From NCBI GenBank assembly GCA_022059125.1, contig JAEUWY010000012.1:2480001-2544000 (forward strand): a stretch of DNA of 64,000 nucleotides, written 5' to 3'. The notes below the pieces were generated by a model. That model saw nothing but the letters and a program-made list of their open reading frames with translations, had not been told where the DNA came from and ran no database searches. Shown here piece by piece: positions 1-64,000 of the stretch (its first letter is position 1; the number at the start of each line of letters is the position of its first letter). This stretch comes from Corynespora cassiicola. Lineage: Eukaryota; Ascomycota; Dothideomycetes; Pleosporales; Corynesporascaceae. A program made the translations under genes and the position numbers.

Positions 1-1
1 C

Positions 2-695
2 TGCACCTTTTACGTCTATTTTGTATACTTAGAGCATAGAACACTCTGTCGTAGACTGTACTTGCGTACTTATTTGTGGCGTGCCTTCTCCACTGTGAGC
101 AGAGTACTAAAATTCAATCGTATGCTGCATTGCGTTATCGTTTTTCTTCGTGGACGCCCTTGGCTGGAAAAATTTATGTTTTCAGGCGTGGCTATGCAAG
201 CAATCTACCACAGTTACCTCGCTGGTTATTTGCTATGGGTCATTAGCAACGAGGATGGTATGACAAAGGGTTCTTCAGACATGGCTATTAGCGTGATCTA
301 CATCCACGCTTTTGGCTAGGCAGTGGGTAAGTGTTGTCTATGTTACTCATCGGTCAGAGGCTGACCGTCCTAGATCTCTATGCTTTGCCATATCTCTTTG
401 GCACTGGACTCGTGCCCAACCGAATACGGTCGTTTGGTGGTGCGCTCTCAGAGGTATAACCCCCTATCTCTTGGTTCTCACGTACTCTGTTGATCTCGCT
501 TAGGGCTTCTATTGGCTACCCTGCTATGCGATCATAAAAGCTAAACCTTCTCTTCTGGACCCAATGAATTAATGCGGAGCATTCGTGTTCTTTGCAGGCT
601 GGTGCGTCATCACCCTAATGTATACGTACATTATAGTACCTGAAACTGCCGGTCGAGCCCTGGATAACATCGAAGCACTATTCGAAATCCCGTAG
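2..695 (+). pseudogene. decayed MFS sugar/quinate-type transporter, C-terminal part
   Basis: This is the 3' part of a 12-helix major facilitator sugar transporter gene, cut by the window start. The frame is open from base 2 to 316. Splicing two introns that I infer (327-373, GTAAGT...CTAG, phase 1; 454-503, GTATAA...TTAG, phase 0) joins segments that read like the end of fungal quinate/hexose permeases: a helix ending HAFG, then YLFGTGLVPNRIRSFGGAL, then a GWC helix and the hallmark PETAGRALDNIEALFE, with a stop at 693-695. Two in-frame stops break it: TAG at 317-319, where the family has Trp, and TAA at 570-572, probably from Gln. Both are the transitions that RIP makes, although base composition here is normal. 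The family call is confident. The N-terminal half and promoter lie outside the window. If the stops are real the protein is dead. Confidence 0.8.
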
Positions 696-1247
696 TACAT
701 AATAAGAAAAACCGTTGTTGCTGTACTTAACAGTAAACTTGATGAGACGTCAGAAAAGTAGGTCTCCACCTTGTGCGTTAAGCTTCCTTAACAACTTAAC
801 GTAGCACGACTGGTGCAGACTCCAAGAGCATAGTTTCAAATATAGAACGCGTATAATCACGCAGAAGTAAAATGTTTAAAACAGATTTTGGCTGAAATGT
901 ATAAGTAGACACAGCGAGTTAAATGGCTTGGGAAAACTTTAATCACTCCATCACATATCGATAGAGTGCTTCGACAATGAGAAAAAAAATAGAGATTATG
1001 TTGTAAGGTCTATCTTTTTCTTCATGCTTTAGTCAGATCTTGTTAATTTCTTTGTAGACATCTTAGGACATCTCTTTGCTGATGGTATCTAGACAGGACG
1101 CGATTATTGGGCATTTCAGAAGTTTCTCAGGTTAAGATTTGTAGCAATATCAGCAACGATACTAAGCCGTATACTACCAATCAACAAGCCGAGTTGATGT
1201 GCCGACGCTAGTAAGCTGTACCATTTATAAAGGTCGTGTTGGTCCAT
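696..1247. other. intergenic stretch, no gene seen
   Basis: This segment lies between the transporter remnant and the convergent DUF3237 gene. Composition is intermediate, with some AT-rich patches around 840-1070. I see no conserved reading frame, RNA gene or repeat. It presumably holds the 3' ends of both neighbours. Confidence 0.5.
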
Positions 1248-1802
1248 TCATTGCCAAGCTGCATCCAGGTTAGTCTCTGAACACGCATATTGATGGATAT
1301 CACCTACATTCCAAGCATCAATGCGCAAAGTATATGAGCCATTTGCATACTCTGCAACGCGCTGCAGAAGACCGACCGCAGTGACGAAGTTCAGCCAGTA
1401 GTACTCTTTATCCCCGGTCTCGAAGATGAGCCGTAAATGCAGCTTTCCGTCGGGCTGTCGTGATCCAGACGTCTGGATGTAGATGTTCGCCCCATCTTCG
1501 GTCTGCAGATTATATCGCGTGTCTGCACTGAAGAGACCGGTCTGGGGATCGGTGAGTCCCCAATCGGCACCAAGGTCTAGGATCTTTCCGGTCAGACGCG
1601 GGCCGGTAAAGTTGCCGCCAACGATCGGGATGGCCGTTCGCAAGCCTTTGGACGTCTGAGTGGTAAAGATTCTCGGCTCGCAGTCGACAAAGGCAGTATA
1701 GAGATACTCGAGGCCCGGCGCAGTTGGCTGCGTAATATTGTTCGAGAGAACATCCGCGCCAAAGAGAAGTGCGGCAACCGCAAAGGTTTTGAAAAACTGC
1801 AT
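1248..1802 (-). CDS. small secreted DUF3237 (UPF0311) family protein
   Basis: This intact single-exon gene encodes 184 aa. I place the start at 1802 rather than the in-frame ATG at 1862, because translation then begins with a typical signal peptide (MQFFKTFAVAALLFGADVLS, residues 1-20). The rest matches the DUF3237 family: a strand reading GLEYLYTAFVDCEPR, then GLRTAIPIVGGNFTGPRLTG (53-72), GADWGL (78-83) and DTRYNLQTEDGANIYIQTSG (94-113). The family forms a lipocalin-like beta-barrel and has no settled biochemical function. There are three N-glycosylation sequons (N22, N64, N154) and two cysteines (C41, C174) that could pair, which fits export. It is the last intact gene before the RIP isochore and shows no RIP-type stops. 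It could be a secreted host-interaction protein, but nothing in the sequence proves this. Confidence 0.85.
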   Translation of the reverse strand: MQFFKTFAVAALLFGADVLSNNITQPTAPGLEYLYTAFVDCEPRIFTTQTSKGLRTAIPIVGGNFTGPRLTGKILDLGADWGLTDPQTGLFSADTRYNLQTEDGANIYIQTSGSRQPDGKLHLRLIFETGDKEYYWLNFVTAVGLLQRVAEYANGSYTLRIDAWNVGDIHQYACSETNLDAAWQ

Positions 1803-2020
1803 ATTGACAGTGTTTGATAATATTATGGTTATTGGTGCAAGCAGTTCCACACAATCGTACATTCTGCCAAACCGCTTCTTATTTACATTTTGCGAAGTGA
1901 AGATCAGCGTGGCTCACGTGCATGGACCCTCGGGCATTCTCAATTTATCCGAGGAGCTAGAAGCCGTTGTGAGATGCCGCGGTGTCTCGATGCGGGGATC
2001 GCAAGGCTAGAAAAGCACTC

Positions 2021-2026
2021 TATATA
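2021..2026 (-). promoter_or_regulatory. candidate TATA box of the DUF3237 gene
   Basis: On the minus strand the sequence reads CCGTATATAGAGTG, about 220 bp upstream of the ATG at 1802. It is the only TATA-like element in the GC-normal upstream region. If it is used, the 5' UTR is about 190 nt. Confidence 0.3.
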
Positions 2027-2155
2027 CGGCCCGAATAAAAACCCCGCAAACTGTTATAGTCTAATTATTTCTCTGTAGAAAAATACTTTTAGAAAGTTGC
2101 GAGTTCAAATCCAGCAGTAGATATATTACAAAGTTTATAATATTACAAACTAGAA

Positions 2156-2281
2156 TCTAAAGAGCCGTAGAAATTCTTTTCTCTTAGCTTTAGTAGACTA
2201 GAACTAAATAATAAGTATCGAAAGAGCTACGGGAGTTCTTTTCTCTTAGCTGTGCTGGGCTAGAACTAAACAGTAAATACA
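2156..2281 (+). repeat. end module of unidentified repeat family, two tandem copies
   Basis: Two imperfect copies of a unit of about 62 bp (2156-2217 and 2218-2281) share TTCTTTTCTCTTAGCT followed by CTAGAACTAAA. The second copy reads AGAGCTACGGGAG, then CTGTGCTGGGCTAG. The same module is found inverted at 57145-57228 and direct near 63470-63535. It marks the inner edge of the isochore on both sides and probably is the terminus of a DNA transposon. I do not recognise the family. Confidence 0.65.
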
Positions 2282-2334
2282 AATTAATAAAAAAAAATAA
2301 TAAGTATAGATAATAAGTATAAATAGTAATAATG

Positions 2335-2760
2335 CTAGTATTAAAGCTGTGCTACAGGCTATAAGTAAAACTAAAAAGTAAATAGCTGCTTAAGTTAATT
2401 TTTAGAAATAAATACTAATAAAGTTACGTAAGTAAAATAATATATAATATACTATATAAATTTCTGTATTAATAATAAAGTATAATAAATTAATAGTTAA
2501 TTTTAAATAATAAGTTTTTTAATAAAGTAAATATAATTATAAAGTATAATTATATAGACTATATATAAGTAGTAGTTATACTTATTTATACTTATTATAA
2601 ACGTTTATTATTAGTATCTATAAACGCTTACTTCGCTAAAGCGTAAACTTTAAATTATATATTTTTTTTAATTATATAATATAGTATAGTAGTTTTTTTT
2701 TAAATACGTAATTAAATATATAATTAAAACTACGCTTTTAGTATTATCTACTTAAATTTT
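2335..2760 (+). repeat. internal module of the same unidentified repeat family
   Basis: The block starts TTAAAGCTGTGCTA and runs through ACTATAAGTAAAACTAAAAAGTAAATAGCTGCTT-like sequence. It is repeated direct at about 50512-50942 and 63780-64000, in part at 52643-52868, and inverted at about 54993-55210. It carries no readable frame and is heavily RIP-affected. Confidence 0.7.
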
Positions 2761-3047
2761 TTTAAAACTAAATTATAATATTATTATTTTTTTCTAAAAT
2801 TTATTTTTAAATTATATAACTAATTAGTAGTTTTATTTATAAACGCTATTACTCCGCATTTTATAAATATAACTAGTATATTATATTTTCTAATTTCTAA
2901 GTTTATGATATTTATTTTACGTCTAAAATTTATCGCGTAAAATTTTTTTTTTAATAAGTATTTTGCTTTTAGTTAAAATTACTTTATTATATCTAATTTT
3001 TATTTAAAATATACTAAATATATTAAACTTAGTTGTTTTTGCGTAAG

Positions 3048-3399
3048 TATGACGAACCTCGTTCGTACAAAGTCCGAACATATTTACTTCTAAACATCGC
3101 GCACGTGATTTAGAACTTCACATCTAATTTCCAGCTTCTAACATCTAACTCAGCTCTAATCCCTTATTTTTTTATACTTTTCTATAATAACTAAAAAATA
3201 GAACTAGACTAGACTTAGAATAAGGTACTAGAGAAAAACTATAAAAGATTATAATAGTTCTAGATAGTTCTATAGTTTAGAAATATTCTTTCGTACAAGA
3301 CCTATAAGTTCTAACTTATAATTATTTTCTAGTTCTGTAAACTCTTATTCTAAGTAGTACTTAAGCTGTATTAGAGATAAGTCGCTCTGTATTCTTATA
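3048..3399 (+). repeat. 5' LTR of Gypsy copy D
   Basis: This 352-bp LTR begins TATGACGAACCTCG (ancestral TGTGACG...) and ends TTCTTATA (ancestral TTCTTACA). It aligns along its length with the LTRs at 15546, 22368, 26777, 31327 and 38150. Confidence 0.9.
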
Positions 3400-5462
3400 T
3401 TATATTTCTAAACTACTTTTTACTAGTAACGGCTTAAAAATATTACTTTTTTATTTATTATTAAAAGAAGTATAACTAGATAGTAGACGCCTTAAACTAA
3501 ATTTAAACTAAATTACTATGTACGTTTTTAACTCTTAGTACAGTTAAAATTTTTTAAATTTTTTAATAACTAAAGCTTTTAGATTTAGAACTTCTGCTTT
3601 TTATATAAGTTAGATTATTTTTAAAAAAAACGCGTTAAGCGCTAAAATAGAAACTAAATAACTACTAATAACTTACTAAAATTAATTCTAACTATTAATA
3701 TCTAGCTCTATACACCCGTTAAATATATTTTAAAAAAATATTATTTAAAAATTAAGCCGGCTGTAAAAGCAGTTTTAATTTTCTAATAATAATCTAAAAC
3801 TTACTAGATCTCTACTTTAATTTAATAATAATAATTTCTATTCTATATTTACAGAGATAGAGATTTTATAGTTATAAGCTAGAATACTAGAACTTAAAGC
3901 CGCCGCTGCAGACTTTTTTTTTAAAAATATAGAAAAATTCTAACTGTTACTTTTAACTCGTATCTAATAACTATCTAAATTACTTTTAATTTTAATTTAG
4001 CTAAAGTTATTTAAGCAGATTTTTAAGATTAAACTTTTTAGCGACAGAAAAACTGTTACTTTTATATAATAGCTAGCCTTTATCTAAAACCGCTTTAATA
4101 TTAACTAGAATTATTATTTTACTAAGTAAGCTTATATAGTAGAAGTTTAAAGATATACGTTAGAACTAGCTCGCGAATACTTAGAGTTTTATTACTTAAC
4201 TAATAACTTTTAGAAACAGTTTTTTAACGCCAAAAAAATGCTTAATCTTTTAAAATTATATTTTATTTTAGAAAATAAAAAAGCAGAAAATTAAGTAGCT
4301 TTCTACTACTTGCAGATGGAACGAGAAAAAACTTTCTCTGCTTTTAAAGTCTAATTTCTATCTACTACTATTAAAAGCAGAGTATAATAAAAAAAGTAGT
4401 TTTTTTATTTATAAAAGAAAATTACTCTAACTTTACGAGTGCTAAACTTTAAATTTAAATTTTTATAAAATAACTCTTTTAACGATATAGTAAAATATCT
4501 GTTAGCTTATAATATAAAACGCTAAAGTAACTCCGTGTTAAATATAACCCGAAGTAGAAAAAACAATACTTTATCTCTATTTTTTAAAGTTTTAGAACTC
4601 TAAAGATTAGCGGTTGCCTCTACCGCTTCTAACAGACTAAAAAATACTATCTATTTAAGTACTACTTATATAAAGTCGCAACTACCGTACTAACGCAAAA
4701 CTACTAAGCTATCTAAAACAGCTTAGGCTGTAGAAAGAAACTGCTATAACTGTAGTAAGTAAAGCTATTTTTTACGTAACTGTAATTTTCCGTAAATAAG
4801 CTAAATTAATATAAAAAATAATTTATATAACTAATTTAAAGATGCGATTAATTTCTGTAATCTAAATCTATTTTAATTAAAAAATAAAAACGCTTAAAAA
4901 AATCTTCTGCTCTAAGCTTAGGCAAGTACAACCTATTACTAATAAAAATTTTAAACTTGCTAGAAAAAAAGCACTTTAGAGTATTTTTAGTTTTTTATTC
5001 TAACAGATTTAAAATCTGTTTATATTCTCTTATTAATACTAGCGTATAAAATTTTTTATTTATTAATACTTCTATCGCGATTTTATTATCTCGTACTTTT
5101 TAAATTCTAATTTAGAAACTGCTTTACTAGATTAAAATACGCAGTTTTTAAAATTTAATTAAATCTTTAGTTACTTATTATATCCGCCTCTATTTTCGCC
5201 TAAATAGACGTACAATACTAAATTACTTTTTTATTATTTTTAACTTTGAATCTTAGAACTGTATTATTAGTCTAAAATAGATAAAAAAATTTAAACTTAA
5301 ACTAGACACAGAATATAACTGGATTATCTAGCTTTTTTAGCATCTACCTTTATATATACCTACTCTACCTATACTCTAACGCTTATACTAACTATCTACT
5401 AACTAGAGTATAAAGCAAAATATTCTCTAAAAGAACGCCCTCTAAAAAGCTAACTAAACTAG

Positions 5463-5681
5463 TATTAGGTACGAATCTGAAGTAGGGTGTAAGGGTTACA
5501 GTAATACAGATAGACAGGTAAAGAGAATCTAATTATATATTGTTGTGTGGAAAAGAGAAATAAATTGCTGCTAAGACAGCTTGCAGCAACTCAGAAATAT
5601 ATACTATTATACTTATAACTAAGCTAACCTAAAACACTCTATAATAGGCTATAATAGGTTATAATAAGACACAGCTTTATA
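5463..5681 (-). repeat. left (3') LTR of Gypsy copy G
   Basis: The 219-bp LTR starts TATTAGGTACGAATC and ends ACAGCTTTATA. It matches the right LTR exactly in length once the Fot1-like insertion there is removed. Confidence 0.85.
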
Positions 5682-8600
5682 TTACCTCTTTTTTTAATAG
5701 TGTACGACTTTGTATACTATTATACCCGTAAACAAAAAAAATAGTAATTATAAGTATTTATTTTATACTCTAGTTTTTATTTAAAAAGTATAGTTTGCAC
5801 TTTTAGATTTCTAGCAGTTTATAGTAGAATATAGCAACTCTATAGTTTAAAGATTATATTTAGTTTAAATATTCTATTTTATTACTGTTTATAATAAGAT
5901 ACAGCAACTCTAGTTATTTAATCTAATAGTTAAAACTTATTAATCTAACTTATTAGAGTTCGCTATAGTTTATAGCAGTTTCTTTTATTTACTATAGAAG
6001 TTAAAATTTAATACTTTATTTTTTAGTAGGCTACTATAGACTATAGTAGGCATAAGTATAACCAGTCTTCCTCTTTTAGAATTAAATTAAAGTTATTTTA
6101 CTTTAGTAAAAAAAGTAAAAGTAAAAAAGTAGAATATTAAGAAAAGTTGCGGTAAAGAAGTTCTGACGGAAAAAAAGTAAAAGTACTCTCTAAAAATATA
6201 TAAAAGGTTTTTTTAACACTTTCTGGCTCTTAGTTTTCTTCTCTTCTACTCTCTACTCTTAATTCGGTAAGTTTTTTAAGATTTCCTTATACTCTCTATT
6301 TTAGGGTATTATAGAGTACTGCACTCTATTATACTTTTTATTATAAAATATTATAGAGTATTACAGTTTGTAATACTCTATAATATTCTATAATATTTTA
6401 TTTTATTATATTATAGTTCTAACTAACTAGTTTAGGAACCGTATACGTGACAATCAGACTATTTTAAACCTTTCTACCTTTTAATAACTTATTTTACTCT
6501 ATTATCGTCTATTATAGACTCTACTAAAATTAGAAACGATATTTTAAATAATAGTAGATTTATTTATTACGTTTGTGTTTGTTATATTTTTTTTTTTTGT
6601 AAAAAAAAGTATTAATTTTTTAGGCAGGTTAGTTGTCTGTGTTCTATTTCTAATAAGTCTACTAAAAACTTTTATAAAAAATAGTTAGTTAAAACAGAAA
6701 AAGATAAGATATTACCGTTTAAGCGGTGTTTTAGATGCTTTATTAGTAACTAGAAGTGTTATGCGGTAAGTTTCTGTCCTTTTTATAGCTATTTTAGGCT
6801 ATTCTTAGCTATTATAGAGCTTTCTAACCTATTTTCAGGTATTTAAAGCTCTTTATAATAAATATAATACGATTTATAATTTTCTACTTAAGATCCGCTG
6901 CAGTTACTATATAGTTTAAATTACTGCAGTTTTTAATAACGCCGAAACAGTTACTTAAAAAGCTTATTATAAAAAAATCTACTTTAATACTACAAAAATA
7001 GAAATTTAGTAGTTTAGGTTAATCTGTATCTGTAAAGCGTTTTCTAAGTATTTTTTATAGTAATTTCTCTAAAATTTTTTATTTTAAGGCATTTTAGGCT
7101 ATTCTAACACTTTATAGAAAGTTTATTCTCTATAATATCTATTTAATACTATATAATAGTATAGTTTCTGCTAATAATACTCTGTAGTTTAAGATGCGCT
7201 CTAGTAGACGTAAATAAGACTCTAAAAGCGTTGCTGCTAAAATAGAGGCTAAAAAGCGTACTTTTAAGGCTTTTGTATCCGCTTAAATTAAAACTAACTA
7301 AAAAAATAGTAATACGTCTAAGAAGAAAGTAAAATAGCCTATTATGCGCTATAATAGCCTATACTAACGTCTTTTTCTAGAGTTATAGTAGTAAAACTGC
7401 TTTTAGTCTAGCTGCTACAGCTATCTAGAAAAAAAAAAAGTTAGAGATTTAAATTATTAATTTTAAGGCTGAACGTGCGCGTGCCCCGAAGAATAAAAAA
7501 AATACTTTTATAAAAAGAATTAAAAAGCTTTAGAGACAGATTAAGCCTCTTACTGCGGCCTGTGCCTAGTCGATATATAGTAGTATAAATTAATACAGGC
7601 TCTTATAGAGTATTATAGCGTAGAAAAGTCTGAGTTAGTTTTTTTTAGCTCCTTTTTTGGCGTTATAGTTTTTTCTGAAGTATATAGGTGATACCCGGGG
7701 TCTTCAGTAGCTTTCTACCTAATCTTTAAATAGTTTTTTATAATATAAGTTTTTTTACTCTAATATTTTTCTCTATATCTTATTGTAATGTTTTTTAGTT
7801 CTTTATAAGTTATTTTAGGCTATAATAGGCCAGTAACATTTCTATAAGTTTTTTTTAACCTCTTTGTATAGTCTTTAATTCTATGTTTTCTTAGAATTAT
7901 AGCGCTATTAAACACCTTTTTATGTAAAAAACCTAATATATTTCTTAGAAAAAAAATATAAAGTGAAGGTAGCTATATTTTTTATCTCTTTTTTTTCAGC
8001 TAAATCTCCGGATACTGGCTTACTTAAAAGTTGTCTGGCTTTTTTCTAGGCATTTTAATCTATTGTAGGCTATAATAAAGCTTTATAGCGTAAAGTAGTC
8101 TATTTACCCTCTTTTATTTGTCGGCTCTAGATATTTTTTTATTTTTAGAAGTTATTAATCGCGCTAGCGCTTATATTTAGTCTAGATTTCTAAAAATTTT
8201 TTTTTTAGAGTAATCTTTCTATTTTACTAAATATTTCTAAATACTAACTGAAGATTCTCTCTAATCTAGTACTTTTTTAATAAAATAGATATTATCGCCT
8301 ATTGTGCGTAATATGTCTACTAGTAGTTTACTTTAAAATTATATTGTCTCTTTTTTAATATATTTTTTTAGTAATAATATATAGAAGACTAGGTGGATGC
8401 TTTGTAGTTTAGGTAGATTTACTTTATATACATCTGGCCTAATCTGGGCTATAATAGTTCCTGGTTCTATATATTTCTAATCTAGCTTTTTTTTCGGCTT
8501 TATTAAGCGTATATACCTGTTTAATATAAGTACTTTATTCTTTATTACTAAAGAGATATACTTTCTCTTCTTGTCGGAGTATTTTTTTTAGTACTTATTT

Positions 8601-11600
8601 ACTATTTTAATTTTCTGGCAATATTCTGCCTGTAAAGCGAGTACTTTTACTGCTAGATTGTTTTCTAGGTATAATTCTCTGCTACTTAGAGGTATTCTGG
8701 GCCAGTCTAGCGCTTTTAGGTCTGCTTTATAGTATACTTAGAATAGTATAGTTATAGTAGTTGCGTGTACGTTATTATTATACGCAAATTCTATAATTAG
8801 TAACTAAATTATCTAGTTGTTCTATTCTAGGCAACAATAGTATCTAAAATACTGTTTTAGAGTCTAATTCTGTCTCTCTATTTATTTATCTGTTTTAGGA
8901 TAATAAGCAGAGAATAAAACTTTTAAAATATTTAAGTAGTAATAAAAACTAGTCTAATACTTGAAATTTATTAAAAGTTTTTAATCCGAAATAATATTTT
9001 TTAGAGTTCTATAAAGTCAGACTATTTCTTTTATTTAGACTTAAGCTAGGTTTTAAGCAGTCTAATTCGCTCAGACTAGTATATAGTAAACTATTTTTAT
9101 TAATTAGTTTACTACTATTAGTATTAAGTCGTATACTTAGCTAAGATATTTTAATAGAAAAAGTTTAGTAATAAAGTCTATTGTGACGTCTGACTACAGT
9201 CTATTAGAAGCTAGAAAAAAATTTAATAGGCTATAAGGGCGGTGTCTGGCTGTAACTAATTTTTTATACTTTAAACAGTTATTACAGTACGCCTCTACGT
9301 TTTTTTTAATTTCTTTCTAATAGTACTTACGTCTAATTTTCTCTAGCGTTTTCTTTACTCTAAAGTAACCTACTATTAGGCTATTATAGTATTTCTAAAA
9401 TACTTTAGCTTTTTTCTAATCTGTACTTAGTTGTAATTTTAACTAGTTAGTTATTTAGCGTTATCTTAAGATAAAAATAAAAGGTTGTTTCTCTTTTTTT
9501 TTTAAAAAAGTTTTTTGCTTATTTTTTTTACTGTCTTTACTATAAGAGTCTGAAGTTAGAGTATCTCTGTTCTTTTTTTTTAAACTTTTTCTCTCTGTTC
9601 TCTTTTTCTTATTTTCTTTTTTTTTTTTAGGTAGTTCTTCTCTGATGCGGGGTTCTGGGAGCCTCTAATATTTTATCTAAAGTATTCTGGTACTGTTTAT
9701 ATGTTTTCTAAATAATTTTGTAATTATTACTAGTATTACAGAGTTTTGTAAGAATTTCTAAGTTATTATAGCTTGTAGTAGCTTTATATAGGCTTTATTA
9801 CCTTTCTGTAATAGTTATTAAGCTTTTTTTATATAATCCGGTTTTTTTAATAGGCTGTCCGTAGAGTTTAGCTTTTCTAAATAATAAGTTATAATAAAAT
9901 TATACTCTGTAAGTTTTTTATATGCTTTAATCTAGTAGTAGTTAAGTGTTTTTATTTCTATAAACTATTTAAAGTTATTATAGTCTGTAAAAAGCTTAAA
10001 TAGCGTTTTTTAAAAGTAGTATTACTAATAAAATAAACTTTTATCTATTGCGAGCAATTCCTTGTTATAGGTGTTATAATTATATTTAGCTTAGTCTATT
10101 TTTCTTAAAAAGAACCTGATAGGTCTCTATTAGTTCTTTCTGTTCTAGTCTGGGTTTTTCTAGCTTATAATACTATAAATCACGCTTTCTGAGACGTCTA
10201 CCTTAACTTTCGTTAGTTTTTAAAAGTTAAAGTAGGCTAAAATTAGAATTAAAAAGAAGGTATTCTTTATTTATATAAAAGCTTGTTTTACTTTTTAATT
10301 AAAATTAATTTTTACGCTTTTTTTTTTTTTTAGGTGTAGCCGCCCCTGGCCGCGTTTAGCCTTTTTTAAATTATTTTAGTTAATAGTAGAGTAATACGGG
10401 AGAAGTTAGTAATAAACTTTCTATAGTAATTTATAAAACTAATAAATACTCTAATATCTTTTACTGTTTTTAGTATTGGCTAGTTTTAGATTATTTTAAC
10501 CCTCTCTAAATTAACCTTAATCTCTTTTAAACACACTATATATTCTAGATATTCTACCTATTATATATAAAATTTATACTTACTAAGTTTTATATATAAC
10601 TTAGCCTGCCTTAGTTTTTCTAAAACTTTTCTAACGTAATTTATATAAGCTTTTTCTGTGTCAGAATAGACCAGAATATTATCTAGATATATAATATATG
10701 TTATATTAACTAGCTTTACTAGAGTCTAATTAATATAGAATTAAAAGGCAGTAGAGGCGTTAGTTAGGCTAAAAAGCATTACAAGATATTTAAAATAACT
10801 ATATTTTATTCTAAAGGCCGTTTTTTATTCGTTGCCCTCCCGGATACGTATTCTATAGTATACTTTTTGGATATCTAGCTTTATAAACTACTTTGCTTTT
10901 AATAATCTTTTTAAAAACTTAGCTATAAATAGTAATAGATGCTAGTTTTTAACTGTTATCTTATTTAAATCTCTGTAATTAACATATAGTTGTAAAATTT
11001 TATTTTTCTTTTTTGTAAAAAAGATAGGTGCCTCAGCTAGAGACTTTAACTGCTTTATCTATTCTTTCTAAAAATACTTTTCTATATATTTATAAAGATA
11101 TTCTAGTTTAACTGTTAATATATTATAAAGCGGTTAGTAAGGTAGACTTGTGCTAGGTTACAGCTCTATTATAAAATCTTAGTTACTATATATAGATAGT
11201 ACTAATACTTTATTAGGTCTAGCTATATTTTTAAATTTTTAGTACTCTAGTTTTAGAACGGGCATCTCTAGTCTAGGCGCTAATATATTTTAAAGTTAAC
11301 TAATTAAACAGACGTAAACGTCCGTATTAAAACTTAAAAATATTTTTTTAAACTAATTTACGTTCTCTATAGCTATCTTAGTATATTTTAGACTACTATA
11401 GCTTTTAATACTTCTAAAAAGCATTTTTCGGCTCTGAAAATTCAACTTTAAGTTAAACTAATTAATTTAAAGTAGTTTTAAGTATATTAGCGGCTTTTTA
11501 AAATTAGTAACTATAAACAGAATTCTGTAAGTCTGTACTCTGCTTTTTAAGTTTTTAATACGTACCTCTGTAACTATAGACTTATAAATAGTATAATTTA

Positions 11601-13246
11601 ATTTATTTAGAAATAGTAGAATAATCTCTAGTACAGAATAAATAACTAAATTCTGTTCTTTCGCTACTGTTACTAAAATAATATTAAGCTATGCTTTGCT
11701 ATCTACTATAGTATCTAGTTTTATAGAACTTTCTATCTCTACTTTAAAAAAGAATAGCGTAGGTTTTTTGATATTTAGCATTTTTTTAAAATTCTCTAAC
11801 TTTTTTACCTATATTAGATTAATATAAGCTAAAAAGTAGAAGTCTAATCTTTCTAGCTTTTAGCTTTTTTTTTTTTGTTAGAAAAGTAGGTTTTTTTTTT
11901 TATTTTGTTCGGGTAACAGGGTATAATATAACTCTGTTTTTTATAGGTATAGCATACTATATCTGTTTTAGACTTTTTCTTATGTTTTTAGAGCATTTTA
12001 GCCCGTTATAAATTATTTTTATCTTTTTTTTTCTTTTTTTAGCTTAACTCTGTAGAATTAGAGCTTATTAGCGTGCTAGATTCTTACTTATCTTCTTTCT
12101 AATTTTTTTTTATTTTATTCTTCTGTAACAGATCTCTGTAAATTCTATTCGCCTTCTGCTCTATCTGTAGAAGATTTAAATAACTTTATTAAAAAAGGTG
12201 TTGTAATTTACGTCGGACTTTCTCTAAAAGTACTCTAGTAAATTTAACTACTATTCTATAGAAGTTTAACTTTTTTATTTTAACTTATAAAAGCTAAAAG
12301 TAATTAAGAAGGTCTGTTAGAAACTGTAAAGGCTTTTACTTACAGATTTTAATAAAATTATAAGCAGATTACTTGCGTTTTTTTACTATATCTAACGCCT
12401 TTAGCATTTTTTTCTTTAAGTTTTACTATATAAAAGTCTAATATAGATTATTCTAGTATATATGTACCGCATACGTCTTCTAAAGGGTTCTTATATTTTT
12501 ACTTATATATTATAGGCTGAATAAGATTTTTTATTTATCTGCTTTAAAATATTATAAGTTTTTTATATAGTAGTTTTTATTATCGCAGAGCTATTAGTTA
12601 TAGTCTGCTTTATTTCTTTTTTTATAATAATAAAGTAGTTTAGAGCGTGGTAGATTCGTCTGTTCTGGTGCAGAATAGGCTATTATAGTAATTTTTATAT
12701 TGCCTATAGTTTTATTAAAAGCTGTTGTATTACTCTGCTCGTATCTACAGCGTAATTCGAATAATTATTATAATTCTTTTTATTATTATTTGTTCTTAAA
12801 CTATTAGCGCAGTTTTTCTAATATTTTTAGCGTTTTAAGTTAAAGTAGAGTATTTATTTCTGGTTCTAGCGACGATAAGGTCTTATAATCTCTACTAAGC
12901 CCTGCTAGTTCAGTATTATTTCTTCATTATTCGTAGTTGTTTTTTTATTTTTAACTACTTTTTCTGCTACTACTGTAGTATAAAATACTAATTTTTATTT
13001 TTTTAGTACTTTTAGAGGCACTAAATAGAGTTTATAGATCTGTATAGTTATTAGCTATAATAATTTAACGCTATTTATCTTATACTGTATAATAAGCGAT
13101 TTAAATATTAGATATAAATCTAAAGTAGAGTGTAAGGGTTACAGTAATACAGATAGACAGGTAAAAAGGACTTAATTATATATTATTATATAGAAAAAAG
13201 AGACGAATTACTGCTAAGACAGCTTGCAGTAACTTAGAAATATATA

Positions 13247-15107
13247 ACGTATTTAGTAAGTAAGTAAAACAGATAAGTAAGTAAAACAGCTCTACCGCGC
13301 GTCGCGTACAAGCACCTTTTAACTATAATAATATAATATGTTTTTATTTTTTTAGTTTATAAAAAAAGGCAGACTTACTTTAGCTATTTAAATATATAAT
13401 TCGGGTTTATTTAAAAGCTTTTGTTAAGCAGCTTAATTATATAACGTATCTTACACAACTTTTACGCACCGCTATTATAGTACTTTTCTAAAATATAACT
13501 TTTATCTAGTAACGTGTAAACTTACAGCTACTAAAAAAAAAGTTTTTTTTTAGCGTATTTTTAACTTTATCGCGCAAAGATTTTTTTTCTAAATCTTAGT
13601 TATATAAGAAACTACTAATTTTATTCTTTAGACGCGTAATAATTTTTAACTCTAAATTATTAGCTAAAAGTAGGTTAGAAACTTTATTAATTGCTAGAAA
13701 ATGCTTTGTATAATTTATAATTGTAAGTATAACTACTAGCAAGCAGTATACGAAAATCTTACTATTATTTAAGCGTAATTTAACCTCGTACGAAACATAA
13801 TTACGAAGTATAAAATACTTAAAGACGATATATATAACTTTAATAAAACTAGCTTTTAGATAGATGTTATCGCGACTTTAAAAGTTGTTATAAAAGCAGA
13901 ATAGAAAGGTCGTATAAAAACTATTTAGCCTAGAAACCGTAAATAGATTACTGTTATATATAGAGTTAACGCTTAAAAATAGAAAATTCTGTTTTTTATT
14001 ATTCTCGCAGTAAAGCTTTACTAAGTAACCTAGTATATAAACTGTAATTTACTGTATAACTAAGTAATTACAGTTAGTAAAAACAGCTGGACAGACAATT
14101 AGATTAGATACAAATAGATATAATACTTTAATAGGCATATAAAGGCTTGTACAAAAAGAATAATGCGCTTTCTTATTATAAACAGATATAAAAGCTACTA
14201 CTTTAGCTGGTTTAAAGAGTTCTGCAAACAGAACAGCATTTTTACTTTTTATCTATTTTTTTATTTTTTTTATCTGCTTCAGCCGCTAAATGTAAGCTGT
14301 TTTAGCTTTTTAAAAACGTCGTATAGTAAAAAGATTAAGAAGAAAATAAAGCTTAGTATAAACTATATTATAAAAAAGAAGTTTTTTAAGGTATACTATA
14401 CGGCGTATACAGCAGCTATTATAACAAAGAATATCTAAAGTAGTTTTTAAGCTACTAGGCTAGTTCTGTATAATTTAGAACAGGTTTTTTAGCGCTTAGA
14501 TTCTATTATATAAACGCCGAGTTCTATATATACAGAAAAGTCTAAATAGAAGTTAAAAACATTTTATACTTTTATTAAGATAAAGTGTTAGATAAAGTAT
14601 ATTTAAGAGTAATAAAAGCTTTATACGAACTTTTTTTAGTTACTAACAGATTGCGTATTTCAACAGTTGTTAAAAAGCTTTAAAAAAGTTATATATAAAA
14701 AGGTAATTTTTAAAGTTAAAAATGCTGTGCTTTAAGCTAAAAATGTACGTTAAAAACGTAAGCAGACAGCACGTCGTACAACTATAGCAGAAAAAAGTAT
14801 ATTAACTATTTAGAAGAGCTAGAAAATAGTACAGAATAGTATAGTAGTAGAGTAAATCTAGAAGAAGGCTCTGCAGAGCGAGGTTTGTACAGCGTATACT
14901 CAACTTTAAAAACATATACTACCTAAATATAGTATATATTAGTTACTTAAATATACTGCTTGTACGTACGTAAAGCACGTAAAATCTTAATAGTAATTTT
15001 ATTAGCTTTTATTTTTTATTTTATAATTTATTAGAGCTGTTTATATACGCGACGTGCGGTGGGGCTGTTTTACTTACTTATCTATTTTACTCGCTTGCCG
15101 AACACGT
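13247..15107 (+). mobile_element. Fot1/pogo-type DNA transposon, family A copy 1
   Basis: This 1861-bp element is flanked by TA (13245-13246 and 15108-15109). Its terminal inverted repeats start ACGTATTTAGTAAG on the left and end CTTGCCGAACACGT on the right. An inner inverted segment, GTAAAACAGCTCTACC against GGGGCTGTTTTAC, extends the similarity. The plus strand carries the remains of a DDE_1 transposase. A second copy of exactly the same length is at 42751-44611. It is RIP-dead. Confidence 0.88.
14163..14438 (+). pseudogene. transposase fragment, DDE_1 (Fot1/pogo), family A copy 1
   Basis: This stop-free 91-codon stretch is the best preserved part of the transposase. It reads MRFLIINRYKS, corresponding to the LLILDGHxSH strand around the second catalytic Asp (now Asn), then FKEFCKQNSIF, then LLQPLNVSCFSFLK, corresponding to the strongly conserved LLQPLDVGCFxPLK block. 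The Asp-to-Asn and Gly-to-Ser changes are RIP-type. A full transposase of this type is about 500-550 aa, so this is a survivor fragment and not a gene. Confidence 0.8.
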
Positions 15108-15545
15108 TACTATTACGCTTATAACTAAACTAACCTAGAACACTTTATAATAGGCTATAATAGGTTATGATAAGACACAGTTTTACAACTAGATACTATT
15201 AAAGCCTAGAAACTTGTCTATATTAATTTTAAAAACTAAAACTTTTTTAGCTTAGACGCTTTTTTCTAACTAATTTCTAACTAAATTCCGAGTCTAGTTA
15301 AAGTTTCTAGATAGCTGCTATATTAGCTAATACTTTTTATTTCTAAATAAAATAATTTAAAAATAAATTTTTTTACAACAACTATTTTTAAAATTAACTA
15401 ACTAATTAAAAATTTTTTTTTTAGAACTTAGAATGCTGTAGTTCCGGTACTGTCCCAACTTCTTTCTATATATTAAATATATTAGAATGTATTTAACTCT
15501 AAGGCCGCACTCTATCTTCCGCCCTACTAACTCTATAACTATAAA

Positions 15546-15897
15546 TATAAAAATACAGGGCGACTTGTCTCCGATACGGCTTAGGTATTACTTAGAATAA
15601 GAGTTTACAGAACTAGAAAACAATTATAAGTTAGAACCTATAGATCTTGTACAAAAAAACATTTCTAAACTACAGAACTATCTAGAACTATTATAACCTT
15701 TTATAGTTTCCCTTTAGTGCCTTATTCTAAGTCTAGTCTAGTTCTATTTTTTAGTTATTATAGAAGAGTACGAAAGGATAAGAGATCGGAGCTAAATTAG
15801 ATATTAGAGGCTAGAAATTAGATGTAAAGTTCTGAATTACATACGCGATGCTTAAAAGTAAATATATTTAGACTTTATATAAATAAAATTTATTATA
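15546..15897 (-). repeat. left (3') LTR of Gypsy copy B
   Basis: The 352-bp LTR is followed on its inner side by TTACCTCTTTTTTAGTAG, which is the polypurine tract read in reverse and confirms minus orientation. Confidence 0.9.
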
Positions 15898-16241
15898 TTA
15901 CCTCTTTTTTAGTAGACAGATTATTCTAATCTGTTCTAAGTTATAGCCTATTTAAAAAAAACGTAAATATTTTTTATTAGAAGCGGGGCACTTTATTTTA
16001 TTATTTACTTTTTACTTCTAGTGCTTTATAAAAAAAAGCGTTGCGTGTTTACGTAACTAGTAAAATACTTTTATAAAACTACTATCTAACGGGTATAAAT
16101 TCAGTCTTTTAGCCTTTTTTCTTTTTTTTTTTTATTTTTTTACTTATTGCGTTCTGTAAGTAGTTTATTCTAAATCTAATATCTCTGCTAACTTTTTCTA
16201 AAGCTTTCTATTATTAAATTAGCTTTCTAATTTACTTTATA

Positions 16242-16955
16242 ATATCTATTTTAGTTCTACTTAGTACTTTATTAGCAGTTTACTGTAAAATATGCTTACA
16301 CGCCTATCGCGTATTAGTAAAAAAATATATAATTAACTTTAAGTTTAAGTTAACTTTAAGTAAAAAGTGCGAGTACTGTACTGTTTAAAAAAGTTTATAT
16401 AAGTTAATATATATCTAACTTAGTGCGTATTCGGAATAGTTAGCTAATACTCTATTTTAAATTCTAGAATGCTGCGCTGCTGAGTACAAAGTATTAATAT
16501 AAACTATAAGTAACTAAAAAAAGAATTTAAATAACTTTACTTTAACTATTATAGTAAAAATTGCAGCTAAAGCTGTTTTAGTAGTAGTTTAAATAACTAA
16601 AGCAGAGTTAGAACGTATACAGACTAAAAAGATATTACTAGCTATTTATGCGACTCTAAAAGCAGTTTAATAAAATATAAAAAAAATAAATTAGAAGCTA
16701 GCTAATTTAAAAACAGTTTTTTTACGCAGCCTAGTTTACGCAGATAGAAAAAAAGCTACTAAATTTACTAAGTTTTTTTTAGTAAAATAGTTCTAGCGGG
16801 CAGGCAGATTAAGTAGAATATTACTAAAGTTTAAAAACAAGTTTAAGTTAGAGAAATCTGATAGTAATAGCAATCTAATTTTTAATAAAAATAAAAAAAA
16901 TTAGTAGTTAGGTCTGAGAAGTTTCGGAAGCGGGCTTAAAAAAAGTTCTAAATAA
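16242..16955 (+). pseudogene. antisense ORF of Gypsy copy B, CxxC/CxxC protein
   Basis: This is an ancestral 237-codon frame on the strand opposite gag-pol, lying between pol and the 3' LTR. Its start is now ATA (ATG in copy D) and it stops with TAA at 16953-16955. The stops inside it sit mostly where Gln is expected, as RIP would make. Residues about 15-18 read C-K-I-C followed by LHAYRVLVKKY. Residues about 43-46 read C-E-Y-C. Together they suggest a zinc-binding pair of CxxC knuckles. The C-terminal half is Lys/Leu-rich and probably helical (ATLKAV..., FLRSLV, ADRKKATKFTKFFLVK). The pol stop lies 82 bp away in convergent orientation. I know no function for it. Equal-length copies occur in C and E. 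Confidence 0.7.
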
Positions 16956-17037
16956 ATCTCTAATAACTATTCTATTCTACTCTATTATCTTACAGATAAT
17001 CTATATTCTCTATTTTTTACTTCTATACTTAGAGCTA

Positions 17038-20000
17038 TTAGTTTAGGGACCTAGAAGATCCTAGCTTATCTAGGTATTTATTATAAAATACTTTTAGCTT
17101 GTGTAGAGCCTCTATAAAGTTTAATACGTTATACTATATAGAGTCCGGGTTATATCTAATTTAACTTATTTAGTATTTTAGTAATAAGCATACTAGTTTG
17201 CTGGCAAGAATATCCTCTACTTTCTATTTTTCTACTTTATTAATAAGTACTCTGTTAAATTTTAGAGCCTCTTATTCTAAAAAAAAGTTAGTTAAATTTT
17301 TATATAGAACATCTAGTGCGAATATATTGTAGATTTTTAATCTAGAAGGCAGTTTAAAGTAGTATAAATAACCTACCTTCTCTAGTATTTTAAAAAAACC
17401 TGTCTACTGTTCGGACAGCTTTTAGCTTAGTTTTATAAATATTAAATTTTTTATACTAAAATATACTTAATTTTTAATATTCTAATCTACTTATTAGTAA
17501 TAGAGGTTAACTTAAGCTCGCATTTGTTTCTAAGCTTTTTTAAAAATTTTTTTCGTAAGCTTTTATACTTTATATATCTATAAAATAAGTACTAGAGCGT
17601 TTTAGTAGTTTAGTCTTTTCTAAAGCTTAGAAAATTCTAGTTTTTTCTAATACTAACTCTGACGGGGTTCGGAACCGAATAGAACTTAGTAGAAAATTAT
17701 TTCTAAACTTATATATAAAAGAGTAACCTAGGCGCAATCTATTAACAGTAGAAGTTTACTTTAGTTATTCTAGTAGTAGCTTATAAATAGTCTCAGTCTC
17801 TAGTTAATATATTAGTTTATAATCTTAGTTTAGCTGTCTGTTTTCTTGTAATATACAGTAAATAGTTTAACTTTAACGCTAATAATTTAATAGAATTTAG
17901 ACTAGAAACTAAAGATAAACTGTAGTTTTCGGTCCGACATAATTAACTCCGGAGTATATCTAAATTAGTATATCTACTAAATAAATAGATAGGCTATACC
18001 ACGTGCGTCGGTGTTTTTATAATATAAAATTAATATAGCTTACTTAGAGAGTTAATTAATAATTACTAAAATCTAATTATAGCTAGTTTTATTACAGAGG
18101 AATTTTTTAAAGTCTATACAGAGGTGTTATATAAAACAGTTTAAAATAGAAAGAGAATAGATTTTTTTAGCAGAACAGACTTATTTTAAATATACTTGTT
18201 AACAGGCAAAGCAGTTCTGTATATATTACTTACACAAATTACTTATACCTTTTTAGTAGTACTTTTAGGCTAATAGCTAGTAGGTTTTTATAACGCTAAA
18301 GTATGCTAAAAAAACTTAGTTATAAGCTTTTTATATTAAGCGTGTGATAAGCGTAGAGTTCTAAGAAATATATAATTAATATTAGTATAATATAAGTCTG
18401 TTATATGTTTAGTACTAGTTAAAAAAATTTTCGCGTTCTTTTATAAAGCTTAATTAATTTTCTTTTAGAAGAGTATTAATAAGTTTAAAAAAGTTAAGAC
18501 TTATTAAGTTTTTTAGGAATATCGCATATACGCGAGCTACACACTTAGTTTAAACTCTAATATATTTTTAAGCTAATTTAGCATTAATACAGAAATTAAA
18601 ATAATATAGTTCTATTAGCACGTAAGAACAGTTATTACGCTAAATAGTAGAAAAATTTTTTATATTCTGTTCGCGACGACTGAGAATATTAACTTTAGTA
18701 TTATTTTTACTTAAAGTATATTTAATACAGAAGTTAAAAAGCGCTAGTTTTTCTGCTTATTTTACTTATCGCGCGTTAAAAACTTTAGTAGTTATAAAGT
18801 ACTTAAGCGACCTATAGTCTAAATACACTTAAATCTAATATTTTATAAAAAAGAGATTAGCTCGCTATTTTTTAAAAGCGGTAATAATAGTAAAAAGTTT
18901 TTTATTATGTATTTTTTAGTTAAGCTTAGAACTAGATAAGCTCTTGCTGTAGAAAACGTAAAAGTACTATTTTCTATTAGTATATTGCTAAGACTGTACG
19001 TCTGCAATAGCACCGTCTAATATATCTATTTTTAGTTTTATAAGTAACTTAAAATTAAAATAGTATAGCGTTAAAATAGAAAAAAAAGCTTTTTTTAAGG
19101 TTTTAAAAGCTTAGTTACACGCTAAAATCTATTTAAAAAATACTGCAGGATTTTAAAATACACTAATTAGAAAAGCTATCTAAGAATATTCTAGTACGAA
19201 TTATTAGTAGAAGCCAGTAAATTCTAGAAATAACTTTACTCTAGTAATAGTAGTAGATCGGGCCTAGTTCCGCAGAGCTTTAACTTTTTCTAAATCTACT
19301 TCTAGTTTTTAGTTAGTTAGAACGTACTCTAAGTATTAAGTATATTTTATATAGAATTCGGATTTAGTTATATCTATCTGTAGTCTAGCCTAACGTAGTC
19401 GTTTTAAAACAGCTTTAATATACTAGATATAAGTTTATTTATTTTTAGAGTAGATAAGAATATTATCTAGGTATGCGATATAGAAGTTATTAAAGTAGTT
19501 AATTAGAACGTTGTTTATGTATTACTAGAAGGTAGCTGGTCCGTTATACAACCCGAATAGAAAGATCTTGTATTTATACGTTCTGTATCGTATCTAAAAA
19601 GTAGTATATTTTTTACTATTAAAGTTTATTTAAATCTTATTAAATACAGCGTAAATATCTAACTTAGTAAAGACTTTAGCTTTACTAAGTCTTACTAAAA
19701 GTTTATTTATTTAAAGTATTAGATAAGTATTTTTTTAAGTAAGAGTATTTAGTTTACGATAGTTAACGTATACTTTAAGTTTTCTATTTACTTTGCGGAT
19801 ATAAAAAATAGATAATATAAAAAAGCTCCGGCTCTACTTAATAAGGCTATATTAAAGTTAGATTGTTACGAATTCTTGAGTAGCTTTAAGTTTCTTAAAA
19901 TTTTACTTATATAAAGAACTATAGCTATTTAAAATAGATTCGGTTAAAATAATTTTATAATTATATAGTTAATATAGAGGGAGGTAGAGTGCGGCTTTCG

Positions 20001-22300
20001 GGTTAAATATATTCTAATAGAATTTGTATACAGAGAGTAGTTAGTTTAGTATTAAAGAGATAACAGATTTGTCTAAAAAATAAAAGTTCTGAATTTATCA
20101 GTTAATCTCGTAGATAGTTATTATAAAGAATTTATTTTTAGGTTATTTTATTTAGAAATAAAAGGCGTTAGCAGATATAGCAGTTATCTAGAAATTACAG
20201 CTAAATTCAGAACAGTATTAGACGTTAGTCGGAAGAGAGCGTCTAGGTCTAAAAAATCTAAGTTTTTAAAGTCGATACAGATAAGTTTCTAAACTTTTTT
20301 AGTTTTTTATATGTTTTTTTTTTTATAACGCATTTCTACAGAAGATGTTTTACTCTATTCTCTAGTTTATATTAAAAAGATATAGGTGTTAGAGAATAAG
20401 TAGAGTAGGTATATAGAAAGAGGCATATTAGACTGGCTACACAATCCAGTTGTGTTCCGTATCTAGTTTAAACTTAAACTTTTTTATTTATTTTAAACTA
20501 ATAATACAGTTCTAGAATCTAAGATTAAGAATAATAAAAGAATAATTTAAAATAGTACGTCTATTTAGGCGAAAATAAAAGTAAATATAATAAGTAGCTG
20601 AAAATTTAATTAACTCTTAGAAATCTCGCACTTTAACTTTATAAAGTAGTTTTTAAATAGATATCTAAAAAGTACAGACTAAAAATACTGTAATAGAAGT
20701 ATTAATAAATAAAAATTCTTGTACGCCGGTATTAATAAAAGAATATAAACAGATTCTAAGCCCGTTAAAATAGAAAACAGAAAGTATTCGGAAATAAGAG
20801 CCTTCTAACAAGTTTAATAAATCTATATTAAATAGATTATACTTGCTGTAACTTAAAGCAGAGATTTTTTTTAGACGTTCTTATTTTCTAGTTAAACTAG
20901 ATCTAGTCTATTAAAATTAATTATATTTTTAAATTAGTTTTGCAAATTGTTATTAATAGAAATTTAGCTTATTTACAGGAAGTTATAATTACGTATAAAA
21001 TAGCTTTACTTACTACAGTTATAGTAGTTTTTTTCTGTAGCTTAAGCTGTTTTAAATAGCTTACTATTTTTACGTTAGTATAGTAGTTATAACTCTGCGC
21101 AGGTAGTACGTTAGTAAGTAGTTTTTTTTTTTTATATAGATACTGCGGATAAGCTGGGTGACTTCTAGTTCTCTAAAACTTTATATAAAGTAGAACTAGA
21201 GTTACTTTTTCTACTTCTGCTAATAGCAGATACAGAGGTATTTCAGCGCTCTATATTATAAACAGAGAGATATTTTACTATGTTATTAAAAAAGTTATTT
21301 TATAGGGATTTAAATCTAAAATTTAGAACTCGCAGAGCTAGAGTAATCTTTTTCTATAAGTAAAAAAACTATTTTTTTTTTTGTACTCTGCCTTTAATAG
21401 CAGTAGATAGAAATCAGGCCTTAAAAGCAGAAAAAAGTTTTTCTTATTCTATCTGCAGCTGGTAGAAAACTACTTAATTTTTTACTTTTTTATTTTCTAA
21501 AATAAAATACGATTTTAGAAAATTAAGCATTTTCTCTACGTTAAAAAACTGTTTTTAAAAGTTATTAGCTAAGTAACAGAGCTCTAAGTATTCGTAAGCT
21601 AGTTCTAATATATATTTTTAAACTTCTGCTATATAAGCTTACTTAGTAGAATAGTAGTTCTAATTAATATTAAGGCGATCTCGGATAAAAACTAGCTATT
21701 ATAGAAAAGTAACGGTTTTTCTGTCGCTGAAAGGCTTAATTTTAAAAATCTGCTTAGATAACTTTATTTAAACTAAAATTAAAAGTAATTTAAATAGTTG
21801 TTAGATGCGAGTTAAAAGTAACAGTTAGAATTTTTCTATACTTTAGAAAGAAGAGTCTGCAGCAGCAGCTTCGAGTTCTAGTATTTTAGCTTATAACTAT
21901 AGAATCTCTATCTCTATAGATATAGAATAAAGATTATTATTATTAGGTTAAAGTGAGAATTTAGTAGATTCTAAATTATTATTAAAGGGTTAGAGCTGTT
22001 TTTGCAGCCAGCTTAATTTTTAAACAGTATTTCTCTAAAATATATTTAGCAGGTGTGTAGAGCCAGACATTAATAGTTAAAATTAATTCTAGTAGGTTTT
22101 TAGTAGTTATTTAGTTTCTACTTTAGCGTATAACGCGTTTTTTTTAAAAGTAATTTAACTTACGTAGAAGCAGAAGTTCTAAATCTAAAAACTTTAGTTA
22201 TTAAAAGATTTAAAAAATTTTAATTTTGCTAAGAGTTAAGAACGTACGTAATAATTTAAAACAGACTTAATCTAATACATATACTATCTAGTTGTACTTC
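17038..22300 (-). pseudogene. gag-pol remains of Gypsy copy B
   Basis: This is the RIP-broken polyprotein region of copy B. Reading from the right LTR, it contains gag with a CCHC zinc knuckle, protease, reverse transcriptase (FLFGLCNGPATF-like block then YLDNILIYS at about 19450-19473), RNase H, integrase and a short basic C-terminal tail. The left limit is the pol stop at 17038-17040. The right limit is approximate, because the gag start codon cannot be fixed. Confidence 0.75.
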
Positions 22301-22367
22301 TCTTTATAATAAACAGAAAAGTAATATTCTTAAGCCGTTACCAGCGAAAAAAAGTTTAGAAATATAA

Positions 22368-22719
22368 TATAAGAATACAGAGCGACTTGTTTCTGATACG
22401 GCTTAAATACTACTTAAAATAAAAGTTTACAGAACTAGAAAATAATTATAAGTTAGAATTTATAGGTCTTATATAAAAGAATATTTCTAAACTACAGAAC
22501 TATCTAGGACTATTACAACCTTTTATAGTTTCCCTCTAGTACCTTATTCTAAGTCTAGTCTAGTTCTATTTTTTAGTTATTATAGAAGAGTATAAAAGAA
22601 TAAAAGATTAGAGCTAAGTCGGATATTAGAGGCTAGAAATTAGATATAAAGTTCTAAATTACGTGCGTAATATTTAGAAGTAAATATATTCAGACTTTAT
22701 GCGAACGAGGTTTGTTACA
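22368..22719 (-). repeat. right (5') LTR of Gypsy copy B
   Basis: The 352-bp LTR starts TATAAGAATACAG and ends GAGGTTTGTTACA. It is followed by the ATAAA target duplication. Confidence 0.9.
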
Positions 22720-25700
22720 ATAAAATTATTTTTACTAAACTTTTTCTAAACAGCTACAGTTCTCTGTATAAGCAGAATTTTAAAAAACTTAAAGCTATTT
22801 AAAAGTTTATAATAATTTAACTATAATACAGTCTTATTAAGCAGAGTTAGAGCTTTTTTATATTACTTATTCTGTGTGTTTGTAAAGCAAATAAAAAGCT
22901 TAAAATATATATTAACTATTATAAACTAAACGCTCTAACTAGAAAAAATACCTATCTAATATCTAGAATAAACGAACTTTTAGTAAAATTTAGTAAAACT
23001 AAAGTTTTTATAAAGTTAGATATTTACGCTGTATTTAATGAAATTTAAATAAATTTTAATAGTAAAAAATATACTACTTTCCGGACACAATACAGAACGT
23101 ATAAATATAAAATTTTTTTATTTAGATTATGTAACGGACCAGCTACTTTCTAGCAATATATAAATAACGTTCTAATTAACTATTTTAATAACTTCTATAT
23201 CGCATATCTAGATAATATTTTTATTTACTCTAAGAATAAACAAATTTATATCTAGTATATTAAAGCTGTTTTAGAATAACTACGTTAAGCTAGACTGTAA
23301 GTAGATATAGCTAAATCTAAATTCTATATAAAATGTACCCGATACTTAGAATACATTCTAACTAACTAAAAATTAGAAGTAGATTTAGAAAAAGTTAAAG
23401 CTCTATAGAACTAGGTCTGACCTACTACTGTTACAGAAATAAAGTTTTTTTTTAGATTTACTGGCTTCTACTAACAATTCGTACTAGAATATTTCTGTAT
23501 TACTCTACTAATTAGTATACTTTAAAGCTTTGCTATATTTTTTAAATAGATTTAAAAATATAACTAGGCATTTAAAGCTTTAAAAAACTCTTTTTTTTCT
23601 ATTTTAACTTTTTATTATTTTAACTCTAAACTACTTATAAAACTAAAAACTAATATATTTAATAGCGCTATTACAGACGTACAGTCTTAGCAACATACTA
23701 ATAGAAATTAGTACTTATATACTTTCTACAGCAAAACTCTATCCAGTTCTAAACTTAACTAGAAGATACATAATAAAAAACTTTTTACTATTATTACCGC
23801 TTTCTAGAAATAGCGAGCTAATCTCTTCTCTGTAAAGTATTAGGTCTAAATATATTCTAATTATAGATTGCTAGAATACTTTATAATAACTAAAATTCTA
23901 AATGCTAGATAAGTAAAATAAGTAGAAGAACTAGCGCTCTTTAACTTCTAAATTAAATACACTTTAAATAAAAATAATACTAAAGCTAATATTCTTAGCT
24001 GTCGCGAACAAAATATAAAAATTTTTTTAGCTATATAGTAAAATAACTGTTCTTATGTGCTAATCAGACCGCATCGCCTTAACTTCTAAATTAATACTAA
24101 GTTAGTTTAAAAATATATTAAAGTTTAGACTAAGTGTGTAGCTCGCGTATATATAATATTTTTAGAAAACTTTATAAGCTTTAACTCTCTTAAACTTATT
24201 AATACCTTTTTAAAAAAAAATTAATTAAGCTTTATAAAAAAACGCGAAAACTTTTTTAACTAGTACTAGACACATAACAGACTTATATTATACTAATATT
24301 AACTATATATTTTTTAAAACTTAACGCTTATTACACGTTTAATATAAAAAGCTTATAACTAAGTTTTTTTAGCACACTCTAGCGCTATAAAAACCTACCA
24401 GCTATTAGCCCGGAAGTACTACTAAAAAAATATAGATAACTTATATAAGTAATATGTACAGAACTACCTCGCCTGTTAATAAGTATATCTGAAATAAGTC
24501 TATTCCGCTAAAAAAATCTATTTTTTTTTTATTCTAAACTGTTTTATGCAACACCTCTATATAGACTTTAAAAAATTCTTCTATAATAAGACTAGCTATA
24601 ATTAAATCTTAGTAATTATTAATCGACTTTCTAAGTAAGCTGTGTTAATTTTATATTATAAGAATACTAACGCACGTAGTATAGCCTATCTATTTATTTA
24701 GTAGATATACTAATTTAGATATACCCCGGAGTTAATTATATTAGACTAAGAACTATAGTTTATTTTTAGTTTCTAGTCTAAATTCTGTTAAATTATTAGC
24801 GTTAAAATTAAACTGTCTACTGTATATTATAAAAAAACAAACAGCTAAACTAAAATTATAAACTAATATATTAACTAGAGACTGAGGCTATTTATAAGCT
24901 ACTACTAAAATAACTAAAGTAAACTTCTGCTGTTAATAGATCGCGTCTAAATTACTCTTCTATATATAAGCTTAGAAATAACTTTCTACTAAGTTCTATT
25001 TAGTTCTAAACCCCGTTAGAGTTAGTATTAGAAAAGACTAGAATCTTCTAAGCTTTAGAAAAAACTAAACTACTAAAACGCTCTAGTACTTACTTTATAA
25101 ATATATAAAATATAAAAGCTCGCGAAAAAAATTTTTAAAAAAACTTAAAAATAAATACAAGCTTAAGTTAACCCCTATTACCGATAAGTAGATTAGAATA
25201 TTAGAAATTAAATATATTTTAGTACGAAAAATCTAATATCTATAAAACTAAGCTAAAAGCTGTCTGAACAGTAGACAGGTTCCTTTAAAGTACTAAAAAA
25301 AGTAGGTTATTTATACCGCCTTAAACTGCCTTCTAAATTAAAAATTTATAATATATTTATACTAGATATTTTATATAAAAACTTAGCTAACTTTTTTTTA
25401 GAATAAAAAGCTCCGAAATCTAGCAGAGTATCTATTAATAAAGTAGAAGAATAAAAAGTAAAGAACATTCTCGCCAGCAAACTGGTACGCTTATTACTAA
25501 AATACTAAGTAAATTAAATCAGATATAACCCGGACTTTACGTAGTATAACGTATTAAACTTTATAAAGGCCCTATATAAGCTAAAAGTATTCTATAATAA
25601 GTATCTGGATAAGCTAGAACCTCTTAGGTCTTTAAATTAATAGCTTTAAGTATAAAAGTAAAAAATAGAAAATATAGATTACCTGTAAGACAATAGAGTA

Positions 25701-25722
25701 AAATAGAATAGTTATTAAATAT

Positions 25723-26437
25723 TTATCTAGAACTTTTTTTAGGCCCGCTCCCAAAACTCCTCAGGCCTAACTACTAGTTTTTCTTATTTTTATTAAAAAT
25801 CAGATTACTATTACTATTAAATTTCTTTAACTTAGACTTATTTTTAAGTTCTAGTAATATTCTATCTAATCTGTCTACCCGCTAAAACTGCTTTACTAAA
25901 AAAAACTTAGTAGATTTAGCAGCTTTTTTTCTGCCTGCGCAAACTAAGCTGCGTAAAAAAACTATTTTTAAGTTAGCTAGTTTTTAATTTATTTTTTTTA
26001 TACTCTGCTAAACTGCTTTTAGAGTTATATAAATAGTTAGTAATACTTCTTTAGTCTGCATACGTTCTAACTCCGCTCTAATTATCTAAACTACTACTAA
26101 AACAGCTCTAGCCGTAATTTTTACTATAGTAGTTAAAATAGAGTTATTTAAATTTTTTTTCTAGTTATCTATAGTTTATACTAATATCTTATACTCAGCA
26201 GCGCAGTACTTTAGAATCTAAAATAGAGTATTAGCTAACTATTCTGAATGCGCACTAAGTTAGATATATACTAACTTATATAAACTTTTTTAAGCAGTAC
26301 AGTACTCGCACTTTTTACTTAAAATTAACTTAAACTTAAAGTTAATTATATATATTTTTTACTAATACGTAACAGGCGCGTAAGTATATTTTACAGTAAG
26401 CTACTAATAAAATACTAAGTAGAACTAAAATAGACAT
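25723..26437 (-). pseudogene. antisense ORF of Gypsy copy D
   Basis: This is the counterpart of 16242-16955 in copy D. The start codon ATG (26435-26437 reversed) survives here, which supports the start position chosen for the family. The stop at 25723-25725 faces the pol stop at 25638-25640 across 82 bp. Internal Gln codons have become stops. Confidence 0.65.
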
Positions 26438-26776
26438 TATAAAGTAAATTAGAGAGCCGATTTAATAATAAAAAGCTTTAGAAAAAGTTAGCAGAAGTAC
26501 TAAATCCAGAACAAACTACTTACAGAACGTAATAAGTAAAAAAATAAAAAAAAAAAAAAAGTTAAAAAACTAAATTTATATCTGCTAGGCAGCAGCTCTG
26601 TAAAAATATTTTACTAGTTACATAAACGCGTAACGCTTCTTTTTATAAAATACTAAAAGTAAAAAATAAATAATAAAATAAGGTGCCCCGCTTTTAACAA
26701 AAAACATTTACGTTTTTTTTAAATAGACTATAACTTAGAACAGATTAGAACGATCTGTTTACTAAAAAGGGGGTAA

Positions 26777-27128
26777 TATAATAAATCTCGTTTATATAAA
26801 GTTTAAATATATTCACTTTTAAGCATCGCGCACGTAATTTAGAACTTTACATCTAATTTCCAGCCTCTAATATCTAACTTAGTTTTAATCTCTTATCTTT
26901 TCGTACCCTCCTATAATAACTAAAAAATAGAACTAAACTAGACTTAGAATAAAGTACTAGAGGGAAACTATAAAAGGTTGTAATAGTTCTAGATAGTTCT
27001 GTAGTTTAGAAATATCTTTTCGTATAAAATCTATAAGTTCCGACTTATAATTGTTCTCTAGTTCTGTGAACCCTTATTCTAAGTAGTACCTGAGCCGTAT
27101 CGGAGACAAGTCGCACTGTGTTTTTATA
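26777..27128 (+). repeat. 3' LTR of Gypsy copy D
   Basis: This LTR is 352 bp and is preceded by the polypurine tract AAAAAGGGGGTAATA, which is one of the least RIP-altered tracts of the family here. Confidence 0.9.
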
Positions 27129-28413
27129 ATTTTTATACTACTACTAAATAATAGTTTAATAAAACTTTTTTAGTATTTATTAATATACTATTATAATAAA
27201 ATTAATACTGCGTGCTAGTTTTAGAGTACTATTTAGCGCTTATTTAAAAATAGCGGTTTTATTTATTAACTTAGTGTTTATAATATTTATTTTTCAGCTT
27301 AAAACGTCTGCTTTTCTATTTTTTTTACGTAGTATATAAATAATTTTAAATTTATATTATTTTAAATTTTTACTTTATCTAATATATCGTTAGTCTAATA
27401 GTTTGGTTATTATAAATATTATTAGATTTTTATAGTTTAAGTGTACTGTAAATTTTAAACAACTCTTTATATAAATTTTTTAATACTTAAAAAAGTTTGT
27501 AATAGTAAGTAATTTTTTATTATAAATATTACAGTTTTTCTTAGCTCTGCTAAACCTTTTTAAATAATAAATAATTAAATACTATTTTTTTTAACTAATA
27601 TATACTTTTATTACTAAGTTTAATACGTCTGTTTCTATACGTAAAAGTTTTCTACTAATAAAAAATATAAAAACTAGTAGTAATATACTTACTTTATAAG
27701 TGTTTTAAAAGCTTATTATAAGTTTATATTCTACTTAAATAGTATTTTTTTTTTATTAATTTTATAAATAGTAGTACTTTTTTTAAATAGTAATTAATAA
27801 ACTACTTATTAAAGTTATAGAATTCTAAAGAAAATTATATATTTTTAATATTTTTTAGAGTAAGCTAGTTTTTAACTTCTTCTTTTTTTTTTAAAACTAA
27901 TTTTAGCTTTATATTTTTTTATAATATATTTTAAAAATTTAATTTTTTTTATAAAACTTATATTTCTTTAGTTTAAATTATATTTCTATTTTTTTTAAAA
28001 TATTTTAGTACTATTTATATATACTAAACGTGTTTTTAAAAGTTTTTAAAAAAAACTAAAATTTTATTTATATATATAATAATAAATATATTAAAATATT
28101 TTTTTAATATGTTATTAATAAATGCTTAATAAATCGCAGATACGTTAGTAAAACTAAATAGTATTATAAAATATTTATAGTATTTATACTGTATTTAGAA
28201 TACTATTTTTTTTTTATACGTATTAAATTATACGCGCTTTAAAAATTTAAAACTATAAATATTTATATTTTAAATAGTTTATTTTTAAGCTTTTAAATAC
28301 TTAGTAGTAAATATTTATTTTTAATTATAATATTATTAAGTTTTTTAAAATCTATATATAACTGTAGAAATTTATTTTTTTTAAAAATAAAAATAATTAG
28401 ATATTCTGCTTCT
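27129..28413. other. AT-rich spacer between Gypsy copies D and E, unidentified
   Basis: This stretch of about 1.3 kb of very AT-rich DNA lies between the 3' LTR of D and the left LTR of E. I find no frame, LTR or terminal repeat, and no match to the other modules of the window. It is probably old transposon sequence beyond recognition. Confidence 0.5.
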
Positions 28414-28780
28414 TGTAAAGACACAAAGCGACTTATCTCCGATACGGCTCAGATACTACTTAAAATAAGAGTTCACAGAACTAGAGAATAATTATAAGTT
28501 AGAACCTATAGGTCTTGTACAAAAAGACATTTCTAGACTACAGAACTATCTAAAACTATTATAACCTTTTATAGTTTCTCTTCAGCACCTATCCTAAGTC
28601 TAGTCTAATCTAGTTCTATTCTTTAGTTATTATAGGAGGGTACGAAAGAATAAAAGATCGGAGCTAAGTCGGAGCTATATTAGAAGTCAGAGATTAGAAA
28701 TTAGATGTAAAGTTCTAAATCACGTGCGCGATGCTTAGAAATAAATATATTTAGACTTTGTGCGAACGAGGTTTGTTATA
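28414..28780 (-). repeat. left (3') LTR of Gypsy copy E
   Basis: This LTR starts TGTAAAGACACA and ends TTTGTTATA. At about 367 bp it carries the extra repeat unit GGAGCTAAGTCGGAGCTA, shared only with the LTR at 46147. Confidence 0.87.
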
Positions 28781-29127
28781 TTACTTTCTCTTTAGTAAAC
28801 AGATCGTTCTGATCTGATATAATTCGTAGCTTATTCAGAGAAGAATGTAAATAGTTTTTGTTAGAAGCGGGGTATCTTATTTCATTGTTTGCTTTTACTT
28901 CCAGTGCTTTATAGAAAAAAGCGTTACGCGTTTACGTGACTAGCGAGATACTTTTATAAAGCTGCTGCTTAGCAGTTATAAATTTAGTTCTTTAAGCTCT
29001 TTTTCTCTTCTTCTTTTTTATTTTTTTAATTATTACATTCTGTAAGTAGTTTGTTCCGGATCTGGTGCCTCTGCTAACTTTTTTTAAAGCTTCTTACTAT
29101 TAAATCAGCTTTTTAATTTACTTTACA

Positions 29128-29841
29128 ATATCTATTTTAGTTCTACTTAGTACTTTGTTAGCAGTTTACTGTAAAATATACTTACGCGCCTATTACGTAT
29201 TAGTAAAAAAATATATAATTAATTTTAAATTTAAGTTAACTTTAAGTAAAAAGTGCGAGTACTGTACTGCTTAGAAAAGTTTATATAAGTTAGTATATAT
29301 CTAACTTAGTACGTATTTAGAATAGTTAGCTAATACTTTATTTTAAATTCTAGAGTGCTGCGCTGCTAAGTACGAGGCATTAATATAAACTATAGATAAC
29401 TAGAAAAAGAACTTAAATAACTTTATTTTAACTACTACAGTAAAAATCGCGGCTAAAGCTGTTTTAGTTATAACTTAGATAACTAAAGCAGAGTTAGGAC
29501 GTACGCAGACTGAAAAGGTATTACTAGCTATTTATATAACTTTAAAAATAATCTATTAAAGTATAGAAAAGATAAATTAGAGGCTAGCTAACTTAAAAAT
29601 AGTTTTTTTACGCAGCCTAGTTCGCGCAGATAAAAAAAAAGCTGCTAAATCTACTAAGTTTTTTTTAGTAAAGCAGTTTTAGTAGGCGGGTTAGTTAGAT
29701 AGAAATCTGCTAAAGCCTAATAAGAAGTCTAAATTAGAGAATTTTAATAGTAATAAAGATCTGATTTTTAATAAAAATAAAAAAAACTAGTAGTTAGCCC
29801 GGAGGGGTTTTAGAGTCGGGCTTAAAAGAAATTCTAGGTAA
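29128..29841 (+). pseudogene. antisense ORF of Gypsy copy E
   Basis: This is the 714-bp counterpart of the antisense ORF of copy B, with the same length from the ATA (ancestral ATG) to the TAA at 29839-29841. The second Cys of the first CxxC has become Tyr. It faces the pol stop at 29925-29927. Confidence 0.65.
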
Positions 29842-31326
29842 AAAATCTAATAACTATTTTACTCTACTCTATTGTCTTACAGATAATCTATGTCTTCTAT
29901 TCTCTATTTTTATACTTAGAGCTATTAGTTTAAGAACCGGGAAGGTCCTGGCTTGTCTAGGTACTTATTATAAAAAACTTTTAACTTGTATAGAGCTCTT
30001 ATAAAGTTAGATACGTTATACTATATAGAATTCAGATCGTGTCTGACTTAGCTTACTCTATACTTTAGTAATAAGCGTATAAATTTACTGGCGAGAATAT
30101 TCTTAACTTTCTATTCTTCTACTCTATTAATTAGTACTCTGATTAGTTTTAGAGTTTCTTGTTCTAGAAGCAGATTAGCGGGGTTTTTATATAAAACATC
30201 TAGTACGAACATATTATAGATTTTTAATTCTAGAGGTAGTTTAAAGCGGTATAAATAACCTACTTTTTTTAATACTTTAAAGAGATCTGTCTACTGTTTA
30301 GACAGCTTTCAGCTTAGTTTTATAGATATTAGGTTTTTCGTACTAAAATACACTTAATTTCTAATAGTCTAGTCTACTTAGCGACGGTAGAGGTTAACTT
30401 AGGCTTATATTTATTCTTAAGCTTTTTTAAAATTCTTTTTCGTAAGCTTTTATACTTTATATATCTGTAAAGTAAGTACTAAAGCGTTCTAGTAATTTAG
30501 TCTTTTTTAAGGCTTAGAAGGTTCGGGTTTTTTCTAATACTAACTTTAACAGGGTTTAGAACTAAACAAAACTTAATACAGAGTTATTTCTAAGCTTATA
30601 TATAGAAGAGTAAGTTAAGCGCGATCTATTAATAGCAGAAGTTTACTCTAGTTATTCTAATAGTAGCTTATAAATAGCCTTAGTTTTTAGTTAATATATT
30701 AGTTTATAATTTTAGTTTAGCTATTAGTTTTTTTATAGTAGGTAGTAGACAGCTTAATTTTAACGCTGATAATATAACAGAATTCAGACTAGAAACTAGA
30801 AATAAACTATAGTTCTCAGTCCGACATAATCGTCTCTGAAGTATATCTAAATTAGTATATTTACTAAATAAACAGATAAGCTATACTACGTGCGTTAGTA
30901 TTTTTATAATATAGAATTAACACAGCTTGCTTAGAGAGTTAATTAATAATTACTAAAATCTAATTATAGCTAGTCTTGTTACAGAGGAATTCTTTAAAGT
31001 CTATACAGAGATATTATATAAAACAGTTTAGAATAGAGAAAGAATAAATCTTTCTAGCAGAACAGACTTATTTTAAATATACTTATTAATAGATAAGATA
31101 ATTCCGTATATATTACTTACACAAGTTTTCTATATCTTTTTAGTAGTACTTTTAGGCTAATAACTGGTAGGTTTTTATAGCGCTGAGGTATACTAAAAAA
31201 ACTTAGTTATAAGCTTTTTATATTAAGCGTGTGATAAGCGTTAAGTTCTAAAAAATATATAGTTAATATTAGTATAATATAAGTCTGTTATATATTTAGT
31301 ACTAGTTAGAAAAGTTTTCGCGTTTC

Positions 31327-31678
31327 TGTGACAAACCTTATTCGTATAAAGTCTGAATATATTTACTTCTAAGCATCGCGCACGTGATTCAGAACTTTAT
31401 ATCTAATTTCTAGCCTCTAACATCCGACTTAGCTTTAATTTCTTATTTTTTTATACTCTTCTATAATAACTAAAGAATAAAACTAGACTAGACTTAGAAT
31501 AAGGTACTAGAGAGAAACTATAAAAAGTTGTGATAGTTCTAAATAGTTCTGTAGTTTAGAAATATTTTTTTATATAAAACTTATAAATTCTAATTTGTAA
31601 TTATTCTCTAGTTCTGTAAACTTTTATTTTAAGTAGTATCTAAACTGTATTAAAAACAAGTCGCTCTATATTCTTACA
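31327..31678 (+). repeat. 5' LTR of Gypsy copy C
   Basis: The 352-bp LTR reads TGTGACAAACC... and ends TATTCTTACA, keeping the TG...CA ends. Confidence 0.92.
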
Positions 31679-31699
31679 TTATATTTCTAAACTACTTTT

Positions 31700-34600
31700 T
31701 ACCGGTAACGGCTTAAAAATATTACCTCTCTATTTATTATAAAGAGAAGTACAACTAGATAGTATACGTATTAGACTAAATCCGTTCTAAATTACTACGT
31801 ACGTTTTTAACTTTTAGTAAAGTTAAAATTTTCTAAATCTTTTAATAACTAAAGTCTTTAGATTTAGAATTTCTGCTTCTACGTAAGTTAGATTATTTTT
31901 AGAAAAAACGCGTCGTACGCTAAAGTAGAAACTAAATAACTACTAAAAACTTACTAAAATTAATTCTAACTATTAATATCTAGCTCTATATATCTGCTAA
32001 ATATATTTTAGAGAAATACTATTTAAAGATTAAGCCGGCTGTAAAGACAGCTCTAACTTTCTAATAATAATTTAGAACTTACTAGATCTCTACTTTAACC
32101 TAATAATAATAATCTCTATTCTATATCTATAAAAGTAGAAATTTTACAGTTATAAGCTAGAATATTAGAACTTAAAGCCGCTGCTGCAGACTCTCCTCTC
32201 TAAAATATAAAAAAGTTCTAACTGTTACTCTTAACTTATATCTAATAACTATCTAAGTTACTTTTAATTTTAGTTTAGCTAAAGTTATTTAAGTAAATTT
32301 TTAAGATTAAACCTTTTAGCGACAGAAAAACTGTTACTTTTTTATAATAGCTAGTTTCTATCTAAAACCGTTTTAATATTAATTAAAACTACTATTCTAC
32401 TAAGCGAGCTTATATAGCAGAAGTTTAAAAATATACGTTAGAACTAGCTCGCGAATACTTAGAGCTTTATTACTTAGCTAATAATTTTTAAAAACAGTTT
32501 TTTAACGTAGAGAAAATGCTTAACTTTCTAAAATTATACTTTATTTTAGAAAATAAAAAAGCGGAAAATTAAGTAGCTTTTTATCAGCTGCAGATAGAAC
32601 AAGAAAAAACCTTCTCTACTTTTAAAATTTAATTTTTATCTGCTGCTATTAAAAGCAGAGTACAAAAAAAAAATAGTTTTTCTACTTATAAAAAAAAATT
32701 ACTTTAGCTCTATAAGTTTTAAACTTTAGATTTAAATCTCTGTAGAATAACTTTTTTAATAATATAGTAAAATATTTTACCGCTTATAATATAGAGCGCT
32801 AAAGTACTTTCGTATCTGCTATTAGCAGAAATAAAAAAAATAACTTTAGTTCTACTTTATATAAGGTTTTAGAAAACTAGAAGTCACCCGGCTTATCCGC
32901 AGCACTTATATAAAAAAAAAAACTATTTACTAATATACTACCCGCGCGGAGTTGTAACTACTATACTAATATAAAAATAGTAAGCTATTTAAAACAGCTT
33001 AAGCTGCAGAAAAAAACTGCTATAACTATAGTAAGTAAAGCTATTTTGCACGTAATTGCAATCTTTTATAAATAAACTAAATTTCTGTTAATAATAATTT
33101 ATAAAACTAATTTAAAAATATAATTAATTTTAACAGACTGGATTTAGTCTGACTAGAAAACAAAAACGCTTAGAAAAAATTTCTGTTTTAGGTTACAGTA
33201 AGTACAATCTATTTAATATAAATCTATTAAACTTATTAGAAGGCCTTTATTTCTAAACACTTTCTGTTTTCTATTCTAACAGGCTTAGAATCTGTTTATA
33301 TTCTTTTATTAATACTAGCGTATAAGAATTCTTATTTATTAATACTTCTATTACAGCATTCTTAGCCTATACTTTTTAGATATCTATTTAAAAACTACTC
33401 TATAAAGTTAAAGTGCGAGGTTTCTAAGAGTTAATTAAATTCTTAGCTACTTATTATATTTATTTTTATTTTCGCCTGGATAGATATACTATTTTAAATT
33501 ATTTTTTTATTATTTTTAACCTTAGATTCCAGAACTACATTATTAGTCTAAAATAGATAAAAAAGTTTAAGCTTAAACTAGACACGGAACACAACCGGAT
33601 TATATAGCCAGTCTAATATACCTCTTTTTATATATCTACTCCACCTATTCTCCGACGCCTACATCCCTCTAATATAAGCTAGAAAATAGAGTAAAACATT
33701 TTCTGTAGAAATGCGTTATAGAAAAAAAAATACGTAAAAAACTAGAGAAGCTTAAAAATTTATCTATATTAACTTTAAAAACTTAGATTTTTTAAGTTTA
33801 GACGCTTTTTTCTAACTAACGTCTAATACTGTTCTAAATTTAGCTGTAATCTCTAGATAACCGCTATATCTACTAACGCCTTTTATTTCTAAATAAAATA
33901 ACCTAAAAATAAATTTTTTATAATAACTATTTACAAAATTAACTAATAAATTTAGAACTTCTATTTTCTAGACAAATCTGTTATCCCTCTAATACTAAAC
34001 TAATTACCTTCTGTATATAAATTCTATTAGAATGTGTTTAACCCGAAAGCCGCACTCTACCTCCCTCTACATTAATTATATAATTATAAGATTATTTTAA
34101 CCGAATCTATTCTAAATAGCTATAGTTTTTTATATAAGTAAAACTTTAAGGAACTTAAAGCTACTTAAGAATTCGTAATAACTTAACTTTAATATAGCTT
34201 TATTAAGCAAAGCCGGAGCTTTTTTATATTACCTATTCTTTATATCTGTAAAATAAATAGAAAACTTAGAATATACGTTAACTATTATAAACTAAACGCT
34301 CTTACTCAGAAAAATATCTATTTAATATTTTAAATAAATAAACTTTTAGTAAAATCTAGTAAAGCTAAGTTTTTTATAAAACTAGATATTTACGCTGCGT
34401 TTAATAAAATTCGCATAAACTTTAATAGTAAAAAATATACTATTTTCCGGATATAATACAAAACGTATAAATATAAGGTTTTTCTATTCGGGCTGTGTAA
34501 CAGTCCAGCTACGTTCTAACAGTATATAAATAACGTTTTAATAAACTACTTTAACAACTTCTGCATCGCATATCTAAACAACATTTTTATCTACTTTAAA

Positions 34601-37006
34601 AATAAACTAATTTATATTTAGTATGTTAAAGCTGTTTTAGAATAACTACGTTAGACTAGACTACAGATAGATATAGCTAAGTCCGAATTCTATGTAAAAC
34701 GTACTTAATATTTAAAGTACGTTCTAACTAACTAAAAACTAGAAATAGATTTAAAAAAAGTTAAAGCTCTGCAGAACTAGGCCTGATCTACTACTATTAC
34801 TAAAGTAAAATTATTTTTAGAATTTACTAGCTTCTACTAATAATTTGTACTAGAATATTTCTAAATAGTTTTTTTAATTAGTGCACTCTAAAATCCCGCA
34901 GTACTTTTTAAATAGACTCTAGCATATAACTAAGCTTTTAAAGCTTTAAAAAAAGCTCTCTTTTCTATTCTAACGCTATACTACTTTAATTCTAAGTTAC
35001 TTATAAAATTAAAAATAGATATATTAGACGGTGTAATCGCCGGCGTATAATTCTAGTAATACTTAGATAGAAAATAGTACTTTTACGCCTTCTACAGTAA
35101 GAGCTTATCTAGTTTTAAACTTAACTAAAAGATATATAATAAAGAACTTTTCGCTATTATTACCGCTTTTAAGAAATAGCAAGCTAATCTCTCTTCTATA
35201 AAGTATTAGGTCTAAGTATATTTAAACTATAAATTACTTAAGTACTTTATAACTACTAAAGTTCTTAACGCGCGATAAGTAAAATAGACAGAAAAACTAG
35301 CGCCTTTTAACTTCTGTATTAAATATACTCTAAGTAAAAATAACGCTAAAGCTAATATTTTTAGTTATTATAAACAGAATATAGAAAATTTTTTTATTAT
35401 TTAGCGTAACAACTGTTCTCGCGTGCTAATAGAACTATATTATTTTAATTTCTGTATTAACGCTAAGTTAGCTTAGAAATATATTAGAGTCTAGACTAAG
35501 TATATAGCTCGCGTATATATAATATTTCTAAAAAATCTAATAAGCTTCGACTCTCTTAAACTTATTAATACTTTTCTAAAAAAAAATTAATTAAGCTTTG
35601 TAAAAAAACGCGAAAACTTTTTTAACTAGTACTAAATACATAATAGACTTATATTATACTAATATTAACTATATATTTTTTAGAACTTAACGCTTATTAT
35701 ACGCTTAATATAAAAAGCTTATAACTAAGTTTTTTCAGCATACTCTAGCGCTATAAAAACCTACCAGCTATTAGCTTAGAAGTATTACTAGAAAGGTATA
35801 AGTAACTCGTGCAAGTAATATATACAGAACTACCTCGTCTGTTAATAAGTATATCTAAAATAAATCTATTCTGCTAGAGAAATCTATTCTTTTTCTATTC
35901 TAAACTGTTCTATATAATACTTTTATATAGATTTTAAAGAATTCTTCTATAACAAAGCTGGCTATAATTAGATCTTAGTAATTATTAATCGACTCTTTAA
36001 GTAAGCTGTATTAATTCTATATTATAAAAATACTAACGCACGTAGTATAGCTTATCTGTTTATTTAGTAGATATACTAATTTAAACACACTCTAAAGTTA
36101 ATTATATCAGACTAAAAACTACAGTTTATCTTTAGTTTCTAGTTTAAATTCTGTTAAATTATTAGTGTTAAAGTTAAACTGTTTACTGCATATTACAAAA
36201 AAACAGATAGCTAAACTAAAATTATAAACTAATATATTAACTAGAGACTGAGGCTATTTGTAAGCTACTACTAAAATAACTAAAATAAACTTCTACTATT
36301 AATAGATCGCGCCTAGATTACTTTTCTATATATAAGCTTAGAAATAACTTTCTACTAAGTTCTATTCGGTTCTGAACCCCGTTAGAGTTAGTATTAGAAA
36401 AAGCTAGAATCTTCTAAGCTTTAGAAAAAACTAAACTACTAAAACGCTCTAGCACTTACCTTACAGATATATAAAGTATAAAAGCTTATAAAAAAAAATT
36501 TTAAAAAGGCTTAGAAACGAATGCGAGCTTAAATTAACTTCTATTACTAATAAGTAGATTAGAATATTAGAGATTAAGTGTATTTTAGTACAAAAAACCT
36601 AATATCTATAAAACTAAACTGAAAGCTATCTGAACAGTAGACAGGTCCCTTTAAAGTACTAAAGAAAGTAGGTTATTTATACCGCTTTAAACTGCTTTCT
36701 AAATTAAAAATCTATAATATATTTACACTAGATATTCTATACAAAAATCTAGCTAACTTTTTTCTAAAATAAGAGGCTCCGAAACCTAGCAGAGTATCTA
36801 TTAATAAAGTAAAAAAATAGAAAGTAGAGAATATTTTCGCCAGTAAACTAGTACGCTTATTACTAAAATACTAAGTAAGTTAGATTAGATATAATCTAGA
36901 CCCTACGTAGTATAACGCATTAAATTTTATAAAAGCTCTATATAAACTAAAAGTATTTTATAATAAGTACTTAGATAAGCCAGAACTTTCTAAGTCCCTA
37001 AACTAA
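31700..37006 (+). pseudogene. gag-pol remains of Gypsy copy C
   Basis: This is the RIP-broken gag-pol region in the usual Ty3/Gypsy order: gag with a CYNYSKxSYFARNC knuckle (C-x2-Y/C-x4-H/Y-x4-C), protease, RT, RNase H, integrase and a C-terminal tail ending in LN at 37006. The tail before the stop reads YNALNFIKALYKLKVF and could be a degenerate chromodomain-like module, but I am unsure. The 5' limit is approximate. Confidence 0.75.
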
Positions 37007-37088
37007 TAGCTCTAAGTATAGAAGTAAGAAATAAAAAATATAGATTACCTGCAAAACAATAGAGTAGAATAAAATAGTTATTAGATAT

Positions 37089-37802
37089 TTATTTAGAACT
37101 TTTTTCAGGCTCGCCTCCGAAACTCCCCAGACCTAACTACTAGTTTTTTTTATTTTTATTAAAAATCAGATCGCTATTACTATTAGATTTCTCTAACTTA
37201 GATTTATTTTTAAGCTTTAGTAATATTTTATCTAACCTGCCCGCCCGCCAGGACTGCTTTACTAAAAAAAACTTAGTAAATTTAGTAGCTTTTTTTCTGT
37301 CTGCGCGAACTAGACTGCGTAAAAAAGCTGTTTTTAAGTTAGCTAGTTTTTAATTTATTTTTTTTATACTTTACTAAACTGCTTTTAAAGTTGTATAAAT
37401 AGCTAGCAACATCTTTTTAGTCTGTATACATCCCGACTCTATTCTAATTATCTAAGCTACTACTAAAACAGCTCTAGCCGCAATTCTTACTATAGTAGTC
37501 AGAGTAGAGTTATCTAGATTCTTTTTTTAGTTACTTATAGTTTATACTAATATTTTGTACTTAGCAGCGCAGCACTTTAGAATTTAAAATAGAGTATTAG
37601 CTAACTATTCCGAATACGCACCGAATTAAATATATACTAGCTTATATAAACTTTTTTAAGCAGTACAGTACTCGCACTTTTTACTTAAAGTTAACTTAAA
37701 CTTAAAGTTAATTATATGTTTTTTTACTAATATATAATAGGCGCGTAAGTATATCTTGCAGTAAACTACTAATAAAATACCAGATAAAACTAAAATAAAT
37801 AT
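37089..37802 (-). pseudogene. antisense ORF of Gypsy copy C
   Basis: This frame is again 714 bp. On the minus strand it reads the same Lys-rich C-terminal half as copy B (KTAFLRSLVRADRKKATKFT, then a WRAGRLD segment and a NKNKKN-type tail), with TAG/TAA replacing Gln codons. The stop at 37089-37091 lies 82 bp from the pol stop. Confidence 0.7.
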
Positions 37803-38149
37803 TATAAAGTAAATTAAAGAGCTGATTTAATAATAGAAAGCTTTAGAAAAAGTTAGCAGAGATACTAGATCTAAAACAGACTACTTACGGAACGCAATAA
37901 GTAAAAAAGTAAAAAAAAAAAAAAAAAAAAAAAGCTAAAAAACTAAATTTATATCTGCTAGATAGCAGTTTTATAAAAATATTTTACTAGTTACGTAAAC
38001 GCGTAACGCTTTTTTCTGTAAAATACTAGAAGTAAAAAATAAATAATAAAATAAAGTGCTCTGCTTCTAATAAAAAATATTTACGTTTTTTTTAAATAGA
38101 CTACGACTTAGAATAGATTAGAACAATCTGTTTACTAAAAAAAAAATAA

Positions 38150-38501
38150 TATAACAAATTTTATTTATATAAAGTTTAAATATATTTACTTCTAAGTATT
38201 GCGCACGTGATTTAGAACTTTATATCTAATTCCCAGCTTCTAATATCTAACTTAGCTCCGATTCTTTATTCTTTTGTACTCTTCTATAATAACTAAAAAA
38301 TAGAACTAGACTAGACTTAGAATAAGGTACTAAAGGGAAACTATAAAAGGTTGCGATAGTTCTAGATAGTTCTATAGTTTAGAAATATTCTTTTATACAA
38401 GACCTATAAGTTCTAATTTATAATTATTTTCTAGTTCTGTAAACCTTTATTCTAAGTAGTACCTAAGCCGTATTAGAGATAAGTCGCCCTGTGTTCTTAC
38501 A
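38150..38501 (+). repeat. 3' LTR of Gypsy copy C
   Basis: The 352-bp LTR is preceded by the purine tract CTAAAAAAAAAATAATA and is followed by the target duplication GTTTT. Confidence 0.92.
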
Positions 38502-39921
38502 GTTTTTTTATAAAGCTTAATTAATTTTTTTTTAGAAGAGTATTAATAAGTTTAAGAAAGTTAAAGCTTATAAAGTTTTTTAAAAATATTGTATATACGC
38601 AAACTACACACTTAGTCTAAACTTTAATATATTTTTAAGCTAACTTAGTATTAATCTAGAAATTAAGGCGATACGGTCTAATTAGCACGCGAGAACAGTT
38701 ATCTTACTATATAGCTAAAAAATCTTCTATATTTTATTCGCGACGGCTAAAAATATCAGCTTTAGTATTATTTTTATTTAGAGTGTATTTAATTTAGAAG
38801 TTAAAAAGCGCTAGTTTTTCTGCCTATTTTACTTATCTAGTATTTAGAACTTTAGTTATTATAAAGTATTCTAGCAACTTATAATTAGAATATATCTAAA
38901 TCTAATACTTTACAGAGAAAAAATCAGCTCGCTATTTTTAGAAAGCGGTAATAATAACAAAGAGTTTTTTATTATGTATTTTTTAGTTAAGCTTAGAACC
39001 GGATAGAGTTTTACTGTAGAAAGTATATAAGTACTAATTTCTGTTAGTATATTACTAAAACTGTACATCTGTAATAGCGCTATTAGATATATTAGTTTCT
39101 AGTTTTATAAGTAGTTTAGAGTTAAAATAATAAAAAGTTAGAATAGAAAAAAAAGAGTTTTTTAAGGCTTTAAATGCCTAGTCGTATTTTTAGATCTATT
39201 CGAAAAATACAGCAGAGCTTTAAAATACACTAATTAGTAAAGTAATACAGAAATATTTTAGTATAAATTATTAATAAAAGCTAGTAAATCTAAAGAAAAA
39301 TTTTACTTCTGTAATAGTAGTAAGTCGGACCTAGTTTTATAGAGCTTTAACTTTTTCCGAATCTACTTCTAGTTCTTAGTTAGTTAGAATATATTCTAAG
39401 TATCGGGTACGTTTTATATAGAATTCGGATTTAGCTATATTTACTTATAGTCTAGCTTAACGTAGTCGTTCTAAAACAGCTTTAATATACTAGATATAAG
39501 TTTATTTATTTTTAGAGTAAATAAGAATATTATCTAGGTATGCGATGCAGAAGTTATTAAAGTAGTTAATTAGAACGTTGTTTATGTATTACTGGAAAGT
39601 AGCTAGTCCGTTATATAACCTAAATAAAAAAACCTTATATTTATACGTTCCGTATTATATTTAGAAGATAGTATATTTTTTACTGTTAGAGTTTATTTAA
39701 ATTTTATTAAATACAGCGTAAATATCTAACTTTGTAAAAACTTTAGTCTTACTAAACTTTACTAGAAGTTTATTTATTCTAGATATTAAATAGGTATTTT
39801 TTCTGGTTTAAGCGTTTAGTTTATAATAGTTAACGTATACTTTAAGCTTTCTATTTGCTTTGCGAATATACAGAATAGATAATATAAAAAAACTCTAATT
39901 CTGCTTAATAAAACTGTGTTA

Positions 39922-41771
39922 ATATAAAAAATAAGCGAGTTAGACAGACAAGCGAGTCGGACAGCCTCCCTAACAGCTCTAACGCGAGCCACCTATATCT
40001 ATTATACTATAATAAAAAAATATCTAATCAGCCTACAAAGAGGCCTTAGTAATTCTTACCCTCTCAGCTATTTAAAATAACTTTATTTAAAGTGTCTGAC
40101 GCGCTGCTTCTGCGTACAGTATTTTCTGTACTATACTAAGTAATTAACGCGCTGGACAACCTGCGCGATGTAATTACTAGCTTAACTTAAAGCAGCTAAC
40201 TAAAGTTAAAAAAAAAGTAGTTATTACTTATATTTTTAAACTAGATTTACGAGAATTTGCGCCTACGCTAAATGCTGTACGTAATATAGCTAATTAGTTA
40301 CTTACTACGCAAGACGCAGATAACGTTAGTATTAAATAGCCTAATAACTTTGTTAAGCGTTAGCTAGACTTCTAAGTTTAATTAACCCGCTAGCAGAATT
40401 ACTAGCAGGTTCTATACAAAAATTCTAAAATTATACGCCTTTAGTTTAAGTTGCTATATTATACAAAAAAAAAGTATAGTATTTTTAATAAAGACACGTA
40501 CAACTTCAACAAAACAAGCTTTATAATAAGTATAATATCAGCTTAGTTAGTAGTTATAGTATTAGACAGACGGAATCGATCTAAAGGCACTCAGCCAGGT
40601 AATTATAAGTAAATTATAGTAATTTAGAGAATTAACGCGTGCGGCTAGATAATTTCTCTTTTTATTATCTTCGCGGGTAAGTACTATCTCTTTTTATAAT
40701 ACAAAAGCGACGATATTTTACTTAGCTAGTGTATATTACTTAGCGAAATAGGCTGGACGATAAATAAGCTAGGCGTATATTAGCTAAAGTATTTTAATAT
40801 TTATACCTAGAGCCGTACAGTAAAAACGTACTAACTACTTATTATTAACGGCTATATAAGCTGTAACTTTTTTGCTTTCTAGAACTTCTGTAAAAAAAGT
40901 AAAATTATTACTCTTTACATGCCTTTGTATTTGTTATATTTTTTTTAGCTACTTAATGTAGAGTGTTTCTCGCTTTTAAAGCGCGCGTATAGTAATAAAA
41001 TCTCCAGCTTAGCACGTAATTATATTAACTATATTAATAAAATTATCTTTCTGCCAGCTTTTAGAAAAGTTTTTAAATAATTTTTTATAAAAGCTAATAT
41101 ACGCGTAAGCTTCTAAGAGGCAGAAATAGTTCTGTATAATTTAGAGGCTGTGTTATTAAAGCTTAATATAAAAATACGCACGTCTACGCCGGCTTCTAAA
41201 GCTATTTAGTAGAAGACTAGAATACTAAGCAACGCGTACGAGCTAGATGCTCAGTTAACGTTAATTTAAAACAGAATTAGAAGACATAAAAGCTTATTAC
41301 CGGCCTTAATTATTAAAACGCTTGCTTAGTTTAATAAAAGTACTGCAATACTAACTTATAAAGTTATATTACTTTATATATAAGTTAAAAACTTTTAAAA
41401 AGCTAATAAGGCTGCTACGCAGCGTATAAAGCGAAAAAAAAAGCGGATTTAGTGTAAAGAGACTTTAATAAAAGCTAAAAGAGCTAAAATTATCGCTTAA
41501 AAAGACGCTAAAAAGTAATTAAATAAAAAAACGCGTAAGAGTAAAGCTTATTTTAATAGCAGCTAGCAGGTAAGAGCGCGCTGCACGCGCTGCAGAAAAT
41601 AAAAATATAACTTTTATACGTGTAAAACAGTAGTATAACTACTGTAGTTACTTTCAATATTAATTTATTATTATGTTTTTTTAAAGTAGTTAAGTAGGTA
41701 GTAGTGCGCAGAGGGGCTGTCAGAAAAGCTGTTCGACTCGCTTATCTATTCGACTCGCTTATTCTTTACGT
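39922..41771 (+). mobile_element. Fot1/pogo-type DNA transposon, family B copy 1
   Basis: This 1850-bp element is flanked by TA (39920-39921 and 41772-41773) and inserted in Gypsy copy E. The right end reads GAATAAGCGAGT reversed plus ACGT, and the left end ATATAAAAAATAAGCGAG. Subterminal repeats of AAGCGAGTCG occur at both ends, two per end. The plus strand encodes a broken DDE_1 transposase. KDTYNFN-TGFI (ancestral EDxYNFDETGF), RNRSKGTQPGNY and FCKKSKIITLYMP blocks can be read in order, followed by a relic of the LLQPLDVGCF block. It is clearly distinct from family A in its ends and sequence. Confidence 0.87.
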
Positions 41772-42750
41772 TATAGTTAGATTATTACAAACTTTCGGGT
41801 GGCTTTAAGTTTCTTAAAACTCTGTTTATATAGAGAACTATAGCTGTTTAGAAAAAATTTAGTAAAAATAATTTTATAGTTATAGAGTTAGTAGGGCGGA
41901 AGATGGAGTGCGGCTTTAGAGTCAAATATATTTTAATATATCTAATATATAGAAGAAAGTCGGAACAGTGCCAGAACTACAGCATTCTAAGTTCTAGAAA
42001 AAAAGTTTTTAATTAGTTAGTTAATCTCGAAAATAGTTGTTGTAAAAAATTTATTCTTAAGTCGTTTTATTTAGAAATAAAAAGCATTAGCTGAGATAGC
42101 AGCTATCTAGAAACTTTAACTAAACTTAGAATCTAGTTAAAAATTAGTTAGAAAAAAGCGTCTAGACTAAAAAAGTTTTAGTTTTTAGAGTTAATACAGA
42201 TAAGTTCTTAGGCTTTAATAGTATCTAGTTTAATTAGCTTTTTAGAGGGCGTTTTTTTAAAAAATATCTTACTTTATACTCTAGCTAGTAGGTAGTTAGT
42301 ATAAGCGTCAGAGTATAGGTGGAGTAGATATATATAAAAATAGATACTAAGAAGGCTAGATAATCCGGTTATGTTCCGTGTCTAGTTTAAGTTTAAATCT
42401 TTTTATCTATTTCAGACTAATAATACAGTTCTGAAATCCGAGGTTAAAAATAATAAAAGAGTAATTTAGTATTATACGTCTATCTAGGCGAAAATAAAAA
42501 CAGATATAATAAGTAACTAAGAATTTAATTAAATTTTAGAAGCCGCGTACTTTAACCTAGTAAAGCAGTTTTTAGATTAGAATCTAAAGAGTACGAGATA
42601 ATAAAGTCGCGATAGAAGTATTAATAAACAAAAAGCCTTATACGCTAGTATTAATAAAAAAATATAAACAGATTCTAAATCTGTTAGAATAGAAAACTAA
42701 AAATACTTTAAAGTGTTTTTTTTCTAGTAAGTTTAAAATCTTTGTCTGTA

Positions 42751-44611
42751 ACGTGTTTAGCAAACGAGTAAAATAAATAAGTAAGTAAAACAGTTCTACC
42801 GCGCGTCGCGTACGAGCACTCTTTAACTATAATAATATAATATGTTTTTATTCTCTTAGTTTATAAAAGAAAGCAGACTTACTTTAGCTATTTAAGTATA
42901 TAATTTAGGTTTATTTAAAAGCCTCTGTTAAGCAGTTTAATTATACAATATATCTTACGCAACTCTTACGCGCCGCTATTATAGTACTCTTCTAAAATAC
43001 AACTTTTACTTAGTAACGTGTAAACTTACAGCTACTAAAAAAAAAGTTTTTTTTCAGCGTATTCTTAACTTTATTACGCGAAGATTTTCTTTCTAAATCT
43101 CAGTTATATAAAAAACTGCTAATTTTATTCTTTAAACGCGCGATAATTTTTAATTTTAAGTTATTAGCTAAAAGTAAGTTAGAAACTTTATTAATTACTA
43201 GAAAATACTTTATATAATTTATAATTGTAAGTATAACTACTAGCGAGCAGCATACAAAGATCCTACTATTATCTAAGCGTAGTTTAATTTTATACGAAAT
43301 ATAATCGCGAAGTATAGAATACTTAAAAATAATATATATAACTTTAATAAAACTGGCTTCTAGATAGGTGTTATCGCGACTTTAAAAGTTGTTATAAAAA
43401 TAAAATAGAAAAGTTATACGAAGACTATTTAGCCTGAAAACTGCGAATAGGTTACTATTATACACAGAGTTAACGCTTAAAAGTAGAAAATTCTGTTTTT
43501 TATTATTTTTGTAGTAAAGTTTTACTAAGTAACCTAGTATATAAACTGTAACCTACTATATAACTAAGTAATTATAGTTAGTAAGAACGGCTAAACAGAC
43601 GATTAGATTAGGTACAAATAGATATAATACTTTAATAAGCACATAAAGGCTCGTACGAAAAAGATAATGCGCTTTCTTATTATAAACGGGTATAAAAGCT
43701 ACTATTTTAGCCGGTTTAAAGAGTTCTGCAAACAGAACAGCATTTTTACTTTTTATCTATTTTCTTATTCTTCTTATCTACTTCAGCCGCTAGATATAAG
43801 CTGTTTCAGCTTTTTAAAAGCGTTGTACGGCAAAGAGGTTAAGAAAAAAATAAAACTTAGTATAAACTACATTATAAAAAAGAAGTTTTTTAAAGTATAC
43901 TATGCGGCGCATACAGCAGCTATTACAATAAAAAATATTTAGAGTAGTTTTTAAGCTACTGGGCTAGTTCTGTATAACCTAGAACAGGTTTTTTAGTATT
44001 TAGATTCTATTATACAAACGCTGAGTTTTATATATATAGAAAAATCTAAGTAGAAGTTAAAAACACTTTATACTTTTATTAAGATAAAGCGTTAAGTAAA
44101 GTATATTTAAGAGCAACGAAGGCTTCGTACAAACTTTTTTTAGTTACTAATAAATTGCGTATTTTAACAGTTATTAAAAAGCTTTAAAAAAGTTATATAT
44201 AAAAAAGCAATTTTTAAAGTTAAGAATACTGCGCTTTAAGCTAAAAATATACGTTAAAAACGTAAGCGGACAGTACGTCGTACAACTATAGCAGAGAAAG
44301 ATATATTAACTATTTAAAAGAACTAGAAGATAGTACAGAATAGTATAGTAGTAGAGTAAATTCAGAAAGAAGCTCTGTAGGGCGAGGTTTATACAGCGTA
44401 TACTTAACCTTAAAAGCGTGCACTACCTAAGTGTAGTATATACTAGTTACTTAAATATACTGCTTTTACGTACGCAAAGCGCGTAAAATCTTAATAGTAA
44501 TTTTATTAGCTTTTATTTTTTATTTTATAACTTATTAGAGCTGTTTATGTACGCGACGCGCAGTAGAGCTGTCTTACTTACTTATCTGTTTTACTCGCTT
44601 ACCGAACACGT
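42751..44611 (+). mobile_element. Fot1/pogo-type DNA transposon, family A copy 2
   Basis: This 1861-bp element is flanked by TA (42749-42750 and 44612-44613) and inserted in Gypsy copy E between its gag and pol parts. Its ends are ACGTGTTTAGCAAACGAG and CGCTTACCGAACACGT. Length and internal order are identical to copy 1 at 13247-15107. Confidence 0.88.
43667..43942 (+). pseudogene. transposase fragment, DDE_1 (Fot1/pogo), family A copy 2
   Basis: This 91-codon stop-free segment is homologous to 14163-14438. It is less mutated: it reads LLQPLDISCFSFLKALYG, with the third catalytic-region Asp kept, and AAHTAAITIKNI at the end. The second catalytic Asp is Asn (LIINGYKS). It ends at an in-frame stop and is not a functional gene. 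Confidence 0.8.
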
Positions 44612-46146
44612 TAATAAGTTATACTTACTTAAGTTTAAAGCAGAGAATTTTTTTAAGCGTTTTTATTTTCTAATTAGAATAGATTTAGATTACAGAAGTT
44701 AATCGCGTTTTTAAATTAGTTATATAAATTATTTTCTATATTAATTTAGTTTACTTGCGGAAAGTTATAATCGCGTATAAAATAGTTTTACTTACTACAG
44801 TTATAGTAGTTTCTTTCTGTAGTTTAAGCTGGTTTAAATAGCTTACTATTTTCGCGTTAGTATAGTAGTTATAACCCCGCGCGGGTAGTACGCTAGTAAA
44901 TAGTTTTTTTTTTTTTTATAAGTGCTGCAAATAAGCCGGGTAGCTTCTAGTTCTTCGAAATCTTAAGTATAGTAGAACTAGAGTTATTTTTTCTATTTCT
45001 GCTAATAGCAGATACAGAGATACTTTAGCGCTCTATATTATAGATAGAGAGATATTTTACTATATTGTTGAAAAAATTATTTTATAGAGATTTAAATCTA
45101 AAGTTTAGAACTTGCAGAGCTGAGATGATTTTTTCTTATAAGTAAAAAAACTATTTTTTTTATACTCTGCTTTTAATAGCAGTAGATAGAAATTAGGTTT
45201 TAAAAGTAGAGAAGAGTTTTTTTTATTCTATCTGCAGCTAGTAAAAGGCTACTTAATTTTCTACTCTTTTATTTTCTAAAATAAAGTATAATTTTAGAAA
45301 ATTAAGCATTTTCTCTGCGTTAAAAAACTATTTTTAAAAGTTATCAGCTAAGTAACAGAGCTCTAAGTATTTTTAAACTAGTTCTAATATATATTTCTAG
45401 ATTTCTACTATACAAGCTCGCTTAGTAGAATAATAATTCTAGTTAATATTAAAACAGTTTTAAATAGAAGCTAGCTATTATAAAAAGATAACGGTTTTTC
45501 TGTCGCGGAGAGATTTAATCTTAAAAATCTACTTAGATAATTTTAGCTAAACTAAAATTAAAAGTAATTTAAATAGTTATTAGATGCGAGTTAATAGTAA
45601 CAGTTAGAATTTTTTTATACTTTAGAAAAAAAAGTCTGCAGCGGCGGCTTTAAGTTTTAGTATTTTAGCTTATAATTATAGAATTTCTACCTCTGTAGAT
45701 ATAAAATAAGAATTATTATTATTAGATTAAAGTAGAGATTTAGTAGATTTTAAATTATTATTAAAGAGTTAAAGCTGCCTTTGCAGCCGGCTTAATTTTT
45801 AAATAGTATTTTTTTAAAATATATTTAGCAGATGTATAGAGCCAGATATTAATAGTTAGAATTAATTCTAGTAAGTTATTAGTAGTTATTTAGTTTTTAC
45901 TTTAGCGCTTAACGCGTTTTTTCTAAAAGTAATCTAACTTACGTAGAAATAGAAGTTTTAAACTTAAAAGCTTTAGTTATTAAAAAATCTAAAAAATTTT
46001 AATTTTACTAAAAGTTAAGAACGTACGTAGTAACTTAAAACAGACTTAGTCTAATACGTGTATTATCTAGTTGTATTTCTTTTTATAACAAACAGAAAAG
46101 TAATATTTTTAAACCGTTACCAGCGAAAAGTAGTTTAGAAATATAA

Positions 46147-46509
46147 TATAAGAATACAGAGCGACTTATCTCTAATACGGCTCAAGTACTACTTAGAATA
46201 AAAGTTTACAGAACTAAAGAATAATTATAAGTTAGAATTTATAGGTCTTATATAAAAAAACATTTCTGAACTACAGAACTATCTAGAACTATTACAACTT
46301 TTTATAGTTTCCCTCTAGTGCCTTATTCTAAGTCTAGTCTAGTTCTATTCTTTAGTTATTATAGGAGGGTATAAAAGAATAAAAGATCGGAGCTGAGTCG
46401 GAGCCATGTCAGAAGTCGGAGGCTGGAAATCAGATATAAAGTTCTGAATTACGTGCGCGATGCTCAGAAGTGAATATATTCGGACTTTGTGCGAACGAGG
46501 TTCGTCACA
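46147..46509 (-). repeat. right (5') LTR of Gypsy copy E
   Basis: This LTR of about 363 bp ends GAGGTTCGTCACA, the least mutated LTR end in the window. It carries the same extra CGGAGC unit (CGGAGCTGAGTCGGAGCC) as the LTR at 28414. Confidence 0.87.
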
Positions 46510-48326
46510 TAAGCAAGCGAGTTACTTTCTAACTACTCTAATACAAACTATCTACACCTATAATACTACAACTAAAAAAATCTAATCAGCCTATAAAGAG
46601 GCCTTAGTAACTCTAGCTCTTTTAGCTATTAAAAATAATTTAATTTAAAGCGTGTAATAAGCTGTTTTAGTATATAATACTCTGTATATAATAGTTAGTT
46701 ATTAATATGCTAGACGACCTGCGCGACGCGATTACCAGCTTAACTTAAAATAACTAATTAAGCTTAAAAAAAATATAATTATTACTTATATTTTTAAGCT
46801 AGATTTATAAAAATTCGCATCTACGCTAACTACTATATATAATATAGCTAATTAATTACTTACAGCGCGAGATGCGGACTATATTAGTATTAATTAGTTT
46901 AGTAATTTTATTAAGCGTTAGTTAGATTTTTAAGTTTAATTAATTTACTAGCAGAATTACTAACGCGTTTTTTATAAAAATTCTAAAATTATTAGCTTTT
47001 AGTTTAAGTTACTATATTATATAAAAAAAATATAGTATTATTAATAAAGATATATATAATTTTAATAAAACAGGCTTTATAATAGGCGTAATTTTAGCTT
47101 AATTAGTAGTTATAGCTTTAAAAAAATAAAATTAATCTAAAAATACTTAGCTAAATAATTATAAATAAATTATAGTAATTTAGAAGATTAACGCGTATAG
47201 CTAAATAATTTTTTTTTTATTATTTTCGCGGGTAAATACTATTTCTCTTTATAGTATAAAAGTAATAATATTTTATTTAGCTAGTATATATTGCTTAGCG
47301 AGATAAGCTAAATAATAAATAAGCTAAAAGTATATTAGTTAAAGTATTTTAACGTTTATACGCAGAGCCGTACAATAAAAATATACTAACTATTTATTAT
47401 TAATAGCTATAAAAGCTATAACTTTTTAGCTTTTTAGAACTTCTGTAAATAAGTAAAATTATTACTTTTTATATATTTTTGTATTTATTATACTTTTTTT
47501 AGTTTTTTAATATAAAGTGCTTTTTATTCTTAAAGCGGGCGTATAGTAATAAAATCTCTAGCTTAGCACGCAATTATATTAACTATATTAATAAAACTAC
47601 TTTTTTACTAGCTTTTAAAAAAACTTTTAAATAATTTTTTATAAAAGCTAATATACGCGTAAGCTTCTAAAAAGCAGAAATAGTTTTATATAATTTAGAA
47701 GTAGTACTATTAAAGCTTAACGTAAAGCTATATACGTCTACGCTAGCTATTTTTAAAACTATTTTATAAAAAGTTAGAATATTAAATAACGCGTATAAGC
47801 TAAAAGTTTAGTTAATATTAATTTAAAACAGAATTAGAAAATATAAAAGCTTATTACTAGCTTTAATTATTAAAGCTTTTATTTAGTTTAATAAAAGTAC
47901 TGTAATACTAATTTATAAAGTTATATTACTTTATACGCAGGTTAAAATTTTTAAAAAAGCTAATAAAGCTGCTACGTAGCGTATAAAATAAAAAAATAAA
48001 TAAATCTAGCGTAAAAAAACTTTAATAAAAACTAAAAAAGCTAAAATTATAGCTTAAAAAACGTTAAAAAGTAATTAAATAAAAAAAATATAAGAAAGTA
48101 GTTTATTTTAGTAGTAGCTAGTAGTTAAAAACGCGCTGCACGCGCTGCAGAAAATAAAAATATAATTCTTATATATATAAAATAATAGTATAACTACTGT
48201 AGTTATTTTTTATATTAAGTTATTATAGTATTTTTTTAAAGTAGTTAAGTAGATAGTTACGCACGCGTTAGAGCAGTTAAAAAATAGCTTACTTGCTTAT
48301 ATAGCTTACTCGCTTATAGTTTACGT
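46510..48326 (+). mobile_element. Fot1/pogo-type DNA transposon, family B copy 2 (left end missing)
   Basis: This is homologous throughout to 39922-41771, with the same YNFN-TGF, Lys-rich and CRISTPALS-like C-terminal regions in the plus orientation. The right end is intact (GCTTATAGTTTACGT followed by TA at 48327-48328). The left end begins TAAGCAAGCGAG directly after the LTR of Gypsy copy E and lacks about the first 20 bp of the terminal repeat. The Gypsy element or a later rearrangement therefore removed the tip. Confidence 0.8.
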
Positions 48327-50511
48327 TACAAGTTTAAAAAGTACGATTTTTTTATACACTTTTTTTTAATATTACCTCTCTGTACTATATAAAGAAAATA
48401 AAATTACTTATAAATATATATTTTTATTTTACTATATTTTACAGTCTGCTGTAAAAAGTAGTTACGCTAAACCTTTATATCTAATAATACTTTTATTTAG
48501 TATTTATTAAGCTTAATAGGTAGCTTAACTAAGTTTTCTAAATTAGTAGCGTATAATATTTTAAATTAATTCTAAACGCTAAATACTGTTCTAAAAAAAA
48601 CTTATTACTAAATTTGTATAAGCGTTTTTTATTCTAGTAACGTTTATAATTTTTATATAATTATATTTACTAAAGATTTTACGTATATTTTCTGTTAACT
48701 AGCATATTTGTTATAAGTTTTTTATTTTTATTTATTTTAAAAAAATATTATATTTATTATTTATTTTATAAATAAGTGTTATATATATATATTTTGCAGT
48801 TAAACTACTATTATATATATTTACATAGTTTTTTCAGGAACTATTTTACTACTACTTTATCTAAGTAGTAAATTTAGTATTAAGTTTTTCTATAAAACGT
48901 TTATAAGTAGCTTATATATTTAAAATTTTTTAAGTTTAAGTAGTAATACAGATTTTGCGTATTTTAGCTTTATAAAAATTTAAAACTATATTTAATTTAC
49001 TATTAAAATTTAGTAAAACTTTTAGTCTAATTTTTAAATCTAGTTAGTTAATTTATTTTTATGTTTTAGAATTGCGTCGTTATTAGCGTTTTTTTAAATT
49101 TTAATTTTTTTTATTTAAGTTATAGTTTTTTTTTAACTATTAGTATGTTATAAGTAATTTTTTCTACTATACAGATATTTTTATTAAATTTTTTCTGTTT
49201 TTTTTAGAAATTTTAGCTAAATTTTGTTTTTATTCTAGATTTTTATTAATTTAGAATTTAGTAAGTTTTTCTAATTTGTACTTACAGCCGTAGTTACTTA
49301 ATTTTTTTTTATAATTATATATATTATAAAAAGTTTTTTTTTTTTATAGCTAGGTTTTTTAAATTTAACTTTTTTAAAAATACTTTTAAGCTCTATTTAA
49401 GTATTTTTATTTTAATACTAAATATAATTAAATTTTTTTTTATTTTTTTATGTTGCAGTAGTTCGCTATCACAGATAAATTCTATTTTATAAAATCTATT
49501 TATAATAACTTTTTATTTATTATTTACGTTAAATTTGTTATTTAAAATAGTTTATAATATATTTAGCTATGAAATAACTTTATTTTTTAATTAATAGTTT
49601 TTTATAATATAGTCTGTTTTTCTACACGCGTAGTAAATTATAACTTTATTTTTAAACTTATTATTTTTTTTTTATTATTTTTTTATTCTGCTTTTTAAAT
49701 ATTACTAAAAACTATTAGTTTATATTATAAATATTACGAGTAAAATGCGTTACTTTATATTTAACTTATTTACTAGTATTAGTATTATAGTATTTTTTAC
49801 TATAGCTTAGTTCAGTATATTATTTATATTTTAGATTTTAGTTTTAGTGTAATTTTATATATAATTTATACAGTTTTTAATTAATATTAATAAACTTATT
49901 TACAAATTATTTAAGCGTGTTAAGCTAAGCTTTAAAACGTATAAATTTTTTTTAATATTAAATTTAAGTTCTTAACAGTATATTATTATAAATATTTTAT
50001 TATTTTATTTAGTAAAAATTAATAGTTACTAAAATTTATTAGCGTAGTTAGCAGCTAAAGTCTATAACTTAAAATATTAAATAACTTATTTAGTAATTAT
50101 ATTTTTATTAGAAACTCTAAAAACTTATTTAATTTTTTTTTTAAATTTGTCGAAGTTTTTTATTTATTTATTAATATTATTATTAGCTTCGCTGTTTTTA
50201 TACTTAAAAAAACTAGTTTAATTTATTAAAGTATTTTGTTTTTTATATACGTAGCTGCAAATATAACGCGTTTTTTTTTAATATTTTTACTTTAAAAGTT
50301 AAAAAATAAGTTAAACTGTAAAAACTAGTTTTTAAGCTTATTTTACTTTTTATAATAAAAATTAAGTATTACTATTTTAATAAAAATGTTGTCTGCTGTA
50401 TTAAATTATATAATTATATTAATAGTAGCTTTAAAATTAATAGTACTACTAGTTAAAGTTAAAAGTGCGCGTAATTCTAAAGTAGTACTTATTTTAAAAA
50501 ATATTTATAAT
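48327..50511. other. unidentified very AT-rich sequence
   Basis: These 2.2 kb are among the most AT-rich of the window. I see long T and A runs and no LTR, terminal repeat or recognisable protein block on either strand. The stretch lies between Fot1-like copy B2 and a copy of the unidentified repeat, and could be the interior of that repeat family. Confidence 0.5.
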
Positions 50512-50942
50512 ATTAAAGCTGTGCTATAAACTATAAGTAAAACTAAAAAGTAAATAGCTGCTTAAGTTAATTTTTAGAAATAAATACTAGTAAAATTATA
50601 TAAGTAAAATAATATATAATATATTATACAGGTCTCTGTGTTAGTAATAGAGTATAATAAATTAATAGTTAATTCTAAATAATAAATTTACTAATAAAGT
50701 AAATATAATTATAAAATATAATTATACGAACTATATACTTATATAGTAACTGCGCTTATTTATATCTATTATAAATACTTACTATTAGTACTTATAAACG
50801 CTTACTTTACTAAAATATAAGCTTTAAATTATATTTTTTTTAGTTATATAATACGGTATAGCAGTTTTTTTTAGAACGCGTAATTATATATATAATTAGA
50901 GCCGCGTTTTTAATGTTATCTACCTAAATTTTTTTAAAACCG
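50512..50942 (+). repeat. internal module of the unidentified repeat family
   Basis: It starts TTAAAGCTGTGCTATAAACT and aligns with 2335-2760 base for base apart from RIP-type transitions. It is interrupted at about 50943 by Gypsy fragment F. Confidence 0.7.
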
Positions 50943-52638
50943 TATTATAGTAAGTATCTATTAATAAAGTAGAAAAATAAAAAGTAAAAAATATTTTTGC
51001 TAGTAAATTAGTATATTTATTATTAAAGTACTAAGTAAGCTAAGTCGGATATAACTTAAACTCTATATAATATAGTATATTTAACTTTATAGGCGCTTTA
51101 TATAAGCTTAAAGTATTTTTTAATAAGTATTTAAATAAGCTAGAACTTTTTTAGTCTCTAAACTAATAGCTTTAAGTATAAAAAAAAATAGAGAATATAA
51201 ATTACCTGTAAAATAATAAAGTAGTATAAAATAGTTATTAAATATTTACCTAGAATTTTTTTTAGACCCGCCTCTAGCCTAACTACTGATTTTTTTTATT
51301 TTTATTATAAATTAGTATTTTTCGGTCTAATTTTTTTAGTTCTAATTTATTATTAGATTTTATTAAAATTTTATTTAATTTACCCGTCTGCTAAAACTGC
51401 TTTACTAAAAAAAATTTAATAAATTTAATAGTTTTTTTTTAATTTACGCGAATTAAGCTGTAGAAATAAACTATTTTTAAATTAGCTAGTTTTTAATTTA
51501 TTTTTTCTATATTTTTATAAACTACTTTTAAAAGCGTATATATAGCTAGTAATATTTTTTTAATTTGTATGCGCTTCAACTCTACTTTAATTATATAAAC
51601 TACTATTAAAATAATTTTAGCTATAATTTTTACAGTAGTAAAAAGTAAAACAGAGTCTAGATTTTTTTTTTAATTATTTATAGCCTGTACTAATATTTTA
51701 TACTTATTAGTATAGTACTTTAAAATTTAAAAATAGAATATTAGTTAACTATTTAGAATACGCTCTGAATTAGATATATACTAATTTATAAAAACTTTTT
51801 TAAGCTATATAATACTTATACTTTTTACTTAAAATTAACTTAAATTTAAAATTAATAATATATTTTTTAGCTAAAACGTAATAAACGCGTAAGTATATTT
51901 TATAGTAAACTACTAGTAAAGTACTAAATAAAAGTAAAATAAATAGAGTAAAGCAGAGCTATTAGAATAGTTAAAAACTCTAAAAATAAGTTAACTTAAA
52001 TATTAAATTTAGAACGGACTACTTACGGAATATAATAGTTAAAAAATAAAAAATAAATAAAAAAAGCAGAAAATGCTAAATTTATACTAGCTAAATAGTA
52101 ATATTTTAAATACTTAGCTAGTTACATAAACGCGTAACGCTTTTTTCTATAAAATATAAAAAATAAAAAATAAATAATAAAAAGAAATGCTCTGTTTCTA
52201 ATAAAAAATATATATATTTTTTTTAAATAGATTATAATTTAGAATAGATTAGAATAATCTGTCTACTAAAGAAAAAGTAATATAATAAAATTTATTTATA
52301 TAAAGTCTGAATTTACTTTCTAGCATTACACATATAATTTTAACTTCTAATTAAACTTTAATTTTATTTTTTAACTTAAGTTTAACTTAAGTTTAAATAC
52401 TCAGTAATTTAAGTTTTTTATTTTTTATAACTAAAACGGTACTAAACTGAACTAGAGATAGAGGGTTTTAAAAAAAAATATAAAAAAATATAATATTTTT
52501 AAATAGTTCTGTAGTTTAGAAATATCTTTTTATATAAAATCTATAAATTTTAATTTATAATTATTTTCTAGTTCTGTAAACTTTTATTTTAAGTAGTATT
52601 TAAGCCGTATTAGAAATAAGTCGCCCTGAGTTCTTACA
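50943..52638 (+). mobile_element. Ty3/Gypsy 3' fragment, copy F
   Basis: This is the last 1.7 kb of the 352-bp-LTR Gypsy family: the pol C-terminus with stop at 51164-51166, the antisense ORF on the minus strand (stop at 51246-51248, start near 51940), the polypurine tract, and one LTR at 52281-52638. The 5' part is absent. The fragment is flanked by two copies of the same unidentified repeat, so its arrival involved a deletion or recombination. Confidence 0.8.
52281..52638 (+). repeat. LTR of Gypsy fragment F
   Basis: It aligns with the 352-bp LTRs but is the most diverged, with a rearranged middle (AACTTAAGTTTAACTTAAG repeats near 52373-52395). It ends GAGTTCTTACA. Confidence 0.8.
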
Positions 52639-52642
52639 GAAA

Positions 52643-52868
52643 AGTTAATAGTTAATTCTAAATAATAAATTTACTAATAAGATAAATATAATTATAAAAC
52701 ATAATTATATAGATTATATATATATAGTAGTTGCGCTTCTTTATACTTATTATAAATATTTACTATTGATACTTATAAGCGCTTATTTTAGTAAAATATT
52801 AACTTTAAATTATATTTTTTTTTAATTACCTAATATAATATAGCAGTTTTTTTTTTAGATACGTAATT
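52643..52868 (+). repeat. partial internal module of the unidentified repeat family
   Basis: It repeats the sequence of about 50667-50890 (TAATAGTTAATTCTAAATAA onward). It ends at the TA target of the Tc1-like element. Confidence 0.65.
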
Positions 52869-52869
52869 A

Positions 52870-54990
52870 CAGTAGGGTGATACGAAAAAAATTCTCTCTA
52901 AAAAATAGCAATTTTTAAACATTAATAACTTTTTAACTAGACTAGTTATTAAAATAAAAAAAAATTGATTTAATAAACGTTTATAGGGGTTTGAATATAA
53001 GGATTAAAAAATTAGAATTTATATTAAGGTTTTAAGGTTAGAATTAAGCTTAAAGTAATGGTAAATAAAAATATAAAATTAAGTGCTTAATTATTTTTTA
53101 TCTAGCGTATAATTTTTATCTTTTATTTAATTATTATAAACGTATCTAATATATAATTATATACAAACAATTCTAATATAGTTTTTTTATTTAAAAAATA
53201 ATAAAAATAATAATAGAAAAGAAAATTAAAAAAAATTAAACCATATAAATAAATTAATAATTTATTAAATTATTAATATTTTGTATAAAATTCGTTAGCT
53301 TTAATAACTGCCTCCTAACGCTTAAATAAAAATAATATACAATTATCTATTATTTTTTGTGGAATTAAATTCTATTCTTTATCTATAGCGTGTATAAATA
53401 AAGTATTTTTTTTTTATTATTTTTTTTGCGTAATAAATTAGAATTTAATTTTTTTTAAATTATTTTTTAATATAGCTTAGATATTTTTTATAGGTACTAA
53501 GTCTAGGCTACAAGCTGGATATTTTAATAATTTAATTTTATTTCTTTTAAACTATTTTAAAACTAGTCTAGCTGTATAAACTTTTAAATTATTTTATTAA
53601 AATTTTTAATCTATAAACTAATTAGTATTCTTATTAATTTTACAATTTAATAATTAATAAAAATTAATTTAATAAAATATTAAATTTAATAAAAAATTAA
53701 AAAAAGGTATCTAAACTAACCAGGTTTTATTTGTTTTTTAATAATAGATTTTAATACTTTTTATATATAATCTATATTATTAAAGTTATTTTTAGAATTA
53801 CGTGTTTTAATAAATACTAATCCTGATCTTCCTCCTATCTAAATAGCTCTCTATACTAATATAATAATATCTCGAGCTATAATTTAATTAATATAAAATT
53901 TTTTAAAAAAGTAATTAAATTAAAAAATCAAAATTGATTTCTAATAAATTTTTTTTTTTTTTACTTATAACTTAATTCTATAGAAGCTAATTCAGCTCTT
54001 ATACCCTTATTTCTTTTTTTTCTAATATATTTCTGTCTAGAGCCTAGACTATTTTCTATTACTAATTTATTAGAAAATATAGTTTTTTTTAAATTTATAA
54101 TTTTTATATTTTTTAATTATTTTTTTATATATTTTAATCTTATTTTAGCTTTTTTTTTATTTAAATAAAGCTTTTTAGTACTAATATTTATACTATAATT
54201 TTCTTCTTTTAAATATCTTTATCAGCTTGTTTTAAATACCTTTATATTATTTTTAAATAATATTCTTTTATTTGTTTTTTTTAGAGCTTTTAATTAAATC
54301 TCTATTAATAATTTTTTTATCTCTTTTAGAAAGCTTACTTTTTTCTTCTTTATTAGCCTTATTTAAACTATTAAATAATTTAAAATTTTTTTTAATTCGT
54401 TTTATAGTATAATATATACTATTTTTAAGTTTATTTAATAAATTAGAAATAGTTATAATAGCTGTATTAGTTTTATATAAAAGATTAACTTTTTCTTCGT
54501 AGTCTGAAAATTAAAATTCTATCTCGTATTTATTTAAAGAAAATAGAGATTCAGATTTAAATTTTTAAAATATTAATTTATATACTAATTTAACTGGCTT
54601 ATTATTATATAGTAATACTTATATAATCGAAATTTTATTTTTTAAACTATAATTTTTTAAACTTTAAATATAAAATTATAGCTTTAGTTTTTTACTTACG
54701 TGATATAAACTAAGCTTAATATAGCTAGCGTTTAAAAAAAATTAAAATAACTTTGTTAATAAAAAATAATTAAGCACTTAATTTGAAATTTTTTTTTATC
54801 TTTACTTTAAGCTTAATTCTAACTTTAAAACCGTAATATAAACTCTAAATTTTTAATTTCAATATTAAAACCTTAATAAATGTCTATTAAACTACCTTCT
54901 TTTTTTTTTAATAGCTAGTCTAGTTAAAAAGTTATTAATGTTTAAAAATTGCTATTTTTTAGAGGGATTTTTTTTCGTGTTACTCTACTG
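52870..54990 (-). mobile_element. Tc1-like DNA transposon (DD34E type)
   Basis: This 2121-bp element is flanked by TA. Its long terminal inverted repeats of about 75 bp start CAGTAGGGTGATACGAAAAA on the left and end TTTTTTCGTGTTACTCTACTG on the right. The minus strand carries a broken transposase. From right to left one can read a block like VWRAIWIGGRSGLVF (about 53815-53880 reversed; Tc1 motif MVWGxxxxxGRSxLVF) and then YPACSLDLVPIKNIWAILKN-like sequence near 53455-53520 reversed (family CSPDLNPIENxWxxLK, with its catalytic Glu changed to Lys). Several stops are present, so the element is inactive. It is less strongly depleted in C and G at its ends than its host repeat. Confidence 0.88.
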
Positions 54991-54992
54991 TA

Positions 54993-55210
54993 ATTATATT
55001 TTATAATTATATTTATTTTATGAGCAAATCTATTACTTAAAATTAACTATTAATTTTTTATACTCTATTACTAATATAGAAATCTGTATAATATATTATA
55101 TATTATTTTACTTATATAACTTTACTAGTATTTATTTTCAAAAATTAATTTAAACTGCTACTTACTTTTTAGTTTTATTTATAATTTATAGTTAGCGTTT
55201 ATAGCAGTAT
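54993..55210 (-). repeat. internal module of the unidentified repeat family, inverted
   Basis: Read in reverse it gives AACTAAAAAGTAAGTAGCAG and the following sequence of 50530-50725. It therefore faces the copy at 52643-52868 across the Tc1-like element and forms a large imperfect palindrome. Confidence 0.65.
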
Positions 55211-55582
55211 AAACTACTATAAATATTATAGTAAAAAAAATACAACTTTAATATCTGTACTATAAAAATAAAAAATTTCAGAAATAATAATAAGTTTAAA
55301 ATATAGATTAGATTTCTCTAATTATTAGTAAATATTTTTATTAGTATATAATATTACTGCGTAGATAACGCGCAGATTAAAAATTAGCTATTTATTTAAA
55401 TTAGCTACTCGCTTAAAAACTACGTTATATTTATTATTTAATCTTAGTTTAGTAAAGCTAAAAAAAAAAAACTTTTATAGCTTTTTAAATACTAAAAGTT
55501 TTAAAAAGTAATAGTAAAAGTTTATATACGAACTAAAATAAAATAAAATTAATATAATATACTCGCAGCTTATTAATAATAG

Positions 55583-55638
55583 AATAGAAATAATAAAAAG
55601 AAACAGAGATTTCTCTGTTTTTTTCTACTGTTTCTATT
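55583..55638. repeat. near-perfect hairpin of about 27-bp arms
   Basis: The left arm AATAGAAATAATAAAAAGAA plus ACAGAGA is matched by the reverse of TCTCTGT...TTTCTATT, with two bases between the arms. The four mismatches are all transitions that RIP could make, so the ancestral arms were probably identical. Confidence 0.6.
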
Positions 55639-56067
55639 TTATTTTAGTTAGCACGTACTACCCGTCGCGTAATCTTATATATTTTATAATATTATTTTAT
55701 TATATAACGTAACGTTAACACGTAACCTAAGTTTTTACTTTAAATAATAATAAATATTTATTTTAATAATTTTTTTGTTTCTAATTTATAACAACTATAA
55801 CTATAACTGTATAACTTTTAGATATATTTTTAGTTTTTAATTTTTTATGCCTGCGTTGCGTAGTTTATATAATTACTGCTATCTATATACTTATTTTTAA
55901 ATAGTATTACTTTCTGCTATTTTAATTATTTTGCTTATATAAATATTCTAGCAGAATTATATATAGTATATTTACGTATAATATAGCTTACAGCAGTTAT
56001 AGTAAAAGCTTAAAAAAAATAGATTAATTAATTAAGTATATATAAAAAAACTATTAATGTTAAAAGC

Positions 56068-56131
56068 TGTTTTTTATAAACATTGCTTTTTATAAATATT
56101 ACTTTTTATAAATATTACTTTCTATAAATAC
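56068..56131 (+). repeat. tandem repeat, about 17-bp unit x 4
   Basis: Four successive units of the form TTTTTATAAATATTAC (with CATTGC and TACCGT variants at the ends) lie in unidentified AT-rich DNA. Confidence 0.7.
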
Positions 56132-56354
56132 CGTCGCGTACTTAAATATTTTTTTTTTTAAAAAATATTTAGCTAAAGAACAGAAAAATATTACCTACTA
56201 TATAAAACGTATATTTAAATATAGTAATAAATATATAGAAATAGTTAGCGTGCGTAATTTTACGTTTACTAAAAAAAATTTTTAAAATTTTATATATAAA
56301 GTTTTATCAAATTATTATAATAAAAAAAATACACGCGGCGATAAAAACTATTAT

Positions 56355-56412
56355 AATAATATTAGTAATATTAGTAATATTAGTAATACTAGTAATATTA
56401 GTAATACTAGTA
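56355..56412 (+). repeat. minisatellite, 9-bp unit ATTAGTAAT x about 6
   Basis: ATTAGTAAT repeats about six times, with two units carrying ACTAGTAAT. The T/C variants suggest that RIP acted on an array that was once ACTAGTAAT. Confidence 0.8.
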
Positions 56413-56867
56413 GTATTTATAGCTTAGAAGACTATAAAAACAAAATCTATATTACTACGCTAATTAGCTTACTATAACTATTAATTTTAAAAACGTACAG
56501 TTAACTATAAACTAGTTTATAGTCTGTAGTCTGTAAACTAACTATAGTAATTAGCTATAATTTTAATATAGATTTTAAAACTTACGCGTACGGATATAAA
56601 GTATAATAAAATTTAAAAAGTAGATAATCTGTACAGTTGTTATAAGCGTAGCTAATAATACTTTTTTAAATAGTAATAGCTTTTTTTATAATACTTACTA
56701 CATCTATAAAAGTTAAATTTTTATAATATTAAAACTTTTATTTAAAGCTTCTATTTAAAGCTTATAGTAACTTATTAAAAGTATTTTACTTTACGTAACT
56801 ACGCTTTACGTTTAATATTTTAATAACTATAAATTATAACTTTTATAAGTTATATTATTTTTAAATA

Positions 56868-57070
56868 AATTTTTAAAACTTTAAAGTTTTAAAGCTTTAG
56901 AGTTTTAAAGTTTAAAATTTTAAAACTTTAGAATAGTGTTTTTTTTTCTGTTACTTTTACGATCTGCGATTTATAACTTATAATTTATATAGTTATAAAT
57001 TTATAAACTAATAAGCTAGTAAACCTATAAAATAAAAATTACTTACTTACTTATTAATAATTTAATTTTT
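56868..57070 (-). repeat. subterminal part of the unidentified repeat, inverted
   Basis: In reverse this reads AAGTAATTTTTATTTTATAG and then a stretch of TTTTAAA/TTTAAAA palindromes (56870-56938). The same order occurs directly at about 63600-63770 after the end module there. Confidence 0.6.
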
Positions 57071-57144
57071 TTTTATTATTTTTAGTTACTGTTTTATCAG
57101 ATACCTAACTAGCATTATTTCTGTTTTTTTTTATTAATTTGTAT

Positions 57145-57228
57145 TTACTGTTTAGTCCTAGCCCAGCACAGCTGAGAGAAAGAGACTCCCGTAGCTCTTT
57201 CGAAACAGAGATTTATTTCTTATATTAA
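57145..57228 (-). repeat. end module of the unidentified repeat, inverted, right isochore border
   Basis: Reversed, it reads CGAAAGAGCTACGGGAG, CTGTGCTGGGCTAG, then GACTAAACAGTAAATAC. It matches 2214-2281 and is the least mutated copy in the window (CTCTCAGCTGTG with C's kept). It ends within about 40 bp of the stop codon of the HeLo-like gene. Confidence 0.7.
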
Positions 57229-57249
57229 GCGTTTTTATTAATAAAGTCT

Positions 57250-57255
57250 TTTATT
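57250..57255 (-). terminator. candidate polyadenylation signal of the HeLo-like gene
   Basis: AATAAA occurs on the minus strand 13-18 bp downstream of the TAA stop at 57268. Another AATAAA-like run follows. The 3' end of the transcript would fall inside the repeat border. Confidence 0.35.
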
Positions 57256-57267
57256 AAAGTAATTAGT

Positions 57268-58219
57268 TTACCCAAGCTTTACACCAACACTTCCATTATT
57301 TGAATCTTTTCCATACGTGATCTTGTTCCTCTTAACCTCAGATTGAACTTTAAAATCTTTCTGCAACGTTTTCGCTTTCACGCCGGTATGGTTGTTCTTC
57401 CCATGATCAGTTATATCATTATGCTCTACAACAGAGTTTACCCGGTCCTGCATTTCTTCAAGCTCTCTTTTCGAAGCCTGGATAGAGTTCTCGACTTCCG
57501 TCACGGTGAATTTGCCTGTCGTTGTTTCCAAATATAACTCCAGTGTTCCGGGTATAGGTAACTGGTCTTCTGGTGTGACGTCTTCATTTTTATAGATCTC
57601 ACGGCCGTCGATACTTTCAACTTCAAGCGACCGGGCGACTCCTTGGGATTGTGTGTGGGCCATGGCTTCGATAAGTGCTAATTTCTTCTCTGTTTGGATC
57701 AGGAGGTATACTTTGTCGCGCTTCGTGATAGGCTTCTCAACTTGGATGCAACTACATCAGGGATTAGCATTGATCTTCTGAAGGGCACAGGTGGGCCGGT
57801 TACAGGCTTGTGATTTCGAGTGTCAATATTGTTGTTATTTTAGCGGTATTGATGTCGACCAGCACACTTTGTATCTCTTTCTTGTGGAACGCGAATCTTG
57901 TTCTGGCCCAGAAATTTGCTCTATGAGACGATATCAACTTTGAAAGGTGCTTTTCAAGTGCTTTACAGCTCTGTCCGCATGCAGTAACCGCTTCTGGCAA
58001 CCCGATGCTTTTGACGGTAGCGCGGATCCTGGCATCGGCTCCTTCGAGGAAATCCAGTCTCGCAAGCAAATCTTGAAGTACGCGGATCTCGGTTCTGAGT
58101 GTTTCAATTTCTTTAGGTGCTTGCTTTTGATCTCGAACCAGATTGTAGATGGATGAAATGCTGCGAAATGTCACATCAGCAATGCCAAGAATGGCCGCAG
58201 CTGCTTCAAAGCCGGACAT
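57268..58219 (-). CDS. HeLo-like domain cell-death effector with C-terminal amyloid-type motifs
   Basis: There are two exons (58219-57804 and 57751-57268). The 52-nt phase-2 intron 57803-57752 (GTAACC...GCTAAT...GTAG) has a good branch site and joins the open frames into 299 aa. Residues 1 to about 150 resemble the Helo_like_N domain (PF17111): a hydrophobic helix (FEAAAAILGIADVTF), a helix rich in Glu/Leu (EIETLRTEIRVLQDLLARLD) and a SCKALEKHLSKL helix. A charged linker with a coiled-coil-like segment (about 230-248) follows. The tail holds two motif copies at 250-263 and 281-296, the second ending three residues before the stop. Effectors of this design act at the plasma membrane after amyloid templating by a partner NLR. 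Here the partner is the divergent gene at 60121. There are no RIP stops although the repeat border is about 40 bp away. The HeLo-like call is family-level inference. Alternatively it is a standalone N-terminal STAND domain protein without amyloid function. Confidence 0.8.
57280..57327 (-). other. amyloid-type motif repeat r2 of the HeLo-like effector
   Basis: Residues 281-296 read NKITYGKDSNNGSVGV. Relative to the first N, I is at +2, G at +5 and N at +9. The copy sits at the very C-terminus, where prion-forming domains of HET-s and HELLP proteins lie. Confidence 0.6.
57379..57420 (-). other. amyloid-type motif repeat r1 of the HeLo-like effector
   Basis: Residues 250-263 read NDITDHGKNNHTGV. 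Positions N, +2 I, +5 H, +6 G and +9 N are identical to the NLR N-terminal motif NTIEQHGNHNTVAG. It lies 31 residues before r2. Confidence 0.65.
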
Positions 58220-60120
58220 GAAGAAATCTGGCAGCCCCAGCAGTTCTTATTTCAGATGTATTGCGGAGCCGCAGATGGTGCCACAGGACAGCTCTATTGG
58301 AGAATCCAGTCTGACTGCGCCTGCCTGGTGATTTCATGAAAGCTCCACATGAGGCTCACTATTCGCCAGTAAGGCTGTGATCTTCGGAGATTCCGGTCAG
58401 CGAGCGCCATGTAAGTGGTTGTGCCCGCTTGTTGCTCAATGCATATGCAGGTCGCCGGTCAACCGCAATAGGAACTAAACAATCTAGCCCAGAGGCGGGG
58501 CAACTGTCCCTCTCATCCTTCGTATTCCTGCCTCTTTTAGGAATGAATCACAATCAAACCCCACATCTGTTCCACGAGTGGCTTTTTTTCTGTGCAGCGT
58601 ATCTCTCAACATGTTTCAGACTAATTCATGCACCTCGACATGCTGCATCAGGCTGCATGGAACCTATCGCACGAGGTGACAGACCTTCATTCTGTTGTTA
58701 TTCGTGGCATTGTAATCTCTCCAAGGATTTAAGTGAGGAATACCTATTCCATTTTCCGCAATGATAAGCGATCCCCAATCAATGTGCTCAGCGTGGGGAA
58801 TCAGTGTGTAACAGAATAAAATATGTTTTGCCGGTTAGTTACCTTGCCCATTTTCAGGTTGGTATATCACTGAGACGGTTATGGGCGGATGTGTTTAGAT
58901 TCTGCCTTAGGATACTTGGTACACTTCTTGAGAACCGTTGCCCTGGCGTCATGACAACTATCACGCTGAAGTTTGGTCTCCATCCAAAGTTCTTATTAGT
59001 CAGGCAAAAATGCTGTTTTTCATTGGCAAACAAAACTGAAGGCAAATAGGCTACACTTCCAGGATCGCCTGCAAGTCGCTACTCGGCTAATCTAAGAGAG
59101 ATGGGAACGGCTAAGCCTTTCAAGGATGCAGAACCATCCAAACCCTACCGGCCGAAAGAATCCCTGTGAGCTAGGCACCGCAAGATAGCGAGAGAATAGA
59201 AAGTGGTCTAGATTTTTTCTTATCGAATTGCTCTGGACTGGTTGTTAAGCTCATCATATACTACAGCCTGCAGGCCACCAAGGCAGATAACTATTACTTT
59301 GATGTGCATAAAGATGACTTAGATTGTTTGAAGCTTACACAAATTAACAGAGGGCGTTAAAATGCATCCATGATCCATTGGTCATGAGATCATCGCATCA
59401 GGGCGTCAGCCACAAGGCTGATGGGCTAGAATCATGAGTCAGCCAGGAAACACTCTAGGGGCTCGTATTTCTTAATGTTGTGCTGAACATGGAGACTGGA
59501 TATGCCGAAACGATTTGATGAGATTGAGTTGGGGGCGGGAAGAAGTCCCTCAAGGGACAATCAAGACGCAAGTCCGCCGGGTGTCAATCAGCTTATCAGT
59601 ACCAGTCACAAGGCTAGAGTAATCATTTAGCATCGCTAGGAAAATCTATCAATCAACTTTCATGTAATATGATATCGGGAAAAAGCAACATCGGAACGGC
59701 TTTCCTTACCGACTCCGGCCGCGCCACTACTCCTGTAATGCTTCTGCTGTGCGGTTCGACCTTCCATTCCTCTAATATCGGGCGCCCAGCTTCTAGGGTT
59801 TGCCATCTGTCGCTTTATGCAGCTCACCGGTTAAGTGAACGAAAATCACGCAAACCCTTGATCGTCTACAGAGCATCGTTGCGTAATCCCACCAACTACC
59901 CGGCGTAAGCCAAGCTCTCTAATATTGCCAAGTTTATGCAAGATAATAAGACCAAAACAGACGATACCGAAGTGACCTGCAGTTTTTAGTCATAAAAGAG
60001 AATATTGAGCAGAATTAGAGTCGTGACGTGACTCGCAGCATAATATTTACGAACCCCTTTTATATCCCTTGGTTGTCGTACCGCATTCAACACCCCGAAA
60101 TACTTCTCACTTCATGCAAT
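58220..60120. promoter_or_regulatory. divergent intergenic region between effector and NLR
   Basis: These 1.9 kb of normal composition separate the two start codons and must hold both promoters. Several short open frames occur, but none has recognisable domains, consistent codon use or start context. I see no RNA gene and no repeat. A shared region would allow co-regulation of the pair. Confidence 0.55.
60058..60066 (+). promoter_or_regulatory. candidate TATA box of the NLR gene
   Basis: TTTATATCC lies 55-63 bp upstream of the NLR start codon, which would give a very short 5' UTR. Confidence 0.3.
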
Positions 60121-60128
60121 ATGAATAG
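60114..60128 (+). promoter_or_regulatory. four-codon upstream ORF overlapping the NLR start
   Basis: ATG CAA TAT GAA TAG begins 7 bp before the NLR ATG (60121) in another frame and ends just inside the coding region. If the transcript starts upstream of 60114, ribosomes meet this ATG first. That would damp translation of the receptor, plausible for a cell-death regulator. Confidence 0.45.
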
Positions 60129-63100
60129 CCCGGAAATTAGTGGGAAAATCAAGAACAACACAATTGAGCAACATGGGAATCATAACACGGTTGCTGGCGT
60201 ATATTACGGCTTGGGCGAGTCAAAATCCGATATAATTATGGTATTTGGAATTTTGACAGCTAACAGATGAAAATTCCATCCGCCGCAATGCTTTTCTAGA
60301 AGAATACAAGTGGGAGGACAAGGTTCCGAGATACGACGATGATATATTTGGAAAGGAAAGAGCCGAAGGAATTCTCCAAGATCACTACTTCAAGAAGTGC
60401 TTTGCCAAAGAAGAAGGTTTCACATTCATTTTGCAAGGAAAGCCTGGCTCTGGGAAAACTGCCACGATTAGCTACCTTTCTAGGCATGTGAGCGAGGCGA
60501 TGAACCTGCATTCGCCCATTGTGCAAGCTGAGGAGATGAGTCAGGATGACCTGAAATCAGAGATGACAGTAGCTTCAGTGTACCTCAGACTGAACGACCC
60601 ATCCCAGAGCGAACACGGAAGCATCCTAATGAGCTTTCTAGCCCAATTGTCTGATACCGTTACGGATAGTGCTGATCTTATGGACGAACTTTTCAAGAAA
60701 TTCAAGCATAGAAAACCACCTCCTGCAAAAGAAGTGTCTGAAAAGCTTGTCTCAGTGTTGAATCACATGAAACCGGCATGCCTTTTCGTCGATGCTCTAG
60801 ACGAGTGCAAGGCCGACGTAAGATATCACTTACTGACTTGCCTGGCCGAAATACAATCAAAATCCCAAGTTGGCCTGGTTCTGACCAGTAGAGCTAATCA
60901 TTATGATTGGAAGAGATATTTCAATCAGAATTACGAAATCTACCGGTTGAAGGCACACGAGAATGATATCAAGACATATCTTCGACGTGAGTTAAACAAA
61001 TGCGAGGCGAAATGGGCACAAGATCGACACTATCGTGTAAAAGTAATGGACACGATCGTGAGAGCGTCAAGTGGAGTGTAAGTCGCTTTTGCCCGAAGGT
61101 TATAAGCTGTCTAACTATCAAAGCTTCCTGCTTTCAAAGCTTCATTTCAGTTACCTAGACAAAAAAGGTGGTACAATAGCCCTTGAGGCAGATTTGAAGA
61201 CGATCGCTACCACGTCACGGGATATCTGGGATAACCAGGACAACTACGTGGACATTTTTGCTGAGGAGTATAAGCGAAACATAGAGAGAATCATAACGCA
61301 AGAAGATTTCAATGAAAGAAGAAGAGCTCAGTTGACGATTGGAGCTATCAGAGAGGCCTATCGACCATTATCAACCGAAGAGCTGCGTGGATTGCACAGA
61401 ATCCGACTTGGTAATAATCCTATAATGGAGGACCTACTTGACTGGAATATCATAGCCAGCTCATGCCATGGACTAGTGGAGGTTGATGAGCTATCCAGTG
61501 TCTCACTCATACATGCTTCACTTCTGGAGTACCTCAAGTCAAGCCAGGGTAGACAACAAATTGGAAATTACCACGAGAGTTTGGGCATCATATGTGTTGT
61601 CTATTTAACATCGGGCTCTGTTGACGGTGCAGTCTGTGCCGACAAGCCGTCGCTAAAGGCCCGTACCGATGAATGGCCATTCCTGACCTACGCTGCGAGA
61701 TACTGGTCTTATCACCTCCGGGCTTTCGAAAAGCTCTACAACGATAGTCATGTGTCGAGTGGTTCCAAGGATCTCTACCGACATATAATGAACTTCTTGA
61801 GGAATAACACGAACGTTGAGTGCGCCGTACAGATCACAATGTTTGAAGATCGCGCTTTCAAAATCTCGCCTCGACAAGCATCTGACATATCAAAGAATTC
61901 TCAACTTTCTATCCTGATTGTAAAGGAAGACTTCCAGGACCACGCAATCGACCCATTTACTCCAAATCTTACCAGTGGTCTTCATCTCGCATGCGAACTT
62001 GGATTCGAAGTATTAGTTAAGCGTCTTCTAGAAGAGAATGATGCAGTGGCGCGTGAGAAGATGCTACATTGTCCAAATTCGATTAAGCATACACCGCTAC
62101 ATCTAGCGGTATTCTCTGGCAAACTGCCTATCGTCAGGATTTTGCTAGAAGCTGGAGCGCCTTGCAATGCCTTGTGCGCCATGAACATCAACCCTTTCCA
62201 CCTAGCGATATTTTTTTCGCAAAGACACATCGCAGAAGTTATCTTAAAAAAGTCAATGAATCAAAAAGAACTGGTCAATACAGCAACGATTGGAACCAGC
62301 TGGAAAACAGAAGCATACACCGAACTCAGGGTCGGAATCTCTGAAGGAGTTCTGATCCCTGAAGAATCGAAGGTGTGGAATCAGGTCCACGGTCGTACTC
62401 CGCTTATAACTGCTGCTCGAAACGGAGATATTGAAATGCTAAAAACAATCTTGTCAATTGACGGAGTTGACAAGTATGCACGAGACTCAGCAGGTGAGCA
62501 CTGTTTGCACAGAGCTGCGAAGAAAGGCCACCTCCAGGTACTCAAGGAGCTTGTCGCAGTAGGCATGGGACCGGGCGATAAAGTAACAGGGGGAACTAGA
62601 GTCGGCTACAATGCACTTCACCTCGCGAGTCACTATGATCGCAATTTAGATGTGGTGGCATGGCTCACCAAGGAATACCCTAATCTGTGCTTCGAAATAG
62701 CGCAAGATGGCCAGACTCCGCTGCACATGGCCGCGTTCTGGGGCCTCATGAAAAATGTGCAGCAAATCCTCGCATGTCTCAATCCGCCAATAGTTCCCAC
62801 CCTTATCAACAAAATGGACAAAGAAGGGAATACCGCCCTACATCTAGCAGCTAAGAATAAAAATAGCACATGCTTAGAATTTCTTCTTCAGCAGGATGGT
62901 GTCGACATCATGGCTCGCAACAAAGACGGTTTCACACCACTGCACAATGCGGCCAGGTCTGGTTCCAGTAGCTGTGTTGAATGTTTGCTACAGAAAACAA
63001 ACCGGCTTGTGCTTCAGAAGGACTTGAACCTTCTTGTACTGGCTGCATATAGCAACGATATCAGAACATTCAAGATGCTGTGGTCACAAGATGACATTCG

Positions 63101-63194
63101 TCGGGACAAAATACCGGAAGCTTACAATTCTCTGGAAGAGAACAAAGCATCAAAAGAAATACTTGAGCTTATACAAGAGTGGATGCCGGAGTAG
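60121..63194 (+). CDS. NACHT-ankyrin NLR receptor with N-terminal amyloid-type motif
   Basis: I model three exons: 60121-60198, 60260-61077 and 61124-63194, giving 988 aa. Intron 2 (46 nt, GTAAGT...CTAAC...AAAG) is convincing: it joins SSGV to FLLSKLHF, as in this family. Intron 1 (61 nt, GTATAT...GACAG) is the only donor/acceptor pair I found that keeps frame. Exon 1 is nearly just the motif N13-T-I-E-Q-H-G-N-H-N-T-V-A-G26. The NACHT NTPase follows: Walker A GKPGSGKT at 86-93, Walker B LFVDALDEC with D204/D207/E208, and sensor LTSR at 234-237. A winged-helix-like segment (about 368-450: RPLSTEELRGL, CHGLVEVD, LIHASLLEYL) precedes about nine ankyrin repeats (about 582-960). Ankyrins should sense a ligand, NACHT oligomerises, and the N-terminal motif templates the effector at 57268-58219. 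All key residues are present and no RIP stops are seen. Exon 1 is the least certain part. Confidence 0.87.
60157..60198 (+). other. amyloid-type motif of the NLR N-terminus
   Basis: Residues 13-26 match effector repeat r1 at N, I (+2), H (+5), G (+6) and N (+9). The G-x-x-N-x-V core resembles the RHIM-like core of fungal PP motifs. The motif ends exactly at the exon 1 boundary. Confidence 0.6.
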
Positions 63195-63321
63195 CTAGTT
63201 AGCGTTATTATGTCTAGAAGCAGAAGTTCAGGAAGCTAGTTGGATCAAGGTATACTGGCTTCTAGTGCCCCGAATGAAGCTACTTAGGCTTTCTGGATCT
63301 AATGATAGAACTATTCGACGT

Positions 63322-63327
63322 AATAAA
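63322..63327 (+). terminator. candidate polyadenylation signal of the NLR gene
   Basis: AATAAA lies 128 bp downstream of the NLR stop, at the point where composition turns AT-rich again. Confidence 0.4.
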
Positions 63328-63339
63328 ATTTCAAGCTTT

Positions 63340-64000
63340 TTCTCTAAGCTTTACTTAGCTAAAACTACATATAAAGAGGTAATATAAAAAAGTGTATAGA
63401 ATAATTATATATTTTAAACTTATAATATAAACTATAAGCAGATAGTTACTAGAAGTAAGTAGCTATTAAAAAAGCTATAGATTTTTTTTTCTTTTAGCTG
63501 TGCTGGGCTAGAACTAAATAGTAAATTTAAATTAATAAAAAAAACAGAAATAATACTAGTTAGATATTTAATAAAACAGTAACTAAAAGTTAAAAAAAAG
63601 GATTAAATAATTAAAAATTAAATAAGTAATTTTTATTTTATAAATTTAGTAGTTTACTAGTTTATAAATTTATTACTACGTAAATTATAAATTGTAAATT
63701 ATAGATTATAAAAGTAGTAGCTAAAAAAAATTACTATTTTAAAGTTTTAAAATTTTAAAATCTAAAACTAACAACTGTTAAAGCTGTGCTATAAACTATA
63801 AGTAAAACTAAAAAGCAAATAGCTGCTTAGATTAACTTTTAGAAATAAATACTTAGTAAAATTATATAAGTAAAATAATATATAATATATTATATAGATT
63901 TCTTTGTTAGTAGTAAAGTATAATAAATTAATAGTTAATTCTAAATAATAGATTTACTAATAAAGTAAATATAATTATATTAAATAATTATGTAAACTAT
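63340..64000 (+). repeat. next copy of the unidentified repeat, running off the window
   Basis: After an AT-rich transition, an end module appears at about 63470-63535 (CTTTTAGCTGTGCTGGGCTA). It is followed by the subterminal palindromic stretch (63600-63770) and the internal module from 63780. The order is the same as the inverted copy ending at 57228, so the right gene island is enclosed by two copies facing away from it. A second isochore begins here. Confidence 0.65.

Follow-up and report, generated by a model that had tools for sequence, protein, structure and literature searches.

Architecture of the divergent gene pair

The window analysed here is the whole 64,000-nucleotide stretch of Corynespora cassiicola contig JAEUWY010000012.1 (C12). 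It contains two genes that adjoin head-to-head, with an effector gene on the minus strand (58219-57268) and an NLR gene on the plus strand (60121-63194). An earlier note on this DNA had described them as intact, adjacent and divergent. Its coordinates are correct, both reading frames are intact and the splice sites are consistent. Coordinates of the genes, domains and motif copies (R0, R1 and R2) are collected in Table 1.

Table 1. Features of the effector and NLR genes, in window coordinates
Feature	Position	Strand	Details
Effector exon 2	57268..57751	-	linker, helical stretch, C-terminal repeats, stop
Motif repeat R2	57277..57348	-	effector residues 274-297, 24 residues, two residues short of C-terminus
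Motif repeat R1	57376..57441	-	effector residues 243-264, 22 residues
Effector intron	57752..57803	-	52 nt, phase 2, GTAACC...TAG
Effector exon 1	57804..58219	-	start codon and HeLo-like (PF17111) domain, residues 1-139, last codon split
Shared divergent intergenic region	58220..60120	.	1.9 kb; assumed to contain both promoters
NLR exon 1	60121..60198	+	26 codons; predicted splice
Motif copy R0	60136..60198	+	NLR residues 6-26, in exon 1
NLR intron 1	60199..60259	+	61 nt, GTATAT...ACAG; best of several possible, picked by eye
NLR exon 2	60260..61077	+	NACHT region
NPHP3_N/NACHT NTPase core	60368..60892	+	P-loop 60437-60460, read from sequence
NLR intron 2	61078..61150	+	73 nt, GTAAGT...TTCAG
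NLR exon 3	61151..63194	+	winged-helix-like segment, ankyrin repeats, stop
Ankyrin repeat region	61960..63085	+	approximate limits, by eye

The effector gene has two exons and encodes 299 aa. Nine candidate introns were scanned, and the 52-nt one alone gives this product; the other eight (124-157 nt) give 264-275 aa. In five of seven other loci inspected, a phase-2 GT donor was likewise seen by eye immediately following the domain, with L008 a possible sixth. Profile HMM searches confirmed the HeLo-like N-terminus that the earlier note had proposed, with residues 6-139 matching PF17111 at 38.5 bits (Pfam cut-off 27.2). Scores for HeLo proper (PF14479, 14.5 bits) and SesA (PF17107, 14.5 bits) were below the respective cut-offs of 23.2 and 26.3. 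By length and N-terminal domain, the protein lies within the range taken for effectors of such pairs (a HeLo, HeLo-like or SesA domain, up to ~310 aa). A single-sequence model of exon 1 has four helices (mean pLDDT 54.6), and a Foldseek search with this low-confidence model returned no PDB match at E <= 0.001. A separate model of exon 2 was poor (mean pLDDT 35.3), with the repeats forming no solenoid. PDB sequence searches returned one polyubiquitin match for the effector (E 0.053), deemed meaningless, and 74 sequences at E <= 1 for a HeLo-like alignment, mostly coiled coils (best 0.00035). Plant CC proteins were among these 74 (MLA10, 0.0067; Sr35, 0.095) and were left uninterpreted.

The NLR gene has three exons and encodes 979 aa with no internal stop (ATG at 60121, stop ending at 63194). 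Its description as a NACHT-ankyrin receptor is borne out by Pfam matches above cut-off to NPHP3_N (72.9 bits) and NACHT (33.8 bits), and by Ank_2 in seven stretches of exon 3 (217 bits). A GPIID_WHD match in exon 3 is weak (19.3 bits, below the cut-off of 27). A mere 62 residues precede the NTPase match, and the protein has no effector domain of its own. Neither the effector nor NLR residues 1-330 had relatives in the protein database searched.

Five ORFs tested in the intergenic region had no Pfam match at E <= 0.01. Both genes lie in a 6.3-kb island within AT-rich DNA, bounded by an inverted repeat of 283 bp whose copies are 84% identical, and the AT-rich repeats flanking the island have been called decayed. 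A subtelomeric location was considered and dropped: contig C12 ends ~10 kb beyond the window, the sequence examined breaks off within an open frame, and its final 1.2 kb show no telomere repeat.

Terminal motif copies in effector and NLR

The two motif copies claimed for the effector C-terminus hold up well. R1 and R2, separated by a 9-residue linker, align with a Smith-Waterman score of 41 that 2 of 2000 shuffles equalled, and as a sequence repeat the pair is clearly non-random. Their unequal lengths (22 and 24 residues) would be awkward for strict in-register stacking. A PDB sequence search with the effector C-terminus gave one chance match (E 7.5), which says little because the HRAM-like C-terminus of a second effector in this genome, at the C8 locus, also matched nothing. 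Whole-genome searches with the window effector C-terminus, the C8 C-terminus and window R0 returned self-matches alone, with one candidate scored in each. The repeat stretch is rich in N and G.

The single copy placed at the NLR N-terminus finds moderate support. Compared with the effector C-terminus, 52 of 2000 shuffles scored as well as R0. Across four gap costs (lengths 26 and 40 aa), z was 2.0-2.8 with 50-139 of 3000 shuffles as good. Against a profile of R1 and R2, R0 ranked third of 3740 peptides (itself and 3739 decoys, 2567 of the decoys scored), with 43 of 3000 shuffles as good. R0 and R1 are 32% identical, comparable to a published average identity of ~30% (excerpted in PMC8086366). 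When the 26-residue N-termini of the NLRs of five pairs were compared with the effectors, the true pairing had the highest summed z of the 120 possible, and the window NLR and effector were mutual best by row and column. With 35-residue N-termini the true pairing ranked second of 120, and the window NLR scored best by z with the effector of the C11 pair (4.65, against 2.27 with its own effector; the C11 value at 26 aa is 1.43). The C11 row is weak because the C11 NLR start codon had to be guessed, its frame staying open further upstream. The good alignment of R0 with the C11 effector may indicate that the window motif is a gapped HRAM relative. Judged from these alignments, the likeness of R0 to its neighbour's C-terminus appears moderate, above chance in the one predicted place yet not strong.

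A moderate likeness within an N/G-rich stretch is also what might be seen if the two proteins cooperated through conventional binding by a coiled-coil, a helical bundle or their NACHT contacts, the effector repeats and the NLR exon being alike in composition only (N, G, T, V) and forming no amyloid. The unequal lengths of R1 and R2 and the failure of the known motif patterns tested (below) point the same way. However, shuffles that preserve composition still leave R0 in the top 1.7-4.6%, the similarity of R1 to R2 is strong, and three sibling pairs described below have terminal motifs in common between partners. We consider ordinary contact unlikely. Decay of a formerly working pair would likewise account for uneven repeat lengths and a weak R0 similarity, and is consistent with the AT-rich repeats around the island and with a drop in G+C to 0.36-0.46, measured in 50-base steps, at the effector 3' end. 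Against this, neither gene is disrupted, their splice sites are consistent and G+C is 0.42-0.46 in each of the five exons, and we regard decay as very improbable.

Sibling pairs and motif classes in the genome

The genome is rich in NLRs, with 123 NPHP3_N matches, some of which are exons of one gene. This abundance, together with the repeat-enclosed island, would allow chance juxtaposition, in which a stray HeLo-like gene happens to lie beside one of many NLRs with no functional link. Yet at least 6 of 24 HeLo or HeLo-like loci, the window locus included, are divergent from an NLR, a layout also described in text from PMC3321046. The count is a lower bound because the neighbour scan took in 16 of the 123 NPHP3_N matches and three NLR loci entered by hand. 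The NLR, having no effector domain, also carries a motif that resembles the C-terminus of the adjoining effector, and unlinked neighbours seem an improbable explanation. The same scan lists six same-strand neighbours too.

The best-scoring relative of the effector in the genome (30-32% identity) is at the C8 locus (C8:372001-382000, L046). It has two HRAM-like C-terminal repeats and adjoins a divergent NLR whose start resembles those repeats (23-37 of 2000 shuffles as good); no ankyrin match was found in two pieces of this NLR that were scanned. The C-termini of the window and C8 effectors have no similarity (z 0.02), nor do the motif ends of the two pairs when cross-compared (z 0.8 to 1.1 and -0.2 to 0.1). 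Partners of the C13 pair share a terminal motif with z ~10 (0 of 2000 shuffles as good). Those of the C16 pair also have one in common, PP-like by a relaxed pattern, and the C16 NLR has NB-ARC (42.4 bits) and TPR (90.7 bits) matches. The C8 (HRAM-like) and C16 (PP-like) pairs served as motif controls, and their NLR ends were inspected by eye as well.

Membership in the named motif classes raised by the earlier note was not borne out. The HRAM pattern, as excerpted from the literature, spans 21 residues with N/Q/H at position 1, hydrophobic residues at 3, 6, 8, 14 and 16 (T being tolerated at 6 and 8 and Q at 14 and 16), K/R at 13 and G at 17. Scored as eight features in the best register per peptide, with ungapped fits only, the window copies were at chance level (R1, 4/8, 1858 of 2000 shuffles; R2, 5/8, 953 of 2000; R0, 5/8, 751 of 2000). 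In the C8 effector, R1 scored 7/8 (5 of 2000 shuffles) and R2 6/8 (143 of 2000); the C8 NLR copy scored only 5/8 (978 of 2000), so the feature test is weak for NLR copies. An HRAM label based on the N-x-I start of the window motif was dropped with the ungapped fit at chance. Copy number and linker length agree with the HRAM layout given in portions of PMC4518210 (two effector copies, one NLR copy, and a linker of 6-18 residues in 154 of 155).

The remaining patterns also differ from the window motif. The HET-s prion-forming domain (PF11558) matched neither the whole effector nor its last 62 residues. Genome-wide, PF11558 has one match, away from this locus and below cut-off (15.4 bits, cut-off 32.2). 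The PP motif (NxGxQxGxN / FxGx(x)NxGLQLxGxNxGxL) does not fit; the C16 effector used as its control has the relaxed GxQxG core and fails the strict N..N pattern. Sigma units (GxGxQF, GGTQN) are absent from the window motif, and the genome offered no positive control for them. PUASM (FxGxGxQxxGxGxF) does not fit either and belongs with a PNP_UDP effector, the domain here being HeLo-like. PMC9815663 describes further NLR motif classes (NLR17, 19, 20, 34 and 40, and a second PNP_UDP motif). Because it departs from the ungapped HRAM, PP, sigma and PUASM patterns alike, the window motif is unclassified among those tested, and would be either a divergent form of HRAM or a class of its own.

A candidate amyloid-signalling switch and its relatives

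Given the structure of both genes, their domains and adjacency, the effector repeats and the moderate motif likeness established here, the pair is probably a fungal switch made of two genes, serving immunity or allorecognition, of the kind represented by HET-S/NWD2 and HELLP/PNT1. By analogy with studied relatives, from which oligomerisation, templating, pore formation and cell death are all drawn, a ligand would be sensed by the NLR ankyrin repeats and the NLR would oligomerise via its NACHT domain, clustering the R0 copies. These would adopt an amyloid fold, probably a beta-arch or beta-solenoid, and template R1 and R2 of the neighbouring effector, whose HeLo-like helical domain would then enter the membrane and kill the cell. 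The amyloid-signalling reading of the earlier note is supported in part, by the architecture, the motif copies and the sibling pairs found elsewhere in the genome, and loses its claims of ankyrin novelty and of named motif classes. We regard the pair as a plausible additional member of an established type of fungal immune switch, and not as the first of a new type. If the reading is true, fungal amyloid signalling gains one more receptor/effector pair.

HET-S/NWD2 and the HRAM family (for HRAM5, HELLF with an NB-ARC NLR) resemble the window pair in their adjacent divergent genes, a helical domain of the pore-forming type, two effector C-terminal repeats with a short linker and one NLR copy; the NACHT domain is as in NWD2. 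HET-S has a HeLo domain (PF14479), whereas the window effector is HeLo-like (PF17111), as is HELLF, and the window motif fails the ungapped 21-residue HRAM pattern. NWD2 has WD repeats where the window NLR has ankyrin, though ankyrin repeats occur in some NWD2 homologues (passages of PMC4344463). HELLP/PNT1 is alike in pairing a HeLo-like effector with an adjoining NLR through a common terminal motif, but has a single pseudopalindromic PP copy per effector and an NB-ARC-TPR receptor. The window pair lacks the PP core, and the PP-like pair of this genome is C16. In the SesA/SesB/HET-eN (sigma) system, the NLR has NACHT and ankyrin as in the window pair, HET-eN being a NACHT-ankyrin protein (text from PMC3321046). 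That system has sigma units and SesA, in contrast to the window pair, which has no sigma units and a PF17111 effector. T-NACHT/ankyrin is among the commonest assortments in Sordariales (portions of PMC12258605), and the ankyrin repeats, offered in the earlier note as the novelty of this pair, are already in print in all three sources.

The motif fits no tested published consensus and could either stretch the definition of HRAM or stand beside it. Tentatively, it may represent a separate class, N-x-I-x(2-3)-G-x(2-5)-N-x(2-4)-G, with two copies in a HeLo-like effector and one in a NACHT-ankyrin NLR. It would then be one among several amyloid channels, insulated from each other and operating side by side in a genome that is rich in NLRs and has six or more divergent HeLo/NLR pairs. 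Because it holds several pairs with different motifs, this genome is a good test bed for parallel amyloid channels, suited to testing how many one cell can hold without cross-seeding. The C8 pair resembles the window pair in its two C-terminal repeats, divergent NLR and donor phase, and differs in repeats that fit HRAM and in the lack of an ankyrin match in the scanned NLR pieces.

Domains and gene models of the effector and NLR

The 299-aa effector scored 38.5 bits against PF17111 (cut-off, 27.2), a family entitled PigL_N in the Pfam copy used and described as HeLo-like in PMC9815663. Scores against HeLo proper and SesA (14.5 bits each) were under the cut-offs. PF17111 has 16 matches genome-wide at E <= 0.001. 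Eleven sequences were aligned, from nine of these 16 loci (the effector among them) and two further loci found using the effector as query (L012 and L017). Identity to the effector ranges from 14% to 30%, with one invariant Cys and one nearly invariant Leu. Directly after the domain, the effector gene has a phase 2 GT donor, and by the same reading by eye, a donor of this phase follows the domain in five of seven other loci (C8, C16, C11, L015 on C2, and C15), is possible in L008, and is not readable in L012.

The divergent NLR matches NPHP3_N (72.9 bits), NACHT (33.8 bits), and the ankyrin family Ank_2 (217 bits), and 62 residues precede the NTPase match. A gap of 1.9 kb separates the two start codons; none of five intergenic ORFs tested produced a Pfam match at E <= 0.01.

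Positions of the effector-NLR pair, its motif copies, its flanking features, and the other divergent pairs. Bare coordinates count within the window, except that those of the C8 genes count within their locus.
Feature	Position	Strand	Detail
Effector gene	58219 to 57268	-	one intron, 52 nt; 299 aa
NLR gene	60121 to 63194	+	two introns, 61 and 73 nt (best model); 979 aa
R1, effector motif repeat	residues 243-264	-	aligned with R2
R2, effector motif repeat	residues 274-297	-	9-residue linker from R1
R0, NLR motif copy	residues 6-26
Inverted repeat at island edges	56901-57181 and 63488-63769		283 bp; 84% identical
Partial copy of inverted repeat	~2200-2330		beside left GC-rich island
Hsp104/ClpB-type ORF	L047:4810-7587	-	AAA_2, ClpB_D2-small, Clp_N matches
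C8 pair (L046)	C8:372001-382000
C8 effector	6638-7535	+
C8 NLR	~5950-3669	-	start by eye
C16 pair (L001/L052)	C16:896701-906656		HeLo-like effector, relaxed PP core at C-terminus; NB-ARC-TPR NLR
C13 pair (L054)	C13:513501-517500		HeLo (PF14479) effector; NB-ARC NLR
C11 pair (L003)	C11:95167-98589		HeLo-like gene; NPHP3_N NLR
C1 pair (L053)	C1:3731801-3734800		HeLo gene; NPHP3_N NLR

The shared motif and its class

The two repeats at the effector C-terminus share the pattern V-x-S-x-V-x-x-N-x-I-T...G-K...N-N...G-V-K, and their alignment score of 41 was equalled by two of 2000 shuffles. R1, R2, and R0 agree in alignment columns of N, I, G, G, and V, the last V of R0 becoming L under the modelled intron 1 splice. 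R0 aligned to the effector C-terminus with scores of 36-38 (50-139 of 3000 shuffles as good, across four gap settings and two lengths). Against a profile built from R1 and R2 only, R0 scored 4.6 bits, a value equalled by two of 3739 decoy windows, of which 2567 received a score, and reached by 43 of 3000 shuffles.

Regular expressions from published text for the PP, sigma, and PUASM amyloid motif classes found none of these in the motif, and PF11558 gave no match. R1, R2, and R0 were at chance by an eight-feature ungapped HRAM score, which on the C8 pair recognised R1, recognised R2 weakly, and missed R0. The predicted motif is therefore unclassified, as set against PP, sigma, PUASM, ungapped HRAM, and PF11558 alone. 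Its simplest reading is as a gapped relative of HRAM; a bolder one would make it a separate class.

In model systems, the NLR oligomerises and its N-terminal motif adopts an amyloid fold that converts the effector C-terminal motif, after which the helical domain enters membranes (described in PMC4518210, PMC4344463, PMC7885112, and PMC5485727). By analogy, the NLR in the window would oligomerise, with R0 turning amyloid; amyloid R0 would convert R1 and R2, and the effector helical domain would then insert into membranes. The anatomy of the pair, as read from the genes, fits this mechanism at each stage.

Other pairs in the genome and partner matching

Divergent HeLo or HeLo-like/NLR neighbours occur at no fewer than six of 24 HeLo or HeLo-like loci, including the pair in the window; this count is a minimum, as the scan covered 16 of 123 NPHP3_N matches and three NLR loci entered by hand. 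At another six loci, the neighbouring NLR domain lies on the same strand. The genome is NLR-rich, as its 123 NPHP3_N matches indicate; some of these are equal-scoring duplicates on opposite strands, such as C9:3555 with C9:10151, and C8:1367521 with C8:1373569.

The other PF17111-type pairs are on C8, C11, and C16, and those of PF14479 type are at C1:3.73 Mb and on C13. Of eight HRAM features, the two C-terminal repeats in the C8 effector show seven (5 of 2000 shuffles as good) and six (143 of 2000), and the N-terminus of the C8 NLR (NPHP3_N, 26.5 bits) matches these repeats moderately. The C16 pair resembles HELLP/PNT1 in its HeLo-like effector with a relaxed PP-like end and its NB-ARC-TPR NLR with a similar N-terminus; its own-pair z (alignment score relative to shuffled sequences) varies with length from 2.5 to 6.8. 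On C13 (HeLo, 143.2 bits; NB-ARC, 40.4 bits), effector C-terminus and NLR N-terminus share one strongly similar motif, with an own-pair z of 10.1-10.3 and none of 2000 shuffles as good. The C11 NLR (NPHP3_N, 67.4 bits), whose start codon is guessed, has an own-pair z of only ~1.5. Domains of the C1 pair (PF14479, 167.8 bits; NPHP3_N, 118.4 bits) lie 541 bp apart.

Motif ends were compared five by five, leaving out C1, where they are unreadable. With 35-residue NLR ends, the true pairing ranked second of 120, and with 26-residue ends it had the top summed z of 120, lengths that were not set in advance, the shorter being compared after the longer result was seen. At 26 residues, the top z in every row and column was that of the own partner; ranking by raw score does not favour the own partner in the C11 row. 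At 35 residues, the C11 effector gave R0 from the window its top z (4.65, vs 2.27 with its own effector), and the C11 effector likewise aligned better with that NLR than with its own.

HeLo-like effectors with repeats beside NLRs are described in PMC4518210 (98 of 155 double-repeat proteins have a neighbouring NLR), which also reports several motif classes in single species. Ankyrin NLRs include HET-eN of such a system (PMC3321046) and some NWD2 homologues (PMC4344463). The pair in the window thus adds a member to an already described kind of system.

The gene island and its flanks

The genome comprises 44.35 Mb in 23 contigs, and the window spans positions 2480001-2544000 of contig C12. AT-rich stretches, genes split by introns, and an abundance of NACHT-type NTPases suggest a filamentous fungus. 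G+C content is 0.14-0.30 across the window from 2 to 57 kb and 0.39-0.48 (1-kb steps) in the island with the effector and NLR, whose five exons all have values of 0.42-0.46. An inverted repeat in AT-rich surroundings lies at both island edges and, in part, beside the left island, which suggests that repeat elements end where gene islands begin.

The near end of an Hsp104/ClpB-type disaggregase ORF lies 5.6 kb past the NLR stop. Podospora prion assays described in PMC4344463 employed strains without PaHsp104; what connects the ORF with the pair here is no more than a coincidence of location. In the same locus, a simple repeat with Gly-Leu codons on one strand (L047, ~1090-1412) adjoins an AT-rich stretch.
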